This document shows, in pieces, positions 1 to 64,000 of a stretch of 64,000 nt of DNA. Under the pieces are notes generated by a model, which had not been told where the DNA came from, ran no database searches, and saw only the letters and a program-made list of their open reading frames with translations. The stretch lies in assembly GCF_000016905.1 (NCBI RefSeq), contig NC_009616.1, positions 558,001 to 622,000 on the forward strand, given 5' to 3'. Position numbers and translations under genes: made by a program. How positions within the stretch are numbered: the stretch's first letter is position 1; each line of letters begins with the position of its first letter. Origin of the DNA: Thermosipho melanesiensis BI429 (GTDB lineage Bacteria > Thermotogota > Thermotogae > Thermotogales > Fervidobacteriaceae).

Positions 1-995
1 AATTTGTTTTTATGACAGGGATAACGAAGTTTACAAAGACAGGGGTATTTTCGGCATTAAACAATTTGAATGACATATCGTTGAACAAGAAATATTCACA
101 GATGCTAGGGTACACACAAGAGGAGCTAGAGTATTATTTCAAAGAACACATAGAAGAGACGGCAAGAGAGATAGGGATGGGGAAAGAAGAGTTAATAGAG
201 AACCTGAAAGAATACTACAATGGATTTTCATTTGATGGGAGGAGGAGTGTATACAATCCATTTTCGATATTGAGATTTTTTGAAGAGAGAGAATTTAAGA
301 ACTATTGGTTTGAGAGTGGGTCACCATCGTTTTTGTACGAATACATAAAGGGGAGGAAAGTGACATATGAAGAGCTAGTGAAATATCCGGTAAGTGCAAT
401 GGATTTTACGACGAGGGAGATAGAAGATGCGAATGCGAACATATTCTTTGCCCAGGCGGGATATTTGACGTTTAAAGGAGTAAAAAAAATAGGATTAAGG
501 GAAAAATACATATTAGACTATCCGAACATAGAAGTGAGGAACAGCTTTTCAAAGTTAATATTAGAGGCAAATTATGGGATAGAAGGGACAGAAGAGATTG
601 AGAATAGGATATATGAGAAGATAGAAAAGGGAGAGATAAAGGGATTAATAGAAGAGATAAAGAGGATAATAAGCAGTATACCATACAATTTACACAGGGG
701 AGAAGAGAGATATTATCATTCATTGATATACACGATAATAGCGTCAGCGGGAGTGAATGTGACAGCAGAGGAATTAACGAGTATAGGTAGGAGTGACATA
801 GTGATAGAAGAAAGGGGAAAGGTATACATATTTGAGATAAAGATAGACAAAGGAGCAAGGGAAGGGATAAGACAGATAAAAGAGAAGAGGTATTATGAGA
901 AATACGTAGGGAAAGAGATATATCTGATAGGGATAAAGATAAGTTCGAAAGAGAGGAATATAGAAGAGTATGTGATTGAGAAAGTAGGAGGATAG
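1..995 (+). CDS. AAA-like ATPase / PD-(D/E)XK nuclease, C-terminal part (copy 1, cut by window edge)
   Basis: The reading frame is open from base 3, and the downstream tandem copy shows that the ATG at 12 is an internal codon, so the true start lies left of the window. What is visible is the end of the ATPase half, a helical linker and a C-terminal nuclease-like fold with the core GRSDIVIEERGKVYIFEIK (Asp, then Glu-x-Lys), as in the AAA-ATPase_like/PDDEXK_9 (DUF1703) families. The function of these multi-copy proteins is not established. The coding strand is richer in G (ggg, agg, gag codons) than the A-rich genes that follow. It ends 17 bases before copy 2, with GAGGTG in the gap as the next ribosome site. 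Confidence 0.85.
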   Translation, partial: FVFMTGITKFTKTGVFSALNNLNDISLNKKYSQMLGYTQEELEYYFKEHIEETAREIGMGKEELIENLKEYYNGFSFDGRRSVYNPFSILRFFEEREFKNYWFESGSPSFLYEYIKGRKVTYEELVKYPVSAMDFTTREIEDANANIFFAQAGYLTFKGVKKIGLREKYILDYPNIEVRNSFSKLILEANYGIEGTEEIENRIYEKIEKGEIKGLIEEIKRIISSIPYNLHRGEERYYHSLIYTIIASAGVNVTAEELTSIGRSDIVIEERGKVYIFEIKIDKGAREGIRQIKEKRYYEKYVGKEIYLIGIKISSKERNIEEYVIEKVGG

Positions 996-2545
996 AAGGA
1001 AGAGGTGTAGAAATGAAGAAGCTACCGATAGGGGTACAGGATTATAGAGAAATAGTAGAAGAAAATTATGTTTATGTAGATAAAACAAAATATTTGTATG
1101 ATTTAATGACAAGTGGGAAGTTTTACTTTTTATCACGACCAAGGAGGTTTGGGAAGAGTTTAACGATATCGACGTTGTATTACATATTCAAAGGGGAGAA
1201 AGAACTTTTCAGAGGAACATACATATACGACAAGTGGGATTTTAAAAAGTATCCCATTGTACGTATAAATTTACTGGATGTTGCAACAGATAACGAAGAA
1301 AGATTAAAAAAAAGCTTAGCAAAAATAATAAAATTAGAAGGGGAAAGGAATGGGATAGAAATAAAAGAGGAAGATTATAAATTTGCGTTTAATGAGTTGA
1401 TAATAAAGCTTTCACAAAAAGGGCGAGTAGTAATATTGGTAGACGAATACGAGAAACCGATACTAGACAATGTAACGAACAAAGAGAAAGCAGAAAGGTA
1501 TAGAGAGATATTAAGGGATTTCTACGTTACGATAAAATCGAAAGATGAATACATAAAATTTGTTTTTATGACAGGGATAACGAAGTTTACAAAGACAGGG
1601 GTATTTTCGGCATTAAACAATTTGAATGACATATCGTTGAACAAGAAATATTCACAGATGCTAGGGTACACACAAGAGGAGCTAGAGTATTATTTCAAAG
1701 AACACATAGAAGAGACGGCAAGAGAGATAGGGATGGGGAAAGAAGAGTTAATAGAGAACCTGAAAGAATACTACAATGGATTTTCATTTGATGGGAGGAG
1801 GAGTGTATACAATCCATTTTCGATATTGAGATTTTTTGAAGAGAGAGAATTTAAGAACTATTGGTTTGAAAGTGGGTCACCATCGTTTTTGTACGAATAC
1901 ATAAAGGGGAGGAAAGTGACATATGAAGAGCTAGTGAAATATCCGGTAAGTGCAATGGATTTTACGACGAGGGAGATAGAAGATGCGAATGCGAACATAT
2001 TCTTTGCCCAGGCGGGATATTTGACATTTAAAGATGTAAGAAGGTATGGATTTGAAGAAGAATACATATTAGACTATCCGAACATAGAAGTGAGGAACAG
2101 CTTTTCAAAGTTAATATTAGAGGCAAATTATGGAGTAGAAAAAGAAAAGATAAAAGAGGTAAATAGAGAGATAATAAAGTCGTTAGAAAAAAATGACATA
2201 AGAAGAATGATAGAAGAGATAAAGAGGATAATAAGCAGTATACCATACAATTTACACAGGGGAGAAGAGAGATATTATCATTCATTGATATACACGATAA
2301 TAGCGTCAGCGGGAGTGAATGTGACAGCAGAGGAATTAACGAGTATAGGTAGGAGTGACATAGTGATAGAAGAAAGGGGAAAGGTATACATATTTGAGAT
2401 AAAGATAGACAAAGGAGCAAGGGAAGGGATAAGACAGATAAAAGAGAAGAGGTATTATGAGAAATACGTAGGGAAAGAGATATATCTGATAGGGATAAAG
2501 ATAAGTTCGAAAGAGAGGAATATAGAAGAGTATGTGATTGAGAAA
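1..2545 (+). repeat. Direct tandem duplication, copies at 1-983 and 1557-2545
   Basis: Bases 1-469 match 1557-2025 with one synonymous change seen (GAG at 312-314 against GAA at 1868-1870). Then come a divergent island (about 470-507 against 2026-2063), an identical block, a second divergent island (about 576-645 against 2132-2207, two codons longer in copy 2), and a block identical from about 646 to 983 against 2208 to 2545. The repeat offset is 1556 bases before the second island and 1562 after it. The left limit is outside the window. Confidence 0.95.
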
Positions 2546-2566
2546 ATAAAAAATCAGGAGGTGTAA
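1013..2566 (+). CDS. AAA-like ATPase / PD-(D/E)XK nuclease (copy 2, complete)
   Basis: A 517-residue protein of the AAA-ATPase_like plus PDDEXK_9 (DUF1703) architecture. Residues 41-51 (SRPRRFGKSLT) form the degenerate P-loop typical of the family. Residues 139-146 (VVILVDEY) are the Walker B strand, and FMTGITKFTKTG lies near residue 185. The C-terminal nuclease-like core has Asp449, Glu462 and Lys464. An ATP-driven nucleic-acid role is inferred from the fold only; the substrate is unknown. The start follows a GAGGTG site. From base 1557 it is almost identical at DNA level to copy 1, apart from two short divergent islands. Its last codons carry the AGGAGGTG used by ridA. The G-rich codon choice suggests transfer. 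Confidence 0.9.
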   Translation: MKKLPIGVQDYREIVEENYVYVDKTKYLYDLMTSGKFYFLSRPRRFGKSLTISTLYYIFKGEKELFRGTYIYDKWDFKKYPIVRINLLDVATDNEERLKKSLAKIIKLEGERNGIEIKEEDYKFAFNELIIKLSQKGRVVILVDEYEKPILDNVTNKEKAERYREILRDFYVTIKSKDEYIKFVFMTGITKFTKTGVFSALNNLNDISLNKKYSQMLGYTQEELEYYFKEHIEETAREIGMGKEELIENLKEYYNGFSFDGRRSVYNPFSILRFFEEREFKNYWFESGSPSFLYEYIKGRKVTYEELVKYPVSAMDFTTREIEDANANIFFAQAGYLTFKDVRRYGFEEEYILDYPNIEVRNSFSKLILEANYGVEKEKIKEVNREIIKSLEKNDIRRMIEEIKRIISSIPYNLHRGEERYYHSLIYTIIASAGVNVTAEELTSIGRSDIVIEERGKVYIFEIKIDKGAREGIRQIKEKRYYEKYVGKEIYLIGIKISSKERNIEEYVIEKIKNQEV

Positions 2567-2568
2567 AA

Positions 2569-2940
2569 ATGCAATTAATTAATCCAAAAAATGGCCCAAA
2601 GGCTATAGGTCCATATTCCATAGCCGTTAAAACGGGAAATCTGGTATTTGTATCTGGACAACTTCCAATAACAGATTCTGGTGAATTAATAAAAGGAAAC
2701 ATAAAAAAAGAAACAGAGATAATTATGAAAAACATTGAATTAATTTTAAAAGAAGCGGGTAGCTCTATTGAAAAAATTGTAAAGGTAAATGTTTATATGA
2801 AAGACATCTCAAAATTTTCTGAATTTAACGAAATTTACGAAAAACTACTCAACGGTCATAAACCTGCAAGGGCTGTTGTAGAAGTTTCAAAACTTCCAAA
2901 GGATTCTGATATTGAAATAGAAGCAGTAGCGGAGGTATAA
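2569..2940 (+). CDS. ridA: RidA-family enamine/imine deaminase
   Basis: A 123-residue protein of the usual RidA (YjgF/YER057c/UK114) length. RidA proteins hydrolyse reactive enamine/imine intermediates, such as 2-aminoacrylate, to keto acids and protect PLP enzymes. Recognisable features are the N-terminal GPKAIGPYSIAVKTGNLVFVSGQ stretch, here given as GPYS and VFVSGQ, and the C-terminal KPARAVVEV, whose Arg is the conserved carboxylate-binding residue. The AGGAGGTG ribosome site lies inside the end of the upstream nuclease gene, so the two may be cotranscribed. The next gene starts only two bases later, giving a compact pair. Family assignment is firm; the physiological substrate is not visible. 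Confidence 0.93.
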   Translation: MQLINPKNGPKAIGPYSIAVKTGNLVFVSGQLPITDSGELIKGNIKKETEIIMKNIELILKEAGSSIEKIVKVNVYMKDISKFSEFNEIYEKLLNGHKPARAVVEVSKLPKDSDIEIEAVAEV

Positions 2941-2942
2941 AT

Positions 2943-3593
2943 TTGAAAAATTTGTATAATTTACTAAAAAAAGAATATGGAAAATTGGGAAAATGGTGGC
3001 CAGGAACTTCAACTGAAATATTAATTACTGCAATACTAACCCAAAACACCAATTGGAAGAACGTTGAAAAAGCAATGGAAAATATTTATAAATTTACCAC
3101 AAAAGATAATTTACTATTTTTCCTTTATGACACACCAAAAGAAAAATTAGCAGAGATTATTAAACCTGCAGGTTTTTTCAATATAAAAGCAGAAAGGATT
3201 AAAAATTTACTTAATTTTCTAAAAAAACGCAACTTTAACCTAAAATATGTGGAAAAAGAACCAAATCTAAGGGAAAAACTATTAAAAATTAAAGGAATCG
3301 GCAAAGAAACTGCCGATTCCATTTTGTTGTATGCATTTGAATTTCCCATTTTTGTTGTTGATGCATATACAAAAAGATTATTAAAAAGAATATATGGCTT
3401 AAACATTGAAGATTACGATAAAATACAAGAATTGTTTCATAAAAACTATCCTAAAGACACAAGACTTTATCAAGAATTTCACGGATTAATAGTAGAACAC
3501 GCAAAAAAATACTGTAGAAAAAAACCGTTGTGTAGTAAATGTTTCTTTGGTAAAAAATGTAATTACTTAACATCTCCTCTTCGTACATACTGA
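2943..3593 (+). CDS. Endonuclease III-like DNA glycosylase (MagIII type)
   Basis: A 216-residue HhH-GPD glycosylase. The helix-hairpin-helix reads IKGIGKETADS, followed by the catalytic Asp in FVVDAYTKR, and the C-terminus holds four cysteines in C-x5-C-x2-C-x5-C, a [4Fe-4S] cluster site. Aligned with Escherichia coli Nth (GVGRKTAN), the lyase Lys120 position is Glu here, so a monofunctional base-excision glycosylase is expected. GIGKE-x-AD with a VVD motif resembles Helicobacter MagIII, a 3-methyladenine glycosylase, from memory. The start (TTG at 2943) lies in the GGAGG-containing end of ridA. Its last 31 bases overlap the convergent MFS gene. Family firm, substrate inferred. Confidence 0.85.
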   Translation: MKNLYNLLKKEYGKLGKWWPGTSTEILITAILTQNTNWKNVEKAMENIYKFTTKDNLLFFLYDTPKEKLAEIIKPAGFFNIKAERIKNLLNFLKKRNFNLKYVEKEPNLREKLLKIKGIGKETADSILLYAFEFPIFVVDAYTKRLLKRIYGLNIEDYDKIQELFHKNYPKDTRLYQEFHGLIVEHAKKYCRKKPLCSKCFFGKKCNYLTSPLRTY

Positions 3594-4813
3594 AGGAATA
3601 TTGTCGCAATTACAAATGAAACTGTTGAAAAGTATATCAAAGAATCATATCCCAACTTATCTATGAAAAAACCAGAAAGTGGAGGAGCAATTATATTAGC
3701 ACTCATTGAGAAAAAGTAGTAAAGACCCGTATATCCTCCTAATTTTTCTTCACTTGTCATATCAACAACTGTAGGTAAAGAATTAACATTAACCATAGCC
3801 CAACCTATACCACCTAATGTAAAATATATAAATAATAATCTTGTTATTGTTCCAGTATCTTTAAAAATATAAGTTGAAATTACAGTTAAAAGAGAAATCA
3901 ATGCAACTATCATTAGCCCAATAGTCATTGTCTTTTTTCTGCCTATTTTTGAGCCAATAATACCCGCTGGTATGGAAAATAACATAAAAGTTAACGAAAA
4001 AAATCCAAGTATAAACGCACCAGTACTTTCACTAATACCAACTCTAAATTTTGCATAACTTGTGAAAAAAGTTTCCAATGCATTGTAACCAACAAACCAA
4101 AATAAAATAGCAATAAGAATCATTAGTAAACTTTTTTCCTTTGAAAAGAATACTTCCTTAAGATTTATTTTTAATTCCCCAAAACTTTTTGAAAACACAC
4201 TTGAAAATTTTACTTTTTCTCCAGTCCTTATTTTATATTTTTCATCCTCCTTAATAAAAATTACCACTAAAAGAGAAGCAACTAACATGATTATTGCACC
4301 AAGCCAAAATGGCAATGCATAATTTTTATCATAGAGGGGCTTTCCAGCAAAATAAGCAAGAAGTGCACCTAACCCTCCCATGAAATTAATTATGCCATTT
4401 GCTTGACTTCTATATTTTGGAGGCGTAATATCAGGCATTAATGCAATTACAGGGGATCTAAAAAGTGCCATAAAAAAATTCATGAATATGATGTTCAACA
4501 TAAAAAACCACAAAAGGTGGAGAGTTCTTGCAAAGGGTATAAGCGAGAAAAACAAAGCACCTAAAGGAGCTCCAATAAGGATATACGGCATTCTTCTTCC
4601 AAATCTTGAGCGTGTCTGATCACTTAATACCCCAATAAGTGGTAGCATAAAAATAGCAAAAATATTATCAATTGTCATAACAAAACCTATACTTGTTGAA
4701 GAAAGTGAAAAATCTTTTAAAAATATTGGTACATAAGCATTGTACAACGGCCAAAGTATACTAATACCAAAAAAACCAAAACCAAGTAAAAACAACTTTT
4801 TGTAATTTTTCAT
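3563..4813 (-). CDS. MFS transporter, GPH/SLC45-like sugar permease type
   Basis: A 416-residue membrane protein with about twelve hydrophobic segments. The loop after the second segment is LSDQTRSRFGRRMPYILIGAP, close to the DxxxSRxGRRRP signature of the glycoside-pentoside-hexuronide and sucrose-type symporters, and a second loop reads SKIGRKKTM. It should sit in the cytoplasmic membrane; the sugar transported cannot be told. It is transcribed divergently from mgsA, a glycolytic-overflow gene, through a symmetrical promoter (4841-4870), which hints at a carbohydrate role. Its 3' end overlaps the convergent glycosylase gene by 31 bases. The start is ATG preceded by GGGGGATGG. Confidence 0.85.
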   Translation of the reverse strand: MKNYKKLFLLGFGFFGISILWPLYNAYVPIFLKDFSLSSTSIGFVMTIDNIFAIFMLPLIGVLSDQTRSRFGRRMPYILIGAPLGALFFSLIPFARTLHLLWFFMLNIIFMNFFMALFRSPVIALMPDITPPKYRSQANGIINFMGGLGALLAYFAGKPLYDKNYALPFWLGAIIMLVASLLVVIFIKEDEKYKIRTGEKVKFSSVFSKSFGELKINLKEVFFSKEKSLLMILIAILFWFVGYNALETFFTSYAKFRVGISESTGAFILGFFSLTFMLFSIPAGIIGSKIGRKKTMTIGLMIVALISLLTVISTYIFKDTGTITRLLFIYFTLGGIGWAMVNVNSLPTVVDMTSEEKLGGYTGLYYFFSMSANIIAPPLSGFFIDKLGYDSLIYFSTVSFVIATIFLQYVRRGDVK

Positions 4814-4840
4814 ACCATCCCCCCTAATAAAAAATTCGTA

Positions 4841-4870
4841 TTTATTATATCACAACTGTGATATAATAAA
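4841..4870. promoter_or_regulatory. Divergent promoter made of two facing extended -10 boxes in a perfect palindrome
   Basis: Bases 4841-4854 and 4857-4870 are perfect 14-base inverted arms around a 2-base centre. The plus-strand half contains TG-A-TATAAT (TATAAT at 4862-4867), the minus-strand half the same (hexamer 4849-4844). The first should start mgsA, the second the MFS gene. The core TCACA-ac-TGTGA could also be an operator. Confidence 0.75.
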
Positions 4871-4875
4871 TAATA

Positions 4876-4909
4876 ATGTGAGGTGAGAAAATATGTGAGG
4901 TGAGAAAAT
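4876..4909 (+). repeat. Tandem 17-base duplication carrying two ribosome binding sites
   Basis: The unit ATGTGAGGTGAGAAAAT occurs twice in direct tandem, at 4876-4892 and 4893-4909. Each unit carries GAGGTG. The second unit ends two bases into the mgsA ATG at 4908. The first offers an ATG (4891-4893 region) followed at once by TGA, so it cannot make a protein. Confidence 0.95.
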
Positions 4910-5288
4910 GCTAAGAGTTGCTCTAATTGCACACGATAAGAAAAAACTCGATTTAGCTATGTTTGTAAAGGAATGGAAAAGTGTATTTGAAAAATGTGTG
5001 CTATTTGCCACTAAAACTACGGGTAAAATTATTGAGGAAAAAATAGGATTAAAAGTAACAAAATTAGAATCTGGTCCATATGGTGGAGATTTGCAAATAG
5101 GGGCTTTAGTGGCAAATGGCGAAATTGATTTTGTTATTTTCCTAAGAGATCCATTAACTGCTCAACCTCATGAACCAGATGTTTCTGCACTTCTTAGAGT
5201 TTGCGATGTTCATAACGTACCACTTGCTACAAATTTGGCTACAGCTGAAGGATTAGTACTAGAAATTAAAAGAAAACTAGAAAGGTGA
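4908..5288 (+). CDS. mgsA: Methylglyoxal synthase
   Basis: A 126-residue cytoplasmic enzyme converting dihydroxyacetone phosphate to methylglyoxal and phosphate, an overflow bypass of lower glycolysis that responds to phosphate limitation. The N-terminus ([10 protein letters not shown]) and the block [24 protein letters not shown] give the catalytic Asp in GGD. The run [21 protein letters not shown] is diagnostic, as is [12 protein letters not shown] near the end. Length matches the family. It is the first gene of a plus-strand group with the HAD phosphatase four bases downstream, and it is driven by the symmetrical divergent promoter. The ribosome site is duplicated immediately upstream. Confidence 0.97.
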
Positions 5289-5292
5289 TTTT

Positions 5293-6090
5293 ATGGTATT
5301 TGTATTTGATTTAGATGGAACCCTCTTAAAAAAAGATTATACTATTTCAACTGAAACAATAGAATTTTTAAAATCGCTGGAAAAATGTGGCCATAAAATC
5401 GTCTTTGCAAGTGGTAGAATGCTTGTTTCTGTAAGAAAGGTGATAAACAAATTTTTTCAAAAAGAATATCCCATAATTGCATATAATGGTGGTATGCTTC
5501 ATTTACCAAACAAAGGAGTTGCATATGAAAAAAGTATAGATTTCGATAATGCAAGTAAGATAATTAGCTTTTTAAGAGAAGAAAACGTTCATAGACAGGT
5601 ATATGTTGATGACAAACTCTATGGAGAAGAAGATAACGATGAAATAAAATCATATGCAAAGCATGCAGATGTAGATTACTACATAGTAGATGATTTGGTA
5701 AAATTAATTTATAAAAAAACCCCCACAAAAATACTATCAATAGCACATTCAGAAAAGATAAACACTTTAAAAGACAAAATAAAAAAGTTGAATTTAAATG
5801 TAGACGCTTTTAAAAGTATGGATATATTTTTAGACATAGTACCAAAGAATGTTAGCAAGGGAAAAGCTTTAAAATTTTTGCTAAAAAAATTGGAAATAAA
5901 TGAAAAATTAGTAGTGTTTGGAGATAATCACAATGATATTTCTATGTTCAAAATAGCTGACATTTCCATAGCAGTAGAAAACGCTGTGGCTGAACTTAAA
6001 AGGGAGGCGGATTATATTGCCCCTTCGAACGATCAAAATGGCGTTTTTTTTATTCTTAACAATTTATTTTCAGATCTTATTATCTGCTAA
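5293..6090 (+). CDS. HAD-superfamily hydrolase, Cof type (IIB)
   Basis: A 265-residue haloacid-dehalogenase-fold phosphatase. Motif I is FDLDGTLL (residues 5-12, nucleophile Asp6 and acid Asp8), motif II FASGR near residue 40, the motif III Lys lies in VSKGKALKF, and motif IV is GDNHNDISMF. The large cap between motifs II and III and the length are those of the Cof/YbiV group, which dephosphorylate sugar phosphates, pyridoxal phosphate or flavin nucleotides. The substrate cannot be deduced. It starts four bases after mgsA, so coexpression with a methylglyoxal enzyme is likely. Its 3' end overlaps the next gene by 74 bases. Confidence 0.93.
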   Translation: MVFVFDLDGTLLKKDYTISTETIEFLKSLEKCGHKIVFASGRMLVSVRKVINKFFQKEYPIIAYNGGMLHLPNKGVAYEKSIDFDNASKIISFLREENVHRQVYVDDKLYGEEDNDEIKSYAKHADVDYYIVDDLVKLIYKKTPTKILSIAHSEKINTLKDKIKKLNLNVDAFKSMDIFLDIVPKNVSKGKALKFLLKKLEINEKLVVFGDNHNDISMFKIADISIAVENAVAELKREADYIAPSNDQNGVFFILNNLFSDLIIC

Positions 6091-6745
6091 AATTGCGTAT
6101 ATCCCACTTGAAAATATTTTAAAGAACGTTTCATTAATTTGTCTTGGAAGTTTAGGTGATTTAACATTATCATATAATGCTGGAGTTGCAGCGGGATATA
6201 TACTGAAAAATGAAGGTTATGATGCTTATGTGGTTGGTGTTCTTGATTCTTTGAGTATCGATGATAAAGAACCATTTCACAGGGTAAATTCTTCTGCTTT
6301 TATTACGGCACATGTGTATTCATTATTTTCAAAAGGACTTTTAACCGCAGGAGTTATACCTTTATTCAATGGAAAAATAATCGATACAGAAATCATATAC
6401 TCTTTAAATACAAGAAATGCAACATACCCTATTTTTGTAGAATCTGAGCTTGAGTTAAAAAAAATAAAAGAGATGGGATATAAAGGTACAGTGATTTTAA
6501 AAGAGGATTTGGAAGATTATATAGATAAAATCAAATTATTTTGGAAAATAAAAAGTCTAAATACTGAAGATATAAGGATTAAAATTCTTAAAAACTCCGC
6601 AATTTGGCTTGGTGGGGAAAAAAAGATATATATAAATGAAATATTTAGAGAAAGTGGACTAATTATTTTTTCAAAAGATATTTTAGACTATGCTCAAGAT
6701 GTTCTAGATGGCTATAAGCAACCAACGGGAAGGAAGCCTTGGTAA
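6017..6745 (+). CDS. Unknown, N-terminally hydrophobic protein, possibly a degenerate GH3-like domain
   Basis: A 242-residue protein. The start is TTG at 6017 behind AGGGAGG at 6001-6007; this site lies within the HAD gene and makes a 74-base overlap. The alternative ATG at 6038 has no ribosome site. Residues 8-24 are hydrophobic (MAFFLFLTIYFQILLSA), like a signal or anchor. The middle (LGSLGDLTLSYNAGVAAGYILKNEGYDAYVVGVLD) recalls the substrate half of family-3 glycoside hydrolases such as NagZ, but the KHFPGHG-type motif is replaced by LFNGK, so I do not predict activity. It lies just before asnS, and the relationship is inference. Confidence 0.65.
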   Translation: MPLRTIKMAFFLFLTIYFQILLSAKIAYIPLENILKNVSLICLGSLGDLTLSYNAGVAAGYILKNEGYDAYVVGVLDSLSIDDKEPFHRVNSSAFITAHVYSLFSKGLLTAGVIPLFNGKIIDTEIIYSLNTRNATYPIFVESELELKKIKEMGYKGTVILKEDLEDYIDKIKLFWKIKSLNTEDIRIKILKNSAIWLGGEKKIYINEIFRESGLIIFSKDILDYAQDVLDGYKQPTGRKPW

Positions 6746-6763
6746 AAATAGGAGGTGTTAAGC

Positions 6764-8059
6764 ATGTGGGTTTACATTAGAGATTTAAAAAATTACGTTG
6801 GAAAAGAAGTAGAGTTAAGAGGATGGGTCTGGAGAAGCAGAAGTAGCGGGAAAATTGCTTTTATAAACATGCGTGATGGTACTGGTATAGTTCAAGTGGT
6901 GGTTGAAGCATCTTCCGTAGATGAAGAAACGTTTAAAAATACAAGAAAACTCAGAATGGAATCGTCATTAATTGTGAAGGGAATAGTAAAAGAAGAACAA
7001 AGAGCTCCAGGTGGTGTAGAGATTCACGCAACTCATGTAACTCCTGTACAAATACCTAGCGAAGATTTTCCCATCAATAAACCAGATCATAGTATAGAGT
7101 ATTTGATGGATCATAGACATTTATGGCTCCGCTCACGAAGACAAATGCATATTTTAAATATTAGAGATACTGTGTTAAAAGCCATTAGAAAATTTTATTG
7201 GGAAAACGGCTTTATACAAGTTGATACACCTATTTTCACAGGAGCAATAGGAGAATCTGCCGGTAATTTATTTAAAATAGATTACTTTGATTATGGAAAG
7301 GTATACCTTGCCCAAACTGGGCAATTATATTTAGAAGCCGCATGTATGGCACTTGGAAAAGTTTTTAATTTGGGACCAACCTTTAGGGCAGAAAAATCAA
7401 AAACAAGAAGACATTTAATAGAATTTTGGATGAACGAAGCAGAAGTAGCATATTATGAACACGAGGATAATTTAAAACTTCAGGAAAATCTTGTAAGTTA
7501 TATTATTAAATACATTTTGGAAAATGCATCAGAACATCTACACGCACTAAATAGGGATACATCCAAGTTAGAAAAGATTGAACCACCATTTCCAAGGATT
7601 ACATATACAGAAGCGGTAAAACTCCTCCAAAAGAAAGGATACGATATAGAATGGGGAGACGATTTTGGTGGAGATGAAGAAACGGAAATTGCAAAACAAT
7701 TTGAAAAACCTGTTTTTGTAACGCATTATCCAAGAAAAGCAAAGGCATTTTACATGCAACCAGATCCAGAAAATCCAGACGTGGTTCTTTGTGATGATCT
7801 TATTGCTCCAGAAGGTTATGGTGAAATAATAGGTGCATCTCAAAGGATTCACGACTATGATTTACTTGTAGAAAGATTAAAAGAATTCAACCTACCAGTG
7901 GAAGCATACGATTGGTATTTAGACCTAAGAAAATTTGGTTCTGTCCCACACAGTGGATTTGGGTTGGGTATAGAAAGAACAATAGCTTGGATTGCTGGAT
8001 TAGAACACATAAGAGAAGCTATACCATTCCCAAGAACCTTGTATAGAGTCCATCCCTAA
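6764..8059 (+). CDS. asnS: Asparaginyl-tRNA synthetase
   Basis: A 431-residue class IIb aminoacyl-tRNA synthetase that charges tRNA-Asn in the cytoplasm. The N-terminal OB-fold (residues 1-110) has GWVWRSRSSGKIAFINMRDG. Motif 2 is FRAEKSKTRRHLIEFWMNEAE, visible around FRAEKSKTRRH, and motif 3 is GFGLGIERTIAWIAG. The block HLWLRSRRQMHILNIR and the acidic EGYGEIIGASQR fit AsnRS rather than AspRS. I chose ATG at 6764 because GGAGGTG ends at 6757; a longer frame from GTG 6755 would start inside the ribosome site. A hairpin terminator follows directly. Confidence 0.96.
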   Translation: MWVYIRDLKNYVGKEVELRGWVWRSRSSGKIAFINMRDGTGIVQVVVEASSVDEETFKNTRKLRMESSLIVKGIVKEEQRAPGGVEIHATHVTPVQIPSEDFPINKPDHSIEYLMDHRHLWLRSRRQMHILNIRDTVLKAIRKFYWENGFIQVDTPIFTGAIGESAGNLFKIDYFDYGKVYLAQTGQLYLEAACMALGKVFNLGPTFRAEKSKTRRHLIEFWMNEAEVAYYEHEDNLKLQENLVSYIIKYILENASEHLHALNRDTSKLEKIEPPFPRITYTEAVKLLQKKGYDIEWGDDFGGDEETEIAKQFEKPVFVTHYPRKAKAFYMQPDPENPDVVLCDDLIAPEGYGEIIGASQRIHDYDLLVERLKEFNLPVEAYDWYLDLRKFGSVPHSGFGLGIERTIAWIAGLEHIREAIPFPRTLYRVHP

Positions 8060-8063
8060 TAAA

Positions 8064-8095
8064 AGTCCAAGCCTTTTGGCTTGGACTATTTTTTG
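8064..8095 (+). terminator. Rho-independent terminator after asnS
   Basis: Perfect 10-base stem (8064-8073 with 8078-8087), loop TTTT, followed by ATTTTTT. On the other strand the hairpin is followed by TTTTATTA, so it may also stop the opposing carboxypeptidase transcript. Confidence 0.95.
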
Positions 8096-8129
8096 CTGCT
8101 CTTTTAGTAACAAAAAGACCGTTTATAAC

Positions 8130-9605
8130 CTAATGAGTTATCCTATAAACCTTTGAATATTTTTCTTTTATATAACTTACAAAGTAGTTAGGATTTAACT
8201 CTTCACCTGAAATTTCCTTAATAAGTTCGTTTGGTTCAAGAACTTTTCCTTTTGAGTGTATCTTATTTCTTAACCATGAAAGTATTTCATCAAACTGACC
8301 TGATTGTATTTTTTCCTCTATATTCTGTATATCTTTTTTCATAGCAAATAATATCTGCGATGCGTATAAATTACCCAACATGTAAGATGGAAAATAACCA
8401 AAAGAGCCATGTGCCCAGTGAACATCCTGTAATACACCTTCAGCATTATTTTTTGGTGTTATATTTAAATATTCTTTCATCTTTTCATTCCAAAGCATTG
8501 GCAATTCTTCAACGGTTATTTTGTCATTTATTAACGCCTCTTCAAGTTCAAATCTTAGCATAATATGAAGGTTGTACGTTACCTCATCAGCTTCTGTACG
8601 TATTAAAGACCTTTCAACAATATTTATTGCACGCCAAAATTCTTCTACTTCTACATCTTTGAACCTTGGGAAATACTTTACAAATGTAGGATATACAAAA
8701 TTCCAAAACTCTAAGCTTCTTCCCACAATATTTTCCCAAAACCTTGACTGACTTTCATGTATTCCCATTGATGCCCCATCGCCAATAGGAAGCTCTCTGT
8801 ATTCTTCTGGTATTCCTTGTTCATATAAAGCATGTCCACATTCATGGATGGTACTAAAAATAGAATTTTTAATATCATATTTGTCAAATCTAGTAGTAAT
8901 CCTTACATCATTATGAGAAATTGAAATTGTAAATGGATGTGCTGATGCATCTAACCTTCCAGATGTCAAATCATAGTTTAGCATTTTCAAAAGTTCTAAA
9001 GAAAATTCTCTTTGTTTTTCTACATCGTATTCCCCTTCTAAAATATCTGTGTTTGGCTTTTCACCATTCTCTAATTCATCTACGAAATCCACTAAAAATT
9101 TTCTAAGAGTTGGTATGATCTTTTTTAATGTTTCTGTTTTAAGTCCAGGTTCGTAATTGTCTAAAAGTGTGTCATATCTATTCTTTTCATAGCCAATATG
9201 TTCTATTACTTCTTTTTGAAGTTTAACCACCTTTTCCAAATGAGGTTTAAATATATTGAATGCTGCCTTTTCCTTTGCCTTTTGCCATGCTTGCTGTGAC
9301 AATGCATTTGCAATTTGAAGTTCTTTAAAAAGCTTTGGTGGAATTTTTTCAACCTTTTCCAACTCTTTTTTTACTAGTCTTATTATAGCTTCATCTTCTG
9401 AAGTTTTCGGATTTGCTGATTCTAAATATTCTTTTGTTTTCTCAGAAACAAATTCTTCAAAAACATAAGTTGATATTTCCCCTATTATCTTTGCCCTTCT
9501 TTCCGCAGCATTCGATGGCATATACGTTTCCATATCCCAATGTAGAAGGGCTAGGGCATTTTCAAATTTAGATAATCTTTTTAAATGATTTTTAAGTTTC
9601 TCCAT
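8130..9605 (-). CDS. Thermostable carboxypeptidase, M32 (Taq) family
   Basis: A 491-residue metallocarboxypeptidase of family M32, which removes C-terminal amino acids from peptides in the cytoplasm. The zinc site is HECGH at residues 254-258, with the third ligand likely the Glu in GIHESQSRFWEN. The other family motif, DVRITTR, is at residues 233-239. Length is close to Thermus and Pyrococcus enzymes (about 500). The start is ATG with GGGGA upstream. It is the last gene of a seven-gene minus-strand run and begins 15 bases after the GNAT gene. Peptide breakdown fits a fermentative heterotroph. Confidence 0.96.
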   Translation of the reverse strand: MEKLKNHLKRLSKFENALALLHWDMETYMPSNAAERRAKIIGEISTYVFEEFVSEKTKEYLESANPKTSEDEAIIRLVKKELEKVEKIPPKLFKELQIANALSQQAWQKAKEKAAFNIFKPHLEKVVKLQKEVIEHIGYEKNRYDTLLDNYEPGLKTETLKKIIPTLRKFLVDFVDELENGEKPNTDILEGEYDVEKQREFSLELLKMLNYDLTSGRLDASAHPFTISISHNDVRITTRFDKYDIKNSIFSTIHECGHALYEQGIPEEYRELPIGDGASMGIHESQSRFWENIVGRSLEFWNFVYPTFVKYFPRFKDVEVEEFWRAINIVERSLIRTEADEVTYNLHIMLRFELEEALINDKITVEELPMLWNEKMKEYLNITPKNNAEGVLQDVHWAHGSFGYFPSYMLGNLYASQILFAMKKDIQNIEEKIQSGQFDEILSWLRNKIHSKGKVLEPNELIKEISGEELNPNYFVSYIKEKYSKVYRITH

Positions 9606-9620
9606 AAATATCCCCTTTCA

Positions 9621-10454
9621 TTACAATTTTTTACGCATTTCAGATTGGGTTAAAATTGATTCAAAACCATTTTCTTTTAGTGCATTAAATAATGGATCAT
9701 CTTCAGGAACAGAAGTTGCAGAAACAATACTGCAATTTGTTTCGGTATTTAAAAAGTTTAGCGCACATTTTGCAAGTTCATTCCACTCTTCTTTGGTTCC
9801 CATATCTACAATGTACACACTGTTATCTTCATTTTTCCCCCACACAAGGTAGCCCTCTGTATTCTTAGTTATTAATCTTACATATTTGTATCTACCATCT
9901 GCAAGTAGTAAAGTAACTGGTTCTCTTTGCCAGTTCGGCTTTCTACCAGAAAGTTGTAAGTTTAAAGAAACTGTATACACATACCTTGGTTCCACCTTTA
10001 TAGCCCGAAATTCCACAGGTTCAAAATCCATATCTTTTTTTACCATTAGATGCAATTTTCTTATTTCTCTAAAACCGTGTTTTTCATAGAATTTGTATGC
10101 CCTTAAATCTTTTGTAATTACTTCCAAAGATATGTTTTGAATACCTTTCCATTTTAGGTAGTTTGTAGCATGTTCTAAGATAAAACTTGCTGTTCCAGTA
10201 CCCCTCTCTTCTCTTATTACTCCCATCGCATCAATTCTCGCCCTTTCATGCCTTATGCTATTTACTATAAATCCCACTGGTTTTTGTCCTTTTAAAAATA
10301 TGAAGCTATCTTCAAGTGAAATAGAATTTTCCCTAACATCCATTTCAAAATTTACCACATTCCAATTTACTGGCACAGTGTAATCTTGAAAGACTTTATT
10401 TACCAAGTTTACAAAATCAATAAGAGAATATTCATTAAGAGTTAATATTTTCAT
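9621..10454 (-). CDS. GNAT-family acetyltransferase, two-domain
   Basis: A 277-residue protein. Residues 1-140 are a GNAT fold: MGVIREERGTGTASFILEHA is the acetyl-CoA pyrophosphate loop (R-x2-G-x-G/A), and the strand-helix ending in AYKFYEKHGFREIRKLHLM is the typical substrate-side motif. Residues 140-277 form a second, less conserved domain with no motif I can name. The acceptor is unknown. Its start codon overlaps the end of the L7Ae-like gene by 20 bases, so translation is probably coupled. Being placed between an RNA-binding-type protein and a peptidase says little about substrate. Confidence 0.85.
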   Translation of the reverse strand: MKILTLNEYSLIDFVNLVNKVFQDYTVPVNWNVVNFEMDVRENSISLEDSFIFLKGQKPVGFIVNSIRHERARIDAMGVIREERGTGTASFILEHATNYLKWKGIQNISLEVITKDLRAYKFYEKHGFREIRKLHLMVKKDMDFEPVEFRAIKVEPRYVYTVSLNLQLSGRKPNWQREPVTLLLADGRYKYVRLITKNTEGYLVWGKNEDNSVYIVDMGTKEEWNELAKCALNFLNTETNCSIVSATSVPEDDPLFNALKENGFESILTQSEMRKKL

Positions 10455-10773
10455 TGTTCCCCCCCTCTTTGGAAAAAGCTAATATACTTTTCACCATACT
10501 TTCATCTAAAACCCCTAAAACGGATATGTTGAACATCCCCGTAGCCTTTGATAAAATTTCTTTTGTTGCAATTTCTATATATGGAACATTAGAAATTTCA
10601 CATCTTATTTTCACGTCTTTTTTTACTCTTTCACCTGTATCTTTTGCCATTACTATTATTTTATTCCTTAATTTAGTATTTTTTATATAGTCTCTTATAT
10701 TATCCTTACCATATACCAATTTTTTTGCTTTTGAGGCAAAACCAAGTAATGTTAAAATTTTTTGTTCGTTCAC
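10435..10773 (-). CDS. L7Ae/L30e-family RNA-binding protein (YlxQ-like)
   Basis: A 112-residue protein of the ribosomal L7Ae/L30e/S12e/Gadd45 fold: ILTLLGFASKAKKLVYGKDNIR at the start, then KIIVMAKDTGERVKKDV and the end VLGVLDESMVKSIL. Proteins of this type bind kink-turn or related RNA. I chose GTG at 10773 because GGAGGTG ends about five bases upstream; a longer frame (123 residues) would begin inside folE2. The ribosome site overlaps the folE2 stop region. In many bacteria YlxQ sits in the nusA-infB operon, so this location beside folE2 is unusual. Confidence 0.85.
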   Translation of the reverse strand: MNEQKILTLLGFASKAKKLVYGKDNIRDYIKNTKLRNKIIVMAKDTGERVKKDVKIRCEISNVPYIEIATKEILSKATGMFNISVLGVLDESMVKSILAFSKEGGNNENINS

Positions 10774-10775
10774 AC

Positions 10776-11555
10776 TTACACCTCCATTATTGTTGAATCT
10801 ACACATGCAAATGCATTATGATTATGTATTGATTCGTAGCTTTCCACCTCAACCTTAAACCAATTAATCTTTGGATTATCTTTTAACCTGATTGCTATAT
10901 CCCTTGCCACATCTTCAACAAATTTTGGATTTTCATAGGCTTTTTCTGTAACAAACTTTTCATCTGGTCTTTTTAACAGCGAAAATAAAGGAACACTTGC
11001 GGAATCTTCAGCAATTTCTATAAGTTCCTCAAACCATACAAGTTCAGAAGTTTCTACCTCTATCCTTACGTTCGCTCTTTGATTGTGTGCATTATATTTA
11101 CTTATCTCTTTTGAACATGGACACAATGTTTGAACTGAGACTTCAACTATTGTATAAAATTCACATTTTTGTGGACCATCATATGCACTAAAACCACATA
11201 AATATTCCATGTAGCTTTCTATTTTTGTTACAGGTGCTTTTTTCTTTAAAAAATACGGGAACATTATCTCAATTTTTGCACTTTGCGCTTTTAATGTTTG
11301 TTTTAAATCGTCTAAAATCTTTTTAATCGTTTTAGGGTCTATTTTTAAATGAAATTTGTTAAACACTTCCAAAAACCTGCTCATGTGCGTTCCTCTAAAA
11401 TCCTTTGGAAGATCTACATACATATTTATATCTGCTACTGTATTTTGAACCTTATTTTCCCTATCAAGCACCTGTACGGGATATTTCAATTTTTTTATTC
11501 CAACATGTTTTAATGGAATTTCTCTGGTATCCTTTTCACTTTGTACGTCCTTCAT
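10776..11555 (-). CDS. folE2: GTP cyclohydrolase IB
   Basis: A 259-residue GTP cyclohydrolase IB (FolE2), which converts GTP to 7,8-dihydroneopterin triphosphate at the head of folate and queuosine-type pathways, using a metal other than strictly zinc. The N-terminal VADINMYVDLPKDFRGTHMSRF is diagnostic. Residues 143-150 (TLCPCSKE, Cys145/Cys147) and the following AHNQR supply the active-site Cys and His. Near the end, NHNAFACVDS is also family-typical. It lies in a run with two bases between it and each neighbour. No other folate gene is in the window. Confidence 0.96.
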   Translation of the reverse strand: MKDVQSEKDTREIPLKHVGIKKLKYPVQVLDRENKVQNTVADINMYVDLPKDFRGTHMSRFLEVFNKFHLKIDPKTIKKILDDLKQTLKAQSAKIEIMFPYFLKKKAPVTKIESYMEYLCGFSAYDGPQKCEFYTIVEVSVQTLCPCSKEISKYNAHNQRANVRIEVETSELVWFEELIEIAEDSASVPLFSLLKRPDEKFVTEKAYENPKFVEDVARDIAIRLKDNPKINWFKVEVESYESIHNHNAFACVDSTIMEV

Positions 11556-11557
11556 AC

Positions 11558-11767
11558 CTACTTCCTTTCTAATAAATAATTTAGTTCGTCTAATTTGTTC
11601 TTTGTAATATAATCCTCAAACCTCACATCACCGTTTACAAACATCTCATACGCTTTATTTAACTTTTGCGCATATTCATATTTTTCCTTTACGTTTTCGT
11701 ATGAAAAAAATGTAAATAAAAACAATATTCCAAATACGGTAATGAGAATAAGGTAAAATTTCTGCAT
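11558..11767 (-). CDS. Small single-span membrane protein, unknown
   Basis: A 69-residue protein with one hydrophobic segment at residues 4-22 (FYLILITVFGILFLFTFFS) followed by a charged, helix-forming tail. I do not recognise the family; the layout (short N-terminus, one span, helical tail) is like small anchored proteins such as FtsL/DivIC, but there is no motif to support that. It is packed between the glycosyltransferase gene (4-base gap) and folE2 (2-base gap), which argues that it is a real gene in the operon. Confidence 0.7.
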   Translation of the reverse strand: MQKFYLILITVFGILFLFTFFSYENVKEKYEYAQKLNKAYEMFVNGDVRFEDYITKNKLDELNYLLERK

Positions 11768-11771
11768 TTAC

Positions 11772-13043
11772 TCACCCCATTTGTTTTTCAAAAAATTCTG
11801 GAAGAATTACATTTTCCTTTTCTATCAAATTCAGATATTCTTTTGCACACCTTTCCCATGTATACTTTTCCATTACTCTTTTATAACTTTCTTCGCTCAA
11901 TTTTTCGTAATTATCTTTTATTTTCAACGCTGCTTCCTTGAATTCTTCATGCGTTGAAACAAGATGCCCATACTTTCCGTTATCTAATATTTCTACAGGT
12001 CCCCCATTTCTTGTTGAAATCACCGGTAATTTACATGCCATTGCTTCTATTATTGCAAGGCCAAAAGGTTCATAATGTGATGTTAAGGCAAATATACCTC
12101 TATGTTTTGCTGCAGAGTTATATAACTTTGCCAATTCTTTTTGGGAAGTGATTACTAAAAATTTACCTTTAGCTTTTTTGGCTTTTTCAATTAATTGCCT
12201 TTCATATCCTGTGTATTCTTCCGGTTTTTTTCTCAGTACAATAATCAATTCAAAACCGTCTTTTAAATATTTGTTGAAGCTTTCTATAACAAATTCAATG
12301 TTTTTTTTTGGGTCTAACCTGCTTGAAACTATAATTGGCAGCTTTGAAAATTTATATTCATCTGTATCATCGGGATAAAAAATATTTGTATTTACCCCAG
12401 GTGGTATTACAAATATCTTATCTTTTATCTCAGGGTATACATCTATATACTCGTTGTGCGAATATTGTTCTTCTTTTTCTTGTTGTGTACTTGTTACAAT
12501 AAAACTTGCATATTTCATTGCAACCTTTTCCGCGCTAATCCTTATTGAAAACCTGTATCTTTCCTCTGCATCTTTTGCATTTTTGAATTTATCCTTTTTT
12601 TGTGCGCCGAGAGAATGAGCCGTAAACGAGTAAGGAATGTGGGTTAGTTTCTTAAACATTGCTCCTGCAATACCACCATCACCATAATGAGTAGTAACAA
12701 AATCTGGAAACCCTTCCTTTTGATAAAATCTATATATGTTCTTTACATATTCACCCAAAAAGTCCCATAATCTTTCCTTATTTAAAAATTTATCTCCTCC
12801 AAATGCAATTCTTACAATCCTTACGTTTTCAGCATCTGGGTAATAATCAAAGTCACCTGAAAACTCCGGCCATTTTTTGTCAATTATTTTTCTTGTAATA
12901 ATATCTACTTTATTCCCCATTTTTCCCATAGCTTTTGCTAATTCTTTAACATATATCAGTTGACCCCCAAAATCTGGGTGCTCCGTAAGGTGGCTATCTT
13001 TTTTGTCAAAATTTCCTTGTGGATTAAAGAACGCTATTTTCAT
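11772..13043 (-). CDS. GT4 glycosyltransferase, sucrose-phosphate-synthase-like
   Basis: A 423-residue retaining GT-B glycosyltransferase of family 4. The N-terminal half has HPDFGGQLIYVKELAKAM and TAHSLG, typical of sucrose-phosphate synthases. The C-terminal half has SSRLDPKKNIEFVIE and EPFGLAIIEAMACKLPVIS followed by TRNGGPVEIL, the nucleotide-sugar site. Expected reaction: transfer of a hexose from UDP-, ADP- or GDP-sugar to a sugar phosphate or polyol in the cytoplasm. The start is ATG 13043 behind GAGGTGG, not the longer TTG frame. It overlaps the sugar-kinase gene by 20 bases, so both likely work on one metabolite, perhaps sucrose or a compatible solute (inference). Confidence 0.88.
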   Translation of the reverse strand: MKIAFFNPQGNFDKKDSHLTEHPDFGGQLIYVKELAKAMGKMGNKVDIITRKIIDKKWPEFSGDFDYYPDAENVRIVRIAFGGDKFLNKERLWDFLGEYVKNIYRFYQKEGFPDFVTTHYGDGGIAGAMFKKLTHIPYSFTAHSLGAQKKDKFKNAKDAEERYRFSIRISAEKVAMKYASFIVTSTQQEKEEQYSHNEYIDVYPEIKDKIFVIPPGVNTNIFYPDDTDEYKFSKLPIIVSSRLDPKKNIEFVIESFNKYLKDGFELIIVLRKKPEEYTGYERQLIEKAKKAKGKFLVITSQKELAKLYNSAAKHRGIFALTSHYEPFGLAIIEAMACKLPVISTRNGGPVEILDNGKYGHLVSTHEEFKEAALKIKDNYEKLSEESYKRVMEKYTWERCAKEYLNLIEKENVILPEFFEKQMG

Positions 13044-13905
13044 ATCTTTCCACCTCTTCAAGATATTCTGATATATCCTTTAGTTTTACAACCCCTCCTA
13101 CTTCTCCAATAACATGCAATGAAATTATTGTTCCAAATAATGCCGCTTTAAATATTGAAAAGTTGTTTAATAATCCATAATAAATCCCAGACCAAAAAGC
13201 ATCTCCTGCTCCTGTTGTATCAACAACTTTTTTTGCTGGAATTTTTATATGTTCTATCTTTTTGCCATCTGAAACTAACGCACCTTCCTCTCCCATTGTT
13301 AAAATAACGTATTTTATTCCAAAATCGTGTAATAACTCTATATATCTTGTTCTTGGTAATGGCCCAAAAATTTCCCTAGCATCATCAAGTGAAGGCTTTA
13401 CAATAAAAGTATTTTTTAAAACCTCGTACACAAAATCAAGATTTATCTTTTTACATGGAAAAATTTTCTTCCTACAATTGGGATCAAATGCAATTTTAGT
13501 TTTAGTCAAAATATGTTTTATTTTTTCAATTCCATTTGTAATAGCCCAGCAACTTAAATGAATAAATTCAAATTTTTCAAAATCTAAGTTTGGAATTTCC
13601 AAGTTCATATCTTCATCTCTGTAAGGGATAAAATCAGGCGTACCTTTAGAAGCAAACACTATAACCGTAGAGGTATTTCCACTACCAACTTGTATGTAAT
13701 TGGTTTTAATATTTTCCCCTTCAAGCGTTTGAATTATTTCTTTTCCAAAAAAATCATTCCCCACCCTTGAAATTACCACCGTTTTTATGTTAAATTGATT
13801 TAAATTGCGTGCAATATTTAATGGACTTCCCCCTATTCTTTTAGTAAAATTTTCACCATCACTTGATATTAAATCTACTAAACTTTCCCCTATAAAAGCT
13901 ATCAT
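13024..13905 (-). CDS. PfkB-family carbohydrate kinase (fructokinase-like)
   Basis: A 293-residue ribokinase-fold kinase. N-terminus IAFIGESLVDLIS, substrate loop KRIGGSPLNIARNL, and near the C-terminus VDTTGAGDAFWSGI, the anion hole and catalytic Asp. Sequence style fits fructokinases; the exact sugar is not provable. The second of two adjacent ATGs (13905) has the better distance to GAGGTG; 13908 is the alternative. It is first in the minus-strand run and is transcribed from the symmetrical divergent promoter shared with dnaN. Coupling to the SPS-like glycosyltransferase suggests the pair interconverts a fructoside and fructose 6-phosphate. Confidence 0.92.
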   Translation of the reverse strand: MIAFIGESLVDLISSDGENFTKRIGGSPLNIARNLNQFNIKTVVISRVGNDFFGKEIIQTLEGENIKTNYIQVGSGNTSTVIVFASKGTPDFIPYRDEDMNLEIPNLDFEKFEFIHLSCWAITNGIEKIKHILTKTKIAFDPNCRKKIFPCKKINLDFVYEVLKNTFIVKPSLDDAREIFGPLPRTRYIELLHDFGIKYVILTMGEEGALVSDGKKIEHIKIPAKKVVDTTGAGDAFWSGIYYGLLNNFSIFKAALFGTIISLHVIGEVGGVVKLKDISEYLEEVERYENSVL

Positions 13906-13922
13906 CATATCACCTCTTTTTT

Positions 13923-13948
13923 ATTTTATCACAAATTTGTGGTAAAAT
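13923..13948. promoter_or_regulatory. Divergent promoter with facing extended -10 boxes (pfkB-like gene / dnaN)
   Basis: Bases 13923-13935 and 13936-13948 are inverted 13-base arms with one mismatch. Plus strand: TG-G-TAAAAT with hexamer 13943-13948. Minus strand: TG-A-TAAAAT with hexamer 13928-13923. The hexamers are only 14 bases apart, so polymerase can probably serve one direction at a time. Confidence 0.7.
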
Positions 13949-13979
13949 ATTAAGAAAAGACATTATAAGGAGGGATTTG

Positions 13980-15080
13980 ATGTTAAGTTTCCTAATAAAT
14001 AAAAGTGAATTAGAAAAGAAAATATCAGTAGCAGCAAATGCAGTAGGATCAAAGACAGTAGACCCTATTTTGCAGTGTCTGCTTTTTTCCCTTGAAAATG
14101 AAACACAAATATACGCCACAGATATGCAAACATTTGTCATCTCAAAATTAAATGTTTATGAAATTAACGGTAATGGAAAATTCGCAGTAGACGCAAAATT
14201 ATTAGAGGAAATAGTAAAAAACGTTGATACAGAACAAATATTGTTTAGCTATGATATGGGAAAACTCGTTTTAAAAAGTGGAAAAAGTTCATTTAATCTT
14301 TCAACACATTCGGAACCTGACAAATTCCCACAAATAGAATTAGAGGAATCTGGTATAAAATTTGAATTGGAAACATCAATATTATCAGAAATGATTGATA
14401 GAGTTTTATTTTGCGCTTCTACTGAAAGTGCAATGAGAGCTTTAAATGGAGTTTACTGGGAAGCAAAAGGTGGATATTTAAGGCTTGTTGCCAGTGATGG
14501 TTATAGATTAGCCTTGACAGAACAAAAAGTGAATATAGATGCGGATTTTGATTTCATACTTTCTTTAAAAAGCATGAAAGAGTTAGATAATTTAATTAAA
14601 CAAACTGATGAACCTATATTAACCGTAAAATTTGACCACAAAAAAGTATGGATAAGTGCCGGAGATATAACGGTTATAATGAGAATAGTTGAGGAGGTAT
14701 TTCCAGACTACAAAAGAGTTCTACCTAAGGTATTTAAAACAAGAATAATATTTAATAAAGAAGAGTTCCTTGAAGCATTGAAGAGGATAATGATAATCTC
14801 AAAAAGAGGCGATGAAAAAGTACGATTGCAAATCAATGACAATATCCTGGTATTAAACAGTCAAAGTCCAGAATATGGTGAAGTAAACGAAGAAATTTCC
14901 ATTGAACAAGAAGGAGAAGATTTATCCATAAATTTCAATCCAAAATTTTTAAACGAAGCTGTAAAAAAGATAGAAGAAGATGAGGTGGTTTTTAATTTTG
15001 TTGATGACCTTAGTCCTATGCAAATAAATTCAAAAGATGTTAACGAATATTTATATATTGTTTTACCAGTAAGAGCTTGA
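13980..15080 (+). CDS. dnaN: DNA polymerase III beta subunit (sliding clamp)
   Basis: A 366-residue beta clamp, which encircles DNA as a homodimer and tethers the replicase. Three repeated domains of about 120 residues are visible. Conserved pieces include LGV-type openings in domain 1 (ILQCLLFSLENETQIYATDMQ), ASDGYRLALTEQKV in domain 2, and the C-terminal peptide-binding end YLYIVLPVRA. ATG 13980 is preceded by AAGGAGGG. Neither dnaA nor recF is adjacent, so this dnaN is not in the classical origin cluster. It is followed by a prepilin-like gene with a short gap. Confidence 0.95.
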   Translation: MLSFLINKSELEKKISVAANAVGSKTVDPILQCLLFSLENETQIYATDMQTFVISKLNVYEINGNGKFAVDAKLLEEIVKNVDTEQILFSYDMGKLVLKSGKSSFNLSTHSEPDKFPQIELEESGIKFELETSILSEMIDRVLFCASTESAMRALNGVYWEAKGGYLRLVASDGYRLALTEQKVNIDADFDFILSLKSMKELDNLIKQTDEPILTVKFDHKKVWISAGDITVIMRIVEEVFPDYKRVLPKVFKTRIIFNKEEFLEALKRIMIISKRGDEKVRLQINDNILVLNSQSPEYGEVNEEISIEQEGEDLSINFNPKFLNEAVKKIEEDEVVFNFVDDLSPMQINSKDVNEYLYIVLPVRA

Positions 15081-15093
15081 GAGGATGACAAAT

Positions 15094-15513
15094 ATGAAAA
15101 AAGGATTTACTTTAGTAGAGTTGTTAATAGTTTTAGCGGTTATTTCTGCATTGCTATCAGTTGCAACTCCAGTGGCATTAAGGGCAGTTGCAAAGGCAAA
15201 AGCAACACAGGTTGCTATGAACCTTAGAAATCTATCCACTTCATTGGAACAAGCACTTTTACTTTACCCCGAAGAATTCAATAAACAAGAATTAGATGGT
15301 AAAAATGTGGTGTTTGAGCTCTATAAAAGAGGGTTTATTAATACAGATTTATCATCAAACGGTTATGTAATAAATATAACAAATGATAAGTTTATTATAA
15401 AATACCTCAATTCGGATATTGATTTAACACTAGTTAAAAGTAGTTATCCAGCGGTAAAAAGCGGAACGAATAATGGAAAAGAATATGTTTACGTGGAGGT
15501 TAATATTCCGTGA
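15094..15513 (+). CDS. Type IV prepilin-like protein
   Basis: A 139-residue protein with a class-III leader: MKKG then FTLVELLIVLAVISALLSVATPVAL, so prepilin peptidase should cut after Gly and methylate Phe; Glu5 of the mature protein is present. The rest is a small pseudopilin-like globular domain. It could be a pilin or a minor component of a type II secretion or competence pilus. ATG 15094 is spaced nine bases from TGAGAGG, whereas ATG 15085 abuts it, so the shorter form is preferred. No pilus motor or peptidase gene is nearby. Its stop overlaps the GTG of the ABC gene. Confidence 0.88.
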   Translation: MKKGFTLVELLIVLAVISALLSVATPVALRAVAKAKATQVAMNLRNLSTSLEQALLLYPEEFNKQELDGKNVVFELYKRGFINTDLSSNGYVINITNDKFIIKYLNSDIDLTLVKSSYPAVKSGTNNGKEYVYVEVNIP

Positions 15514-16280
15514 TTGATGTAAAGAATGTAGGAAAAAGATATGGAAACACTTGGGTTTTAAAAAAAGTAAGTTTTTTCGCACACAAAGGTGAAGTAATTG
15601 GAGTAATAGGCAAAAATGGCAGTGGAAAAACAACATTGTTGAAAATAATTTCTGGTATATTAAAACCAACTGAGGGAAACATATATTTAAACTCACATTT
15701 AATTTCATACATACCTGAAAAACCAATATTAATACCAGAATTAACATTACTCGAAAATTTAAAGTATTTTGCAAAGTTGAGAAATATAGGAGATGAAAAA
15801 ATAAAACATGAGATTTCATTCTTTAAACTTGAAGAACATACAAAAAAAAGACCTAATGAGTTATCAAAAGGATTAAAACAAAGACTTTCCATGGCTATAT
15901 CCCTTTTGATAGAACCTGATATTATATTACTTGATGAACCAACAAGTGGTTTAGACGTAGAATCCAAAAAAATTATAACCAACAAAATTTTAGATTTAAA
16001 AAAGAGTGGGAAAACTATTTTGTATATAACTCATGAAGATGAAGAAGTAGAAAGAATATGTGATAGGATATTAATTTTAGAAAATGGGTTAATGAAGTTT
16101 CTTGGTACTATTGAAGAATTTTGGAAAGAATATGAAAGATTTGTATATGTAACTTTTTCAGAAAACAAAAAAACAAAACTTTTAAGAATAGAAGATTTAA
16201 AAGATTTAGAAGAAGATTTTATTCATGTCAGAAGTATTGGTATAAGGGAATTTTTATCTGGAGGGATAGAAAATGAATGA
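15510..16280 (+). CDS. ABC transporter ATP-binding protein
   Basis: A 256-residue ABC ATPase. Walker A is GKNGSGKTT, the signature is ELSKGLKQRL (LSKGL rather than LSGGQ), and Walker B is DIILLDEPTSG, with the switch His in YITHEDEE. The CcmA/DRI-type signature suggests an exporter of the ABC-2 class. The C-terminal 50 residues form an extra small domain. It starts with GTG (15510), overlapping the pilin stop as GTGA, with GGAGG ten bases upstream. No permease gene lies beside it, which is odd for this family; the partner must be elsewhere or it acts alone. Confidence 0.9.
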   Translation: MIDVKNVGKRYGNTWVLKKVSFFAHKGEVIGVIGKNGSGKTTLLKIISGILKPTEGNIYLNSHLISYIPEKPILIPELTLLENLKYFAKLRNIGDEKIKHEISFFKLEEHTKKRPNELSKGLKQRLSMAISLLIEPDIILLDEPTSGLDVESKKIITNKILDLKKSGKTILYITHEDEEVERICDRILILENGLMKFLGTIEEFWKEYERFVYVTFSENKKTKLLRIEDLKDLEEDFIHVRSIGIREFLSGGIENE

Positions 16281-16674
16281 TATAAAGATAAAAATAATTG
16301 ATGGATTGAATAAAAACTCAGATGTGTATTTCCAACTTGAAAAGGATAAAGAAAACATAGGAAAAATTTTCCTAAAAAATTTAGATTGGATTAATAGAAG
16401 CACAGAAGTTATTTTCAACATCTCAAATCAATATTTAGAAGATAGCCTAAAGTTATTAATGAAACAATCCTTTGAATTTTTAAATTTAAATAGAATTTAT
16501 ATAAAAGTTCCTGAATACGAAAAAGATAAAATAGAAATTTTAAAAGGTTGTGGCTTTTTAAAAGAAGGCCTAGAAAGACAAGGAATTTTTTTTAAAGGAA
16601 AATTTTGGGATTTACTATGCTTTTCTATTCTAGCAGAAGAATATTGGAGATTATCGGAAAATTTTGAAAAATAA
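16273..16674 (+). CDS. GNAT acetyltransferase (RimJ/RimL-like), short
   Basis: A 133-residue protein. The C-terminal half has the RimL-type pattern FLNLNRIYIKVPEYEKDKIEIL then GCGFLKEGLERQGIFFKGKFWDLLCFSILAEEY, where the GFxxEG turn and the tyrosine-rich last strand are typical. The first half is short and the acetyl-CoA loop is weak (SLKLLMKQSFEFL), so activity is uncertain. It overlaps the ABC ATPase gene by eight bases and is the last gene before a strong two-way terminator. Substrate is unknown. Confidence 0.75.
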   Translation: MNDIKIKIIDGLNKNSDVYFQLEKDKENIGKIFLKNLDWINRSTEVIFNISNQYLEDSLKLLMKQSFEFLNLNRIYIKVPEYEKDKIEILKGCGFLKEGLERQGIFFKGKFWDLLCFSILAEEYWRLSENFEK

Positions 16675-16699
16675 AGTGGGCCGTTTTGGCCCACTTTAT
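16671..16699. terminator. Bidirectional terminator between GNAT gene and flagellin
   Basis: Perfect 12-base arms at 16671-16682 and 16688-16699 with a 5-base loop. The stem contains the GNAT stop codon and touches the flagellin stop, so it serves both converging transcripts. Confidence 0.92.
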
Positions 16700-17862
16700 T
16701 ATCTCAAGAGTTGTAATACATTTTGTGGTTGTGCATTGGCCTGTGCAAGCATCCCCATACTGCTTTGTAAGAGTATTTGCTGCTTTGTAAACTCCATCAT
16801 CTCTTTTGCCATGTCTGCATCTCTTACACGGCTTTCTGCTGCTGTCAAGTTCTCTGCCGCTACTCCTAAGTTCGCTATTGTGTGTTCCAACCTGTTTTGT
16901 ACCGCACCAAGTGCTGCCCTTTGTGAACTTACTTTGTGAATCGCTGCGTCTACTACCATTATTGCCTTTTCTGCCGCATCTTGTGTCGTTACATCAAGTG
17001 ATGTTGTTGTTATTCCTAATGCCCCTGCACTCATATCATCTATTCCTGTAAGCATATTATGTCCTTCGTTTGAACCTATTTGGAATATCAATTGATTTGC
17101 CGCTGTGTTTACCGCTTCAACCCTAACAACAGCACTATCTACTACTTCTCCACTTGGTAATGCCCCTCCAAAATCAGAAAGGCTGAATACAGATGAATCC
17201 CAGGTAAATGTAATATTCCCTAATGATGCACTATTTGCACCCAAGGTGACAACTGTCGAAGATGTTCCTCCAGCAGTTATCAACGTAATCTTTACATCAA
17301 GTGCTGAAGTTTCAGAACCATTCAATTGACCAACTTCTACTATATATGTCCCTTCTGTAGCTGCAGAACTTACATCTCCAAGTTGAAGATTAATATTTCC
17401 ACCAGTAACTACCTTTGCATCCACATCTGCCCTGAAGCTTTCGAGTTTACCATCAAGCAATTTTTTGGTATTAAATTCTGTTGTTCTTGCAATTCTGTCA
17501 ATTTCTTCTCTTAATTGGTCAAGTTCTGCTTGAATTTGATTCCTATCAACATCTGTATTTGTGTCTGAGGATGCTTGAACTGCTAATTCTCTCATTCTTT
17601 GTAAAATAGAATGTACTTCTGTTAACGCCCCTTCTGCTGTTTGAATCAATGAAATAGCATCTTGTGAGTTCTTTATTGCCATGTTAATACCCTTAATTTG
17701 TCCTCTCATCTTTTCACTTATTGCAAGACCCGCTGCATCGTCTCCTGCTCTATTAATCCTAAGACCTGAAGAAAGTCTTTCTAATGTCTTTGACATGGAC
17801 ATGTTTGTTTGTCCTATACTTCTCCACGCATTTAATGCACTTATGTTATGATTTATCCTCAT
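16699..17862 (-). CDS. fliC: Flagellin
   Basis: A 387-residue flagellar filament protein, exported through the flagellar type III system without a cleaved signal. The N-terminal D0/D1 region is MRINHNISALNAWRSIGQT and LERLSSGLRINRAGDDAAGLAISE; the C-terminal region is VGAVQ-like ALGAVQNRLEHTIANL then ENLTAAESRVRDADMA, ending in QPQNVLQLLR. Between residues 150 and 290 lies the variable domain, rich in Ser, Thr, Val and Gly. It is monocistronic: a sigma-28 promoter upstream and a terminator on its stop codon. The chaperone gene fliS is about 14 kb away. The ribosome site is GGAGGTGGG. Confidence 0.97.
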   Translation of the reverse strand: MRINHNISALNAWRSIGQTNMSMSKTLERLSSGLRINRAGDDAAGLAISEKMRGQIKGINMAIKNSQDAISLIQTAEGALTEVHSILQRMRELAVQASSDTNTDVDRNQIQAELDQLREEIDRIARTTEFNTKKLLDGKLESFRADVDAKVVTGGNINLQLGDVSSAATEGTYIVEVGQLNGSETSALDVKITLITAGGTSSTVVTLGANSASLGNITFTWDSSVFSLSDFGGALPSGEVVDSAVVRVEAVNTAANQLIFQIGSNEGHNMLTGIDDMSAGALGITTTSLDVTTQDAAEKAIMVVDAAIHKVSSQRAALGAVQNRLEHTIANLGVAAENLTAAESRVRDADMAKEMMEFTKQQILLQSSMGMLAQANAQPQNVLQLLR

Positions 17863-17911
17863 ACCTTACCCACCTCCGTGTGTGTTTTTCAGAGTGCCTT
17901 GGACATTTATT

Positions 17912-17938
17912 TTATCGGATATATTACAAAAAACTTTA
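17912..17938 (-). promoter_or_regulatory. Sigma-28 (FliA) promoter of flagellin
   Basis: On the minus strand, TAAA (17938-17935), 15 bases, then TCCGATAA (17919-17912), which matches TAAA-N15-GCCGATAA at all but one position. It predicts a start near 17905 and a leader of about 43 bases. Confidence 0.9.
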
Positions 17939-17949
17939 AAAGTTTTTTG

Positions 17950-17958
17950 TGGTATAAT
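17950..17958 (+). promoter_or_regulatory. Extended -10 promoter of the amrS group
   Basis: TG-G-TATAAT, hexamer 17953-17958, 20 bases before the amrS start and only 12 bases from the oppositely directed flagellin promoter. No clear -35 box. Confidence 0.75.
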
Positions 17959-17978
17959 TTTAAAGGGTGGTGTTAATT

Positions 17979-18959
17979 ATGAAAAAAATGGCTACTTTTT
18001 TTGAAGAAACGGATGGGGGATTAATATGCAAACTTTGTCCAAGAAATTGTTTCTTAAAAGAAAATCAAACAGGATTTTGTAGGGTGAGAAAAAACAAAAA
18101 TGGAGTTTTGTATACTTTAAACTATGGCGAAATTAGCGCAATAGCTATGGACCCTATTGAAAAAAAACCTCTTTATCATTTTAAACCAAAAGACAAAGTC
18201 TTTTCAATAGGAATGTGGGGATGTAATTTTAGATGTAACTTTTGTCAAAATTGGGAAATCTCACAAAGTATACCTAGTGTAAAGAACGTTACACCATTAC
18301 AAGTGGTAGAAATGGCTAAAAATAGTAACTCGAATGGTATAGCGTTCACATACAACGAACCCATAGTTGGATATGAATTTGTTCTTGACACGAGCCGTAT
18401 CTCACATAAAGAGGGATTGTATAACGTATTGGTAACCAACGGTTATATTGAGTTTGAACCATTGGGAGTTTTAATACAAAATGTTGATGCCTTAAATATC
18501 GATTTAAAAGGTCCAGAAAGTTTTTACAAGGAATTTGGTGGAAGCTACAATCATATTTTAAAAGTGATTGAATTTGTAAAATCCAAAAATATACATGTTG
18601 AAATTACAATCCTTGTAATTCCAGGCAAAAATGATAACGAAGAAGAATTATCAAAAATATTTGAGGATATTTCAAAAATTAACAGGGATATTCCATTACA
18701 CCTTACAAGGTATTTCCCTGCATACAAATACGAAATTCCTCCTACACCCATTAAAAAATTAGAAAGTTTGTACTATATTGCAAAAGAATTTTTGAATTTT
18801 GTATATTTAGGAAATGTTTTTGACAAGAAATTCGAGACAACTTTTTGTCCCGATTGCTATACAGAGTTAATTGTGAGGGAAGGATATAATGTAGAAATAA
18901 AAAATCTTACAGAAGGAGGAAAATGTAAAGTATGCGGAAGAGAAGTAGTAGTGATTTGA
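17979..18959 (+). CDS. amrS: AmmeMemoRadiSam-system radical SAM enzyme
   Basis: A 326-residue radical SAM protein of the AmrS family (relatives of pyruvate formate-lyase activators). The [4Fe-4S] cysteines are C-x3-C-x2-C in GCNFRCNFCQNWEIS. An N-terminal cysteine set CKLCPRNC plus FCRVR, and C-terminal FCPDCYTELI and CKVCGREV, are the extra cysteines of this family. Other motifs: GIAFTYNEP and LTRYFPAYK. The reaction is unknown, although the family is tied to the AmmeMemoRadiSam genes, whose partners I do not see nearby. ATG 17979 follows GGTGGTG; GTG codons just upstream lie within that site. It overlaps the next gene by 28 bases. Confidence 0.9.
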   Translation: MKKMATFFEETDGGLICKLCPRNCFLKENQTGFCRVRKNKNGVLYTLNYGEISAIAMDPIEKKPLYHFKPKDKVFSIGMWGCNFRCNFCQNWEISQSIPSVKNVTPLQVVEMAKNSNSNGIAFTYNEPIVGYEFVLDTSRISHKEGLYNVLVTNGYIEFEPLGVLIQNVDALNIDLKGPESFYKEFGGSYNHILKVIEFVKSKNIHVEITILVIPGKNDNEEELSKIFEDISKINRDIPLHLTRYFPAYKYEIPPTPIKKLESLYYIAKEFLNFVYLGNVFDKKFETTFCPDCYTELIVREGYNVEIKNLTEGGKCKVCGREVVVI

Positions 18960-19987
18960 ATAAACTATCAAAAATTTCACTAGCTTCTACTATTTTATTA
19001 ATTTCAATGATTATTATAGTTTTAGTTGTAGTAGTATTTTTTAAGAAAACATCCAGGTATGAAACTTTTGAAACTTTTTCGCTTGGAACTTATGTACAAC
19101 TAAGAATATCTACAAAAGCCAACGCCTCAATTATTGCTAGGGAAATATTCCAAGAATTTGATAGAATTACAAAAAAATTTAATCCTTATAACCCTGAATC
19201 GGTTATTTACAAGTTAAATAATAGCACTGATTGGGTAGAAGTTGATGACGAAACATTCGCAGTTATAGATTTGTCTTTACAGTATGCAAAAATGACTAGA
19301 GGTTCTTTTGACCCAACTCTTGGAAGACTTATCAAACTTTGGGGATTTGATAAATTTTCAGAAGAAGATAAACAATTTAAAGTTCCAAATAACGAAGAAA
19401 TAAAAAATGCTTTGGAAAATTCTGGCTTTGAAAAGGTAGAGATAGATTACAAAAACAGAAAGATAAAAACCAATGGCGTTTGGTTTGACTTAGGTGGAAT
19501 AGCAAAGGGTTATGCACTTGAAAGAGCTTATCAAATTGCTAAAGAAGCTGATAGAGAGTGCACAGGTTTTATTGAAGCAGGCGGAGATATAAGGATTTTA
19601 GGCCCAAAATTTGGAAAAGACTATTGGATTATAGGTATTAGAAATCCTAGAGGAAATGACAGTATAGACTATATATATTTAAAAAATGGGGCAGTTGCAA
19701 CTAGTGGAGATTATGAAAGATATTTTGAAATAGGCGAAAAAAGATATCACCATTTACTTGATAGAAATACAGGTTATCCTGCATTAGGAGCTATAAGTGC
19801 AACAGTTATTGCAGATGACGCAATAAAAGCTGATGCTTTTTCTACAGCCGCTTTTATTTTAGGAAAGGATAAATGGCTGTACACACGAACTATATTACCC
19901 AAAGAAAATGCAGAAATATTTTTAGTTACAAATGAACAAAAAATTTTAAAAACAGACGGATTTGAATATTATGAAAATACATATTAA
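18932..19987 (+). CDS. apbE: ApbE-family FAD:protein FMN transferase
   Basis: A 351-residue protein. Residues 13-36 are a membrane anchor and no lipobox Cys is present. The ApbE domain follows: NPYNPESVIYKLN, SFDPTLGRLIKLWGF, WFDLGGIAKGYALE, GFIEAGGDIRILG, ATSGDYERYF and HHLLDRNTGYPA, whose Asp and Thr coordinate Mg. The enzyme covalently attaches FMN to Thr/Ser of target proteins outside the cytoplasmic membrane, such as Rnf or Nqr subunits; no target lies nearby. Its start overlaps amrS by 28 bases, with AAGGAGG 12 bases upstream, a slightly long spacing. Confidence 0.95.
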   Translation: MRKRSSSDLNKLSKISLASTILLISMIIIVLVVVVFFKKTSRYETFETFSLGTYVQLRISTKANASIIAREIFQEFDRITKKFNPYNPESVIYKLNNSTDWVEVDDETFAVIDLSLQYAKMTRGSFDPTLGRLIKLWGFDKFSEEDKQFKVPNNEEIKNALENSGFEKVEIDYKNRKIKTNGVWFDLGGIAKGYALERAYQIAKEADRECTGFIEAGGDIRILGPKFGKDYWIIGIRNPRGNDSIDYIYLKNGAVATSGDYERYFEIGEKRYHHLLDRNTGYPALGAISATVIADDAIKADAFSTAAFILGKDKWLYTRTILPKENAEIFLVTNEQKILKTDGFEYYENTY

Positions 19988-19999
19988 GGAGGTTTAAAA

Positions 20000-20335
20000 A
20001 TGAAAAAATTAAAGAGTTTTGGTGGCAAAAACCTTGGAGGAAAATCTATGAATCAATTACAAAAACTTCAAGAAGAGATGCAAAAAAAACTTCAAGAAGT
20101 TGAAGAAGGTTTTTCTAATGTTGAAGTAGATGTAAGTGTTGGTGGTGGCGCAATAAAAATCTTTGCCACAGCAGATAGAAAAGTTAAAGATATCGAAATT
20201 GACGAGGATTTATTAGAAGATACTGAAACATTAAATGATTTACTAATAGCAGGAATAAATGAATTAATGGAAAAAATTGAAAAAATACGTGAAGAAGAAA
20301 TGGCAAAAATAACACAAAACTTTTTACCTTTTTGA
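20000..20335 (+). CDS. ybaB: YbaB/EbfC-family nucleoid-associated protein
   Basis: A 111-residue protein of the YbaB/EbfC family: small homodimeric, tweezer-like DNA-binding proteins often encoded with recR and dnaX, neither of which is seen here. The pattern is [27 protein letters not shown], visible as [12 protein letters not shown], then [21 protein letters not shown] and [19 protein letters not shown]. The 15 residues before MNQLQ are basic and glycine-rich. AAGGAGG precedes ATG 20000. An internal ATG at 20048 is an alternative but has no good ribosome site. Confidence 0.92.
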
Positions 20336-20343
20336 GGTGAGTT

Positions 20344-21015
20344 ATGAAGAAAGAAAGCTTTTATTATCTTATTCTAATTAACATAATTATTCTTTTATTA
20401 ATCGAAATATTAAAGTTTTTTATACCAAATGAAGTTATGCTTTATCTTTTATTCGGGGCACAATATGGCCCCCTTGTTTCTAGTGGACAATGGTATAGGA
20501 TTGTTACTGCAATGTTTGTTCACGGTGGTTTTATTCATCTTGTTTTTAACATGTATGCGTTATATTTTCTCGGTCGTATAGTTGAAAACGTATATGGAAC
20601 AGATAAGTTCTTGTTTTTTTACTTTTCAACAGGTATAATCGGGAATTTAGCAACACAATTTTTCTACTATAACTCATTTTCTGTTGGAGCAAGTGGCGCT
20701 ATTTTTGGACTTGTTGGCGTTTTGTTTGCAGCAGGTTTTAGAAGAGACACACCATATACTTTAAAACCAATAACAGGAACGGCATTTCTTCCCATGATAC
20801 TAGTAAACATTTTTTTGGGTTTTATACCCGGTTCGAATATTAATAACGCAGCTCATTTAGGTGGTTTTTTAAGTGGAATGGCATTGGGTTATTTTATTCC
20901 TATATATGAATATTCTTGGAATATAAGAAAATTGTGGAAGATTTTAAGTAGAGTTTTAGTTGGAGTTATTATTGTTTCTTACATATTCCTTATCATTGAG
21001 GGTGTGAAAGGATGA
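20344..21015 (+). CDS. Rhomboid-family intramembrane serine protease
   Basis: A 223-residue polytopic protein with six or seven hydrophobic segments. Rhomboid hallmarks are WYRIVTAMFVHGGFIHLVFNMYAL (loop and HxxxN), VGASGAIFG with the catalytic Ser in the fourth segment, and NAAHLGGFLSG with the catalytic His in the sixth. It should cut transmembrane substrates in the cytoplasmic membrane; no substrate is evident. GAGGTGAGTT precedes the ATG. It starts eight bases after ybaB, and the next gene overlaps it by four bases (ATGA). Confidence 0.95.
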   Translation: MKKESFYYLILINIIILLLIEILKFFIPNEVMLYLLFGAQYGPLVSSGQWYRIVTAMFVHGGFIHLVFNMYALYFLGRIVENVYGTDKFLFFYFSTGIIGNLATQFFYYNSFSVGASGAIFGLVGVLFAAGFRRDTPYTLKPITGTAFLPMILVNIFLGFIPGSNINNAAHLGGFLSGMALGYFIPIYEYSWNIRKLWKILSRVLVGVIIVSYIFLIIEGVKG

Positions 21016-22052
21016 AAAGATTCATAATTCTTTTTTTGTTTTTTTCTGCTACTTTTTTTGGAAATTTCCTAATACTTTATCCTTCACATGGAATATTAGT
21101 AAAAAAAATTGAAGATGGTTTTATCTTACCAGAAAATTGGGAGATAAAGAACATTGATACAACATACCATATAGAAGATTTTGTTGTAGATGAAATGCTC
21201 AAGTATGTACCAAATATATCTGGTGAATTTGTTTATAAAGACAATTTACTCATTTCTAAAGATGGAAAATATTACAAAATCTTAGACGGTCATTTTTTTG
21301 AAGTAACCCAAATTCCCAAATTAGTAAAGAAAATATTTATTGATTCTCCAGAAGCAACAGCAACATTTTTGATAAATGGTGGTTTTGAATTTTCATATAT
21401 ACTTAAAGAAAGCGAATTATACCAATTTTTAAATATATTTGCTGATATAGATAATGCATTTGTATTAGTTGTATCTGAACCACGAAATACATACCGGACA
21501 TTTTCCGCAAAACTAGAAGAAAAAAATATTGAAGGAAAAAAAATTTATCAGCTAGGTCAATTAGAAGGTTTAAAAAACAAAAAGCACGTACTTCTTGATA
21601 AAATAAATATTGTACGTTCTAACTACAATTTAATCGAAATAGGTGATTCTAGTGTGGATTGGCAACCAACTAATAGGTTAGTGTATATAAAAACCCCTAA
21701 ACAGATTCCTAGTGGAAAAGTAAGTGTTTGGGAAAAAATTTTTAACAAGTTTTTACCTTTAGACGAGATTTTCTTACCCGACATAGATAGCGAAGCTGAA
21801 ATATCACTAGGGAAATCTTGGGAAAATTGGTATAAATGGGAAATAAAGATGTCTTTGAATTTGGGAAACAGAAAAAAGGTTATAGGTAATCTATACCTAA
21901 AAGGAAATGGTAATTATAGAATAAAAATTTACGGGAAGAATATTGATATGAAAACCTCTGCAAAAATTATCAAAAAATTAGAAGATTACGTGATTCTAAG
22001 TGTTTCAGGGCCACAAACTGTATCTATTGAATATGAAAAAGACAAAAAATAA
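21012..22052 (+). CDS. Exported protein of unknown function
   Basis: A 346-residue protein with a classic signal peptide (MKRFIILFLFFSATFFGNFLILYPSHG), so it probably lies in the periplasm or toga space. No domain is recognised. The mature part alternates short hydrophobic and charged strands, suggesting a beta-rich fold, with a Trp-rich segment near residue 280 (GKSWENWYKWEIK). It overlaps the rhomboid gene by four bases (ATGA), so the two are translationally linked; a link to membrane proteolysis is only a guess. It ends on a strong terminator. Confidence 0.8.
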   Translation: MKRFIILFLFFSATFFGNFLILYPSHGILVKKIEDGFILPENWEIKNIDTTYHIEDFVVDEMLKYVPNISGEFVYKDNLLISKDGKYYKILDGHFFEVTQIPKLVKKIFIDSPEATATFLINGGFEFSYILKESELYQFLNIFADIDNAFVLVVSEPRNTYRTFSAKLEEKNIEGKKIYQLGQLEGLKNKKHVLLDKINIVRSNYNLIEIGDSSVDWQPTNRLVYIKTPKQIPSGKVSVWEKIFNKFLPLDEIFLPDIDSEAEISLGKSWENWYKWEIKMSLNLGNRKKVIGNLYLKGNGNYRIKIYGKNIDMKTSAKIIKKLEDYVILSVSGPQTVSIEYEKDKK

Positions 22053-22078
22053 GCCTGAATCATTCAGGCTTATTTTTT
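22044..22078. terminator. Bidirectional terminator, 17-base arms
   Basis: Perfect inverted arms at 22044-22060 and 22062-22078 around one base, with A and T runs at the ends. The stop codons of both converging genes lie within it. Confidence 0.95.
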
Positions 22079-22597
22079 CCCAATTGGATCTATAAAAGTC
22101 AAAGTGTTAAATACTCTAAGATAATAATTTGAGCTGTTATTCCAAAAATTTAAGGTTTCGACTATATTGTAATTGGTAATGTTTTTCAATATAAGATATA
22201 GGTATCTATATGCTATTCTTATTTGTAACCGTGGAAATTTAATAAGTTCGTCATGCGGAATGTTTTTTATTTTGTCTTTTAGCGAAGGAAAAAATGTTGT
22301 AACATAATCAACTGCAGATTTGTGAAGTTGACAGTAACCAACTGCATGTCCACTATCACCATATAAATTTTTAAAACCACTTTCTGATACAATTAATGCC
22401 ACAAAAATTTGATATGGTACTTGTGGAAATTTTTCGTATTCTTCTGAGACAGTGCATGCTATTAATCGTGCCCTTTGCTCTGAAACTCCATAGTATTTTG
22501 CAACTTTGTATGTATACTGATACGCTTCTTTAAACATATTGTTTGAAAAAGCAATTAGTGAAAATATAGCAATTATCAAAAGTGTTATCTTTCTCAT
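22070..22597 (-). CDS. Lytic-transglycosylase-like exported protein
   Basis: A 175-residue protein with a signal peptide (MRKITLLIIAIFSLIAFSNN). The region FVALIVSESGFKNLYGDSGHAVGYCQL resembles the SLT lysozyme-like fold: the catalytic Glu in SESGF and the GYCQL turn (GLMQ/GxxQI in relatives). It likely cleaves or binds peptidoglycan. I chose ATG 22597, six bases after AAGGAGG; the frame is open further to 22687 but without a ribosome site. A cell-wall L,D-transpeptidase gene lies divergently upstream, supporting a wall role. Activity is unproven since the rest of the SLT motifs are weak. Confidence 0.75.
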   Translation of the reverse strand: MRKITLLIIAIFSLIAFSNNMFKEAYQYTYKVAKYYGVSEQRARLIACTVSEEYEKFPQVPYQIFVALIVSESGFKNLYGDSGHAVGYCQLHKSAVDYVTTFFPSLKDKIKNIPHDELIKFPRLQIRIAYRYLYLILKNITNYNIVETLNFWNNSSNYYLRVFNTLTFIDPIGKK

Positions 22598-22735
22598 AAT
22601 CATCCTCCTTAAAAATTTCTTTGCATCTTGGATTATAATATATATTTTCTTTAAGTTCGTGTACCTTTGTATACAGTATAAAAACAATAATTCTACAAAT
22701 GTTAACTACTCAAGAATATTATTAACTTTAATATA

Positions 22736-22744
22736 TGATATAAT
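22736..22744 (+). promoter_or_regulatory. Extended -10 promoter abutting the L,D-transpeptidase ATG
   Basis: TG-A-TATAAT with hexamer 22739-22744, six bases before the ATG at 22751. Transcription would start on or next to the A of the start codon, giving no room for a ribosome site. Confidence 0.75.
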
Positions 22745-22750
22745 TAAAAT

Positions 22751-23998
22751 ATGAAAAAATATCTCTTATTTCTAATAATGCTAATTTTCTCATACTCTAT
22801 TTTTTCTGCTCATTACGTAGAAGTTGAAAACGTAACATCCACCAATGTTACTTTAAGAGTAACACCATATTATGATGCAATAGTAAATCCAAAGGTATAC
22901 ATATATGGTCCTACAGGATTTGTGAGAGCAAAAAATATCAAAGATGATTTGTACGAATTTGAGGATGGATTGTATAAATGGGTAATTCCCATAATCTTTG
23001 GGAAAAACAAATTTGGACAAACAGTTACAGGAGTACTACCTCATCCCATTGTTGATATTTATCAATATAGAAAAAACATAAACATTAAAGTCATTACAGA
23101 CCCAGAAAATCTATCTTTAACAGTGAAAGTTAACACGGATTATGAAGTTATTTCAGGGGAAATTGATAAAAACAGGATGATTTTAATAAAAACAGATGAA
23201 GGCTACATTCTATACACAAACAAACAAAGAAAGAATTGTCAAAACACTTTAAAGATAAAAGTTAAGGTTAGCAAGGAAAAGATAAAAGAAATATCTTTCA
23301 ATTTATTCACTTTAAATGGCTTTACAACATACCTTAGGGGAGACTTTACACCATATGTAGTGGAAAAAATAACCACTCATGTGGTAAAGAAAGGAGAAAC
23401 ACTTTGGGAAATTGCAAAAAAGTATAAAGTTAGAACAGCAGATTTACAAATTATAAACAATTTAGATGAACCTGACAAAATATACGCCGGTATGAAACTG
23501 GATATTGGAACTGTGCAATTTACAGAAGGATTAACTTCGGTTGTAGTTAACCTTGCAACATCTAGACTTGCCGTATATTATGCAAAAAAATTAGTAAAGG
23601 TGTTTCCCGTTGCAATTGGTAGAAGTGATTCAATGCCCCCTGGAATCTACTGGATTCTTGATAAACAAATAGATCCTGCACTTTACTGGTTCGGTGAATA
23701 CATTCCTCCTCGTTCCCCCATAAATGGGCTTGGTACAAGATTTTTACAACTTTCAAATCCAACATACGGTATCCATGGAACTACAAAACCATGGGAAATT
23801 GGAAGAAGAATCTCTCATGGTTGTGTAAGAATGTTTAATAAAGATGTTGAAGTCTTAGATGCATTTGTAAATTTAGGAAGTCCTGTTTTTGTAATAAAAA
23901 GTTTTGAAAGTTTTCCTGAAAAACTTTCAGATATTCCTGAATTTAAAGAATTTAAATCTCAGACTGAACAAATAAAAGAAAAAATTAAGGAGGGATAA
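22751..23998 (+). CDS. LysM plus L,D-transpeptidase (YkuD) exported protein
   Basis: A 415-residue protein with a signal peptide (residues 1-19). Residues 20-205 are an unassigned N-terminal domain. Residues 210-255 form a LysM peptidoglycan-binding module (THVVKKGETLWEIAKKYKV, then IYAGMKLDI). The YkuD domain follows, with IHGT and RRISHGCVRMFNKD, whose Cys is the nucleophile. It should make 3-3 or protein crosslinks in the thin Thermotogota peptidoglycan. An in-frame stop at 22745-22747 excludes an earlier start, and there is no Shine-Dalgarno sequence; see the leaderless finding. SDR gene follows two bases after its stop. Confidence 0.93.
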   Translation: MKKYLLFLIMLIFSYSIFSAHYVEVENVTSTNVTLRVTPYYDAIVNPKVYIYGPTGFVRAKNIKDDLYEFEDGLYKWVIPIIFGKNKFGQTVTGVLPHPIVDIYQYRKNINIKVITDPENLSLTVKVNTDYEVISGEIDKNRMILIKTDEGYILYTNKQRKNCQNTLKIKVKVSKEKIKEISFNLFTLNGFTTYLRGDFTPYVVEKITTHVVKKGETLWEIAKKYKVRTADLQIINNLDEPDKIYAGMKLDIGTVQFTEGLTSVVVNLATSRLAVYYAKKLVKVFPVAIGRSDSMPPGIYWILDKQIDPALYWFGEYIPPRSPINGLGTRFLQLSNPTYGIHGTTKPWEIGRRISHGCVRMFNKDVEVLDAFVNLGSPVFVIKSFESFPEKLSDIPEFKEFKSQTEQIKEKIKEG

Positions 23999-23999
23999 T

Positions 24000-24620
24000 A
24001 TGACAATCTTGGTAACCGGTGCAAACAGGGGTATAGGATTAGCATTGGTAAAAGAAGCCAAAAAACGTGGTCATATGGTAATACAAACAATGAGAAAATC
24101 GATTAATAAAGCATATTACTTGGATTTATCAGATTTAAATTCAATTGAAAAGTTTGTAGATGAACTACCTTTGGAAATAGATGTTTTGATTAACAACGCA
24201 GGGATATTGTACAAAGATAAATTTGGAATACTAAATTATGAAAATTTTTTAAATTCCTTTAAAGTAAATACACTTGGAGCACTATTTTTAACTGAGACAC
24301 TGTATAAAAGAAACAAATTGAGAAAAAAAGTTATAAATATAACTTCTATATTAGGTTCCATAGAATTAACAAATAACACTCCTAGTTTTTCATACTCCAT
24401 TTCAAAAGCTGCACTTAATATGGTTACAAAACTTTTATCAACAAATTTAAAGGGAATTTCTGTTATTTCAGTCCATCCTGGATGGGTAAGAACGGATATG
24501 GGGGGAAAAGAAGCTCCAATCTTTCCCGAAGAATCTGCAAAAGGAATACTTAACATAGCAGAACAAGTTGAAGATACAGGAACATTTATAGATTATACGG
24601 GAAAACTGCTTCCTTGGTAA
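24000..24620 (+). CDS. Short-chain dehydrogenase/reductase
   Basis: A 206-residue classical-type SDR, slightly short. Nucleotide site TGANRGIG (residues 6-13), NNAG near residue 65, catalytic Ser in NITSILGS, and YSISKAA with Tyr and Lys. PGWVRTDMGG closes the fold, as in the sniffer/carbonyl reductase-like group. It probably reduces a carbonyl with NAD(P)H in the cytoplasm; the substrate is unknown. AAGGAGG lies within the end of the transpeptidase gene. Its last 28 bases overlap the convergent glgX-type gene with no terminator between. Confidence 0.92.
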   Translation: MTILVTGANRGIGLALVKEAKKRGHMVIQTMRKSINKAYYLDLSDLNSIEKFVDELPLEIDVLINNAGILYKDKFGILNYENFLNSFKVNTLGALFLTETLYKRNKLRKKVINITSILGSIELTNNTPSFSYSISKAALNMVTKLLSTNLKGISVISVHPGWVRTDMGGKEAPIFPEESAKGILNIAEQVEDTGTFIDYTGKLLPW

Positions 24621-26782
24621 CTTTTTTGACTAATTAGAACAACAGAACTTTTTGGTTGGGCTATATAATTAAAACCAACTTGTTCTGGCACATCTAAAAA
24701 ATCGTTAGGTGAATCCTTTGAAGTATCTACTACCCTGTACCAAGTTTTATTGTGAAGAATTGGCAAGGTAAATTGTAATGGTTCTATCCATTGGTTCAAA
24801 ATCACAAATATATCATTATCTTCTTTTGCATTTTCACATAAAAAATCACTTCCGCTTATCATAAAAGCAATAGAGTGAGAATTATATGACCAATCTGGTT
24901 CAAATGGCATAATACCATGCCAACTAATATCTGCTATTCCATCTCCTGTCAAATCTTTACCGGTAAAAAAATGTCTTCTTCTCAATGCGTGATGTTTTTT
25001 TCTAAATTCAATCATTTTTTTAAAAAATCTAAAAATGTCATAATGCTTTTCCTTTAACGTCCAATCAAGCCATGTCTTTTCATTATCTTGACAATATGCA
25101 TTGTTATTGCCATATTGTGTTCTGTAGATTTCATCACCCATTAAAATCATAGGGGTACCGTGCGATATCATAAGAATAGTAATAAAGTTTTTTACTTGTT
25201 GTTTCCTAATTTTTATTATTTTTGGTTCGTCAGTTTCTCCTTCAACGCCGTGATTGTAACTAAAATTTTCATTGGTACCATCTCTATTATCCTCACCATT
25301 TTCCTCATTATGCTTTTCATTATAACTAACAAGATCTCTCATAGTAAATCCATCATGACAAGTAATGAAATTTATACTTGCTTGGGGATTTCTATTACCA
25401 TACAAATCCTCACTACCTGTTATCCTTTTTGCAAGTTCTATTATTACTCCTTCATCTCCTCTTACAAACTTTCTTACTATGTCTCTATATTTTCCGTTCC
25501 ATTCCGCCCAACCCTGTGGAAATTCACCTAAAAAATACCCTCCTGCTGCATCCCAACCTTCTGCAATAAGTTTTAAATTATGTAATATGGGATCTTCAGA
25601 AATATCCTTAAGAAGTGAAAAATCACCTATCCACCTTCCATCAGGGGTTCTACCCAACACAGCAGCAAGATCAAATCTAAAACCATCAACATGCATTTCA
25701 GTAACCCAATACCTAAGACTATCTATTATAAGCTGCTTTACAACAGGATGATTACAGTTTAGTGTATTTCCACACCCCGAATAATTTAAATAATATCTTT
25801 TATTCTTTGGGTTAAGCATGTAATATATTTCATTATCTATTCCCCTAAAGTTTAAAGTGGGACCTAATTCATTACCTTCACCTGTATGGTTATAAACAAC
25901 ATCAAGTATAACCTCAAAACCATTTTTATGGAGTTCTTTTACAAAATCCTTAAATAAAAATACTTGTTCACCAAGTTTAAGACCAACAGAGTAATTACCA
26001 GTCACCGCAAAAAAACCCAACGGATTGTAACCCCAAACATCTTTTAATTTTTTACCAGTTATGGGATTAATTCTGTCAATTGAATTCACATTAAATTCAA
26101 AAACTGGCATTAATTCAATCGTCGTAACTCCCAATTCTTTTAAATGATCAAGCTTCTCAATTATTCCCAGAAACGTTCCACGGAATTTTACATTTGAAGT
26201 AGGGCTTATGGTAAATAACCTTACATGCATTTCGTATATAACAGTATCTTCCCATGGAATATGTAATTGTTTGTCATTACCCCAATCATATTTTGAATCA
26301 TCTATAACTATTGATTTTGTGGGACTTTTTGCAGAATCCTCTGTAGAAAATGACAAATCTTTTAAAGGAGAATTTTTATCATATCCATATACAGATGATG
26401 AATCCCAATCAAAGGAACTTGAAATTGCCTTGGCATACGGATCAACTAACAACTTATTAAGATTAAACCTTTTCCCCTCTTCTGGATTGTAGGGACCATC
26501 CACCCGCCAACCATAGTATTGACCATGTTTTACACCATAAACGTATATATGCCAAATATCTCCCGTCTTATTCAAGATAGGGTCTAACTCAAAACTATGA
26601 GATGGTTTTTCATCGTAATAGTTTTGATACAATTCTAAAATTACCCTTTCGGCATGCCTTGAGAATAACGCAAAATTTACACCAGTATCATCTGGTGTGG
26701 CACCAAGCCTTGGATATCCTCTTTTGGTTTTTAATTTAACAGTTGAATCAGGATTATCATATTGTAATGGATAATCTGCCAT
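24593..26782 (-). CDS. glgX: Glycogen debranching enzyme, GlgX/isoamylase type
   Basis: A 729-residue GH13 alpha-1,6-glucosidase of the GlgX/TreX group, which removes branches from glycogen. N-terminal CBM48 domain, residues 15-125 (RLGATPDDTGVNFALFS). Catalytic barrel: VILDVVYNHTGEGN (region I), MHVDGFRFDLAAVLGR (nucleophile Asp), LIAEGWD (acid Glu) and ITCHDGFTMRDLVSYN (third Asp). Length is standard. The ATG 26782 is two bases after the OsmC stop, yet no ribosome site precedes it, so translation may rely on coupling to the upstream gene. Its 3' end overlaps the SDR gene by 28 bases. Confidence 0.95.
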   Translation of the reverse strand: MADYPLQYDNPDSTVKLKTKRGYPRLGATPDDTGVNFALFSRHAERVILELYQNYYDEKPSHSFELDPILNKTGDIWHIYVYGVKHGQYYGWRVDGPYNPEEGKRFNLNKLLVDPYAKAISSSFDWDSSSVYGYDKNSPLKDLSFSTEDSAKSPTKSIVIDDSKYDWGNDKQLHIPWEDTVIYEMHVRLFTISPTSNVKFRGTFLGIIEKLDHLKELGVTTIELMPVFEFNVNSIDRINPITGKKLKDVWGYNPLGFFAVTGNYSVGLKLGEQVFLFKDFVKELHKNGFEVILDVVYNHTGEGNELGPTLNFRGIDNEIYYMLNPKNKRYYLNYSGCGNTLNCNHPVVKQLIIDSLRYWVTEMHVDGFRFDLAAVLGRTPDGRWIGDFSLLKDISEDPILHNLKLIAEGWDAAGGYFLGEFPQGWAEWNGKYRDIVRKFVRGDEGVIIELAKRITGSEDLYGNRNPQASINFITCHDGFTMRDLVSYNEKHNEENGEDNRDGTNENFSYNHGVEGETDEPKIIKIRKQQVKNFITILMISHGTPMILMGDEIYRTQYGNNNAYCQDNEKTWLDWTLKEKHYDIFRFFKKMIEFRKKHHALRRRHFFTGKDLTGDGIADISWHGIMPFEPDWSYNSHSIAFMISGSDFLCENAKEDNDIFVILNQWIEPLQFTLPILHNKTWYRVVDTSKDSPNDFLDVPEQVGFNYIAQPKSSVVLISQKSYQGSSFPV

Positions 26783-26783
26783 A

Positions 26784-27209
26784 TTATAGATAAACTATTT
26801 CGTGTGTAAATTCTGGTATAACTTTCTTTAACATTGCAGAAACTGCACAATACTTATCCTGAGAAAGTGTAACAGATTTTTCAACCTTATCCTTTGGTGG
26901 TTCTCCATCAAATTTGAAAATATATTTTAAGTGCATTTTTGTAAATACCTTTGGATGTTCCCGCGCCATTTCATATTCTACTTCTAATTTAAACAATTCC
27001 ATTTGATCAATTACTTTCATTTTTCTAAGTAATGATACAACATCCATCCCAGTACAACCCATAAGAGAATATAAGATTAATTCCTTTGGTCTTACACCTG
27101 CATCTTTCCCTCCAACATTTTCTGAAGCATCAAGTATTAAATCATGTCCCGATGTTGTTTTTGTATAGAATAACATTTTGTCATAAAAATTTAGCTCAGC
27201 TTTTGCCAC
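26784..27209 (-). CDS. OsmC/Ohr-family protein
   Basis: A 141-residue OsmC-like protein. The block [24 protein letters not shown] carries the first redox Cys of the family, and [15 protein letters not shown] the second, so a thiol peroxidase role is plausible. I start it at GTG 27209, eight bases after AAAGGAG; the frame is open to 27308, but that part overlaps the CcdA-like gene. Clustering with CcdA and thioredoxin-like genes fits thiol chemistry. Confidence 0.88.
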
Positions 27210-27223
27210 AATCTTCACTCCTT

Positions 27224-27862
27224 TCACACCACCATTTTTCCCATAATTATTAATATCCCAAGAAGGATTAGAAAAACTCCACCTACCACTCTTAAAAATA
27301 TCTCCCACTTTGTACTTTTAAATTCCATTGTTAGTATCTTTGAAACAGAAGCACCAATAGTAAGAAAAGGAATAGAAATTCCCAAAGAATAAACAAACAA
27401 CAAAATTGCACCCTTTGTTGAACTTACACTTGCGGCAATAGAAAGTATTGAAGCCAAGATAGGACTACTACACGGAATCCAAATTATTCCAATTCCTCCG
27501 CCAAGCAAAAAACCCGTTAAAAATCCACCACCTTTAAATTTCCAAACGTTTACCCTTCTTGGCTTAAAAAATTCCTTTTGTAGAATATACAATATCCCCA
27601 TTACAATTATTATAAAGCCAAGTACATAATTAATTATACTACCATATTTTGCAAAAAAAAGTCCAAAAAGAGATGAAAATATTCCAATAATTGTAAAAAA
27701 TATGGAAAACCCCAAAAAGAATCCAAAAAGTTTAAAAAACTTATTCTTTGCAGTAAAAAGTATGCCAAGAAAAGCAGGAATTAACGGCAAAACACACGGA
27801 CTAAAAAAAGATAAAATCCCATGCCCCAATGCCACCCATATACCTACATCTTTGTAAAACAC
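27224..27862 (-). CDS. CcdA-like transmembrane thiol/electron carrier
   Basis: A 212-residue membrane protein with six hydrophobic segments, of the CcdA/DsbD-gamma family that passes electrons from cytoplasmic thioredoxin to exported thiol proteins. Segment 1 has [16 protein letters not shown] with the proline-flanked Cys, and segment 4 has [15 protein letters not shown] with the second Cys, giving the expected pair. The gene for an exported thioredoxin-like protein ends five bases upstream, a likely redox partner. Confidence 0.93.
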
Positions 27863-27866
27863 AATT

Positions 27867-28538
27867 TCAATCCTCCAAAAGAAGTATTCTTAATACTCCT
27901 TTTTCAAATAATTTATCCGCAATTTCTCTGGAATTTGTTAAATATGTTTTGTAGATATCTATCTTATCTTTAATCTCTTTTAGTTCAACTGAATTTTTAT
28001 CCATTTCTTTTACAAGATCAAAGTCTTCTTTTGAAACCTTAATTATTTTACTTTTTCCAAGGCAAAAATCTTTCTGTTTAGAATACGTTTGAAAACTTTC
28101 TTTGTAATTTTCAAATGTGACTTTTAGTATATACATAAGTGCCTTTTTAAAGTCTTCTAACGACATATATCCTGGTATAGATGTTATTCCACTATCCATA
28201 TATAAAAATACAAAAGTTGGTGTTCCTCTTACTCCAAATGCAGAAAAAAGTTCCATGTTTGTAAACTCCTCACTCATAAATGTTGTTTTTTGCGTGTTGG
28301 GATTTATTTTTGCAAATACGTATGATGCTCTTAAAATTTGCTGAAAGTCTTCTGAAGTTAACACTTCATTTTCGAATTTTTTACAGTACACACATGAAGG
28401 CGAAGAAAAATATATTAATAAAGGCTTATCCTCAATTTTTGAAATTTGGTGAGCAATACCCAAATCGTAAAAAGTATAATTATATGCAAATATAAACGTT
28501 GCGAAAATTATTAAAGTTAAAAAAAATACTTTTCTCAT
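27867..28538 (-). CDS. Exported thioredoxin-like protein
   Basis: A 223-residue protein with an N-terminal signal or anchor (MRKVFFLTLIIFATFIFA). The thioredoxin fold follows: PLLIYFSSPSCVYCKKFENEVL contains the CVYC redox pair, and GVRGTPTFVFLYMDSG the cis-Pro loop. The C-terminal 80 residues are helical and unassigned. Located next to CcdA, it is likely the outside acceptor of reductant. A single extra Cys (KDFCLGK) lies in the tail. Confidence 0.9.
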   Translation of the reverse strand: MRKVFFLTLIIFATFIFAYNYTFYDLGIAHQISKIEDKPLLIYFSSPSCVYCKKFENEVLTSEDFQQILRASYVFAKINPNTQKTTFMSEEFTNMELFSAFGVRGTPTFVFLYMDSGITSIPGYMSLEDFKKALMYILKVTFENYKESFQTYSKQKDFCLGKSKIIKVSKEDFDLVKEMDKNSVELKEIKDKIDIYKTYLTNSREIADKLFEKGVLRILLLED

Positions 28539-28652
28539 AATTTAACCTTCTTTCCAATTTTGAATCTCTTTGAATGTATTTTACTTAAAAACCTAATAAC
28601 TGGGCATTTTAATCTTAAAAATTTAAAAAATCTCATCTTACCGCTCCCAAAA

Positions 28653-28679
28653 ACTAAGGGCAGGTTACCCTGCCTTAGT
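28653..28679 (-). terminator. Terminator after the glutaredoxin-like gene
   Basis: Hairpin of a 6-base GC stem plus 5 more pairs across a one-base bulge, followed on the minus strand by AGTTTTTGG. It overlaps the stop region of the glutaredoxin gene and separates the trxB group from the CcdA group. Confidence 0.8.
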
Positions 28680-28917
28680 TTACATTTAATAACCTATCTA
28701 TTTTTGCTTTATCAAATCCCACTATTACTTGATTCCCTATCTCTATCACTGGAACCCCAAGTTGTTTGCTTTTTTTGTACATTCTTTCAGCAGCTTTTTG
28801 GTCTTTCGATACATCATATTCTTTGAATTTAAAACCAAGTTGCTTAAAATACTGTTTTGCTTTTCTGCAGTATGGACAAGTGGGAGTAGTATATATAACT
28901 ATTTTTACGTGTTGCAC
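28675..28917 (-). CDS. Glutaredoxin-like protein
   Basis: An 80-residue single-domain thiol oxidoreductase. CPYC sits in YTTPTCPYCRKAKQYF at the start of helix 1, the cis-Pro in GVPVIEIG, and the last helix is GFDKAKIDRLL. The family reduces disulfides in the cytoplasm, here probably with electrons from the adjacent TrxB. The start is GTG 28917 behind AAGGAGGTGG. It lies 12 bases after trxB and is the last gene before the terminator. Confidence 0.93.
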   Translation of the reverse strand: MQHVKIVIYTTPTCPYCRKAKQYFKQLGFKFKEYDVSKDQKAAERMYKKSKQLGVPVIEIGNQVIVGFDKAKIDRLLNVN

Positions 28918-28929
28918 GTTGCCACCTCC

Positions 28930-29880
28930 TTAGAAATATTTTTTTGCAGCATGTTCAACGGCAATTGCCCCATCTGCGGCAGCTGTCACAATTTGTCTTA
29001 AATTTTTCTTCCTCACATCTCCAACTGCATATATACCAGGCACATTAGTTTCCATATTTTCATCAGTCAATATATAACCGTATTCATCTACTTCAACAAT
29101 TTCCTTAACAAGGTCACTATTTGGTTGAAGACCTACGTATATAAACACGCCCTCTGCTTTTATAACAGTTTCTTTTCCTGTTTCGTTATCAACCACAACT
29201 ACTTCTTCAACTTTATCTGTACCTCTAATTTCTTTTACAAGGGAGTTTAATATAACCTTTACGTTTTTATTTTGGAGTAATCTATCTTGTAAAACCTTTG
29301 CAGCGGTAAGATAAGGTAAGTTTTGTACCATAGTTATGCTTTTTACCATTTTTGCCAAAAAGTGTGCCTCATCACAAGCACTATCTCCTCCACCAACGAC
29401 TACAACATCTTTTCCTGAAAACAAATACCCATCACACGCTGCACAGTAAGTCACGCCTCTCCCCCTGAACTCCTCTTCACCGGGAACTCCCAATTTTCTG
29501 GGAACTGCACCTGTAGCATAGATAAGAACTTTTCCTTTAACCTTTTTTCCATTATCAAGCTCAACATATCTGTATTCATCATCATACGAAATTTTCATTA
29601 TTTCTGTAGTAACAATTTCCGCTCCAAAAGCTTTTGCGTGTTCCGCAAACTTTTCTCCAAGTTCTCCGCCTTCTATTTTTATAATTCCAGGCCAGTTTTC
29701 CACAACATGAGTTTGCGTTACAGCACCACCTTCAAGTGCTTTTTCAAACACAACCGCAGAAAGACCCGCACGCCCTGCGTAAATTGCGGCAGTAAGCCCA
29801 GCAGGTCCGGCTCCCACAATTAATACATCGTAATACTCTTTCGGACCAGTTGAAATATTTCCTAAATCGAAGTGGACCAT
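28930..29880 (-). CDS. trxB: Thioredoxin reductase
   Basis: A 316-residue FAD and NAD(P)H-dependent low-molecular-weight thioredoxin reductase. FAD site VGAGPAGLTAAIYAGRAG near residue 22; redox CAAC in VTYCAACDGYLF; NAD(P)H site VVGGGDSACDEA; and the C-terminal FAD motif GIYAVGDVR. It passes electrons to thioredoxin-like partners; the natural one in thermophiles is often a PDO, encoded directly upstream. Length is standard. The operon order is PDO, trxB, glutaredoxin. Confidence 0.97.
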   Translation of the reverse strand: MVHFDLGNISTGPKEYYDVLIVGAGPAGLTAAIYAGRAGLSAVVFEKALEGGAVTQTHVVENWPGIIKIEGGELGEKFAEHAKAFGAEIVTTEIMKISYDDEYRYVELDNGKKVKGKVLIYATGAVPRKLGVPGEEEFRGRGVTYCAACDGYLFSGKDVVVVGGGDSACDEAHFLAKMVKSITMVQNLPYLTAAKVLQDRLLQNKNVKVILNSLVKEIRGTDKVEEVVVVDNETGKETVIKAEGVFIYVGLQPNSDLVKEIVEVDEYGYILTDENMETNVPGIYAVGDVRKKNLRQIVTAAADGAIAVEHAAKKYF

Positions 29881-29891
29881 ACTTCACCACC

Positions 29892-30554
29892 TCACTTTAT
29901 AGCTTTTAAAACTTCTTCAAGATATTGTGCTTCAGGATATGCTCCTATAAAGAAAGTGTTTGGATTTCTATTAATGACAATATGTGGAACAGATGAAACA
30001 CCAAATTCATTACTCAGTTCAAAAAACTCATTTGCTTCAATCATTTCTGCTTTGATAAGAGGATTTACCAAAGCAAAATTATGTGCTGTTAGTACCGCAC
30101 GTGGACAGTATGGACAAGTTGGTGTAACAAAAACACTTATTTTTACTGGTTTGTCAATTTTCTTAAGTTTTTCAATAGTCTCAGGAGAAAGTTCAGGATT
30201 TGCTCCTTTTCCAAATGTCACTATATCTTGAACAAGTGTACCAAACTCATGACCAGAAGGTATACCATAAAATCTTACGCCTTTATCTTCTCCATCCTCC
30301 AAAGTTAAAATAAGAGCAGGGGTCATTTCCACTTGAAATTTCTCCGCCAAATCTTTGTGTTCATTAACGTTATACTTTTCCACAACTATCTTATCAGAGA
30401 GCTCACGTACTTCATCTAAAATTTGTTCTTCAAGGTCACAATATTCGCAATTATCCTTTGAATCTCCAAAGAAAATGAGTTTTACCTTGTTGTCAAGTTC
30501 TTTTGAAAATAAATCCTCTAAATATTCCCTATCTTTTTCTGATAAAAGCGCCAT
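29892..30554 (-). CDS. Protein disulfide oxidoreductase (PDO), tandem thioredoxin folds
   Basis: A 220-residue glutaredoxin-like PDO of the thermophile type with two thioredoxin folds. The N-terminal one has CEYC in DNCEYCDLEEQIL, the C-terminal one CPYC in VTPTCPYCPRAV, and GVSSVPHIVIN gives the second cis-Pro loop. These enzymes act with TrxB as the main disulfide system of many hyperthermophiles. ATG 30554 follows GGAGGTG by seven bases; the frame is open a further 17 codons without a ribosome site. First gene of the redox operon. Confidence 0.95.
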   Translation of the reverse strand: MALLSEKDREYLEDLFSKELDNKVKLIFFGDSKDNCEYCDLEEQILDEVRELSDKIVVEKYNVNEHKDLAEKFQVEMTPALILTLEDGEDKGVRFYGIPSGHEFGTLVQDIVTFGKGANPELSPETIEKLKKIDKPVKISVFVTPTCPYCPRAVLTAHNFALVNPLIKAEMIEANEFFELSNEFGVSSVPHIVINRNPNTFFIGAYPEAQYLEEVLKAIK

Positions 30555-30596
30555 TTTAAAACACCTCCAAAAAATTTTTCCCTTTGGGTTAACTCT

Positions 30597-30648
30597 ATTA
30601 TACACTAATTTATGTAAATTAGTCTAAACTTAATGTTACAATTTAGAC
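30597..30648 (-). promoter_or_regulatory. Promoter with two dyads upstream of the PDO-trxB operon
   Basis: Minus-strand TATAAT lies at 30602-30597. Directly upstream are inverted 9-base arms at 30604-30612 and 30615-30623, and a second dyad with 7-base arms GTCTAAA and TTTAGAC at 30622-30648. Position just behind the -10 box suggests an operator or activator site; the regulator is unknown. Confidence 0.55.
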
Positions 30649-30682
30649 AAAATAGGTCGGGATTAAATCAAAAAAATAACAA

Positions 30683-30711
30683 TTGAAAAATTCCTCTATT
30701 TATGGTATCAT
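30683..30711 (+). promoter_or_regulatory. Promoter of tRNA-Ser
   Basis: TTGAAA at 30683-30688, 17 bases, then TATCAT at 30706-30711 with TG one base before it. The predicted start is a few bases ahead of the tRNA at 30722. Confidence 0.85.
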
Positions 30712-30721
30712 ATCGGTGATT

Positions 30722-30810
30722 GGAGGCGTGCACCGAACTGGCTAAGGGGCCGGTCTCGAAAACCGGTGGGCTTTTTGCCCTTGTGGGTTCGAGTCCCACC
30801 GCCTCCGCCA
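30722..30810 (+). tRNA. tRNA-Ser (anticodon CGA)
   Basis: Acceptor arms GGAGGCG (30722-30728) and CGCCTCC (30800-30806), discriminator G at 30807 and encoded CCA at 30808-30810. The anticodon stem closes around the loop CTCGAAA with CGA at 30757-30759, reading UCG codons. The long variable arm (GGGCTTTTTGCCC) is that of a class II serine tRNA, and the T loop is GTTCGAGTC. Confidence 0.97.
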
Positions 30811-30814
30811 AAAT

Positions 30815-30840
30815 GGCAGGTTTTTACCTGCCGTTTTTTT
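30815..30840 (+). terminator. Terminator after tRNA-Ser
   Basis: Stem GGCAGG with CCTGCC (30815-30820, 30827-30832), followed by GTTTTTTT. Confidence 0.93.
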
Positions 30841-30882
30841 ATAGTATAATAAAGGTAAAAGATGAAGAAAAGGAGGAAAATA

Positions 30883-31416
30883 ATGGAAAAACTTTTAGAA
30901 AGCAAAGAAATCTTTAAAGGTATTTTATTACACGTAAAAAAAGATGAAGTACTGCTCGAAAACGGAAAGAAAAGCACCAGAGAATATGTTTTACATCCAG
31001 GTGCTGTTGCAGTTGTTCCAATTTTGGACGATAATAAAATTGTGATGGTAAAACAGTATAGATATCCCGTTAAAAAATATTTGCTTGAGATACCAGCAGG
31101 GAAATTTGATTTTAAAGGTGAAAACCCATTGGAATGTGCAAAAAGAGAGTTAAAAGAAGAGACAGGATATGAAGCAAAAAAGTTTAAGTATTTAGGAATG
31201 ATTCATACTACTCCCGGTTTTTCTGATGAAGTTATACATATCTATCTTGCAAAAAATTTGGTTAAGGGAAAATCAAATCCAGATGAAGATGAGATAATAG
31301 AAGTGGAAATTAAGGATATTGACGATGTTTTAGAGAAATGTATTAATGGAGAAATAACTGATGCAAAAACCATAGTTGGTATTTTTAAGACATATTTTCA
31401 TCTAAGGAGTGAATAA
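30883..31416 (+). CDS. Nudix hydrolase, ADP-ribose pyrophosphatase type
   Basis: A 177-residue Nudix enzyme. The Nudix box spans the segment beginning GKFDFKGENPLECA and continuing KRELKEETGYEA, with REL-x-EE as the metal site. KQYRYPVKKYLLEIPAGK just before it is typical of ADP-ribose and GDP-mannose pyrophosphatases (YqkG/NudF group), which clear nucleotide sugars in the cytoplasm. ATG 30883 follows AGGAGG; seven earlier codons in frame lack a better site. It heads a plus-strand group of four with a gap of one base to the next gene. Confidence 0.92.
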   Translation: MEKLLESKEIFKGILLHVKKDEVLLENGKKSTREYVLHPGAVAVVPILDDNKIVMVKQYRYPVKKYLLEIPAGKFDFKGENPLECAKRELKEETGYEAKKFKYLGMIHTTPGFSDEVIHIYLAKNLVKGKSNPDEDEIIEVEIKDIDDVLEKCINGEITDAKTIVGIFKTYFHLRSE

Positions 31417-31417
31417 A

Positions 31418-32017
31418 ATGATTAAATTGAAAGTTAATGGAAATCTTGAAACGTTTGAAGCTTCAAAGTATAACAACTTTGGAGAACTTTTGGATGATGT
31501 TTCCAAAAGATTAAAAGGGATGGTACTCAGCGAAGTAAAGGTCAACCAAAAAGATGTTCCCATCAACAAAATTGATGAACTTAGAACGGCCATTTTGGAT
31601 GAAGAACTGGAAATAGAAATGAATTTTGTACCACTTCAAGAATTCTTTATCACAACTCTGACGGATGTCATTAAATATATTGATAATATTTCAAACCTTC
31701 TTAAAGAAGTTTCCAATAACATTTTATTAGGCGAAAATGAAGGGTTTAACAATATAGTAGATTTGGCGGAAGGTATATCTGCGATGGAAAACCTAAGAGT
31801 TAACGCAATGAAAATGACAGGTTTTACTCCATCTGATTTTGAAAACAAAATTAGCGGAAACAAAGTTGCAGAAATTCTTCAAATTTTCGTAGAAGCCCTT
31901 GAAAGAAAAGATTTATTGGAACTTTCTGATATCCTCTTTGAAAAAATACCTATAGTTTTAGAGTATTACAAAAGTTATTTCCAAAATATACTCACAACTC
32001 TAAAGCAAAATAATTAA
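31418..32017 (+). CDS. Unknown protein encoded with fliS
   Basis: A 199-residue, soluble, acidic protein with no family I can name. The first 70 residues look like a small beta-grasp or ubiquitin-like region (IKLKVNGNLETFEA, then VKVNQKDVPINKIDELRTAILD). The rest is helical and rich in Leu, Glu and Asn (NISNLLKEVSNNIL, VEALERKDLLELSDILFEKI). The ATG follows AAGGAG. It is followed 13 bases later by fliS, so a role in flagellin export or assembly is a reasonable guess, not shown by sequence. Confidence 0.75.
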   Translation: MIKLKVNGNLETFEASKYNNFGELLDDVSKRLKGMVLSEVKVNQKDVPINKIDELRTAILDEELEIEMNFVPLQEFFITTLTDVIKYIDNISNLLKEVSNNILLGENEGFNNIVDLAEGISAMENLRVNAMKMTGFTPSDFENKISGNKVAEILQIFVEALERKDLLELSDILFEKIPIVLEYYKSYFQNILTTLKQNN

Positions 32018-32030
32018 GGAAGGTGAAATA

Positions 32031-32441
32031 ATGGATTACACCGAACAAATGGTAAAGACTGCAAGTCCTGCTAAACTTATCGAAATGTTATACCAAAGAG
32101 CTATTGAACTTCTTGATATGTCTGTTGAAAGTATAAATAAAAAGGATTTCATTAACGCAAATGAATATATTAAAAAATGCCAGGACATTATCACAGAACT
32201 TAATTTATCTTTAGATATGGAAAAAGGCGGCGATATTGCTAAAAACCTAAGATCACTTTACAACTACATGTTTAAGGTTCTAGTGGATGCCAATATCAAA
32301 AAAGATACTTCAAAAATAAAAGAAGTAAGAGAATATCTCTCTGAACTTCTTGAAACATGGCGTGAAGCAATGAAAAATGTTGGAAATACTGCAAATCAGC
32401 TTCCAGATCCAAACAGACCAAGACTAAATATAAGCTTATAA
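32031..32441 (+). CDS. fliS: Flagellar export chaperone FliS
   Basis: A 136-residue four-helix-bundle chaperone that binds the C-terminus of flagellin in the cytoplasm and keeps it unfolded for export. Characteristic points: the tyrosine-containing N-terminus MDYTEQMVKTASPAKLIEMLYQRAIELLD (here shown in part), NANEYIKKCQDIITELNLSLD, and LRSLYNYMFKVLVDANIKKD, followed by a helix with LLETWREAM. Length matches the family. The flagellin gene is about 14 kb to the left. fliD, a usual neighbour, is not seen. Confidence 0.93.
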   Translation: MDYTEQMVKTASPAKLIEMLYQRAIELLDMSVESINKKDFINANEYIKKCQDIITELNLSLDMEKGGDIAKNLRSLYNYMFKVLVDANIKKDTSKIKEVREYLSELLETWREAMKNVGNTANQLPDPNRPRLNISL

Positions 32442-32453
32442 AGGTGGGATGAG

Positions 32454-32654
32454 ATGAAGATAATTTCAAACGTATTTTTTGTTATAAGCATTGTGTTATT
32501 TGTTATTGCAGCAGTATTTTTTGAAATCTCTTTAAGATACATGAGAAAACAAAATGAAAGAAAAAAAAAGGAAAGTACAAAACTAGGAATAAGGTTTTTA
32601 ATTTATGGCAGTATTGCTTTTGGAATTTCTGGGTTATTTGCATTTTTTTCGTAA
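32454..32654 (+). CDS. Small two-span membrane protein, unknown
   Basis: A 66-residue protein with two hydrophobic segments, residues 4-24 and 45-65, separated by a strongly basic loop (RKQNERKKKESTK) that should face the cytoplasm. AAAGGTGGGATGAG gives the ribosome site. It follows fliS by 12 bases and ends on a terminator, which makes it a likely real gene of that operon. I do not recognise a family. Confidence 0.7.
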   Translation: MKIISNVFFVISIVLFVIAAVFFEISLRYMRKQNERKKKESTKLGIRFLIYGSIAFGISGLFAFFS

Positions 32655-32680
32655 AAAAAGCCCCATTAGGGGCTTTTTTA
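32654..32680. terminator. Bidirectional terminator
   Basis: Inverted arms AAAAAAGCCCC and GGGGCTTTTTT around ATTA, between the small membrane protein gene and the convergent DUF1015 gene, whose stop is inside it. Confidence 0.93.
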
Positions 32681-33910
32681 CATTAAATGAACTATAATTC
32701 CACTTTTTAGCTTTGGCTCAAACCAAGTAGATTTTGGTGGCATCGTCTTTCCTTCGTCTGCAACTTTTAGAAGATCTTCTATTGATGTGGGATATAGCGC
32801 AAAAGCTACCTTATACTCCCCAGAATCAACAAGCCTTTCAAGTTCATCTATACCTTTTATCCCGCCAACAAAATTAATTCTTTTATCCGTTCTTGGATTT
32901 TCAATACCCAAAATAGGTTTTAATAGGTTTTCTTGGAGTATTGCAACATCAAGCGATGAAACTACATCATTTTCGTTAAAAATTCCCGCTTTTGCAGTTA
33001 ATTTGTACCATTTTCCTTCAAGATACATTGCAAATTCATGTTTTCTAGAAGGTTTGAATTTTTCTGTTTCTTCAACTTCAAATTTTTCTGATACTTTCTT
33101 TAAAAATTCTTCTTTTGTGTTATTATTCAAATCCTTAACAACTCTGTTATAGTCCAAAATGTTCAATTGAGTGTGTGGGAATAATACCGCAAGAAAAAAG
33201 TTGTATTCTTCATTTCCCGTATGGTTGGGATTTTCCTTTGCTAATTCTTCAGCTGCTCTTGCGGCTGCAGCGGCTCTATGGTGCCCATCTGCTATATAAA
33301 ATGCCTCTACATCTTTAAAAGCATCAACAATTTCATTTATTTCTTTTTCGTCTTTTACAACCCACAACGTATGGTGAATTCCTGAGTCATCGGTATAATC
33401 ATATTCAGGTTCTTTTGTTGTATGTTTCATTATTAAATTATCAATTTCTGGTCTTGAACGGTACATCAAAAATACTGGTCCAGTGTGTGCTCTCATTAAT
33501 TTCACATGTCTTGCCCTTTCGTCTTCTTTGTCTTTTCTCGTAAGCTCGTGTTTTTTTATTTTTCCCTCTGCATATTCTTTGGTAGAAAATGTTGCATAAA
33601 ATCCCGTTTGTAAATACCCTTGCCATTCTTCCCTATATATGTATATAGCTGGTTTATCTTCCAGTATCATTACACCTTCTTTTTGAAATTGTTCTAAAAC
33701 TTCTTTTCCTTTCAATATTACTTCATCTGAATGAGTATCCACTTCTACATCAAAATTAATTTCTGGACGTGTAACTTTATAGAAAGTGTAAGGATTTTTT
33801 TGTGCCTCTTTTCTTGCTTCTTCTGTTGTTACCACGTCATATGGTTTGGCTGCCACTTTTTCTATCATATCCCTTCTTGGCCTTAAACCTCTAAAAGCTC
33901 TTACAATCAT
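32678..33910 (-). CDS. DUF1015 family protein
   Basis: A 410-residue cytoplasmic protein of the DUF1015 family. Recognisable parts are the N-terminal FRGLRPRRDMIEKVAAKPYDVV, the central AFYIADGHHRAAAAARAAEE (the conserved ADGHHR block, ParB-like in style) and the later RINFVGGIKGIDELERLVDSGE with MPPKSTWFEPKLKSG at the end. Its biochemical role is not known to me with certainty; a nucleotide-dependent kinase-like function has been discussed for ParB-related folds. It is monocistronic, with its own promoter at 33946-33974 and a shared terminator. Confidence 0.9.
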   Translation of the reverse strand: MIVRAFRGLRPRRDMIEKVAAKPYDVVTTEEARKEAQKNPYTFYKVTRPEINFDVEVDTHSDEVILKGKEVLEQFQKEGVMILEDKPAIYIYREEWQGYLQTGFYATFSTKEYAEGKIKKHELTRKDKEDERARHVKLMRAHTGPVFLMYRSRPEIDNLIMKHTTKEPEYDYTDDSGIHHTLWVVKDEKEINEIVDAFKDVEAFYIADGHHRAAAAARAAEELAKENPNHTGNEEYNFFLAVLFPHTQLNILDYNRVVKDLNNNTKEEFLKKVSEKFEVEETEKFKPSRKHEFAMYLEGKWYKLTAKAGIFNENDVVSSLDVAILQENLLKPILGIENPRTDKRINFVGGIKGIDELERLVDSGEYKVAFALYPTSIEDLLKVADEGKTMPPKSTWFEPKLKSGIIVHLM

Positions 33911-33945
33911 TTTCTTCCCTCCTTACATTTTTATTTTGCATGATG

Positions 33946-33974
33946 ATTTTAGCACAATAGTTCTATGTTTGCAA
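33946..33974 (-). promoter_or_regulatory. Promoter of the DUF1015 gene
   Basis: Minus strand: TTGCAA at 33974-33969, 17 bases, then TAAAAT at 33951-33946 preceded by TG and one base. The spacing is ideal and the predicted start lies about 30 bases before the ATG. Confidence 0.85.
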
Positions 33975-34043
33975 TTTTGGTTAGATTTAAAATCATATAA
34001 TAATCATATGCTATCTTTTGTTTTCTAAAATATACTTAAAAAA

Positions 34044-34069
34044 AGTCCTAGTTCCAAGGAACTAGGACT
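34044..34069 (-). terminator. Terminator of the opp-type operon
   Basis: Near-perfect 11-base stem (34044-34054 with 34059-34069, loop CAAG), followed on the minus strand by TTTTTTT. It overlaps the stop codon of the last ABC ATPase. Confidence 0.94.
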
Positions 34070-35072
34070 ATATTTTTCCTTCTGCAACCAAATAACATGA
34101 AACATAGTGTCCATTACCCATATCCTTTAGAGGAGGATGCGGATTTTTTTCACAGTCCTTTGTTCTAAATGGGCATCTATCATAAAATCTACATCTTGGT
34201 GGTGGATTTATGGGTTTACTAACAGACCCTATTATATTTGGTTCACCTTTAACGTAATCTGGATCTGGTATTGGAACAGCAGAAAGTAACGCTTTTGTGT
34301 ATGGATGTAGCGGATTAAATAATATCTCTTCTGCATCTGCATACTCAACTATTTTTCCCAAATACATTACGGCTATTTTATCACACATATACCTTGCTAC
34401 AGCAAAATCATGCGTTATATACAAATAACTCATATTGTATTTTTCCTGTAGCTCCATTAGAAGATTCATAACTCCAGTTCTTACCGAAACATCAAGCATA
34501 GATGTTGGTTCATCTGCAACTATAAATGTTGGTTCTAAAACCAACGCCCTTGCTATTGCAACTCTTTGCCTTTGCCCACCTGAAAGCTCATGTGGATATC
34601 TCCACAAAAAGCTTGAAGGTGGTGTAAGCCCAACATCTTGTAACAACTTTAATACTTTCTCCTCTCTTTCTTTTAAATTTCCTATATTGTGAATGTTTAA
34701 TGGCTCAGCGATAATATCAAATATTGTCATCCTAGGATTTAGAGATTCATATGGGTCTTGAAAAATCATCTGTACCTTTTTGTGATACTCCAATTTAGAT
34801 GGAAATCTATATATTTCTTTTCCCTCTATGAACACATTCCCTGCAGTAGGTTTTTCAAGACCAACTATTACCTTTCCTGTGGTAGTTTTTCCACATCCAG
34901 ATTCACCAACTAATCCTAATGACTTTCCTCTTTTTATTTCAAACGATACATCATCAACTGCGTGCACAAAATGTTTAACTTTTGAAAATAATCCTCTATC
35001 TGCAGCAAAGAATTTTTTCAATCCATCAACTTTCAATATTATATCCGTTGCTTTAGAGCTCAATTTTTGCAT
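34068..35072 (-). CDS. Oligopeptide/sugar ABC transporter ATP-binding protein, OppF type
   Basis: A 334-residue ABC ATPase. Walker A GESGCGKTTTGK, Q-loop MIFQDPYESLNPRMTI, signature ELSGGQRQRVAIARAL, Walker B FIVADEPTSMLDVSV, and the C-terminal oligopeptide domain ending GCRFYDRCPF-like PRCRFYDRCPFRTKDC, whose four cysteines may hold an iron-sulfur cluster as in Opp ATPases. It pairs with the OppD-type subunit, whose gene it overlaps by 20 bases. It is the last gene of a five-gene importer operon. Confidence 0.95.
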   Translation of the reverse strand: MQKLSSKATDIILKVDGLKKFFAADRGLFSKVKHFVHAVDDVSFEIKRGKSLGLVGESGCGKTTTGKVIVGLEKPTAGNVFIEGKEIYRFPSKLEYHKKVQMIFQDPYESLNPRMTIFDIIAEPLNIHNIGNLKEREEKVLKLLQDVGLTPPSSFLWRYPHELSGGQRQRVAIARALVLEPTFIVADEPTSMLDVSVRTGVMNLLMELQEKYNMSYLYITHDFAVARYMCDKIAVMYLGKIVEYADAEEILFNPLHPYTKALLSAVPIPDPDYVKGEPNIIGSVSKPINPPPRCRFYDRCPFRTKDCEKNPHPPLKDMGNGHYVSCYLVAEGKI

Positions 35073-36057
35073 CTTTTCTCACCTCTTCACTTAAAGGATG
35101 CCAACATGCTACAAAGTGTCCATCCTCAATTTCTTTATATTCCGGCTCTTCATTCTTGCACTTTTCCGTCGCCCAAGGACATCGCGGTGCAAATCTACAT
35201 CCCTTTGGTGGGTTTAAAAGATTTGGAGGTTCTCCTGGGATAGTTAACAATTTTTTCTTTTCACCAATTGTACTTGGAAATGCATTCATAAGTAAAAATG
35301 TATATGGATGCATTGGATTTTTAAATATATCACGCGAACTTCCAAGTTCAACAAACTTTCCAGCATACATAACAGCTATCTTATCACTAACTTCGGCTAT
35401 AACAGCTATATCATGTGATATATAGATCATTGCCATATTTAGTTGTTTTTGTATTTTTTTCATTTCCTTTAAAATCTTATCCTGAACTATAACATCCAGT
35501 GCAGTTGTTGGTTCATCAGCAATAATTACCTTTGGATCACAAGATAGAGCAAGCGCAATAACAGCTCTTTGTTTCATTCCTCCACTGTATTGGTGTGGAT
35601 ATTGTTCCATTCTTTTTGGATCAAGACCAACTAGCTCAAACAACTTTGCAACTTTCTTTTTAGCATCGTCAATACTCATTTCTGGATAATGAGTTAATAT
35701 AGCTTCAACTATTTGATCACCAACCTTGTACACTGGATTCAACGAATTCATAGCAGCTTGAAAAACCATGGCAAGACCTTTCCATCTATACTTTCTCATC
35801 TCTTCTTCTGAAAGGGAAACAAGATCAACAATTTTTCCATTGTCATTAAATAATACTTTTCCTTCTTTAAACTCACCATTTTCTGGCAAAAGTCTTAACA
35901 TTGTCATTGAAACAGACGTCTTCCCACATCCAGATTCACCCACTATTCCCAAACTTTCACCACTATCCAAGGTGAAATTTATTCCATCAACGGCTTTTAC
36001 ATACCCCATTTTAGTTTTATAGTGCATCTTTAAATTTTTTACTTCAAGCAATGCCAC
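35053..36057 (-). CDS. Oligopeptide/sugar ABC transporter ATP-binding protein, OppD type
   Basis: A 334-residue ABC ATPase. Walker A GESGCGKTSVSM, the expected MVFQAAMNSLNPVYKVGDQ, signature QYSGGMKQRAVIALAL, Walker B VIIADEPTTALDVIVQ, and the C-terminal cysteines GCRFAPRCPWATEKC. Partner of the OppF-type ATPase in the cytoplasm. It starts seven bases after the OppC-type permease gene. In Thermotogota such five-gene sets often import oligosaccharides rather than peptides, so the substrate stays open. Confidence 0.95.
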   Translation of the reverse strand: MALLEVKNLKMHYKTKMGYVKAVDGINFTLDSGESLGIVGESGCGKTSVSMTMLRLLPENGEFKEGKVLFNDNGKIVDLVSLSEEEMRKYRWKGLAMVFQAAMNSLNPVYKVGDQIVEAILTHYPEMSIDDAKKKVAKLFELVGLDPKRMEQYPHQYSGGMKQRAVIALALSCDPKVIIADEPTTALDVIVQDKILKEMKKIQKQLNMAMIYISHDIAVIAEVSDKIAVMYAGKFVELGSSRDIFKNPMHPYTFLLMNAFPSTIGEKKKLLTIPGEPPNLLNPPKGCRFAPRCPWATEKCKNEEPEYKEIEDGHFVACWHPLSEEVRKDAKIEL

Positions 36058-36063
36058 TTCAAA

Positions 36064-38589
36064 TCACCTCTTTCTAAGTCTTGGGTTGACAATTTCTTCG
36101 AGACCTCTTCCTAAGAAATAAAATCCTGAACAGAATATTGTTATTATTAACCCCGCAGGTATCCAAAGCCACCAATATGCACCTATATTTCCCGATGAAA
36201 GATAACCAGATGTCCATGCTGTATTGATCATTATACCCCAACTAATCCTTATCCTCAAAAGCCCGAAAAAGCTAAGGGATGCTTCTGAAAATACAGCCCC
36301 TGTAACGTTAAACATCATATATAGGAATGAAAGAGGCATGACATTGGGAATAATGTGATTGAATATAATATATCTGTTGCTCGCTCCTGCAACTTTTGCA
36401 GCTTCTATATAAGGTTTCACTTTTATAGTTAACGCCTGCGCTTTAATAACCAAAGTTATTCCTCCAAATCCTCCAAGAAGACCTAAAATCAAAGCAAGCC
36501 AGAAAAGATTTAATTTAAAGAATCCCGACAAAACAATTAAAAATGCTATACCAGGAAACAAGAGCATCAAATCCGCAAGTCTCATAAAAAATGTATCAAT
36601 TATTCCACCGTAATATGCTGCAGTAGTTCCTATTATTGTACCAATAGTTACAGTAATAACTGCCGCAAGAAATCCCAACATAAATTCACTAGGCGTACTC
36701 CTCCAAAGCTGCATAAATATATCTCTTCCACCTGGATCAGTACCCAAAACATGCCATCTATTTGGAGGAAGTGGATGTTGAATTCCCAATTTTGATTCAA
36801 GAGCAAGCTGATTGTATATTGAAACCAATAACTTTTGAGCATCTTTCTGCGAAAGATTAATTGTTTTTTTCAAATTATCAACAACTGTTGAAATATCATT
36901 CTGGGCCATCAAAACATTACTGTATTTTTCTTCCCAATAACTTTTATCTTCTAGATTTTCTATGTATTTTTTTATTAAACTTTTCATAGTTTGTTTTGAT
37001 AAAATATCATACTCGTGGAATTTGTTTATAAAGTTTATCTGTTCAGTAAGCGCTAAATTACCTTCCAGTTTTTCTACTATATCTTCCCTTTTGTAATTTA
37101 TATCCCCAGCACTTTTTATGTTTTCCACTATTAAATCAAAATGCTTTGTTCCTTTTGTTGCATATGACAAAAGCGCCACCATAGGTTTATCCAAAGCGGG
37201 AATAAATTTAGTATAATCCATTGAAAGATACACCTCTGGAACTTTTATTTGTTCAATTGATTTGTTGTAAATATCTGATATTATTGACATCATGAAAACT
37301 CTCGAATTTGCTACAAGCTTGAAAAGATCTTCTTGTTTTTTTCTAAAACTTTCCTGTATATCTTCAAAATCTTTTAGCTTATTTTCCAATTTTGCTTTAA
37401 TATCTGATGACAAATCAAAACTTATCGTTGCAAGATTTATTCCTGATAAATAATCTAATATTATTTGTGGATTTTTAATATCAAATGTTAAACCTAACTG
37501 AGTAAAGGTCTTTTTAAGCTCAGAAAAATACTGCTCTATTCTATTCAAATTTGATTTTTTATTCTCAGAATTTTCCAAATCAGGGACCTTAGTTTCAGCA
37601 AATGGCATTAGATCTTTGTAATGCGAATTCTCTAATTTTGAAATAATTTCCTCATTTTCTTTTATCTTTGCATATGTAATTAAATCTACCAATGTATTAA
37701 AGACCGTTGCCTTTGTTAGATCAAATGTAGAAATTTTATCAAACCTTATTACATCCTCTAAATCTTTCTGATTGGAAACCGAAACTTGAACGTTTATTTC
37801 TCCCTCTTTGTACAACTTTTGAACTGCTTTAAATATTTCTTCTTCTGCTTGTTTTATTTCCTCTTCATTATAGTTTAATCCTAAAAGCTCATTGAATTTT
37901 TCTCTTTCATCTCTACCCTTTGCTATTTTTATCCAAAGACCAATGGTAGAAACTTCCCTTTTATTTTTATAAACGGATAACGCTTTTGCCAACGTTTCAA
38001 CATCTACACTTTCTAAAAGCTTTTTAAAAGATGTTAATGAAAATTTCTTTCTGTCACCAATTTCAACCACATCAGATAAGGGTTTAACAATAATTAGATC
38101 CTCTTCCAATAACTGAGATAACTGAGTTTGAAATCTCATTCTTTCTTTTATGGGAAAATAACTATCTACTATTGTATCTAGTATATGTCTAAAGGCTTGT
38201 GCATAATCCAGATTAACAAATTGCCTTTGAGCAATATCTATCCTTTTCTCAATTTCTTTTTTAAATGCTTCACCTTGATCAAGAAATGAATAGGTAAAAA
38301 GTTTTGAAGAAGGAATCTCTATTCCCTTAATGATATTTTGAGCTGACATGTGCTTTGAAATGTATGAAATATCTTGAACCCGTGGATCAGTACCAGTAAC
38401 AGGATGATAGATACTATGATCTACAAATTGCCACGCAATCGGATAAGTAAGTGCAAAGATACCAAATATGATTATAATGGTTAACCCAAAAACTCCCATT
38501 TTACTCTCTTTAAAAAGATTCCAATTCTTTCTAAAATTTTTTATGAAAAGTTTTAATTTTATTTTAGTAATAGATTCATTTGCCATCAA
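36064..38589 (-). CDS. ABC permease, OppC type, with an insertion of about 530 residues
   Basis: An 841-residue protein; OppC/DppC permeases normally have about 280-340. Residues 1-75 give the usual N-terminus with the first span (GVFGLTIIIIFGIFALTYPIA). From residue 613 the sequence is canonical: HVLGTDPGGRDIFMQLWRS, five spans, and the EAA loop (EAAKVAGASNRYIIFNHIIP) that contacts the ATPase. Between them lie about 530 residues, charged and helical with heptad-like stretches, where the normal protein has only a short loop outside the membrane. The insertion should therefore be extracytoplasmic. The reading frame is intact, with no sign of fusion by frameshift. The gene sits between oppB- and oppD-type genes. 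Confidence 0.93.
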   Translation of the reverse strand: MMANESITKIKLKLFIKNFRKNWNLFKESKMGVFGLTIIIIFGIFALTYPIAWQFVDHSIYHPVTGTDPRVQDISYISKHMSAQNIIKGIEIPSSKLFTYSFLDQGEAFKKEIEKRIDIAQRQFVNLDYAQAFRHILDTIVDSYFPIKERMRFQTQLSQLLEEDLIIVKPLSDVVEIGDRKKFSLTSFKKLLESVDVETLAKALSVYKNKREVSTIGLWIKIAKGRDEREKFNELLGLNYNEEEIKQAEEEIFKAVQKLYKEGEINVQVSVSNQKDLEDVIRFDKISTFDLTKATVFNTLVDLITYAKIKENEEIISKLENSHYKDLMPFAETKVPDLENSENKKSNLNRIEQYFSELKKTFTQLGLTFDIKNPQIILDYLSGINLATISFDLSSDIKAKLENKLKDFEDIQESFRKKQEDLFKLVANSRVFMMSIISDIYNKSIEQIKVPEVYLSMDYTKFIPALDKPMVALLSYATKGTKHFDLIVENIKSAGDINYKREDIVEKLEGNLALTEQINFINKFHEYDILSKQTMKSLIKKYIENLEDKSYWEEKYSNVLMAQNDISTVVDNLKKTINLSQKDAQKLLVSIYNQLALESKLGIQHPLPPNRWHVLGTDPGGRDIFMQLWRSTPSEFMLGFLAAVITVTIGTIIGTTAAYYGGIIDTFFMRLADLMLLFPGIAFLIVLSGFFKLNLFWLALILGLLGGFGGITLVIKAQALTIKVKPYIEAAKVAGASNRYIIFNHIIPNVMPLSFLYMMFNVTGAVFSEASLSFFGLLRIRISWGIMINTAWTSGYLSSGNIGAYWWLWIPAGLIITIFCSGFYFLGRGLEEIVNPRLRKR

Positions 38590-38599
38590 ATTTCACCCC

Positions 38600-40033
38600 T
38601 CAATATCTAATTCTAGGATCAAGGATTGCATATAGAATATCAGCTACCAAATGAGCCACAAGAATAAACACACCGGTAAAAGTTAAACATCCCATTGCAA
38701 GAGGTGTATCTTGAACAAGTGTAGCATTTAATAAAGTAAGTCCCATACCTTTCCAAGAAAACATAGTCTCTGTAATAACACCACCACTAACAGTAGTTGC
38801 AAGGGATAAAACAAAACTAGTAACTAACGGTAATAACGCCGTTCTTGCCGCATGTTTGTCTCTCACAACTTTATCGGGAAGTCCTTTAGCTTTTGCTGTT
38901 GTAATATAATCTTCTTTTATTATCTCAAGCATAGTATCTCTCATAACCAACATACTTCCCGCAAAACCAAGAACTGTTAATGATAATACTGGAAGAACAA
39001 CATGATACACTATATCTAATGCATAATACCCATATCCATTAAATATCCAATAAAGAATTACAATAGCAATACCAAAAAAAGTAATGCTTAACATAGATAT
39101 TGATTTAGCCTTTTTTGTTTTCATAAATGCTGCAACTATTAACCCTACTACCCAGAAAACAACTAGTAAAAACGCACTTAACAAAAGCCTTATAAATACA
39201 TCTTGAGTAGAGAATTTAACGTTCAACCATTTAGATGGTTCTATAAAACCGCTTATTGGGAATATTTTCAACACAACACCAAAAAGCCAAATCATAATAA
39301 GCATAAAAAACGGAGTAAATATAGTCCAAAAGACTATTCCAACAAATGTGGCAATTTTATCTGAAATGCCTCCACGTTTCCAAGCAATTCTTTTTCCAAG
39401 GTTATATCCCAAAACATACGAAGAAAGTGTGGTCATTAAAAACAAAAATACAGTTCTTGGAAGCCTTTCTGCAATTATTTCTTCCACTCGTTTGGGATAT
39501 TCCGAAAAAGATATTCCAAGTTCCAAATTAAAGAAATTTCGCATATGTTTTGCGTATTTTACATACCACGGATCACCTACACCAAACAGTTTTTTTATTC
39601 TCTCCATCATTTCCGGTTGTTTCATAATTTTCGGGTCAAGAAACTTTGAAGTATAATCTCCTGGCATTGCTAAGAATATAAAAAACACAACAGTTACATA
39701 TATCACAAGTAAAATTAACATTTGATATATCCTGTTTCTTACAAATTTAAACAATCCAGGAAGTGGTAGTGAAAATAAGTACAAAACAATAGAAAGTAAA
39801 TAGTTAAATCTTGGACTAAAAACAAATAGGTATTTAAACCCAAAAAACGCAGAAAAATAAAGTAAAAGAGATATAAAAAGAAAAATATAATGATAAACCT
39901 TTTTCGTATTAAATATAGTTGTCACAATTGCAAACAAGGGCAAAACTAATCCAAAAGCAAGAGTTTTGGAGAAAAACAAAAACACAAAAAACAACAATCC
40001 TATTATTAACTGTGTCCAGTGTTTTGTATTCAT
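38600..40033 (-). CDS. ABC permease, OppB type, with extra N-terminal spans
   Basis: A 477-residue permease; the usual length is about 306-340. The canonical part begins near residue 100 (RNRIYQMLILLVIYVTVVFFIF) and includes LFGVGDPWYVKYAKHMRNFFNLELGISF, the ADR-type EIIKEDYITTAKAKGLPDKVV EAA loop and the end HLVADILYAILDPRIRY. The first 98 residues add about four hydrophobic segments, and two more may lie around residues 275-330. ATG 40033 follows AGAGGTG; a GTG two codons earlier is within that site. It is separated from the upstream binding-protein gene by a hairpin. Confidence 0.92.
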   Translation of the reverse strand: MNTKHWTQLIIGLLFFVFLFFSKTLAFGLVLPLFAIVTTIFNTKKVYHYIFLFISLLLYFSAFFGFKYLFVFSPRFNYLLSIVLYLFSLPLPGLFKFVRNRIYQMLILLVIYVTVVFFIFLAMPGDYTSKFLDPKIMKQPEMMERIKKLFGVGDPWYVKYAKHMRNFFNLELGISFSEYPKRVEEIIAERLPRTVFLFLMTTLSSYVLGYNLGKRIAWKRGGISDKIATFVGIVFWTIFTPFFMLIMIWLFGVVLKIFPISGFIEPSKWLNVKFSTQDVFIRLLLSAFLLVVFWVVGLIVAAFMKTKKAKSISMLSITFFGIAIVILYWIFNGYGYYALDIVYHVVLPVLSLTVLGFAGSMLVMRDTMLEIIKEDYITTAKAKGLPDKVVRDKHAARTALLPLVTSFVLSLATTVSGGVITETMFSWKGMGLTLLNATLVQDTPLAMGCLTFTGVFILVAHLVADILYAILDPRIRY

Positions 40034-40061
40034 TTTCACCTCTCCTTTTTGTAGTAAAATT

Positions 40062-40085
40062 CCCCCCTCGAAAATCGAGGGGGAA
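40062..40085 (-). terminator. Intra-operon hairpin between binding protein and permease genes
   Basis: GC-rich stem CCCCCTCGA with TCGAGGGGG around AAA; on the minus strand only ATTTTAC follows, so it probably gives partial termination or protects the upstream mRNA 3' end, allowing more binding protein than permease. Confidence 0.75.
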
Positions 40086-40090
40086 GAGAA

Positions 40091-41914
40091 TTATTTTACT
40101 TTCATTACATTTTCCGGGAATCCGTTATAGTTTTGAATACCATCGAGTGTGTCTGTGTACGGGAATTGGATTGTATCTCTGTAAGCCTCGTAAATTGGTG
40201 TTGTAAAGAGAATGATATATGGAAGATCTTCTGCAAGAAGTTCTTGTGCTTCTTTTATCGCTTCAACTGCTTCATCAAAGTTATCTGCCATTTCAAATTC
40301 TTCTACTAATGCATCAAATTCAGGATTATTGTAACCTGGAGTGTTAAATCCTTCTGGTGCCATTTGGTCTGATGCCCAGAAGCTCTTAAAGTATGTTGGT
40401 ACTCTTCCTATACCCCAACCAAGCATGTACATATCAAAATCAACCTCATCAAATGCCCTTGTAACTATTTCATTGAAATCTGTAAGTTTTACATCAATTG
40501 GAATACCAAGATCTTTTGCCCATTGCTCAATATATATTGCTGTTGTTGCTCTCATTGGGTCGTATTCACCTGATGGTGAAAGAAGTTCAAGATCTGGTAC
40601 GTAGTTTCCATCTGGACCTTTAAGTCCTTTACCGCGTTTGGAAACTGGATTTGCAGGATTATCTGGATTTATAACTGGCTCTTGATCCCAGCTAAAGCCC
40701 GCCTTCTTAAGAAGATCTACGGCCAATTGATATCTTTCCGCTCTTGAAAGTCCTTCACCTATGGTCTTTACATCCGTATTAAACCAGAACGTATTTGCTG
40801 GTGGTACAGGTGTTGCAAGAGGAATTGCCTTTCCTTGAAGTACCCTATTACAAATATAGTCCCTGTCTATTAATGCTGCTATTGCTTGCCTAAATTCCTT
40901 TATATTGAAAGGATATTTTCTCATGTTAAATGCAAGATATCTAAATCCAAGTGAAGGATTAACTGTTAATTTTATGCCAGGTACACCCTTAAGAGATTCA
41001 AATTCTCCAGATGTTAAACCATTTGGATTCAGTACGAAATCAACATCGCCTTTTTGAAGTGCTTGTAGCGCAACAGACTTGTTCCCATAAATTCTATATA
41101 TAATTTTATCAACATATGGTCCATTAACAACTTCTAACTTTACATATCCATTTGGCTCTGGATTGTTACTTGTCCATTTGTAACCACTGTTTGGATTTTC
41201 AACTACAAATCCACCATTTTCATAGTAAATAGATTTTTCACCTTTTGCCCAATAAAAGTTATCATCAACTTCTTTTTTCACTTCAACAAATGCACCTTTT
41301 TCTATCTTCCCAAGGTTTAATGCAGTAATACCAGGATCTACAACTTCTTGACTTAGTAACCAATTAACAGGATTCTCTTGTTGTTTAGCTTTTTCTACAT
41401 ATGGTTCCCAGAAATTTTTACATACCAATGCTGTCATAAGTGTATCGTAATATATTGTCATTGTCTTTTTTTCTTCAAAGTAGAATTTTACAGTCCATGG
41501 ATCAATTTTTTCAACCTTTTTGGGTTCATATGCACCCGTCCAGTTACCACCTGGTATTTGCAATTCTTGAATGGTATTATAGGTAAACACAACATCATCT
41601 GCTGTAAATGGTGAACCATCACTCCATCTTAAATCTTTTCTCAATTTAACCGTTACTGTATACATTCCATCTTCTTCTACTATTGTTGGAACTTCTAACG
41701 CTGCAGATGGTATCAACATTCCATCTTTGTTCATGGAAAGCAATGATGGATATTTCCAAAGCTGCACATAGAAATTCCACGCCGATGAACCAGAACCTAA
41801 CAGATTCCAAATATTTGTTGTCGTAATATCCTCTAGTAAAGCATAGTTCACAACTGTTTCAGCAAATATAAATATACTCAATAAAATAGTTAGAAAAACT
41901 AACAAACGTTTCAT
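40091..41914 (-). CDS. Extracellular solute-binding protein, family 5
   Basis: A 607-residue exported SBP_bac_5 protein with a signal peptide (MKRLLVFLTILLSIFIFAETVVNY) and no lipobox Cys. Family features: LRKDLRWSDGSPFTADDVVFTYN near residue 90, DVDFVLNPNGLTSGEF, GFRYLAFNMRKYPFN, and FRQAIAALIDRDYI. It captures the solute outside the membrane and hands it to the enlarged permeases. The ligand, oligosaccharide or peptide, is not readable. First gene of the operon, with promoter at 41977-42006. Confidence 0.95.
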   Translation of the reverse strand: MKRLLVFLTILLSIFIFAETVVNYALLEDITTTNIWNLLGSGSSAWNFYVQLWKYPSLLSMNKDGMLIPSAALEVPTIVEEDGMYTVTVKLRKDLRWSDGSPFTADDVVFTYNTIQELQIPGGNWTGAYEPKKVEKIDPWTVKFYFEEKKTMTIYYDTLMTALVCKNFWEPYVEKAKQQENPVNWLLSQEVVDPGITALNLGKIEKGAFVEVKKEVDDNFYWAKGEKSIYYENGGFVVENPNSGYKWTSNNPEPNGYVKLEVVNGPYVDKIIYRIYGNKSVALQALQKGDVDFVLNPNGLTSGEFESLKGVPGIKLTVNPSLGFRYLAFNMRKYPFNIKEFRQAIAALIDRDYICNRVLQGKAIPLATPVPPANTFWFNTDVKTIGEGLSRAERYQLAVDLLKKAGFSWDQEPVINPDNPANPVSKRGKGLKGPDGNYVPDLELLSPSGEYDPMRATTAIYIEQWAKDLGIPIDVKLTDFNEIVTRAFDEVDFDMYMLGWGIGRVPTYFKSFWASDQMAPEGFNTPGYNNPEFDALVEEFEMADNFDEAVEAIKEAQELLAEDLPYIILFTTPIYEAYRDTIQFPYTDTLDGIQNYNGFPENVMKVK

Positions 41915-41976
41915 CTTAAGACCCCCTCCTTTTTAAAAATGTAACAAAAACAATATTTTGTTAACCAACAATATAT

Positions 41977-42006
41977 ATTATACATAAATTGAAACAAAAA
42001 AGTCAA
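41977..42006 (-). promoter_or_regulatory. Promoter of the solute-binding protein operon
   Basis: Minus strand: TTGACT at 42006-42001, 18 bases, TATAAT at 41982-41977. Between it and the gene, arms AACAAAA and TTTTGTT (about 41943-41961) form a dyad in the leader that could be an operator. Confidence 0.8.
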
Positions 42007-42034
42007 ATAAACTCAATAAAAAAATCTACACAAT

Positions 42035-42052
42035 ATGTTTATACTTAAACAT
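42035..42052 (+). promoter_or_regulatory. Dyad over the likely -10 box of rsmD
   Basis: ATGTTTA at 42035-42041 and TAAACAT at 42046-42052 are perfect inverted arms around TACT. A TATACT hexamer at 42040-42045 could be the -10 box, which would put the start close to the GAGGTGAT ribosome site and give a very short leader. Confidence 0.4.
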
Positions 42053-42063
42053 GAGGTGATATT

Positions 42064-42618
42064 GTGTTATTTATTGAGTCTGGAATTTTTAAAGGTTCAA
42101 AAATTGAAACAGTTCCAAATTTCAAAACAAGGTACACTCCTGGCATTGTTAGATTAGCACTTGTTAATATGTTAGATTTAAACGATAAAAAGGTTTTAGA
42201 TTTATGTGCAGGTAGTGGAATAGCAGGGTTGGAATTTTTAAGTAATGGAGCCGGGTATGTTACTTTTGTAGATATATCAGATAGAGCAATAAAAACTATT
42301 AGCAAAAATGTTAAAAAGTTAAATTTGAAAGAAAAAGTTAACTTAATAAAAAAAGATGCAAGAATATTTTTGAAAAGCATTAAAGAAAAATATGACATAG
42401 TTTTTATGGATCCACCTTTTGGATTAGGCATTGTAAACGAAATATTGCAATTAATTTGCAAAAGCTTGGAAGATGATGGCATTTTAATTGTTGAACATTC
42501 AAAGAGAGAAAAAACAACACCTCCAGACTGTCTGGAGGTGTTGAAAATAAAAAATTATGGTGATGTTGTTATCGATTTGTATAAACTAAAAGATATATCT
42601 CAATTGTTTTCTCATTAA
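42064..42618 (+). CDS. rsmD: 16S rRNA (guanine966-N2)-methyltransferase
   Basis: A 184-residue class I methyltransferase of the RsmD family, which methylates G966 in helix 31 of 16S rRNA. N-terminal GSKIETVPNFKTRYTPGIVRLALVNML follows the family pattern, visible as the TRYTP turn; SAM motif I is VLDLCAGSGIAGLEFLSNGA; the catalytic motif is FMDPPFGLG. The start is GTG 42064 behind GAGGTGAT. The 3' coding part contains a perfect 13-base hairpin that acts as a terminator for the opposing pot operon, and the last 33 bases overlap potC. Confidence 0.93.
   Translation: MLFIESGIFKGSKIETVPNFKTRYTPGIVRLALVNMLDLNDKKVLDLCAGSGIAGLEFLSNGAGYVTFVDISDRAIKTISKNVKKLNLKEKVNLIKKDARIFLKSIKEKYDIVFMDPPFGLGIVNEILQLICKSLEDDGILIVEHSKREKTTPPDCLEVLKIKNYGDVVIDLYKLKDISQLFSH
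42509..42543 (-). terminator. Terminator of the pot operon, inside the rsmD coding sequence
   Basis: Perfect 13-base arms at 42515-42527 and 42531-42543 around CTG. On the minus strand the hairpin is followed by TTTTTT (42514-42509). It lies 43 bases beyond the potC stop and within rsmD codons for TTPPDCLEVL. Confidence 0.88.
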
Positions 42619-43356
42619 AAAGCTTATACCAATTGTCCCAACAAGCATAATTGTGGAAATAGCATTTATTGTTGGAGTTATTCCAAACCTAATCATTGAA
42701 TAAATTTTCAACGGTAAAGTAGTTGAACCAGGACCTGCAACAAAAAATGTTATGACAAAATCATCAATTGAAAGTGTTAATGACATAAAAAATGCCGCAA
42801 GAATACCAGGAAAGCTTGCTGGGACTATTACCCTTAATAATGTTTCGAGCTTTGATGCGCCAAGATCATATGATGCATCTATTATACTCTTATCAAAATC
42901 CTGTAACCTTGAAAAAACTATCATCATAGCATATGGCAAAGAAAAAGTTGTATGCGCTATGAATATTGTAAAAAGACTCAATTTTGTTTTTATCATGACA
43001 AAAAAAATCAGTAATGAAATACCAATGATTATATCCGGTATTATTAACGGTAAATACGAAATAATCCAAATATATTTTTTGTACTTAAACCTCTCCAAAT
43101 ATAAACCTATTGCGGCAAGAGTACCAAGTACGGTAGCAATAACACTGGAAGAAACCGCCACAATTATGGAGTTAAAAAATGCATTCCAAATATCAAATGA
43201 ATTGAAAAACAATTCTTTATACCAATGAAAACTAAAACCTACCCAAACGGGAGATTTTGAATTGTTAAATGAAAACAACACAACAATGAATATTGGTATG
43301 TAAAAAAATATAATTACAAATATCGTTATGATTTTTGAAAAACTACCTGGTTTCAT
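42586..43356 (-). CDS. potC: Spermidine/putrescine ABC transporter permease PotC
   Basis: A 256-residue permease with six spans, of the polyamine (PotC/YdcV) type. The EAA loop is IIDASYDLGASKLETLLRVIVPASFPGI, and SLTLSIDDFVITFFVAGPGSTTLPLKIYSMIRFG is the PotC-typical segment. ATG 43356 follows AAGGGGAG; an earlier in-frame start has no site. It overlaps the potB stop as ATGA, and its own end overlaps rsmD by 33 bases. Confidence 0.94.
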   Translation of the reverse strand: MKPGSFSKIITIFVIIFFYIPIFIVVLFSFNNSKSPVWVGFSFHWYKELFFNSFDIWNAFFNSIIVAVSSSVIATVLGTLAAIGLYLERFKYKKYIWIISYLPLIIPDIIIGISLLIFFVMIKTKLSLFTIFIAHTTFSLPYAMMIVFSRLQDFDKSIIDASYDLGASKLETLLRVIVPASFPGILAAFFMSLTLSIDDFVITFFVAGPGSTTLPLKIYSMIRFGITPTINAISTIMLVGTIGISFLMRKQLRYIF

Positions 43357-44165
43357 TTTAACTCCCCTTTTTGCGTTTGTTTTACAAATAAAAGTACACT
43401 CATTAATGTTAGTATTGTTAATATCGCTGAAATCGCTGTAGCTGCCGGCCAATTCTTTGCAACGGTTAATTGCCTTACAATTTCATTTCCTACCATTTTG
43501 GAATTTTTACCACCAACTAGATCGGGAATTGCATAAGAGCCAAGTGCTGGAATAAAAACAAAAATGGTAGCGGTTATTATTCCCGATTTTATGTTAGGAA
43601 TTAACACCTTAAAAAAAGCTTTTAATCTACTTGAACCTAAATCTAAAGACGCTTCCATAATTGTTTTATCTAACCTTTCAATAGAAGCAAATAATGGTAT
43701 GATAGCATAAGGTAAGTATGTATAGACTATTACTAATATTACTGCAAATGGGTTGTACAAAAATTGTATATAGTTACCCGTCAATTTTGAAATTAGCTGA
43801 TTAACTATTCCATTGTTTCCTAACACGAAAATCCACGCATATATCCTTATTAATGAGTTTGTCCAAAAAGGTATTACAACAAGTAAAAGTAAAAAATTTT
43901 TAATTTTACTATTCGCAATAAAATATGCTGTCGGAAGGGCAAGCAAAATAGTAATTATTGTAGCTAAAACTGATATCCAAATACTTCTCCAAAGTATTTT
44001 CAAGTATCCAACAGAGAACAAAGTTTTATATCCATCAATCGAAAAAGAAAAATCAATCCCACCATAAATAGATTTTTCCATAAAACTATAGCTAAGAACT
44101 ATAATAATCGGCACTAAAAAGAAAATCAGCAACCAAAATGAATAACCCAACGTATATTTCATCAT
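43353..44165 (-). CDS. potB: Spermidine/putrescine ABC transporter permease PotB
   Basis: A 270-residue permease with six spans. The EAA loop is TIMEASLDLGSSRLKAFFKVLIPNIKSGI, followed by FIPALGSYAIPDLVGGKNSKMVGNEI, which is characteristic of PotB. With PotC it forms the membrane channel for polyamines brought by PotD. Its start overlaps the potA stop by four bases (ATGA), and its end overlaps potC in the same way, so translation of the transporter is coupled. Confidence 0.95.
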   Translation of the reverse strand: MMKYTLGYSFWLLIFFLVPIIIVLSYSFMEKSIYGGIDFSFSIDGYKTLFSVGYLKILWRSIWISVLATIITILLALPTAYFIANSKIKNFLLLLVVIPFWTNSLIRIYAWIFVLGNNGIVNQLISKLTGNYIQFLYNPFAVILVIVYTYLPYAIIPLFASIERLDKTIMEASLDLGSSRLKAFFKVLIPNIKSGIITATIFVFIPALGSYAIPDLVGGKNSKMVGNEIVRQLTVAKNWPAATAISAILTILTLMSVLLFVKQTQKGELK

Positions 44166-45253
44166 TCCACCTCAACAATATAACTATCATTTGGATCCCA
44201 ACTTACAAAAATCTCATCTTTCCAAGTTAATATAGTTTCATCCAACAAATAATTTATATGCTGTTTATACACCTTTAAGATATAACCTTCATCTAATTTT
44301 ACAAAATATTTCGTTTGATATCCCATGTAAATTTCCTCTTCAATTACCCCATGAAATACGTTTTCACCTTTTAAAGGCTTTTTCGATATCTTAATTTTTT
44401 CAGGCCTTAATGTAATCAAAATATGAGCATTTTCATTAACTTCCTTATCTTTATAACACACAAATTCACCTATTCCAGGAGTAGTTACCTTAATAAACTC
44501 ATTATTAACTTCTTCAACCTTACTTTTCATAAGATTTGTTTCTCCAATGAATGTTGCTACAAATTTATCCGCAGGACTTTCATAAATTTCGTAAGGAGTA
44601 CCATATTGTACAACTCTTCCTTCATTCATTACCGCAACATGATCAGATATACTCAATGCTTCAGCTTGATCATGTGTTACATATATAAAAGTAATTCCCA
44701 CCTGATCATGAAGATTATCAAGTTCGATTAAAAGTTCCTGTCTAAGCTTTGCATCCAAAGCACTTACGGGTTCATCTAAAAGAAGCACTTTTGGTTCATT
44801 TGCAAGAGCTCTTGCAATAGCTACTCTTTGTTTTTGCCCCCCGGATAATTGATTCGGCTTTTTATATGCATGTTCTTCCAACTTTACAAGAAAAAGCAAT
44901 TTTTCAACCTTTTCCATTATCTCATTTTCATCCATCTTTTTTAGTCTCATAGAAAAAGCAATATTTTCAAACACATTTAAATGCGGAAATAAAGCATAAT
45001 TTTGAAATATTGTATTAGCAGGTCTCCTATTTGGAGGCATACTCAAAACTGACTCACTATCAAACAAAACATCTCCACTATCAGCACTTTCGAGCCCTGC
45101 AATTATTCTTAAAAGCGTAGTCTTGCCACATCCAGAAGGACCAAGAAGGGAGAAAAATTCTCCCTTCTTAATTTTTAAATTAATATCCTTTAATACTTGA
45201 AAATCATCAAACCATTTATTTAGATTTTTTATAGTTACAGAACTCCCAATCAT
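44162..45253 (-). CDS. potA: Spermidine/putrescine ABC transporter ATPase PotA
   Basis: A 363-residue ABC ATPase of the polyamine/CUT1 group. Walker A GPSGCGKTTLLR, TIFQNYALFPHLNVFENIAF, signature QLSGGQKQRVAIARAL, Walker B VLLLDEPVSALDAKL, and His in YVTHDQAEALSI. The C-terminal TOBE region (residues 240-363) contains LITLRPEKIKISKKP. ATG 45253 is preceded by AAGGGGA; the frame is open 11 codons further without a ribosome site. It begins 11 bases after potD. Confidence 0.95.
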   Translation of the reverse strand: MIGSSVTIKNLNKWFDDFQVLKDINLKIKKGEFFSLLGPSGCGKTTLLRIIAGLESADSGDVLFDSESVLSMPPNRRPANTIFQNYALFPHLNVFENIAFSMRLKKMDENEIMEKVEKLLFLVKLEEHAYKKPNQLSGGQKQRVAIARALANEPKVLLLDEPVSALDAKLRQELLIELDNLHDQVGITFIYVTHDQAEALSISDHVAVMNEGRVVQYGTPYEIYESPADKFVATFIGETNLMKSKVEEVNNEFIKVTTPGIGEFVCYKDKEVNENAHILITLRPEKIKISKKPLKGENVFHGVIEEEIYMGYQTKYFVKLDEGYILKVYKQHINYLLDETILTWKDEIFVSWDPNDSYIVEVE

Positions 45254-45264
45254 ATCTATTCCCC

Positions 45265-46287
45265 TTACATTATTATTTCTTGCCAAGCTTTATTGTAAAG
45301 TTCTATTGCTTCACCAATATCATTTATAAATTCACAATTTTTCAAATCCTCTATAGTATAAATGGGCTCTTCTGTTGTATATTTTCTTGCTTCAACATTT
45401 GGTGAAGGTAATGCTAAAAAGTCAGCAATTAAAGCTGCATTTTTAGGTTCAAGTATATGGTTTATAAACTTATACGCAAGATCTACATGTTTTGCGTCCT
45501 TTAGTATTACCATATTGTCTATCCAAAGTGTACCACCTTCTTTGGGGATGAAAAAATCAAAATCATCTTCGCTGCCTTCTGGTATCCTTTGGAAAATATC
45601 TTCACCATAACCGTGTACAACCCAATATTCTCCATTAACTATTCCATTTGCATAAGATGATGCATCAAACTTTACTATATTCTCCCTCCACTTTAATATT
45701 AACTGCTTTGCCTCTTCTATTTCTTTTGGATTCGTTGTATTTACAGAATATCCCAAGTATTTTAAAGCACCACCAAATACTTCCCTCATATCATCTAATA
45801 GAGTCATTTTCCCTTTTAATTTTGTATCTAAAAATATGCTCCATGAATGTTCGTAATTCTTGACAAATTTTTTGCTAACACATATCCCCGTAGATCCCAT
45901 CATATATGGTACGCTATATTCATGATTGGGATCGTATGTGGTTTTTTCCAAAATGTTCTTATCCAAATATTTGAAATTTGGTATCTTCGAAAGATCCAAC
46001 TTTAGCAATAATCCTTCTTTTTTCATTATTGAAACGTGGTCACCAGAAGGAAATACTATATCGTATCCTCCTCCACCGGCCTTAATTTTCGCATACATTT
46101 CTTCGTTAGAAGCAAATGAATCATAAATTACTTTACAATTGTACTTTTCTTCAAAAGATTTAATAACCTCGTCGGGAATATATTCCTCCCAGTTGTAAAT
46201 ATAAAGTACCTTTTTCCTTGGAATAGCAACAAAGGTAACTACAATAAAAACGGCAATTAATACAACCGCAATCCAAAATTTTTTCAT
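45265..46287 (-). CDS. potD: Spermidine/putrescine-binding protein PotD
   Basis: A 340-residue periplasmic-binding protein. N-terminal hydrophobic segment (FWIAVVLIAVFIVVTFVAI) without a lipobox Cys, so it is probably secreted or membrane anchored. The mature start VLYIYNWEEYIPDEVIKSFEEKY is diagnostic of PotD/PotF, with the acidic ligand residues expected in YDIVFPSGDH and GGTLWIDNMVILK. ATG 46287 follows AAGGAGGGG. It lies 73 bases from speE with a hairpin between, so transporter and synthase genes may be partly separated at the RNA level. Confidence 0.95.
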   Translation of the reverse strand: MKKFWIAVVLIAVFIVVTFVAIPRKKVLYIYNWEEYIPDEVIKSFEEKYNCKVIYDSFASNEEMYAKIKAGGGGYDIVFPSGDHVSIMKKEGLLLKLDLSKIPNFKYLDKNILEKTTYDPNHEYSVPYMMGSTGICVSKKFVKNYEHSWSIFLDTKLKGKMTLLDDMREVFGGALKYLGYSVNTTNPKEIEEAKQLILKWRENIVKFDASSYANGIVNGEYWVVHGYGEDIFQRIPEGSEDDFDFFIPKEGGTLWIDNMVILKDAKHVDLAYKFINHILEPKNAALIADFLALPSPNVEARKYTTEEPIYTIEDLKNCEFINDIGEAIELYNKAWQEIIM

Positions 46288-46307
46288 ACATACCCCTCCT
46301 TTTTCAA

Positions 46308-46338
46308 CAAAAATGGATGGACTTTTAAGCCCATCCAT
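46308..46338 (-). terminator. Terminator-like hairpin between speE and potD
   Basis: Stem ATGGATGG with CCATCCAT, extended by a G-U pair and three more pairs, followed on the minus strand by TTTTTG. It may attenuate read-through from speE into the pot genes. Confidence 0.75.
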
Positions 46339-46360
46339 ATTTTAATTAATTCTCCAAACA

Positions 46361-47269
46361 TTATAATTCTTCTAATTCTTTTTTTAGAAATGTTGGTAGT
46401 GCAAAAGCTGCTCTGTGAATTTCTTCATTGTAATATTTTAATTCTTCAGAAAAGTTTTTAACTTTTTCAGGCTCAAAATCCTTTAATGGATCAATTCCTT
46501 TTGATGCAAATGTATATGACCACATTCCACTTGGATATGTTGGCATAAATCCAAGATAAAGTTTGGTAATCGGAAATACCTTTTTGATTCTAGAAAATGC
46601 CAATCTCATCCATGCACCATCATATAACCAATCTTCAGATTCCGCAGAAAGAGTTCCATTTTCAGTTAATGCGTCAAAACATGCTTTGTAAAATTCTTCA
46701 GTAAATAAATGACCACCTTCACCTGCAGTTGGATCTGTAGAATCTATTATTATTACATCAAATTCATTTTTAAATTTTCTTACAAATTGTGAGCCATCTT
46801 CAAATACCAATTCTACCCTTGGATCATCCAATTTAGAAGCAGTTACTGGTAAATATTTTTTAGCTGCTTCAACCACCATCTCATCAATTTCACACATAAC
46901 AACTTTTTCAACACTTTTATGTTTTAGTACTTCTCTAACGCTTCCACCATCGCCTCCACCAATTACCAATACCTTCTTTGGGTTTGGATGCATAAACATA
47001 GGAACATGAACAAGCATCTCATGATAGAAAAAATCATCTTTTTCCGTTGTCATGGTTATTCCATCCAACGAAAATACCCTTCCAAAAAAGTCCGTTTCAA
47101 AGATATCTATTCTTTGATATTTGCTTTGTGCAGAATACAATGGCTTATTAATTTTCATAAATATTCCCGTATTACCTGGTGTATAGTATTCAAAATACCA
47201 AAGATGTCTGTTTGGAACAAAACCATATTGAAAATCTTTCATTATCTTTTTTTCTATATTTTCACTCAT
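46361..47269 (-). CDS. speE: Polyamine aminopropyltransferase (spermidine synthase)
   Basis: A 302-residue enzyme that moves an aminopropyl group from decarboxylated SAM to putrescine or, in thermophiles, other amines. Residues around QSKYQRIDIFETDFFGRVFSLDGITMTTEKDDFFYHEMLVH, in part, give the QxxY and YHE substrate motifs. The SAM-type site is VLVIGGGDGGSVREVLKH, and the catalytic acid lies in DVIIIDSTDPTAGEG (DSTDP, typical). Length is standard for Thermotoga-type SpeE. It begins three bases after speD, so the two-step synthesis is co-expressed. Confidence 0.96.
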   Translation of the reverse strand: MSENIEKKIMKDFQYGFVPNRHLWYFEYYTPGNTGIFMKINKPLYSAQSKYQRIDIFETDFFGRVFSLDGITMTTEKDDFFYHEMLVHVPMFMHPNPKKVLVIGGGDGGSVREVLKHKSVEKVVMCEIDEMVVEAAKKYLPVTASKLDDPRVELVFEDGSQFVRKFKNEFDVIIIDSTDPTAGEGGHLFTEEFYKACFDALTENGTLSAESEDWLYDGAWMRLAFSRIKKVFPITKLYLGFMPTYPSGMWSYTFASKGIDPLKDFEPEKVKNFSEELKYYNEEIHRAAFALPTFLKKELEEL

Positions 47270-47271
47270 AA

Positions 47272-47664
47272 TTACACCTCCATCTTGTGTGGGGAATTTT
47301 CGGGTATACCAATTTCATCATATTTTCCTCTTAGATGTTCTACAACATGAACCCTTTGAGATTTTAAAATTTTTTTCAAATAGGAAAATGCCTTCCAAGG
47401 ATCTACATCATCACCACATGTAAAAAGATCTACCGCAGCATAACCGTATTCGGGCCAAGTATGAATGGTAAGATGAGATTCGGATATTACCACAACACCA
47501 CTAACTCCATATGGGAGGAATCTATGGAATGAGGAGTTTACTAATGTAGCACCTGTTTCGTACGCTGCTTCTTTCATTGATTTTTCAATAGCTTCAACAT
47601 TATCCAATATTTCTTTGTTACAATCGTAAAATTCTGCAATAATGTGTCTTCCTAAACTTTTCAC
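47272..47664 (-). CDS. speD: S-adenosylmethionine decarboxylase proenzyme
   Basis: A 130-residue prokaryotic class-1B SpeD, which self-cleaves to create a pyruvoyl group and decarboxylates SAM for spermidine synthesis. Cleavage is expected between Glu62 and Ser63 in VVVISESHLTIHTWPE, the same Ser number as in Thermotoga maritima (from memory). His68 in HTW and Cys in LFTCG supply the remaining catalytic residues. Two bases separate it from speE and about 20 from the upstream regulator gene. Confidence 0.97.
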   Translation of the reverse strand: MKSLGRHIIAEFYDCNKEILDNVEAIEKSMKEAAYETGATLVNSSFHRFLPYGVSGVVVISESHLTIHTWPEYGYAAVDLFTCGDDVDPWKAFSYLKKILKSQRVHVVEHLRGKYDEIGIPENSPHKMEV

Positions 47665-47684
47665 GTTAATCCCTCCCTTTCTTT

Positions 47685-48221
47685 TTATTCTATATCAATC
47701 CATATAAACTTAACTTTTTCTTTGTATGGATTTCTTATTTTATGTTTCCTATCAGCGCAATAATAAAAACAATCTCCTTCATTAACTTTATATTTCTTTC
47801 CATCCAAAATCAATTCCAACTTCCCACTAATCACAAAACCAAATTCATCACCTTCATGTGGTTCTTCTTCCTCTGTTTCAGCGCCTGGTTCCATCTCAAT
47901 CAACTTTGGGTCTATAGATTTATCTTCAATATTATCCATTAAAATAAATCCTTTTATACCCAATTCATCTAAATACATAGGAACTCTATCTTTGACTTTA
48001 AAAACTATTTTCTCTTGCCGTTTATCATTTGAAAAAAATGTTTTTAAATCACTTCCCAAAACCCTCAAAATTCTTTCCAATGTATCTATCGATGGAGAAA
48101 CCTGATCATTTTCTAGTTGAGAAATAAAACTTCTTGAAAGATCACATCTATCCGCTAGTTCCTCTTGTGTATACCCCCTTGCCACTCTCAAAGTCCTTAT
48201 TTTCGAACCTAATTTCAACAT
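47685..48221 (-). CDS. XRE-family regulator with C-terminal cupin domain
   Basis: A 178-residue transcription factor. Residues 6-60 form a Cro/CI helix-turn-helix (VARGYTQEELADRCDLSRSFISQLEN). Residues 100-178 are a cupin (EPHEGDEFGFVISGKLELILDG, then GDCFYYCADRKHKIRNPYKE), the ligand-sensing barrel of the PuuR/SutR type. It is followed by speD in the same direction, so it most likely senses a polyamine or related metabolite and controls this block, including itself. Ligand and mode are inferred from position. Confidence 0.92.
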   Translation of the reverse strand: MLKLGSKIRTLRVARGYTQEELADRCDLSRSFISQLENDQVSPSIDTLERILRVLGSDLKTFFSNDKRQEKIVFKVKDRVPMYLDELGIKGFILMDNIEDKSIDPKLIEMEPGAETEEEEPHEGDEFGFVISGKLELILDGKKYKVNEGDCFYYCADRKHKIRNPYKEKVKFIWIDIE

Positions 48222-48246
48222 CCCACCCCGTTAATGTCTATAATAC

Positions 48247-48263
48247 TAAACAAAAAATGTTTA
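48247..48263. promoter_or_regulatory. Inverted repeat upstream of the polyamine regulator
   Basis: TAAACA (48247-48252) and TGTTTA (48258-48263) flank AAAAA, about 25-40 bases before the regulator start. A second, imperfect copy (TGTTTATGATACACAACA) follows at once. This is a candidate autoregulatory operator. The rest of 48222-48414 holds only the promoter of the next gene. Confidence 0.4.
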
Positions 48264-48379
48264 TGATACACAACATATTATATAATTTTTTTCTGGGGTT
48301 TCAAGTTAATTTTGTGTAAAACAAAAGTAACGAAATCATTCTGGATGATGTTAAAAATAAGTATTAAAAAGATATTTGA

Positions 48380-48388
48380 TGATATAAT
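48380..48388 (+). promoter_or_regulatory. Extended -10 promoter of the phosphohexomutase gene
   Basis: TG-A-TATAAT with the hexamer at 48383-48388, 26 bases before the GTG start. No clear -35 box. Confidence 0.75.
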
Positions 48389-48414
48389 AAAAACAAAAGA
48401 AAGGAGGTTTTACA

Positions 48415-49839
48415 GTGATATTATTCGGCACAGGTGGAATAAGAGGTATTATGAAAGAAGGTGAATTTGACGAAAAGACAGTTATGGTAGCTAGTAAAGG
48501 CGTTTCAAACTATATGAAGGATAACAATTTAAAAAGTATGGTTATTGCATATGATACAAGGAACAACTCTCAAAAATTTGCAGAAATTTCAGCTAGTGTG
48601 TTTGCCGCAGATGGACATAAAGTTTATATATTTCCCGAACCCGTTCCAACACCTGCTTTATCTTTTGCAGTAAGAGAGTTAAAATGTGATATGGGAATAG
48701 TTATCACGGCAAGTCACAATCCACCTGAATATAACGGTTATAAGGTATATACATCAGACGGTGTACAAGCTGTACCTAAGTTAACAGATATCTTAGCTAA
48801 ATATGTTGAAAGAGCTTGGAATACCCCTATTGAACTTTCTAAAAATTTCAACTATTTAGAAAAAAAAATTCTCAATAATTATGTTGATAAAGTAGCAAAA
48901 CTTATTTCTACAAACTTAAGTGGCCTAAAGATAGTATATACTCCCCTTCATGGCACAGGATTAAAACCAGTTGTATCCGTATTAAAAAACCTTGGTGCAG
49001 AATTAATCCTTGTTTCTGAACAAGCGTTTTTTGACGGAAACTTTCCAACTGTAAAAAGTCCTAATCCAGAAGATGATGAAGCATTAGTTTTGCTAAAGGA
49101 ATACATGGAAAAATTTGAAGCAGATTTAGGAATTGCAACTGATCCAGATTGTGATAGAGTAGGTGTAATTTGGAAGGGAAAAAGATTAACAGGGAATCAG
49201 GTAGGAGTACTAATTACAGACTATTTACTTGAAAATGCAACTGAAAATGATATGATTATCAAAACAATCGTCACTACAGACATGGTAAAACCCATGTGCA
49301 AAGAAAAAAATGTAAAACTTTTTGAAACTCCTACGGGATTTAAGTTTATTGGTCATCTTGCAGAAAATAGCAATCACAATTTCTTATTCGGCTTTGAAGA
49401 AAGTTGTGGCTATCTAACGGGAAATCTTTCAAGGGATAAAGACGGTGCAGTTGGGGCGGCATTAATTGCGGCAGTTTCCAAAAAATTTGACTTAATTGAA
49501 AGATTAAATTCTCTGTATGAAAAGTATGGGTATTATATGGAAAAACTTTTAACCTATAAATTCAAAAACGCCGAAATTGCTAAAAATATTTATAAAAAGC
49601 TAAAAACAATAAACTTTAGAGAAAAGATAATAGATTATTCAAAAGGATATGAAAATATCGAACCAAACGAAACAATTGCCATTATTTTTGAGGAAGGAAA
49701 GATCTTTATAAGGCCCTCTGGCACAGAACCCAAATTAAAAGCTTATGTTATGACAGTCTCAGATTCTGAAGAAACGTCATCAAAAAATTTGGAAATACTT
49801 GTAAATAAATTTAACGATATACTAGACAACTTAAAATAA
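48415..49839 (+). CDS. Phosphoglucomutase/phosphomannomutase
   Basis: A 474-residue alpha-D-phosphohexomutase that shifts phosphate between C1 and C6 of glucose or mannose. N-terminus LFGTGGIRGIM, catalytic phosphoserine loop VITASHNPPEYNGYK, metal loop ATDPDCDRVGV, sugar loop FGFEESCGYLTG and phosphate loop RPSGTEPKLKAYV. The EESCGY sugar loop fits PgcA-type phosphoglucomutase; preference is not certain. The start is GTG 48415 behind AAGGAGG. It stands alone between the polyamine regulator and a two-way terminator. Confidence 0.94.
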   Translation: MILFGTGGIRGIMKEGEFDEKTVMVASKGVSNYMKDNNLKSMVIAYDTRNNSQKFAEISASVFAADGHKVYIFPEPVPTPALSFAVRELKCDMGIVITASHNPPEYNGYKVYTSDGVQAVPKLTDILAKYVERAWNTPIELSKNFNYLEKKILNNYVDKVAKLISTNLSGLKIVYTPLHGTGLKPVVSVLKNLGAELILVSEQAFFDGNFPTVKSPNPEDDEALVLLKEYMEKFEADLGIATDPDCDRVGVIWKGKRLTGNQVGVLITDYLLENATENDMIIKTIVTTDMVKPMCKEKNVKLFETPTGFKFIGHLAENSNHNFLFGFEESCGYLTGNLSRDKDGAVGAALIAAVSKKFDLIERLNSLYEKYGYYMEKLLTYKFKNAEIAKNIYKKLKTINFREKIIDYSKGYENIEPNETIAIIFEEGKIFIRPSGTEPKLKAYVMTVSDSEETSSKNLEILVNKFNDILDNLK

Positions 49840-49862
49840 TGGGGAAAGTTCCCCATTATTTT
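49833..49862. terminator. Bidirectional terminator, 14-base arms
   Basis: Perfect arms 49833-49846 and 49849-49862 around AG, with A and T runs at the ends. Serves the hexomutase gene and the last gene of the long minus-strand array. Confidence 0.95.
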
Positions 49863-50638
49863 TCATTTGTTTTTTCTTTCATTGAAAGAATCACCTGTAT
49901 AAATGAATCATATAAAGAACACAATTCTGGAAATTTTGTACAAAAAAGTTCCATTTCTGCATTAATTATCTCTATATCTTCTCTAAAAATAGGTCCAGTA
50001 ATAGTTTTTAAAGTGCCACTTTTTTTGATATTTTTAATTGTATTGTTTAAAAGGCTTTCCATTACTTCTGTAAATAATTCCTTAGGTAAATTTGCATCTT
50101 CGTAAATACTTTCCGCAAGATAAATAAGTGAATGCGTAAAATTACTCATTATAACTGCAGCAAGATGGTAATGTGTCTTAGATTCAGAAGGAATAACATA
50201 TGGTTTCCCTTCTAGCAATCCCACAATTTTTTTTGCTATTTCAATATTTCCCTCTATACCAAAAGGTACATCCTTAAATGAAATTTCATTTCCAATAACC
50301 GGACAGTTTGGATGAATAGAGGCAGGATGCCATTTTTCTGGAAATATAGTAGAAGGATAAAAACCACTAAAATGTATTACCGTAGTATTAGAAGTTACAA
50401 ATCTCTCCAACTTTTCTTTTGCTTCTGGTAGTGCCTTATCAGTATAACCAACAAACAAAATTCCCTCAAAATTAAAAGAATCGTTATACGTAACTGGAAT
50501 TCCCTGTTTAAGTTCTTTTGAAATTTTTTCAGCTTTTTCTTTATTTCTTGAGAGTATATATCCAATTTCAACTTTATCTTTTAGATTATATAGAAGTGCC
50601 GTTGTTACTTTTCCTACTCCTGCTATGTTTATTTTCAT
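49856..50638 (-). CDS. Rossmann-like plus DUF2520 protein
   Basis: A 260-residue protein. Residues 1-110 are a Rossmann dinucleotide fold starting INIAGVGKVTTALL, with GYTDKALPE; residues 120-260 are the DUF2520 helical domain, marked by SIHPNCPVIG, HYHLAAVIMSNFTHSLIYLAE and ITGPIFREDIE. It resembles 6-phosphogluconate or ketopantoate dehydrogenase folds, but no substrate has been assigned to my knowledge. Last gene of the collinear minus-strand array, 17 bases after DUF554. Confidence 0.88.
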   Translation of the reverse strand: MKINIAGVGKVTTALLYNLKDKVEIGYILSRNKEKAEKISKELKQGIPVTYNDSFNFEGILFVGYTDKALPEAKEKLERFVTSNTTVIHFSGFYPSTIFPEKWHPASIHPNCPVIGNEISFKDVPFGIEGNIEIAKKIVGLLEGKPYVIPSESKTHYHLAAVIMSNFTHSLIYLAESIYEDANLPKELFTEVMESLLNNTIKNIKKSGTLKTITGPIFREDIEIINAEMELFCTKFPELCSLYDSFIQVILSMKEKTNEK

Positions 50639-50655
50639 TAAAAACCACCTACCCT

Positions 50656-51330
50656 TTAAAATAAACCAGTTATATATACCAAAAGCGGAGCAATTAATAA
50701 AGCAGGGAGAAAGTTTCCTACCTTTGTATCTTTTATATCAAGTATTTTTAGCCCTAATCCAAGTATCATAATTCCTCCCGTTGCAATTAAATCGTTCAAA
50801 TATTGAGGTGATGTTAAAAAAGAAAGTTTCGAAGCAAAAAGAACAAACAATCCTTGGACAACCAAAACGGAAAAAGCAGACAATAATACTCCTAATCCAT
50901 AAACCGATGACAAAACAATAGAAGAAATTCCATCCAAGAGGGATTTCATGTATATAAGAGAACCATCTTTTGTAATCCCAGCGGTTATTGAACCTATTAT
51001 AGTCAATGGTCCAACCAAAAATAAAAGAGATGATGTCACAAAGCCCGTTGAAAAATCTCCTTCTTTGATAGAATCACCTAACTTTTTTAATTTACCTTCA
51101 ATATTTAACAACTCCCCAATTATTCCGCCAATTGCAAGGGAAGAGAGAAGTATTAAAAAATTGTTGCTTTTAAGTATCATAGAGATAGATAATCCCATAG
51201 TGGATAATCCAACTGCATAAAATAATATTTTTTGAGCATTTTCTGGTATGCCTTTTTTTGCAAAAATTCCGACAAAACTACCAATCACAATGGCAATTGC
51301 ATTTACTATAGGCGTAAACACATATATCAC
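50656..51330 (-). CDS. DUF554 family membrane protein
   Basis: A 224-residue protein with six to seven hydrophobic segments. Typical DUF554 (YdfK/YqgA-like) features are the N-terminal NAIAIVIGSFVGIFAKKGIPE, GLSTMGLSISMILKS, and the central GPLTIIGSITAGITKDGSLIYMKSLLDGISSIVLSSVYG, seen in pieces. Predicted to be in the cytoplasmic membrane, function unknown. It lies six bases downstream of the DMT transporter gene, so both are likely expressed together. Confidence 0.92.
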   Translation of the reverse strand: MIYVFTPIVNAIAIVIGSFVGIFAKKGIPENAQKILFYAVGLSTMGLSISMILKSNNFLILLSSLAIGGIIGELLNIEGKLKKLGDSIKEGDFSTGFVTSSLLFLVGPLTIIGSITAGITKDGSLIYMKSLLDGISSIVLSSVYGLGVLLSAFSVLVVQGLFVLFASKLSFLTSPQYLNDLIATGGIMILGLGLKILDIKDTKVGNFLPALLIAPLLVYITGLF

Positions 51331-51336
51331 CCCATA

Positions 51337-52170
51337 TTAAATGTAAATAATGAACGCTCCCGATATGAGTATAGTTGCTCCAAAAAATCTAAGTTTTATA
51401 TTTTCTTTAAATATAAAACGAGCTACTAAAATTGAAACAAGCGAAGATAACATTGATATTGGCTCTGCGATACTCACATCAATTTTTTTGAATGCCATTA
51501 AAAGTGCAAAATATGCATATGCATTACACACCCCACCAAAAACCAAAGCAATAATTTTTGACTTTACAATTTGAACGTATATTCTTAAATTCCTATTTTT
51601 AAAAAAGCTTATTAAAAAAAAGTAAACACTTATAACTAAATACACACCTAAAGAATACCCAAGTTTATCAAATGACTTTGTTAAAAAACCATCAATAGTT
51701 CTCCCAATAGCCATTAAAAAGGAAGATATTATCATAGAAATTGCGCCTTTGCTCTTCAATAAGTTTTTGTAAGAAAGCTTTAAATTTACGTCTTTTTTTA
51801 GATACGAAACACCGTAAATCATAAAAAGGCTTCCAAGTATTTTTTGAATCGTAATCTTTTCCTCAAGAAAGATAGAAGTGGTAAAAATTAAAAAAATTGC
51901 ATTTACATTGTAAAGGGGTGCAACCACAGATACATCTTCATATTTTAATGCATACATGTATAAAAAAAATGATAATGCATATATTGTGCCACTAAACACA
52001 GAAACTTTTATTATATTAAAATTTACCTTTCCTAAAAAAGGTAACAAAGTTAATGTAGAAAAACTAAAAAATCCCCACGCAGAAAGTATAGGAGATGTCT
52101 TTCTAGTTATTATCTTTCCAAAAATTCTCTCAAAACCAAGAAGTACTATTCTAAACGTTATCCATTCCAT
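51337..52170 (-). CDS. EamA/DMT-superfamily transporter
   Basis: A 277-residue membrane protein with about ten spans in two repeated EamA halves (first half ends [13 protein letters not shown], second half [24 protein letters not shown]). Such proteins export or import small metabolites by exchange or proton coupling. [20 protein letters not shown] near the end is typical. The substrate is unknown. Its start overlaps ybeY by 20 bases, and no good ribosome site is seen, so it probably depends on translation of ybeY. Confidence 0.9.
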
Positions 52171-52567
52171 ATTTTTTTAAATACTTTTCGTAATATCTTT
52201 CTTGTAAATCAAACATCTTTTTTGCATTCGTTTTATCATACTCATGATCATATCCACTACAATGTAAAGCTGCATGTATCAATACCATTAAAAGTTCCTT
52301 TTCATATGTATTTGAAAATTTTTTGGCATTTTCTTCTATTACATCCTCACAAAGATATATTTCCGCAAATAAGTCGTCATCACCGTAAACAAATGTTAGA
52401 ACATCTGTTTCGGAATTAATATTTCTAAATTCTCTATTTATTTTTTTTATTTTTTCTTTTGAAAGGAAAACAAGATTTATATTTACTTCTTTTCCCAATT
52501 CGTTTCTTGTTACTTCGTCCACCGTTCTTATATATTTCTCCTCTATATTCTTATTCGTTGTTACCAT
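52151..52567 (-). CDS. ybeY: Endoribonuclease / rRNA maturation factor YbeY
   Basis: A 138-residue metal-dependent RNase of the YbeY family involved in 16S rRNA 3' processing. The zinc motif is [11 protein letters not shown] with His98, His102 and His108, and [13 protein letters not shown] is the second signature. It overlaps the 7TM-HD gene by 17 bases and follows phoH in the array, an order common in bacteria (phoH, 7TM-HD, ybeY). AAGGTGGTG precedes the ATG. Confidence 0.96.
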
Positions 52568-53912
52568 TTGCTTGCACCACCTTTTTTATCTCTTCTTTTG
52601 GATATTCTATCCTAGTCTTTGTAATATTTACAACTACCTTAATAAATTCATCGATTATCAGTTCCAATTCTTTTAGTGTTAACCCTGACTCATCAAGTTG
52701 TTTTTCATTGTATATTCCAGAAACAATTTCCTCAACTTTGTCCTTTATCCTTTGATAATTTGATGTATTTATACTCTTTAAAGCAGCTTCAACACTATCT
52801 GCAAGCATTATAATCCCTGCTTCTTTAAATTGCGGTTTTGGCCCTGGATACCTAAAGGAATCTTCTAGTACGTTTTCTTCTAATTCTTTTGCTTTGTAGT
52901 AAAAGTATTTTTGCACCCGTGTTCCATGATGTTGGGGAATAATAAATTCTATCCTTAAAGGTAGTCTATATTTTCTTGCAAGTTCAACACCTGATTTCAC
53001 ATGGTCTTCTAAAACAATATGACTCAAAAAAGGACTTATTTGATTATGAGGGTTTTCTTCACCATTTTTTAAATTTTCAACAAAAAAGTACGGCCTAATC
53101 ATTTTCCCTATATCGTGAAAATACGATGCAACTCTTGCGAACGTCGAATTTACCCCAATTCTTTCCGCTGCTGCCTCAGCAAGCGTTGCAACCATTATAC
53201 TGTGATAATACGTTCCAGGAGCTTGTAAAGATAATCTTTTTAACAAAGGATGATTCATATTTGCAAGTTCTGATAAACCAATATTCGAATAAATTCTTGA
53301 AAAATATTCTATATACGGAAGAATCCCCAATATTATCACAGTTGAAACAAATGGATTTAAAATGCTATAACCAATTGAATAGATGTTAAGATAAACGGGT
53401 TTTAACGGAAACTGCGATATAGATAAAAGAAGGGCAATCAAAGAAGTAAATATAGCTGCTTTTGCTATCTCTATTCTTCTTACTATATTTCTAATAAGAT
53501 AATTCATAATAATAATCTGCGGAATAAAGTAAAATAGTGAATAGAAGTCTCCAAAATGAAAGGAAAGTAAAACACTTTGAAGAATACCCGCGGTAATTCC
53601 AACCTCGTAAGTAATTAAAAGCGTTAACAAAAGAGATGAAATCAAAAAAGGAGATAAGCTAACATCCCAATTTTTCATGGAAGGATATGTAATAAAAATT
53701 CCCGCAATGAATATAACGTAGAATGTATATTTGTATATTTTATGTAATTTAAAGTAATATATATTTTTATAAAGGAAATAAACAATAAAATACCATGCAA
53801 AAACCAAAAGAATAAACTCATTCAAAGCTTTTACAAAGTTAAAATCAAACAGGTTTATTAGGGTAACCGAAATTAACGAAACAAACAATCCTTCAAGATT
53901 AATTCTTTTCAT
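52551..53912 (-). CDS. 7TM-HD domain phosphohydrolase (PgpH/YqfF-like), short form
   Basis: A 453-residue membrane protein. Seven or so hydrophobic segments (residues 1-215) precede a cytoplasmic HD domain: [20 protein letters not shown], then [15 protein letters not shown] (HD pair), [11 protein letters not shown] and FIIPQHHGT. PgpH-type relatives hydrolyse c-di-AMP. They usually have about 700 residues because of a large N-terminal extracytoplasmic sensor (7TMR-HDED); that part is absent here. ATG 53912 follows AAGGAG; an earlier ATG in frame lies in phoH. No c-di-AMP synthase gene is in the window. Confidence 0.92.
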
Positions 53913-54855
53913 CTCTTTCTCCTTTTTCATATTTTTCATACGCTTTTATTATTTCCTTTACAAGCGAATGTCTTACAACATCTGCCTCCGTAAGATAAAC
54001 AAAACCTATTCCCTCAATATCTTTCAGAATCTTTTCCGCCATAACAAGTCCAGAATTTTCCCTTATATCTATTTGGGTAATATCCCCCGTCACAATAGCT
54101 TTTGAATTAAACCCTATTCTAGTTAAAAACATCTTCATTTGTTCATATGTGGTATTTTGCGCCTCGTCTAGTATTATAAACGCATTATTCAAAGTTCTAC
54201 CTCTCATATAAGCAAGGGGAGCAATTTCAATTATATTTTTCTCCCTATATGAAATGAACTTTTCAAACGGAAGCATATCCATTAATGAATCAAAAAGGGG
54301 TCTAAGGTATGGGTCAACTTTCTCAGACAAATCGCCCGGCAAAAAACCCAATTTTTCCCCAGCCTCAACAGCAGGCCTTGTAAGAATTATTCGATTTACC
54401 TTTCCGCTTTTTAGATAATCAACCGCCAAAGCAGATGCAAGATATGTTTTACCGGTACCTGCTGGACCAATGACAAATACTATATCGTTGTTTTCAACAG
54501 CTTCAATATACTTCTTTTGCCCTTTAGTTTTAGGTTTTACCCTACCTCTTACAATCGTCTTTGTTACAACATCTGTTAGAATTTCTGAATTTTTCTCACT
54601 TTCTTTTTCTGAAACAAGATATTCAAACTCTTGTCTATCTAAAAGATGTCCATCACGTGTTATATTCACCATTTCTTGGATTATACTTTCCACCGTTTTT
54701 AAATCTTCTTTATTTTCACCTTTTATAAACACTTCATTTCCCCTTACTGAAATATCAAGCCCAAATCTTTTTTTCAAATACCTCAGTCTATTATCATACT
54801 GCCCAAAAATTTCAACAACTAAAACATCTTTTGGAATAGTCAATCTCTTTAACAC
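53899..54855 (-). CDS. phoH: PhoH-like ATPase
   Basis: A 318-residue PhoH-family P-loop ATPase, likely acting on RNA. Residues 1-75 carry a small KH-like region (VVEIFGQYDNRLRYLKKRF). The Walker A is VIGPAGTGKTYLASA, then TRPAVEAGEKLGFLPGDLSEKVDPYLRPL and Walker B AFIILDEAQNTT. In many bacteria phoH is cotranscribed with ybeY, as here via the 7TM-HD gene. Start ATG with AGGTG upstream, nine bases after the TPR gene. Confidence 0.95.
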   Translation of the reverse strand: MLKRLTIPKDVLVVEIFGQYDNRLRYLKKRFGLDISVRGNEVFIKGENKEDLKTVESIIQEMVNITRDGHLLDRQEFEYLVSEKESEKNSEILTDVVTKTIVRGRVKPKTKGQKKYIEAVENNDIVFVIGPAGTGKTYLASALAVDYLKSGKVNRIILTRPAVEAGEKLGFLPGDLSEKVDPYLRPLFDSLMDMLPFEKFISYREKNIIEIAPLAYMRGRTLNNAFIILDEAQNTTYEQMKMFLTRIGFNSKAIVTGDITQIDIRENSGLVMAEKILKDIEGIGFVYLTEADVVRHSLVKEIIKAYEKYEKGERDEKN

Positions 54856-54864
54856 CTAAGCACC

Positions 54865-55560
54865 TCACTTTAATTTTTCTAAAAGTTCGCTCGCTTCTTC
54901 TTTTGCCTGTTTATCCGTTTCTAATAATAAAGGGTGGGGAGGTTCTTTCAACACCAATTCATATTCTTTTATTGCCAACTCTTTTTTTCCCCACTTCTCA
55001 TATAATTTCCCCATCTCAAGATGTATATTTGGATAATTTGGTAAAATTTCTAAAGCCTTTAACAAATATTCTTCGGATTTTTTGTAATTACACAATGGCC
55101 ATGGTACATCTCTATATCTCATTCCCATTGCTAATAAAGAAAGCGCTTTGTAAAATTTATCATCTGTTAATTCAATTGCTTTTTTTGTATATTTATCAAA
55201 ATCCCCCAACATAAATAGACTCTTTACTATTCCTTTGTACTGTGCAAGTCTACCAATTATTGCTCCAGCAACGTAATACGCTCTACCATTTTCAGGTTCT
55301 TTTTCTATTGCTTTTTTTGCATACTCCAAAGCTTTTTCATACAACGCTTCTTTATCTTCGTCTTCACCAGCTCCCCATAAAGCATATTCCATTAGAGATT
55401 CAGCAAATAAAAGATAATTATCCGTATTCTCCAATTGACTAATTAAAACCTTTATAAGTTCTACATCTTGATTCTTCCGCGCCTCAATAAAATTATCTTC
55501 AACATTTGCCAAAAGAAATATAGACAAAATCAAACAGAATAATACCCCAAGCTTCCTCAT
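54865..55560 (-). CDS. Exported TPR-repeat protein
   Basis: A 231-residue protein with a signal peptide (MRKLGVLFCLILSIFLLANVED). The rest is made of tetratricopeptide-like helices: ALEYAKKAIEKEPENGRAYYVAGAI, then SEEYLLKALEILPNYPNIHLEMGKLYEKWGKKELAIKEYELVL in pieces, which match the W-G-Y-A-F-A-P spacing. It is a likely protein-protein scaffold outside the cytoplasm. It sits between meaB (27 bases) and phoH, with no obvious functional tie. Confidence 0.88.
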   Translation of the reverse strand: MRKLGVLFCLILSIFLLANVEDNFIEARKNQDVELIKVLISQLENTDNYLLFAESLMEYALWGAGEDEDKEALYEKALEYAKKAIEKEPENGRAYYVAGAIIGRLAQYKGIVKSLFMLGDFDKYTKKAIELTDDKFYKALSLLAMGMRYRDVPWPLCNYKKSEEYLLKALEILPNYPNIHLEMGKLYEKWGKKELAIKEYELVLKEPPHPLLLETDKQAKEEASELLEKLK

Positions 55561-55587
55561 AATATCCCCCTATCCTCAACTGTCTCA

Positions 55588-56466
55588 CTAAATTATATCA
55601 CACAAGTTTTTAAAAACCTTACTTACCATCTTTGAAATTTTTTCATCATATTCTATATCATTAACTACTTCCTTTACTTTTCTAATTACTATAGTTTCTA
55701 CATGTTTTTTTAACCTTCTTTTCTTTCTATTTTCAAGTTCCCCATTATTAGTATAATCATCTAATATTGTATTTATCTCTTCATATAACTTTTTTACCCC
55801 TTTACCAGATGTAGCTACAGTTTCAATAATCTTTTTTTGAAAATTAGAGAATGAAAGAGTATGTTCAAGCTGAATTTTTAAGGATGCTGCTCCATCCAAA
55901 TCTGCCTTGTTTATTACATACACATCTCCTATTTCCATTATTCCCGCTTTTAACAACTGTATCTCATCACCTGTACCTGGTGACAAGACCAAAACCACAA
56001 CATCAGATACATTTACAATATCTATTTCGCTCTGCCCTGCCCCAACTGTTTCTACAATAATATAATCAAATCCATATGCATCCATTAATTTGATAACATC
56101 AAATATACCCTCATTGAGTCCACCTAAGCTATTTCCACTTCCCATACTTCTTATATAAACCCCTGGATCAAGGAAATGGTTCTTCATACGTACTCTATCA
56201 CCTAGAAACGCTCCACCTGTAAACGGACTTGTTGGATCTACAGCTATAACCCCTACTGTTTTATTACTCTTTCTCATCTCAGTTATAAGCGAGTTAACCA
56301 GAGAACTTTTTCCCGCTCCTGGACTCCCCGTTATACCTATCACTTTAGAATTATTTGTCCATAAATCATCAATAAACGAATTTTCTAAGTTATTCTCCAC
56401 ATAAGTGATTAATCTTGCAAGCGCTTTTTGATCTTTTTCCTTTAATCTTGTCAGAAGTTCTTTCAA
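55588..56466 (-). CDS. meaB: Methylmalonyl-CoA mutase-associated GTPase MeaB (ArgK-like)
   Basis: A 292-residue G3E-type GTPase that loads or protects the adenosylcobalamin of methylmalonyl-CoA mutase. P-loop [18 protein letters not shown], switch-like [18 protein letters not shown], Walker B-like [17 protein letters not shown], and base-recognition NKADLDG. The start overlaps the B12-binding subunit gene as ATGA, showing tight coupling. The catalytic mutase subunit it should serve is not encoded in the window. Confidence 0.95.
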
Positions 56467-56864
56467 CTTTTTACCCCCGTAAACATTTCTCTAATCTTTT
56501 CAACAATTGTATTTAAAGGAGTCCCAGGACCAAATACCTCTTTAATTCCCATTTTTTTAAGCTCAACTACATCATCAGCAGGAATTATACCACCCACAAA
56601 AACAGGTACATTGAAATTATTTTCTTCCATTAAGTTGAGAATTTTCCTGCATATGCTCATATGCGCGCCAGATAAAATAGAAAGGCCAATTATATCCACA
56701 TCTTCTTGTATAGCGGCACTAATTATTTGTTCAGGTGTTTGCCTTAGACCTGTGTAAATCACTTCCATTCCCGCATCTCTCAAAGCTTTTGCAACCACTT
56801 TAGCCCCTCTATCATGCCCATCAAGTCCTGGTTTTGCAATAAGTACTCTTATTTTCTTTTCCAT
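56463..56864 (-). CDS. Cobalamin-binding subunit of methylmalonyl-CoA mutase
   Basis: A 133-residue stand-alone B12-binding domain. The cobalamin motif is [19 protein letters not shown] (D-x-H-x2-G), then [11 protein letters not shown] and [10 protein letters not shown], followed by GPGTPL near the end. This is the small-subunit arrangement of archaeal-type and some bacterial mutases, where the catalytic chain is separate. ATG 56864 follows GAGGGGT. It lies 10 bases after the biotin carrier gene and overlaps meaB. Confidence 0.94.
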
Positions 56865-56874
56865 TTTACCCCTC

Positions 56875-57270
56875 CTATTCAAGCTCAATTAGGGCTTGTC
56901 CAGTATCTACATTATCTCCTTCTTTTACTAAAATATTTTTCACTTTGCCACTTGTTTCAGAAATTATTTCATTTTCCATTTTCATTGCTTCCAAAACAAC
57001 GACTTTATCACCCGGATTAACATTTTGCCCTTGTGATACCAATACCTTTAAGACGATTCCAGACATAGGTGCATTAATAGCTTTTGTACCGGCACTAGCA
57101 GGTTTAGGTTGAATATCTTGCACCTTTTCTTCTGCTTTAGCTGGAGCAGCTGTTTCAACCTTTATCTCGTTTTTAACTTGTGTTTCAGTTGTTGTAGTAT
57201 TTGGTTGTAAATCCTCAACTTCTACAATATATTCTTTCCCATTTACTCTAACTCTGAATTTCCTGACCAT
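56875..57270 (-). CDS. Biotin carboxyl carrier protein of a decarboxylase/carboxylase
   Basis: A 131-residue BCCP. Residues 1-25 are a short beta region, residues 25-62 an Ala/Pro/Lys-rich flexible linker, and residues 65-131 the biotinyl domain with [11 protein letters not shown], biotin Lys97. It carries the carboxyl group between the carboxyltransferase (MmdA-like, encoded just upstream) and a second component. ATG 57270 is preceded by AGAGGTG. It overlaps the gamma-subunit gene by 28 bases. Confidence 0.95.
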
Positions 57271-57554
57271 CCTTTTACACCTCTCCATCCAGTTTTTTTC
57301 CATACCACCCAATTTCTCTTTTCCTTCTTTTTATATATCTTTTTAATAGAAACAGGTCCAAGTATAGCATATATAGCGGCCATAACAGCAGCTATCTCAG
57401 CTTCATCAGCACCAACTTCTTCTTGAGGTTCTATCTTTTTAGGTAATTTTACAGCTGCTTTCTTTGAAAAAAAACCAAATAGTAAAAAGACAAAATACAA
57501 AACGGTAAAAACCAAAAAAACCGTGATTAAACCTATAAGCATTATTGTAAGCAT
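57243..57554 (-). CDS. Sodium-pump decarboxylase gamma subunit (OadG-like)
   Basis: A 103-residue protein with a single N-terminal span (IMLIGLITVFLVFTVLYFVFLLFGFF), then an acidic stretch (EPQEEVGADEAEIAAVMAAIYAIL), the hallmark of OadG/MmdD-like small subunits, and a basic, Trp-rich tail. It anchors and assembles sodium-pumping biotin decarboxylases at the membrane. The beta (pump) subunit is not nearby. It is 10 bases after the carboxyltransferase gene. Confidence 0.88.
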   Translation of the reverse strand: MLTIMLIGLITVFLVFTVLYFVFLLFGFFSKKAAVKLPKKIEPQEEVGADEAEIAAVMAAIYAILGPVSIKKIYKKKEKRNWVVWKKTGWRGVKGWSGNSELE

Positions 57555-57564
57555 TTATTTCACC

Positions 57565-59109
57565 TCATAATGGTATATTTCCATGTTTTTTCTTCGGTCT
57601 TGGCTCTACTTTCGTTTTTCCATATTCTATCGACTTTGCAATCCATTTTCTTGTATTCTTTGGATCAATCACTGCATCTACATAACCTCTTGATGCAGCA
57701 ACATATGGATTAGAAAATGCATTTTTGTATTCTTCTATTTTTTTTGCTCTGGTTTCCTCAGGGTTATCAGATGACTCTATTTCTTTCTTGAATATTATGT
57801 TAGCTGCACCCTCAGGTCCCATAACTGCAATCTCTGCCGTTGGCCAGGCTGCAACAAAATCCGCTCCGAGATGTTTGCTACCCATGGCAATGTATGCGCC
57901 ACCATAGGCTTTTCTTAATATCACAGTGATTTTCAAAGTAGTTGCTTCACTGTATGCATATAGCATTTTTGCCCCGTGCCTAATAATACCTCCATGTTCT
58001 TGTTTGGTTCCAGGAAGATATCCAGGTGTATCTACAAATGTAACAATGGGTAGGTTAAATGCATCTAAAAATCTAATAAACCTTGCTGCTTTGTCAGAAG
58101 AATCAATATCTAAAACTCCTGCAAAAACATTTGGTTGATTTGCAATTATACCAACGGGATGTCCATTTATTCTAGCAAAACCTACAACAATATTTTTCGC
58201 AAAATGTTCGTGGACTTCAAGAAATTCCCCATTATCAACTATTTTTCTTATCACATCTTTTACATCATATCCTTTTTTAGAATTAGGAGATACAATGTTT
58301 AGTATTGAATCATCAATTTCAAGATTACCTCCGCCCAAAACCTCAGGCTCTTCCATATTATTTTGAGGTAAATACGATAGTAAATTTTTTATTAAACCTA
58401 TTGCTTCTTCGTCATTTTTAGCAATAAAGTGGGCGTTCCCACTTTTTGAATTGTGTATAAAAGCGCCTCCTAAATCTTCCTTTGAAATCTCCTCACCAGT
58501 AACTGCTTTAATAACATTAGGTCCTGTAATAAACATTTGAGCTGTTTGGTCCACCATGATGACAAAATCTGTTATTGCCGGCGAATACACCGCTCCACCA
58601 GCACAAGGTCCAGCAATTAAAGTTATTTGTGGAATAACTCCGGAAGCTAAAGTGTTTCTAAAGAAGATCTCACCATAACCATATAATGAATCAACACCTT
58701 CCTGTATCCTTGCTCCCCCAGAATCGTTTATACCAATAATAGGAATTCCAAGTTTTAAAGCTAAATCCATTAATTTTACTATTTTTTTTGCATGCATTTC
58801 GCCTAAAGAACCGCCCATTACTGTAAAATCCTGGGAAAATACAGCAACAGGTCTTCCATTAATCTTTCCGATACCAGTTACTACTCCATCTGCGGGTAGC
58901 TCTTTTTTATCAAGACCAAATTGTGTATTTCTATGTTTTACAAATTTATCAATTTCTTCAAACGTACCTTCATCAAACAATAGAGCTATTCTTTCTCTTG
59001 CAGTTAACTTTCCCCTTTTGTGTTGCTTTTCAATTTGGGATTCTCCTCCACCTTTTTCTATGTTTTCTTCCATTTCTTTTAACTTTTTGATCAACTCTTC
59101 CATTTTCAC
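57565..59109 (-). CDS. mmdA: Methylmalonyl-CoA/propionyl-CoA carboxyltransferase subunit
   Basis: A 514-residue crotonase-fold carboxyltransferase, alpha subunit of methylmalonyl-CoA decarboxylase or beta of propionyl-CoA carboxylase. Features: KLTARERIALLFDEGTFEEID, FSQDFTVMGGSLGEMHAKKI, NDSGGARIQEGVDSL, AGPCAGGAVYSPAITDF, FVDTPGYLPGTKQEHGGIIRHGAKMLYAYSEAT (in part), RKAYGGAYIAMGSK. Transfers carboxylate between acyl-CoA and biotin on the BCCP. AGGAGG precedes the ATG. Direction of the reaction depends on missing subunits. Confidence 0.95.
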   Translation of the reverse strand: MKMEELIKKLKEMEENIEKGGGESQIEKQHKRGKLTARERIALLFDEGTFEEIDKFVKHRNTQFGLDKKELPADGVVTGIGKINGRPVAVFSQDFTVMGGSLGEMHAKKIVKLMDLALKLGIPIIGINDSGGARIQEGVDSLYGYGEIFFRNTLASGVIPQITLIAGPCAGGAVYSPAITDFVIMVDQTAQMFITGPNVIKAVTGEEISKEDLGGAFIHNSKSGNAHFIAKNDEEAIGLIKNLLSYLPQNNMEEPEVLGGGNLEIDDSILNIVSPNSKKGYDVKDVIRKIVDNGEFLEVHEHFAKNIVVGFARINGHPVGIIANQPNVFAGVLDIDSSDKAARFIRFLDAFNLPIVTFVDTPGYLPGTKQEHGGIIRHGAKMLYAYSEATTLKITVILRKAYGGAYIAMGSKHLGADFVAAWPTAEIAVMGPEGAANIIFKKEIESSDNPEETRAKKIEEYKNAFSNPYVAASRGYVDAVIDPKNTRKWIAKSIEYGKTKVEPRPKKKHGNIPL

Positions 59110-59117
59110 TCCTCCTT

Positions 59118-59534
59118 TTAATGTTCTCCTTCTACCAATTCAAGTAAAACTCCACCAGTTGTTTTGGGATGCAAAAAAAGCACTCTCGTATTTCCCGCAC
59201 CCTTTTTAGGAGTTTCAGACAAAGGGGTAAATCCCATACTTTTTGCAAGTTCAACCGCCGAATCAATACCTTTAACGTTTATCGCAATGTGATGAATACC
59301 TTCCCCTTTCTTTTCCAAAAACTTAGAAATTTCTGAATTTTCACTAATAGGTTCCAACAATTCAAATCTTGTTTCACCTATCTTTACGAAATAAACTCTT
59401 AATCCCCTTTCTGGTAGTTCCTCTATATTCGATATTTCAAGCCCTAAAAAATCCTGGTATAACTTTAATCTTTCCGACGCATCTTTAACTGCAATTCCAA
59501 TATGATCTATTTTGTTTGTTTCCAAATTAATCAC
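59118..59534 (-). CDS. mce: Methylmalonyl-CoA epimerase
   Basis: A 138-residue vicinal-oxygen-chelate-fold enzyme that interconverts (R)- and (S)-methylmalonyl-CoA. Metal ligands are expected in KIDHIGIAVKD (His), FELLEPISENSEISKFLEKKGEGIHHIAINV (His of GIHH and Glu), and GVLLELVE (Glu). Length is standard. It is first of the six-gene methylmalonyl-CoA group, eight bases before mmdA. The gap 59535-59589 has no recognised riboswitch. Confidence 0.95.
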   Translation of the reverse strand: MINLETNKIDHIGIAVKDASERLKLYQDFLGLEISNIEELPERGLRVYFVKIGETRFELLEPISENSEISKFLEKKGEGIHHIAINVKGIDSAVELAKSMGFTPLSETPKKGAGNTRVLFLHPKTTGGVLLELVEGEH

Positions 59535-59589
59535 CTCCGCCTAAATTCTAACATTAGGATTTTACATTATCAAATATCAAAATTATTGA

Positions 59590-59907
59590 TTAAATCCAGC
59601 CAAGTATTTTCATAGTCCTTTTGGTAAAGGATTTTAACGCTTTTTTCTCAACATCTGTTCCACTGTACAATTCTTTGAATTCTTCTGGAGAAAGTTGTGT
59701 AAGTTTTACTTTGTTTTTCGCTATTGCTGTCTCCATATATGGCTCTCTCAAAAGAGCTTCAATACCTATTATCTCATTTTGCATCAAAACTTCCTCAAAT
59801 TCTTCGTATATAACTTTAACTTCCCCAGACTTAATTATGTAAACAAAGCCTGACTCTTGACCTTTTTCAAATATAGTTTCGCCATCGTTTATTTCAACTG
59901 TTTTCAT
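59590..59907 (-). CDS. Stand-alone cyclic-nucleotide-binding-domain protein, degenerate
   Basis: A 105-residue CRP-type beta-roll without a helix-turn-helix. GETIFEKGQESGFVYIIKSGEVKVIY is the usual start. The phosphate-binding cassette reads IIGIEALLREPYMETAIAKN, where the Arg that grips the cyclic phosphate (RSAT-like) is replaced by Met, so cAMP or cGMP binding is doubtful. The C-terminus is a basic helix. It overlaps the next upstream gene by 14 bases and may act as a protein module. Confidence 0.85.
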   Translation of the reverse strand: MKTVEINDGETIFEKGQESGFVYIIKSGEVKVIYEEFEEVLMQNEIIGIEALLREPYMETAIAKNKVKLTQLSPEEFKELYSGTDVEKKALKSFTKRTMKILGWI

Positions 59908-60622
59908 TTTGTTTCACCTCAACATATTTCGATAATTCCGAATAAAATATCCACATAATATTTCCCTCCTCTTTGTATACTAAAGCAAGTAAGTTGAGGG
60001 CATTGTGGCAAGCCTCTAAATTATCAGAATAATGTAAAAGTAATTTCTTACAAAGAAGTTTTGTAATATATCTATCTCCAATTGTCGAATACACTTTCTT
60101 AGCTGTATCTAAAATTAATTCAGCACCTATTTTCGAATTTGGAAATTTTTTTATGAAATTTTTTATATAATTTACCTTAGTAAGTAATTTTGACTCATCG
60201 ATATTTTCAATTAAGTGCATTGCCGCTTCCTCATCATCAGGAAGTTCCCCAACACTTAATGACAGCAGTGTTTCCATGTGATTAATCACATTATCAAGAT
60301 CTTCATCTTCAATTAGAAAATCTTCAAGTGAAAAAGAGTTATTATTTATTTTTGTTTTTCTTAAAAAAACAAGTCTTGAAAGTATATTTTCAAATTCATC
60401 GGTTAAACTAACCTCTTCTATTTCAGATTCTTCAATAGCCGAAACATCCCCCGTCAAAGGAATCTCAAGCAAATACTCCGGAAGGGCTACAAAATCACCT
60501 GGTTCTAACATTACAGGTCCTGATTTTTTCATTTCCCTTACTTTTCCACTTTTTATCTTATAAAGTTTTCGTGGAACTTCGTTAACGGTAAAAATTATTC
60601 CTTGGATTTTCAAAATTCTCAC
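59894..60622 (-). CDS. Protein with degenerate cNMP-binding-like N-terminus and helical tail
   Basis: A 242-residue protein. Residues 1-75 look like a worn cyclic-nucleotide-binding beta-roll ([45 protein letters not shown]) with no phosphate-binding Arg. Residues 85-242 are helical, possibly TPR-like ([29 protein letters not shown]). No DNA-binding domain is visible. Its start overlaps the secA stop as ATGA and its end overlaps the next such gene, so both are coupled to secA. Confidence 0.75.
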
Positions 60623-63180
60623 CTCTTAACCTTTAACCTTTTTTTCCCTTTCTTTTCTGCTGTTCTTCTCTCTTTTCTGTTAACAAGACTAAATTCATCG
60701 TGTTGTACGTATAACTTTTCAAGTTCCTTTTTAGATTCTTTTTCCGCTTCATCTGTTATTTTTCTTATGTTTAAGGTATACACAATAGATTGTTCATATA
60801 TTCTTGCCATCATTTCATCAAACATTCTAAATGTTTCCTTTTTAAACTCGATTATTGGATCCTTTTGGCCATATGCTCTAAGGCTTACTGCTTCTTTCAC
60901 ATGTTCAACTTCTTCAAGATATTGTCTCCAATTTTCATCCAAAACTCTAAGAGCAATGTATTTTCCTATTTTTGAAAAATCTTCACCTAATTCTTCTTTC
61001 TTCTTATTATATCTCTTTAATATAATATCTTTTAAATATTTTTTTGTTTCTTCTCTTGTATCCGGTAATTTTTCGTCTATATTCAAAATTTTCAACGATT
61101 CGTTTATCTTCTGAGTATCACACACTTCTTTTTCACAAAATTCTTCCAATATCCTCTCTATGAAATCCTCCATTGCATCATAAAAGTGCTCGTCTAGATT
61201 TCCAGAAAGTAAATATTCTCTATAGCTGTAAATAGCTTTTCTTTGAGCATCTAATACTGTATCCATTTGTAATAAATTCTTTCTAATTGCAAAGTTTATA
61301 CTTTCCACTTTCTTCTGAACCCTTTCAATGAGCTTTGTGAGCATTGGATGATAAATAGGTTCTCCTTTTTCAATTTTAACCAAATTCATTATTTTTTCGA
61401 GCTTTTCTCCACCAAAAATCCTAATTATATCATCCTCAAGAGAAAGAAAGAATATAGATTCTCCTGGATCACCCTGTCTACCCGCTCTTCCCCTAAGTTG
61501 ATTATCTATCCTTCTACTTTCATGCCTTTCTGTACCTATTATTAACAACCCGCCAAGCTCTTTAACACCCGGCCCCAATTTTATATCAGTACCTCTACCT
61601 GCCATATTCGTTGCTATAGTTACAGCTCCCCTTTGTCCAGCTCGTGCAACAATTTCCGCTTCTTTTTCATGATACTTTGCATTAAGAACGTTATGCGGTA
61701 TATTTTCCTTTTTTAACATTTGACTTAATCTTTCACTTTTCTCAATAGATGTTGTTCCAACTAACACCGGTTGACCTTTCTCATGCCTTTTTTTTATTTC
61801 ACTTACTACTGCCTGGAATTTCTCCTCTTCTGTTCTATATATTAAATCATCCCTATCTTTTCTAATCATAGGTTTATGAGTAGGAATTACAACTACTTCC
61901 ATTCCATATATTTGTTTAAACTCTTCTTCCTCAGTCTTTGCCGTCCCAGTCATTCCCGCCAATTTTTTATACATTCTAAAATAGTTTTGATAGGTTATAG
62001 TTGCATATGTTAAAGATTCTTCTTTTATTGGCACACCTTCTTTTGCTTCTATTGCCTGATGGAGGCCTCCGCTGTACCTTCTACCAGGTAACAATCTCCC
62101 AGTAAACTCGTCAACTATAATAACTTCTCCATTGTTGACAATGTAGTCAACATCCTTTTTAAATAAATGATGAGCTTTAAGTGCATTTAAAAGAAAATAC
62201 ATTTTATTCACATGTTCTGGATCGTAAAGATTCTCTATGTTCAGCAATTTTTCAACATACTCTATCCCTTCATCTGTTAAAACAACTGTCTTTTTCTTCT
62301 CATCCACTGTAAAATGGACATCTTTTTTCAATCTCTTTGCAACTTGGTTGAACCTTCTGTAATCTGATGCTTTAGTCTTAGAAGGCCCACTTATTACTAA
62401 TGGTGTTCGAGCTTCATCAATAAGTATACTATCTACTTCATCGACAATCGCAAAAAAATGGCCTCTTTGAACACGAGAATCCAAATTAATCACTAGGTTA
62501 TCTCTTAAATAATCGAATCCAAATTCTGTATTTGTCCCGTATGTAATATCGCATTCGTATGCTTCTTTTCTAGTAATTTCTTTTAATTCTACATCAAAAC
62601 AATCTGTATTTACCTTTTTATCATCAGGCAAAAATTCTTCAGCAAAACCTTCTGGCCATACACTTAGATTTTCTCTAATTGCCTTCTCGAAAAGTTCTTT
62701 ATTTTTCCAGACAACTTCATAAGATTTGTTTTGGGTATTTATAACAGCTACTCTAAGTCCCAAAGCAAGATAAATAGGCCCCATCCACATAGCATCTCTT
62801 TTAGCAAGATAATCATTTACTGTAACAAGATGCACACCTTTTTTAAGCAACGCATTTAAAACAATTGGCATTGTAGCTACTAGTGTTTTTCCTTCACCAG
62901 TTTTCATTTCTGCTACCTTTCCCTCATGTAACACCATACCACCAATAAGTTGCACATCAAATGGTCTTAATCCTATTGTTCTTTTTGCAATCTCTCTAAC
63001 AATTGCAAAAACATCTACAAGGTAATCATCTATGTTTTCCCCTGTTATATTGTTTTTAATCTTTTCCATATTTAATATAAGTTCACTAAATGGCACATTA
63101 GATAAGTTAATTTCATTTATCTTTTTTACCCTTTTCCAGTACCTTTTTAAAACTCTCTCATTCTTGTCGAATAATTTCAT
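60619..63180 (-). CDS. secA: Preprotein translocase ATPase SecA
   Basis: An 853-residue SecA, the motor of Sec export at the cytoplasmic membrane. Walker [49 protein letters not shown] (in part), Walker [24 protein letters not shown], and the second motor domain with [25 protein letters not shown] and [11 protein letters not shown]. The C-terminal zinc-binding cysteine motif seen in Escherichia coli is absent; the protein ends in a basic tail (GKKRLKVKR). AGGAGG precedes the ATG. Confidence 0.97.
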
Positions 63181-63195
63181 AAAATTCCTCCTTTT

Positions 63196-64000
63196 TTAAA
63201 AAACAATATCTTCTATCTCATCAATCCATTCACCTAAGTCTATGTTTTCAAAGTTTTTTAACTTCTTTTTAAGATCAAAAAATACCTCTCTAAACAACCG
63301 TTCCTTATTTCCCGAAAATATTTCAAGCGAACATTCAAGTAATGCAGCAAAATAATCTGCAGTTCTTACTATTTGACCTGTATGATTTGAAAAAGGGTCT
63401 GAAACGATATTTTCAAACTTTTTTAGATAAGATATTTTTGGGTTTTCCTTTATCCATTCGTTGAACATTTCTTTTTCAACCTTTGACACTAAAGCATCAA
63501 GTTCAGGTGTCTTTTTCTTTGTTGGGGTTATAACATCACCTGTAAATGCCTCAGGCAAATCATGAAGAAGAGCCCGTTTTATTATCTCTTCAATTTCTTC
63601 TTTCCTCATTTTTAGCTGTAAAGAAATAATATATGCAATGGTTACAACAATAAAAGAGTGCCCTGCCACAGTAGTTTTAATATTTCTATACATTCTATTC
63701 CATCTTATCATGGAAACCATGTTTAATACGATAGAAAAGATTATCTTTGGAATATCTTTTACTTCATCAAAATCTTTTGAAAAATTATCCAATTTTTCCT
63801 TAAGCTCCTTTATTGGCTTTTCAAAATCAAAAACTTTTCCATTTACCTTTGCCTCGAAAAGACTTGTAATTACATCAGCATATTTATCAATATTATCAAA
63901 TTTATGCATAATTAAACCTTCTATAGAACTTCTTCCAGTTATTTTATATAATTCTTGAAAAGCTTTTTGTCTAACTTTTTCCCAAACATCTGGTGATAAC
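63196..64000 (-). CDS. HD-domain hydrolase, YfbR-like (runs off the right edge)
   Basis: An HD-superfamily metal-dependent phosphohydrolase. MIRWNRMYRNIKTTVAGHSFIVVTIAY gives the first His, IKRALLHDLPEAFTGDVITP the HD pair, and IVRTADYFAALLEC the last Asp, resembling 5'-nucleotidase YfbR. ATG 63909 has only AGAAGG upstream, and the frame stays open through 63999, encoding LSPDVWEKVRQKAFQELYK and more plausible protein, so the gene probably starts beyond the window. It lies 15 bases before secA in the same direction. Confidence 0.85.
   Translation of the reverse strand, partial: LSPDVWEKVRQKAFQELYKITGRSSIEGLIMHKFDNIDKYADVITSLFEAKVNGKVFDFEKPIKELKEKLDNFSKDFDEVKDIPKIIFSIVLNMVSMIRWNRMYRNIKTTVAGHSFIVVTIAYIISLQLKMRKEEIEEIIKRALLHDLPEAFTGDVITPTKKKTPELDALVSKVEKEMFNEWIKENPKISYLKKFENIVSDPFSNHTGQIVRTADYFAALLECSLEIFSGNKERLFREVFFDLKKKLKNFENIDLGEWIDEIEDIVF

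Follow-up and report, generated by a model that had tools for sequence, protein, structure and literature searches.

The 26-bp imperfect palindrome between dnaN and a divergently oriented operon in Thermosipho melanesiensis BI429 is very probably, on the sequence comparisons described here, a divergent pair of extended -10 promoters for the housekeeping sigma factor (TRTGNTAAAAT on each strand), with dnaN transcribed in one direction and the pfkB-GT-folE2 operon in the other. The palindrome occupies positions 13923-13948 of the window, that is, of the whole 64,000-nt stretch of DNA analysed. An earlier sequence-only reading had placed it between a sugar kinase operon and dnaN with 14 bp between the hexamers, and the sequence at these positions agrees. 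Symmetry extends over 12 of 13 pairs, and both halves consist of TGTGNTAAAAT, an extended -10 element that carries a TRTG motif. On each strand TG stands one base 5′ of the hexamer with TR before it, and the hexamer at both arms is TAAAAT, not TATAAT. On the left the palindrome is flanked by the PfkB kinase gene (minus strand, start at 13905 or 13908) and on the right by dnaN (plus strand, start at 13980). The features of the region are as follows; genes in the window, in the genome sample and beside the facing pairs were called with a simple script.

4844..4867, no strand assigned: second facing pair, ATTATATCACAACTGTGATATAAT, gap 12, between the genes for an MFS-type transporter (minus) and methylglyoxal synthase (plus)
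10776..11555, minus strand: folE2-type GTP cyclohydrolase I (PF02649, 322 bits)
11558..11767, minus strand: small ORF (69 aa) separating GT from folE2, matched by tblastn in 4 of 8 relatives
11772..13043, minus strand: sucrose-phosphate-synthase-like GT-B glycosyltransferase, GT (TIGR02472, 245.6 bits, under the cut-off of 576)
13024..13905, minus strand: sugar kinase of the PfkB family, encoded at the head of the divergent operon (PF00294, 149.4 bits; the top NCBIfam match is a fructokinase model, under its cut-off)
13911..13916, minus strand: Shine-Dalgarno sequence AGGTGA of pfkB, from the sequence
13923..13948, no strand assigned: ATTTTATCACAAATTTGTGGTAAAAT, the 26-bp imperfect palindrome, read from the sequence as two facing extended -10 elements
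13923..13928, minus strand: -10 hexamer TAAAAT of the putative pfkB-GT-folE2 operon promoter (ATTTTA in 9 of 9 genomes)
13930..13933, minus strand: TRTG (-16) motif of the putative operon promoter, in the form TGTG, from the sequence
13938..13941, plus strand: TRTG (-16) motif of the putative dnaN promoter, in the form TGTG (all nine genomes have TGTG or TATG here)
13943..13948, plus strand: -10 hexamer TAAAAT of the putative dnaN promoter (found 30-39 nt upstream of dnaN in every one of nine genomes from genera g1, g4 and g5)
13967..13974, plus strand: Shine-Dalgarno sequence AAGGAGGG of dnaN, from the sequence
13980..15080, plus strand: dnaN, DNA polymerase III beta subunit, the sliding clamp (TIGR00663, 250.3 bits against a cut-off of 137.65; Pfam)

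The plus-strand promoter would drive dnaN and the minus-strand promoter the operon, transcription from each arm depending on its matching TGNTAAAAT. Since the hexamers are 14 bp apart, the -35 position of each promoter overlaps the opposite -10 element, and each promoter would rely on its extended -10 instead of a -35 box. The -35 positions match the consensus at 3/6 bases on the plus strand and 1/6 on the minus strand, against a background mean of 2.56, and a consensus promoter scanner that requires a -35 match reported neither arm; its hits between 13800 and 14100, where chance would give 1.7, were two other sites, including one on the minus strand at 13932-13904. From the usual spacing, transcription would start near 13955 (plus strand) for dnaN and near 13916 (minus strand) for the operon, which gives a predicted start-to-start separation of ∼39 bp and predicted leaders of ∼25 nt for dnaN and ∼11 nt for pfkB (8 nt if the start codon is that at 13908). 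With the hexamers so close the two polymerase sites overlap, and the geometry leads one to expect one-at-a-time occupancy, each bound polymerase excluding the other.

The TRTG motif was examined in a 464-kb genome sample made up of the window and 20 further stretches. The sequence TGNTAWAAT is found in the sense orientation within 120 nt upstream of 38 of the 154 sample genes with an upstream noncoding stretch of 35 nt or more; upstream of co-directional genes it occurs in 13/90 cases in sense and 0/90 in antisense. TR precedes TG in 22 of these 38 putative promoters, whereas within genes it does so in 13 of 125 copies. With TRTG on each strand and this preference of promoters for TR, the TCACA/TGTG centre of the palindrome would be the -16 motif of two promoters. 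Extended -10 promoters of Bacillus sigma-A with a TRTGn (-16) motif were reportedly described by Voskuil and Chambliss in 2002. They resemble the present elements in having TRTG one base before the hexamer and, presumably, a dispensable -35 box, and they differ in that here the hexamer is TAAAAT and two copies face each other. In the genome sample, the distance from hexamer to start codon was 16-21 nt in 11/38 cases and 24-43 nt in 23/38, with none at 22-23 nt and four outside both groups; these two groups recall the bimodal 5′ UTRs that the parts of PMC3636130 covered here describe for Thermotoga maritima. The same parts report that the extended -10 mode carries the most information in 63% of transcription units, and they describe a short 5′ UTR group of 11-17 nt and short promoter-containing intergenic regions, in all of which the RpoD promoters of T. 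maritima resemble those considered here; facing pairs, present here, go undescribed in those parts of PMC3636130. Among the papers listed by a literature search for this layout, none described facing extended -10 pairs in Thermosipho.

Such a palindrome might instead be an operator at which a dimeric transcription factor regulates dnaN and the operon together, a reading we regard as very unlikely. Its 12 symmetric pairs of 13 are what an operator would show; outside the two TRTGNTAAAAT elements, however, the symmetry amounts to just two A-T pairs, which chance alone would give in ∼8% of cases, and the palindrome would then be a by-product of two similar elements placed face to face. A whole-genome search for the 26-mer pattern with up to three mismatches returned a single genomic place. 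The window holds two facing TGNTANAAT pairs with gaps of 6-30 (mean 0.15, maximum 2, in 60 dinucleotide shuffles) and four 26-mers symmetric at 12 or more of their 13 pairs (mean 0.2, maximum 2, in dinucleotide shuffles). The other facing pair in the window, at 4844-4867, has orthologous gap-12 pairs in G012, G013 and G014. The same 14 bases between hexamers had been claimed for both cases, and this does not hold at 4844-4867, where there are 12; the centres of the two pairs are TCACAACTGTGA and TCACAAATTTGTGG.

The proposal that facing pairs form a recurring promoter class in this genome was borne out by searches of the whole genome in which TATAAT or TAAAAT was required on at least one arm. 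Facing pairs with gaps of 6-30 were found at 19 unique genomic places, while in a control with the patterns read backwards one of them matched once on each strand and the other not at all. The enrichment in divergent gaps that had been predicted was also seen. By a fixed rule 13 of the 19 pairs lie between a minus-strand and a plus-strand gene, as do all ten pairs with gaps of 8-16 (8, 10, 10, 12, 12, 12, 13, 13, 14 and 16), L027 being admitted to both counts through its tRNA, and divergent gaps make up 2.0% of the 464-kb sample. Four of the 19 pairs overlap called genes, L033 covering the first codons of one, and two (L037 and L040) fail the divergent rule on one side. A further 18 places have gaps of 31-61, and 7 of these pass the divergent rule. 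Among sampled divergent gaps a strict facing pair (gap up to 61) was present in just 5 of 32, so the layout is recurrent but in the minority. Matches were found in all 20 genomes of the family that were searched (171 forward against 7 for the control, and 174 reverse against 7). A stricter TATAAT version with gaps of 6-16 also had matches in all 20, with 60 forward and none for the control; it had matches in 0 of 11 genomes of a second family and 4 of 14 of a third, although base composition may account for some of the drop outside the family. The dnaN site would thus be one instance of a compaction of divergent gaps, with short leaders, that is common to the family. Unrelated genes, a tRNA gene among them, also have such pairs upstream, which argues against a dedicated operator. 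At the tRNA locus (L027, 1417-1525) 10 nt separate the end of the left arm of a gap-13 pair from a tRNA-Gln (CTG) gene, a distance that fits a real promoter on that arm, and orthologous pairs occur in G012, G013 and G014.

The -35 positions were compared between short-gap and long-gap pairs. Compared with TTGACA, the 20 short-gap arms (ten sites) score a mean of 2.5/6, the background being 2.56. For 15 long-gap sites picked by hand from 27 the mean was 3.37, with at least four matches in 13 of 30 arms against 2 of 20 short-gap arms (P 0.014) and at least five in 6 of 30 against 0 of 20 (P 0.07). When ten of the 27 were instead selected by rule the mean was 3.2, with at least four matches in 8 of 20 arms against the same 2 of 20 (Fisher P 0.065, Mann-Whitney P 0.0496) and at least five in three arms against none. 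Short-gap pairs may thus do without -35 boxes more often than long-gap pairs, though the contrast is only suggestive. TRTG is not more frequent at short gaps (14/20 arms, against 19/30 hand-picked long-gap arms) and is absent from 6 of the 20 short-gap arms. A fixed spacing, or a valley at gaps of 17-27 (one site here against ten at 8-16), was considered and rejected: in other genera 24 of the 74 strong sites among the matches listed fall at 17-27. Within the genus, by hand count, gaps of 17-20 occur in 2 of 21 orthology groups (P 0.054). Across 95 unique sites of G001-G011 among the matches listed, those of G012 being set aside, gaps spread over 10-36 with one more at 6, and with so broad a spread no spacing rule is claimed; nor is a peak at gap 12 in other genera (9 of 74 among the matches listed), a count that includes orthologues.

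That dnaN is transcribed from the palindrome, as had been supposed, looks right: TRTGNTAAAAT ends 30-39 nt before the dnaN start codon in each of nine genomes from three genera. The dnaN promoter alone might be real and the left half a chance or relic sequence, and in four g4 genomes the left ATTTTA does lack the TG of an extended -10. We think this very improbable, since the opposing ATTTTA stands before dnaN in all nine genomes, is an extended -10 in 4/4 genomes of the genus and lies at a fitting distance before a Shine-Dalgarno sequence, and since short facing pairs lie in divergent gaps in 10 of 10 cases. The operon here contains pfkB, the sucrose-phosphate-synthase-like GT, the small ORF, folE2, a 112-aa ORF, and genes for a GNAT protein and an M32 peptidase. 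Stretches from eight relatives, belonging to the genus and to two sister genera, all show dnaN facing away from this operon; in G015 the M32 gene matches in pieces only. In genera g2 and g3 dnaN lies downstream of a same-strand ORF in all ten loci read. The search for dnaN in G008 gave no match, and a protein search of genome contigs found no relative with dnaN alone and six loci with an alignment. In a g4 genome (G017 C23, locus L022) a second, divergent DnaN-like match was seen (34% identity, E 4.3e-47).

In G013 and G014 (L101 and L102) the operon lacks pfkB and GT, yet the palindrome is kept before the small ORF and folE2. The left arm therefore seems to belong to the operon irrespective of which gene comes first, and the left half looks like an operon promoter and not an operator of the kinase. 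By its gene content the operon is also more than the sugar-metabolism operon it had been taken for. The idea of a fixed 14-bp unit fared less well: gaps in the genome are 8-16 and longer, and at the dnaN site the gap is 14 in G000 and G012, 13 in G013 and G014, 31-32 in G015-G018 and 31 in G019. Eight of the ten short-gap sites have an orthologue in G012 whose gap is short as well, and in these sites centres and gaps drift (for example 13, 14, 12 and 12, 12, 15).

At one other site (1501-1527 in L119 and in L117, from G013 and G014) the sole two differences within the facing pair are mirror-image changes, C to T and G to A, at the base before TG, and when G000 is compared with G012 two sites show the same kind of mirror double change beside TG. 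Such changes would fit an operator, as would the symmetric layout at dnaN, which is kept in the four genomes of the genus that were searched; but in eight hand-tallied comparisons substitutions beside TG affected both sides in three, one side in two and neither in three, too few to show an excess. A regulator-binding class is expected to conserve half-site spacing and sequence at several targets. Here both the spacing (14, 13, and 31-32 in the sister genera) and the centre drift and the 26-mer occupies a single place, and the operator was rejected as the main explanation.

The promoter pair recalls the bidirectional promoters of Warman, Grainger and colleagues, in which, according to the parts of PMC10268837 covered here, one -10 region is shared and starts are 7-25 bp apart, most commonly 18. 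As described there and in the covered parts of PMC12825309, the likeness lies in pseudo-symmetric DNA, divergent transcription and a polymerase bound in one orientation at a time (expected here from geometry); at 13923-13948, in contrast, there are two separate -10 hexamers and the predicted starts are ∼39 bp apart, outside that definition. At most, then, 13923-13948 works like a bidirectional promoter. The covered parts of PMC12825309 also report that in Escherichia coli all five bidirectional promoters tested were too weak at basal level for competition, and that strengthening one direction brought competition about.

An addition to the divergent-promoter explanation would be that the short spacing has been selected as a switch, the polymerases blocking each other so that dnaN and the operon are reciprocally regulated. 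The overlap follows from the geometry, and the short-gap orthologues in G012 (8/10) are in keeping with selection. Yet the gap is not constant in length, being 31-32 at the same genes in the sister genera and, among the matches listed in other genera, 10-36 plus one at 6; the first genes of the operon change between relatives; and the E. coli promoters tested did not compete at basal level (PMC12825309, in the parts covered). We consider such a switch unlikely. Hardly less doubtful is the wider proposal that -35-less divergent pairs in Thermosipho and its relatives, with 8-16 bp between their -10 elements and the ground of each -35 thus occupied by the opposite -10, couple their transcription units through exclusive polymerase binding and without any regulator.

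Were coupling by exclusive binding true, synthesis of the clamp would be tied to a sugar and folate operon. The divergent-promoter explanation itself would account for striking palindromes in the AT-rich genomes of the Thermotogales as promoter pairs, not operators, and should stop motif finders from inventing regulons around them. Natural sites of many spacings, together with orthologues that differ in spacing, would offer material for learning when divergent polymerases interfere.

Follow-up and report, generated by a model that had tools for sequence, protein, structure and literature searches.

Type I ABC importers are usually seen as a fixed machine in which specificity resides in the binding protein. 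In E. coli, the P2 domain of the permease MalF contacts the maltose-binding protein. MalF itself has more spans than usual, and it offers a described case of a type I permease equipped with an additional domain in the periplasm (PMC2246101). In Thermotogales, a hydrophilic region of ~500 amino acids separates TM1 from TM2 in the permeases MalG1 and MalG2 (Noll et al. 2008, PMC2246101). Giant inserts at this site of a Thermotogota type I permease are already known in the case of MalG. Here we describe an OppC-type permease with a large insert in the same loop, encoded in a stretch of 64,000 nucleotides from Thermosipho melanesiensis BI429 (hereafter, the window).

The permease gene is the third in a five-gene operon on the minus strand, all members of which match the expected Pfam families. 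The other products are a family-5 solute-binding protein (SBP_bac_5; 40091..41914) with a signal peptide and no lipobox cysteine, an OppB-type permease of 479 amino acids (38600..40039), and OppD- and OppF-type ATPases (35053..36057 and 34068..35072, respectively), each comprising ABC_tran and oligo_HPY. Judged by these assignments, the locus is a complete, conventional type I ABC importer of the Opp/Dpp class. By class it would be of the peptide/sugar type and may transport oligopeptides, a putative substrate; sugars, too, are among the ligands of family-5 binding proteins, 4pfu for example being labelled a mannoside-binding protein.

The minus-strand open reading frame of the OppC-type permease occupies 36064-38589 and yields 841 amino acids when counted from TTG. 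However, the start is probably the ATG at 38586, giving 840 amino acids (36064..38586), because a well-placed GAGGGGTG ribosome-binding site lies upstream and relatives share this start. The TTG directly precedes this ATG, and gene callers that choose it produce a protein one residue too long. Residue numbers of OppC features are counted from the ATG unless stated otherwise.

As the earlier note on this DNA had proposed, the first span and the core of this protein are of the standard kind. Hydropathy places TM1 at residues 32-50 (38437..38493; 33-51 in the 841-residue numbering) and the next span at 636-654 in the 841-residue numbering, with no transmembrane span predicted between them and hence none in the insert. 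OppC_N matches residues 21-53 of the 841-residue form, under the Pfam curated cut-off. The BPD_transp_1 core (PF00528, E 2e-19) covers residues 649-839 (36070..36642; 650-840 in the 841-residue numbering) and has its EAA coupling loop near residues 728-747, a region that is strongly conserved in the ortholog alignment. The best NCBIfam model for this core is Opp4C, under its cut-off, and the best solved-structure match is E. coli OppC (E 1.7e-31 to 8z21_B). Foldseek likewise finds the same fold as in solved permeases of the Opp/Dpp class.

The loop between TM1 and TM2 departs from this standard plan. In short orthologues it reads ...YDPVxGxD...HPxPPSxxHxLGTDPxGRD, and in the window protein DHSIYHPVTGTDPR is followed by ~530 residues and then by HPLPPNRWHVLGTDPGGRD. 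Alignment to the short orthologues places the boundaries of the insert after Y-x-P-V-x-G-x-D and before HPxPPxxxHxLGTDPxGRD. Specifically, the conserved motif YHPVTGTDP, common to the short orthologues, lies at residues 60-68 (38383..38409, minus strand); the insert follows at residues ~69-600 (36787..38382), and the conserved HPLPPNRWHVLGTDPGGRD forms its downstream edge at residues 604-622 (36721..36777). An insertion of this size, claimed earlier for residues ~75-605, is therefore borne out, and an assembly artefact was rejected since at least 14 other genomes encode a protein of this architecture, with 49-79% identity over its whole length. Charged residues (K, R, D and E) account for 164 of the 536 residues of the insert, which has no cysteine.

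By homology, the insert should face the periplasm, in keeping with the outward orientation given in the earlier note. Residues 1-30 contain eight K/R versus two D/E, which by the positive-inside rule places the N-terminus inside; the insert lies between this single N-in TM1 and TM2; and in solved DppC the corresponding loop lies in the periplasm (PMC12136057). A cytoplasmic insert, the alternative that the note had set against its own reading, was rejected on these same grounds.

A survey of 103 Thermotogota genomes located the long OppC in 15 genomes of the window's family (f1) and in a lineage outside the window's order (f11). Within f1, which includes Fervidobacterium through loci L039 and L042 (placed in f1 by the tree), it is absent from genus g4 and from genome G072. 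The g4 genomes (G081-G084) lack both the importer and FliG, while G072 has FliG and lacks the importer. Short orthologues, with cores 61-70% identical, lengths of mostly 315-348 amino acids and TM1-TM2 loops of ~70 residues, were found in other Thermotogota, in Bipolaricaulota and in Bacillota. In a maximum-likelihood tree of the OppC core, all window-type long forms make up one clade (100/99) nested among the short forms, and on this tree the window-type insert is of single origin. Transfer of the long OppC between f1 and f11 is likely, given that families f2 and f3 belong to the window's order but lack the window-type insert, whereas f11 has it.

Compared with other genera, identity is 80-81% in the OppC core versus 31-35% in the insert. 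Along the insert, identity across genera is highest in residues 60-143 (48-56%) and lowest in residues 267-560 (21-30%), and many positions are invariant within the clade. This pattern suits a scaffold in which a single contact region is conserved, and is less expected of a gating element.

The partner permease has been remodelled as well. OppB carries an N-terminal extension of ~98 amino acids with approximately four predicted spans (39746..40039, minus strand) that is restricted to the clade with the window-type OppC insert, so both the additional spans and the joint redesign of OppB and OppC suggested earlier hold up. Complete OppB proteins beside a window-type insert (f1/f11) have 461-497 amino acids, and those beside a short OppC mostly have 383-412. 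Four Bipolaricaulota loci (L060, L063, L065 and L071) have an OppB of 448-456 amino acids, ~60 above the usual length, beside a short OppC of 342-348 amino acids. The window OppB family also appears to have approximately two further hydrophobic spans mid-protein (residues ~285-332) relative to general OppB models, a feature shared with short-OppC relatives, and NCBIfam OppB models match the window OppB in two separate stretches.

A parallel event is found in f3 genera g10, g11 and g14 (L080-L084), where the orthologous OppC has 950-960 amino acids and an insert of ~660 amino acids located before the YDPxTGxD motif, whereas that of the window comes after it. Homology between these two inserts was rejected by profile-profile comparison. 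The accompanying f3 OppB (524-526 amino acids) has a four-span insertion of ~130 amino acids mid-protein, unlike the N-terminal extension of f1/f11. A large OppC insert and extra OppB spans have thus been gained together twice, by different routes, and the f3 event argues that the changes in the two permeases go together. This pairing is not universal, however, because a second OppC of T. melanesiensis (L079:3495-5126, plus strand; genome ~1391494-1393122), which has 543 amino acids and an unrelated TM1-TM2 insert of ~240 residues, is accompanied by an ordinary OppB of 321 amino acids.

The family of this second OppC spans the phylum, with 491-626 amino acids in most genomes and 902-915 in f3 genus g14. 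In addition, MalG of the same genome (L078:2516-4897, minus strand), encoded ~2 kb beyond the window end, has 793 amino acids, ~540 of which lie between TM1 and TM2. Long MalG forms occur widely in Thermotogota, and in relatives the MalG insert matches coiled-coil families and gives no FliG_C match. Homology of the window insert was rejected both to the MalG insert (hhalign probability 0.3-0.5%, E ~0.1-0.2) and, by profile-profile comparison, to the insert of the second OppC. By the same type of comparison, at least four mutually sequence-unrelated inserts fill the TM1-TM2 slot. Since unrelated inserts occupy this loop in other Thermotogota importers, it looks like a recurrent docking slot. 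Among 15 genomes, mostly of other phyla, OppC-type frames are mostly of 270-400 codons, with a few of 500-665 that possibly reflect frame run-on. The earlier note had left open whether the insertion is widespread in the phylum: the window's own insert is confined to one clade, and unrelated inserts in the same slot are common.

The repeated origin of TM1-TM2 inserts in the phylum, together with their varying lengths, could mean that the loop simply tolerates insertions and that a functionless insert has been kept by chance. We consider such neutral accretion very improbable because each of the 15 window-family genomes in which the gene was found retains the insert as an open and conserved domain, and because a confident fold is predicted for it. 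Alternatively, the insert might serve as a thermostabilising or steric cap or spacer that shields the periplasmic face or sets the height of the binding protein; it would then need no specific partner, and any stable helical bundle would suffice. Its fast evolution, the number of sequence-unrelated inserts in the slot and the fact that close orthologues work without it are all consistent with this idea. Nevertheless, the identity retained at residues 60-143 and the many invariant positions speak against it, as do the specific packing suggested by the paired OppB extension and the short loop kept by other Thermotogota families of the same order. We therefore regard a cap or spacer as unlikely.

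Structure prediction with AF2 yields an insert made only of helices, with an ordered domain at residues ~143-428 (37303..38160, minus strand; pLDDT mostly 80-95). When the whole OppC was modelled (10 sequences), pLDDT was ~80-92 at residues 145-425 and low elsewhere, and when the insert was modelled alone (5 sequences), it was ~90 over residues ~145-425. The confident domain of ~285 residues consists of many short helices and no long rod; confidence is low for residues 79-144, residues 430-600 and much of the membrane part. The insert had been described in the earlier note as charged and helical with coiled-coil character. The first two attributes stand, but the third seems weak. The region modelled with confidence folds as a compact helical domain, and no Pfam coiled-coil family was consistently matched by the insert orthologues; residues 430-600 are modelled with low confidence. 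Internal tandem repeats, suggested by a helix spacing of ~98 residues, are not supported, as comparison of sub-profiles matched only the residues shared in their overlap.

Searches of Pfam, NCBIfam and PDB sequences gave no match above cut-off over the insert, and in particular no domain that binds peptidoglycan, S-layer, wall, toga or outer membrane. The direct reach to the toga that the earlier note had entertained is thus not supported, both because these searches gave no peptidoglycan-, S-layer- or outer-membrane-binding domain and because the confident part offers short helices and no rod. Below the curated cut-off, the search for known domains did return one recurrent signal. Pfam FliG_C matches the inserts of 8 of the 11 orthologues (best E 8e-4, under the curated cut-off), and every other family matches at most two of the 11. 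The signal lies at residues 185-265 (37792..38034, minus strand), where a genome-wide FliG_C scan also matches the window protein and the corresponding site in orthologues of the family (E 0.002-0.4). The FliG_C (PF01706) score is 10.4 bits for the window segment and at most 18.9 bits for relatives in the genome scan, all below the curated cut-off of 23.3 bits; these scores overlap the range given to the middle repeat of FliG itself and to MgtE-type or MgtE-size proteins. The FliG_C profile has no match in two more distant f11 homologues, and the MgtE_N profile does not match the insert.

Comparison of a Thermotogota FliG profile with the insert segment gives a probability of 52% (E 1.4e-4), in register. 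Foldseek with the predicted insert returns the C-terminal domain of T. maritima FliG (1qc7; probability 0.99, TM 0.71, rmsd 3.0 over 95 columns, but E 1.7) and H. pylori FliG (3usw; probability 0.97), the E-values for FliG being weak overall (~0.3-2). These findings suggest that residues 185-265 probably form an ARM-like module of the FliG type without being a member of FliG_C. Such modules occur in the periplasmic flagellar proteins MotE, FlgY and FlbB (PMC13023049, PMC11870540), and the ARM-like motifs of FliG and FlgY stack both intra- and intermolecularly (PMC11870540).

This stacking, in combination with the FliG_C-like module, raises the possibility that the insert clusters or tethers importers. 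The module would stack with its own copies or with an envelope protein, so that importers are gathered in patches or fixed to the wall or toga while the binding protein is untouched. Unrelated inserts, some of them coiled-coil-like, in the same slot of other Thermotogota importers are also what generic anchoring predicts. Yet the insert has no recognised wall- or outer-membrane-binding domain among the libraries searched, its operon encodes no partner and its sequence is highly divergent. We judge clustering or tethering to be somewhat unlikely.

Our preferred reading, which we hold tentatively and with slightly less than even confidence, is that the insert acts as a periplasmic scaffold which evolves fast and docks either the non-lipidated binding protein or some other protein of the envelope, with the OppB spans as a buttress. 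In an ancestor of the clade, the TM1-TM2 loop of OppC would have acquired a helical domain serving as this scaffold, and OppB approximately four membrane spans. The insert, whose ordered half includes a probable ARM-like FliG-type module of a type that docks and stacks protein partners, would stand next to the translocation mouth and act as a docking platform. Its first candidate partner would be the freely diffusing, non-lipidated binding protein, captured and positioned by the insert; the second would be the insert itself or another envelope protein. We infer that the enlarged OppC is steadied in the membrane by the extra OppB spans and, by family membership, that the transport cycle is an ordinary type I cycle.

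Docking of the binding protein by the insert is plausible, and capture of a free binding protein would be sensible in a wide toga periplasm. However, nothing ties the insert to this protein specifically, because comparison with relatives revealed no clade-specific or matching new domain in it, and the binding proteins used by short-loop relatives are equally soluble (non-lipidated). Furthermore, the insert diverges far faster than the core, which is unlike a tight interface and weighs against docking.

A bolder proposal, which we consider quite improbable, is that a captured FliG-type ARM module stacks between transporters or with a periplasmic partner to build organised arrays of importers. 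On this view, the TM1-TM2 loop of type I importers would serve the Thermotogota envelope as a general evolutionary socket; unrelated docking domains would have been plugged into it independently, twice with a matching bundle of OppB spans.

The earlier note had also considered that such insertions might already be described and routine. They are described for MalG, but no description of the OppC insert, of its two independent origins, of the OppB remodelling that goes with it or of the FliG-like module was found in the literature searched, and all of these appear to be new. At least twice in one phylum, one subunit pair has been rebuilt, each time by a large periplasmic domain in this loop of one subunit and additional spans in the other, while close relatives stayed plain. 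This provides a natural with/without comparison from which to learn what an importer gains from a docking domain in the periplasm where the outer sheath is detached. The range of the ARM-like FliG/MgtE/MotE module would also widen, tentatively, to include the outward side of a transporter.

Like E. coli OppBCDF and DppABCDF and M. tuberculosis OppABCD, the window importer has the OppC core, an OppB, two oligo_HPY ATPases and a family-5 binding protein. However, the TM1-TM2 loop is short in the solved OppC and DppC chains, which comprise 287-302 residues; that of the window OppC is ~530 residues longer, and the window OppB differs by its approximately four extra N-terminal spans. The superfamily of the FliG C-terminal domain, MgtE_N and MotE-FlgY-FlbB resembles residues 185-265 in FliG_C profile and predicted fold, and its members MotE, FlgY and FlbB set a precedent for a periplasmic location. 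It differs in that the window module scores below curated cut-offs, is not matched by MgtE_N and is embedded in an ABC permease away from any flagellar gene context. E. coli MalF P2 is similarly a periplasmic extra domain in a permease with extra spans, but it comprises ~180 amino acids, lies between TM3 and TM4 and belongs to the other permease; its fold is not known to be related to that of the window OppC insert. Thermotogales MalG (Noll 2008) shares with the window OppC the subunit position in a type I permease, the loop, the approximate size of the insert and the phylum. The two inserts have no detectable sequence relation, that of MalG matching coiled-coil families and that of the window OppC resembling FliG_C below the curated cut-off.
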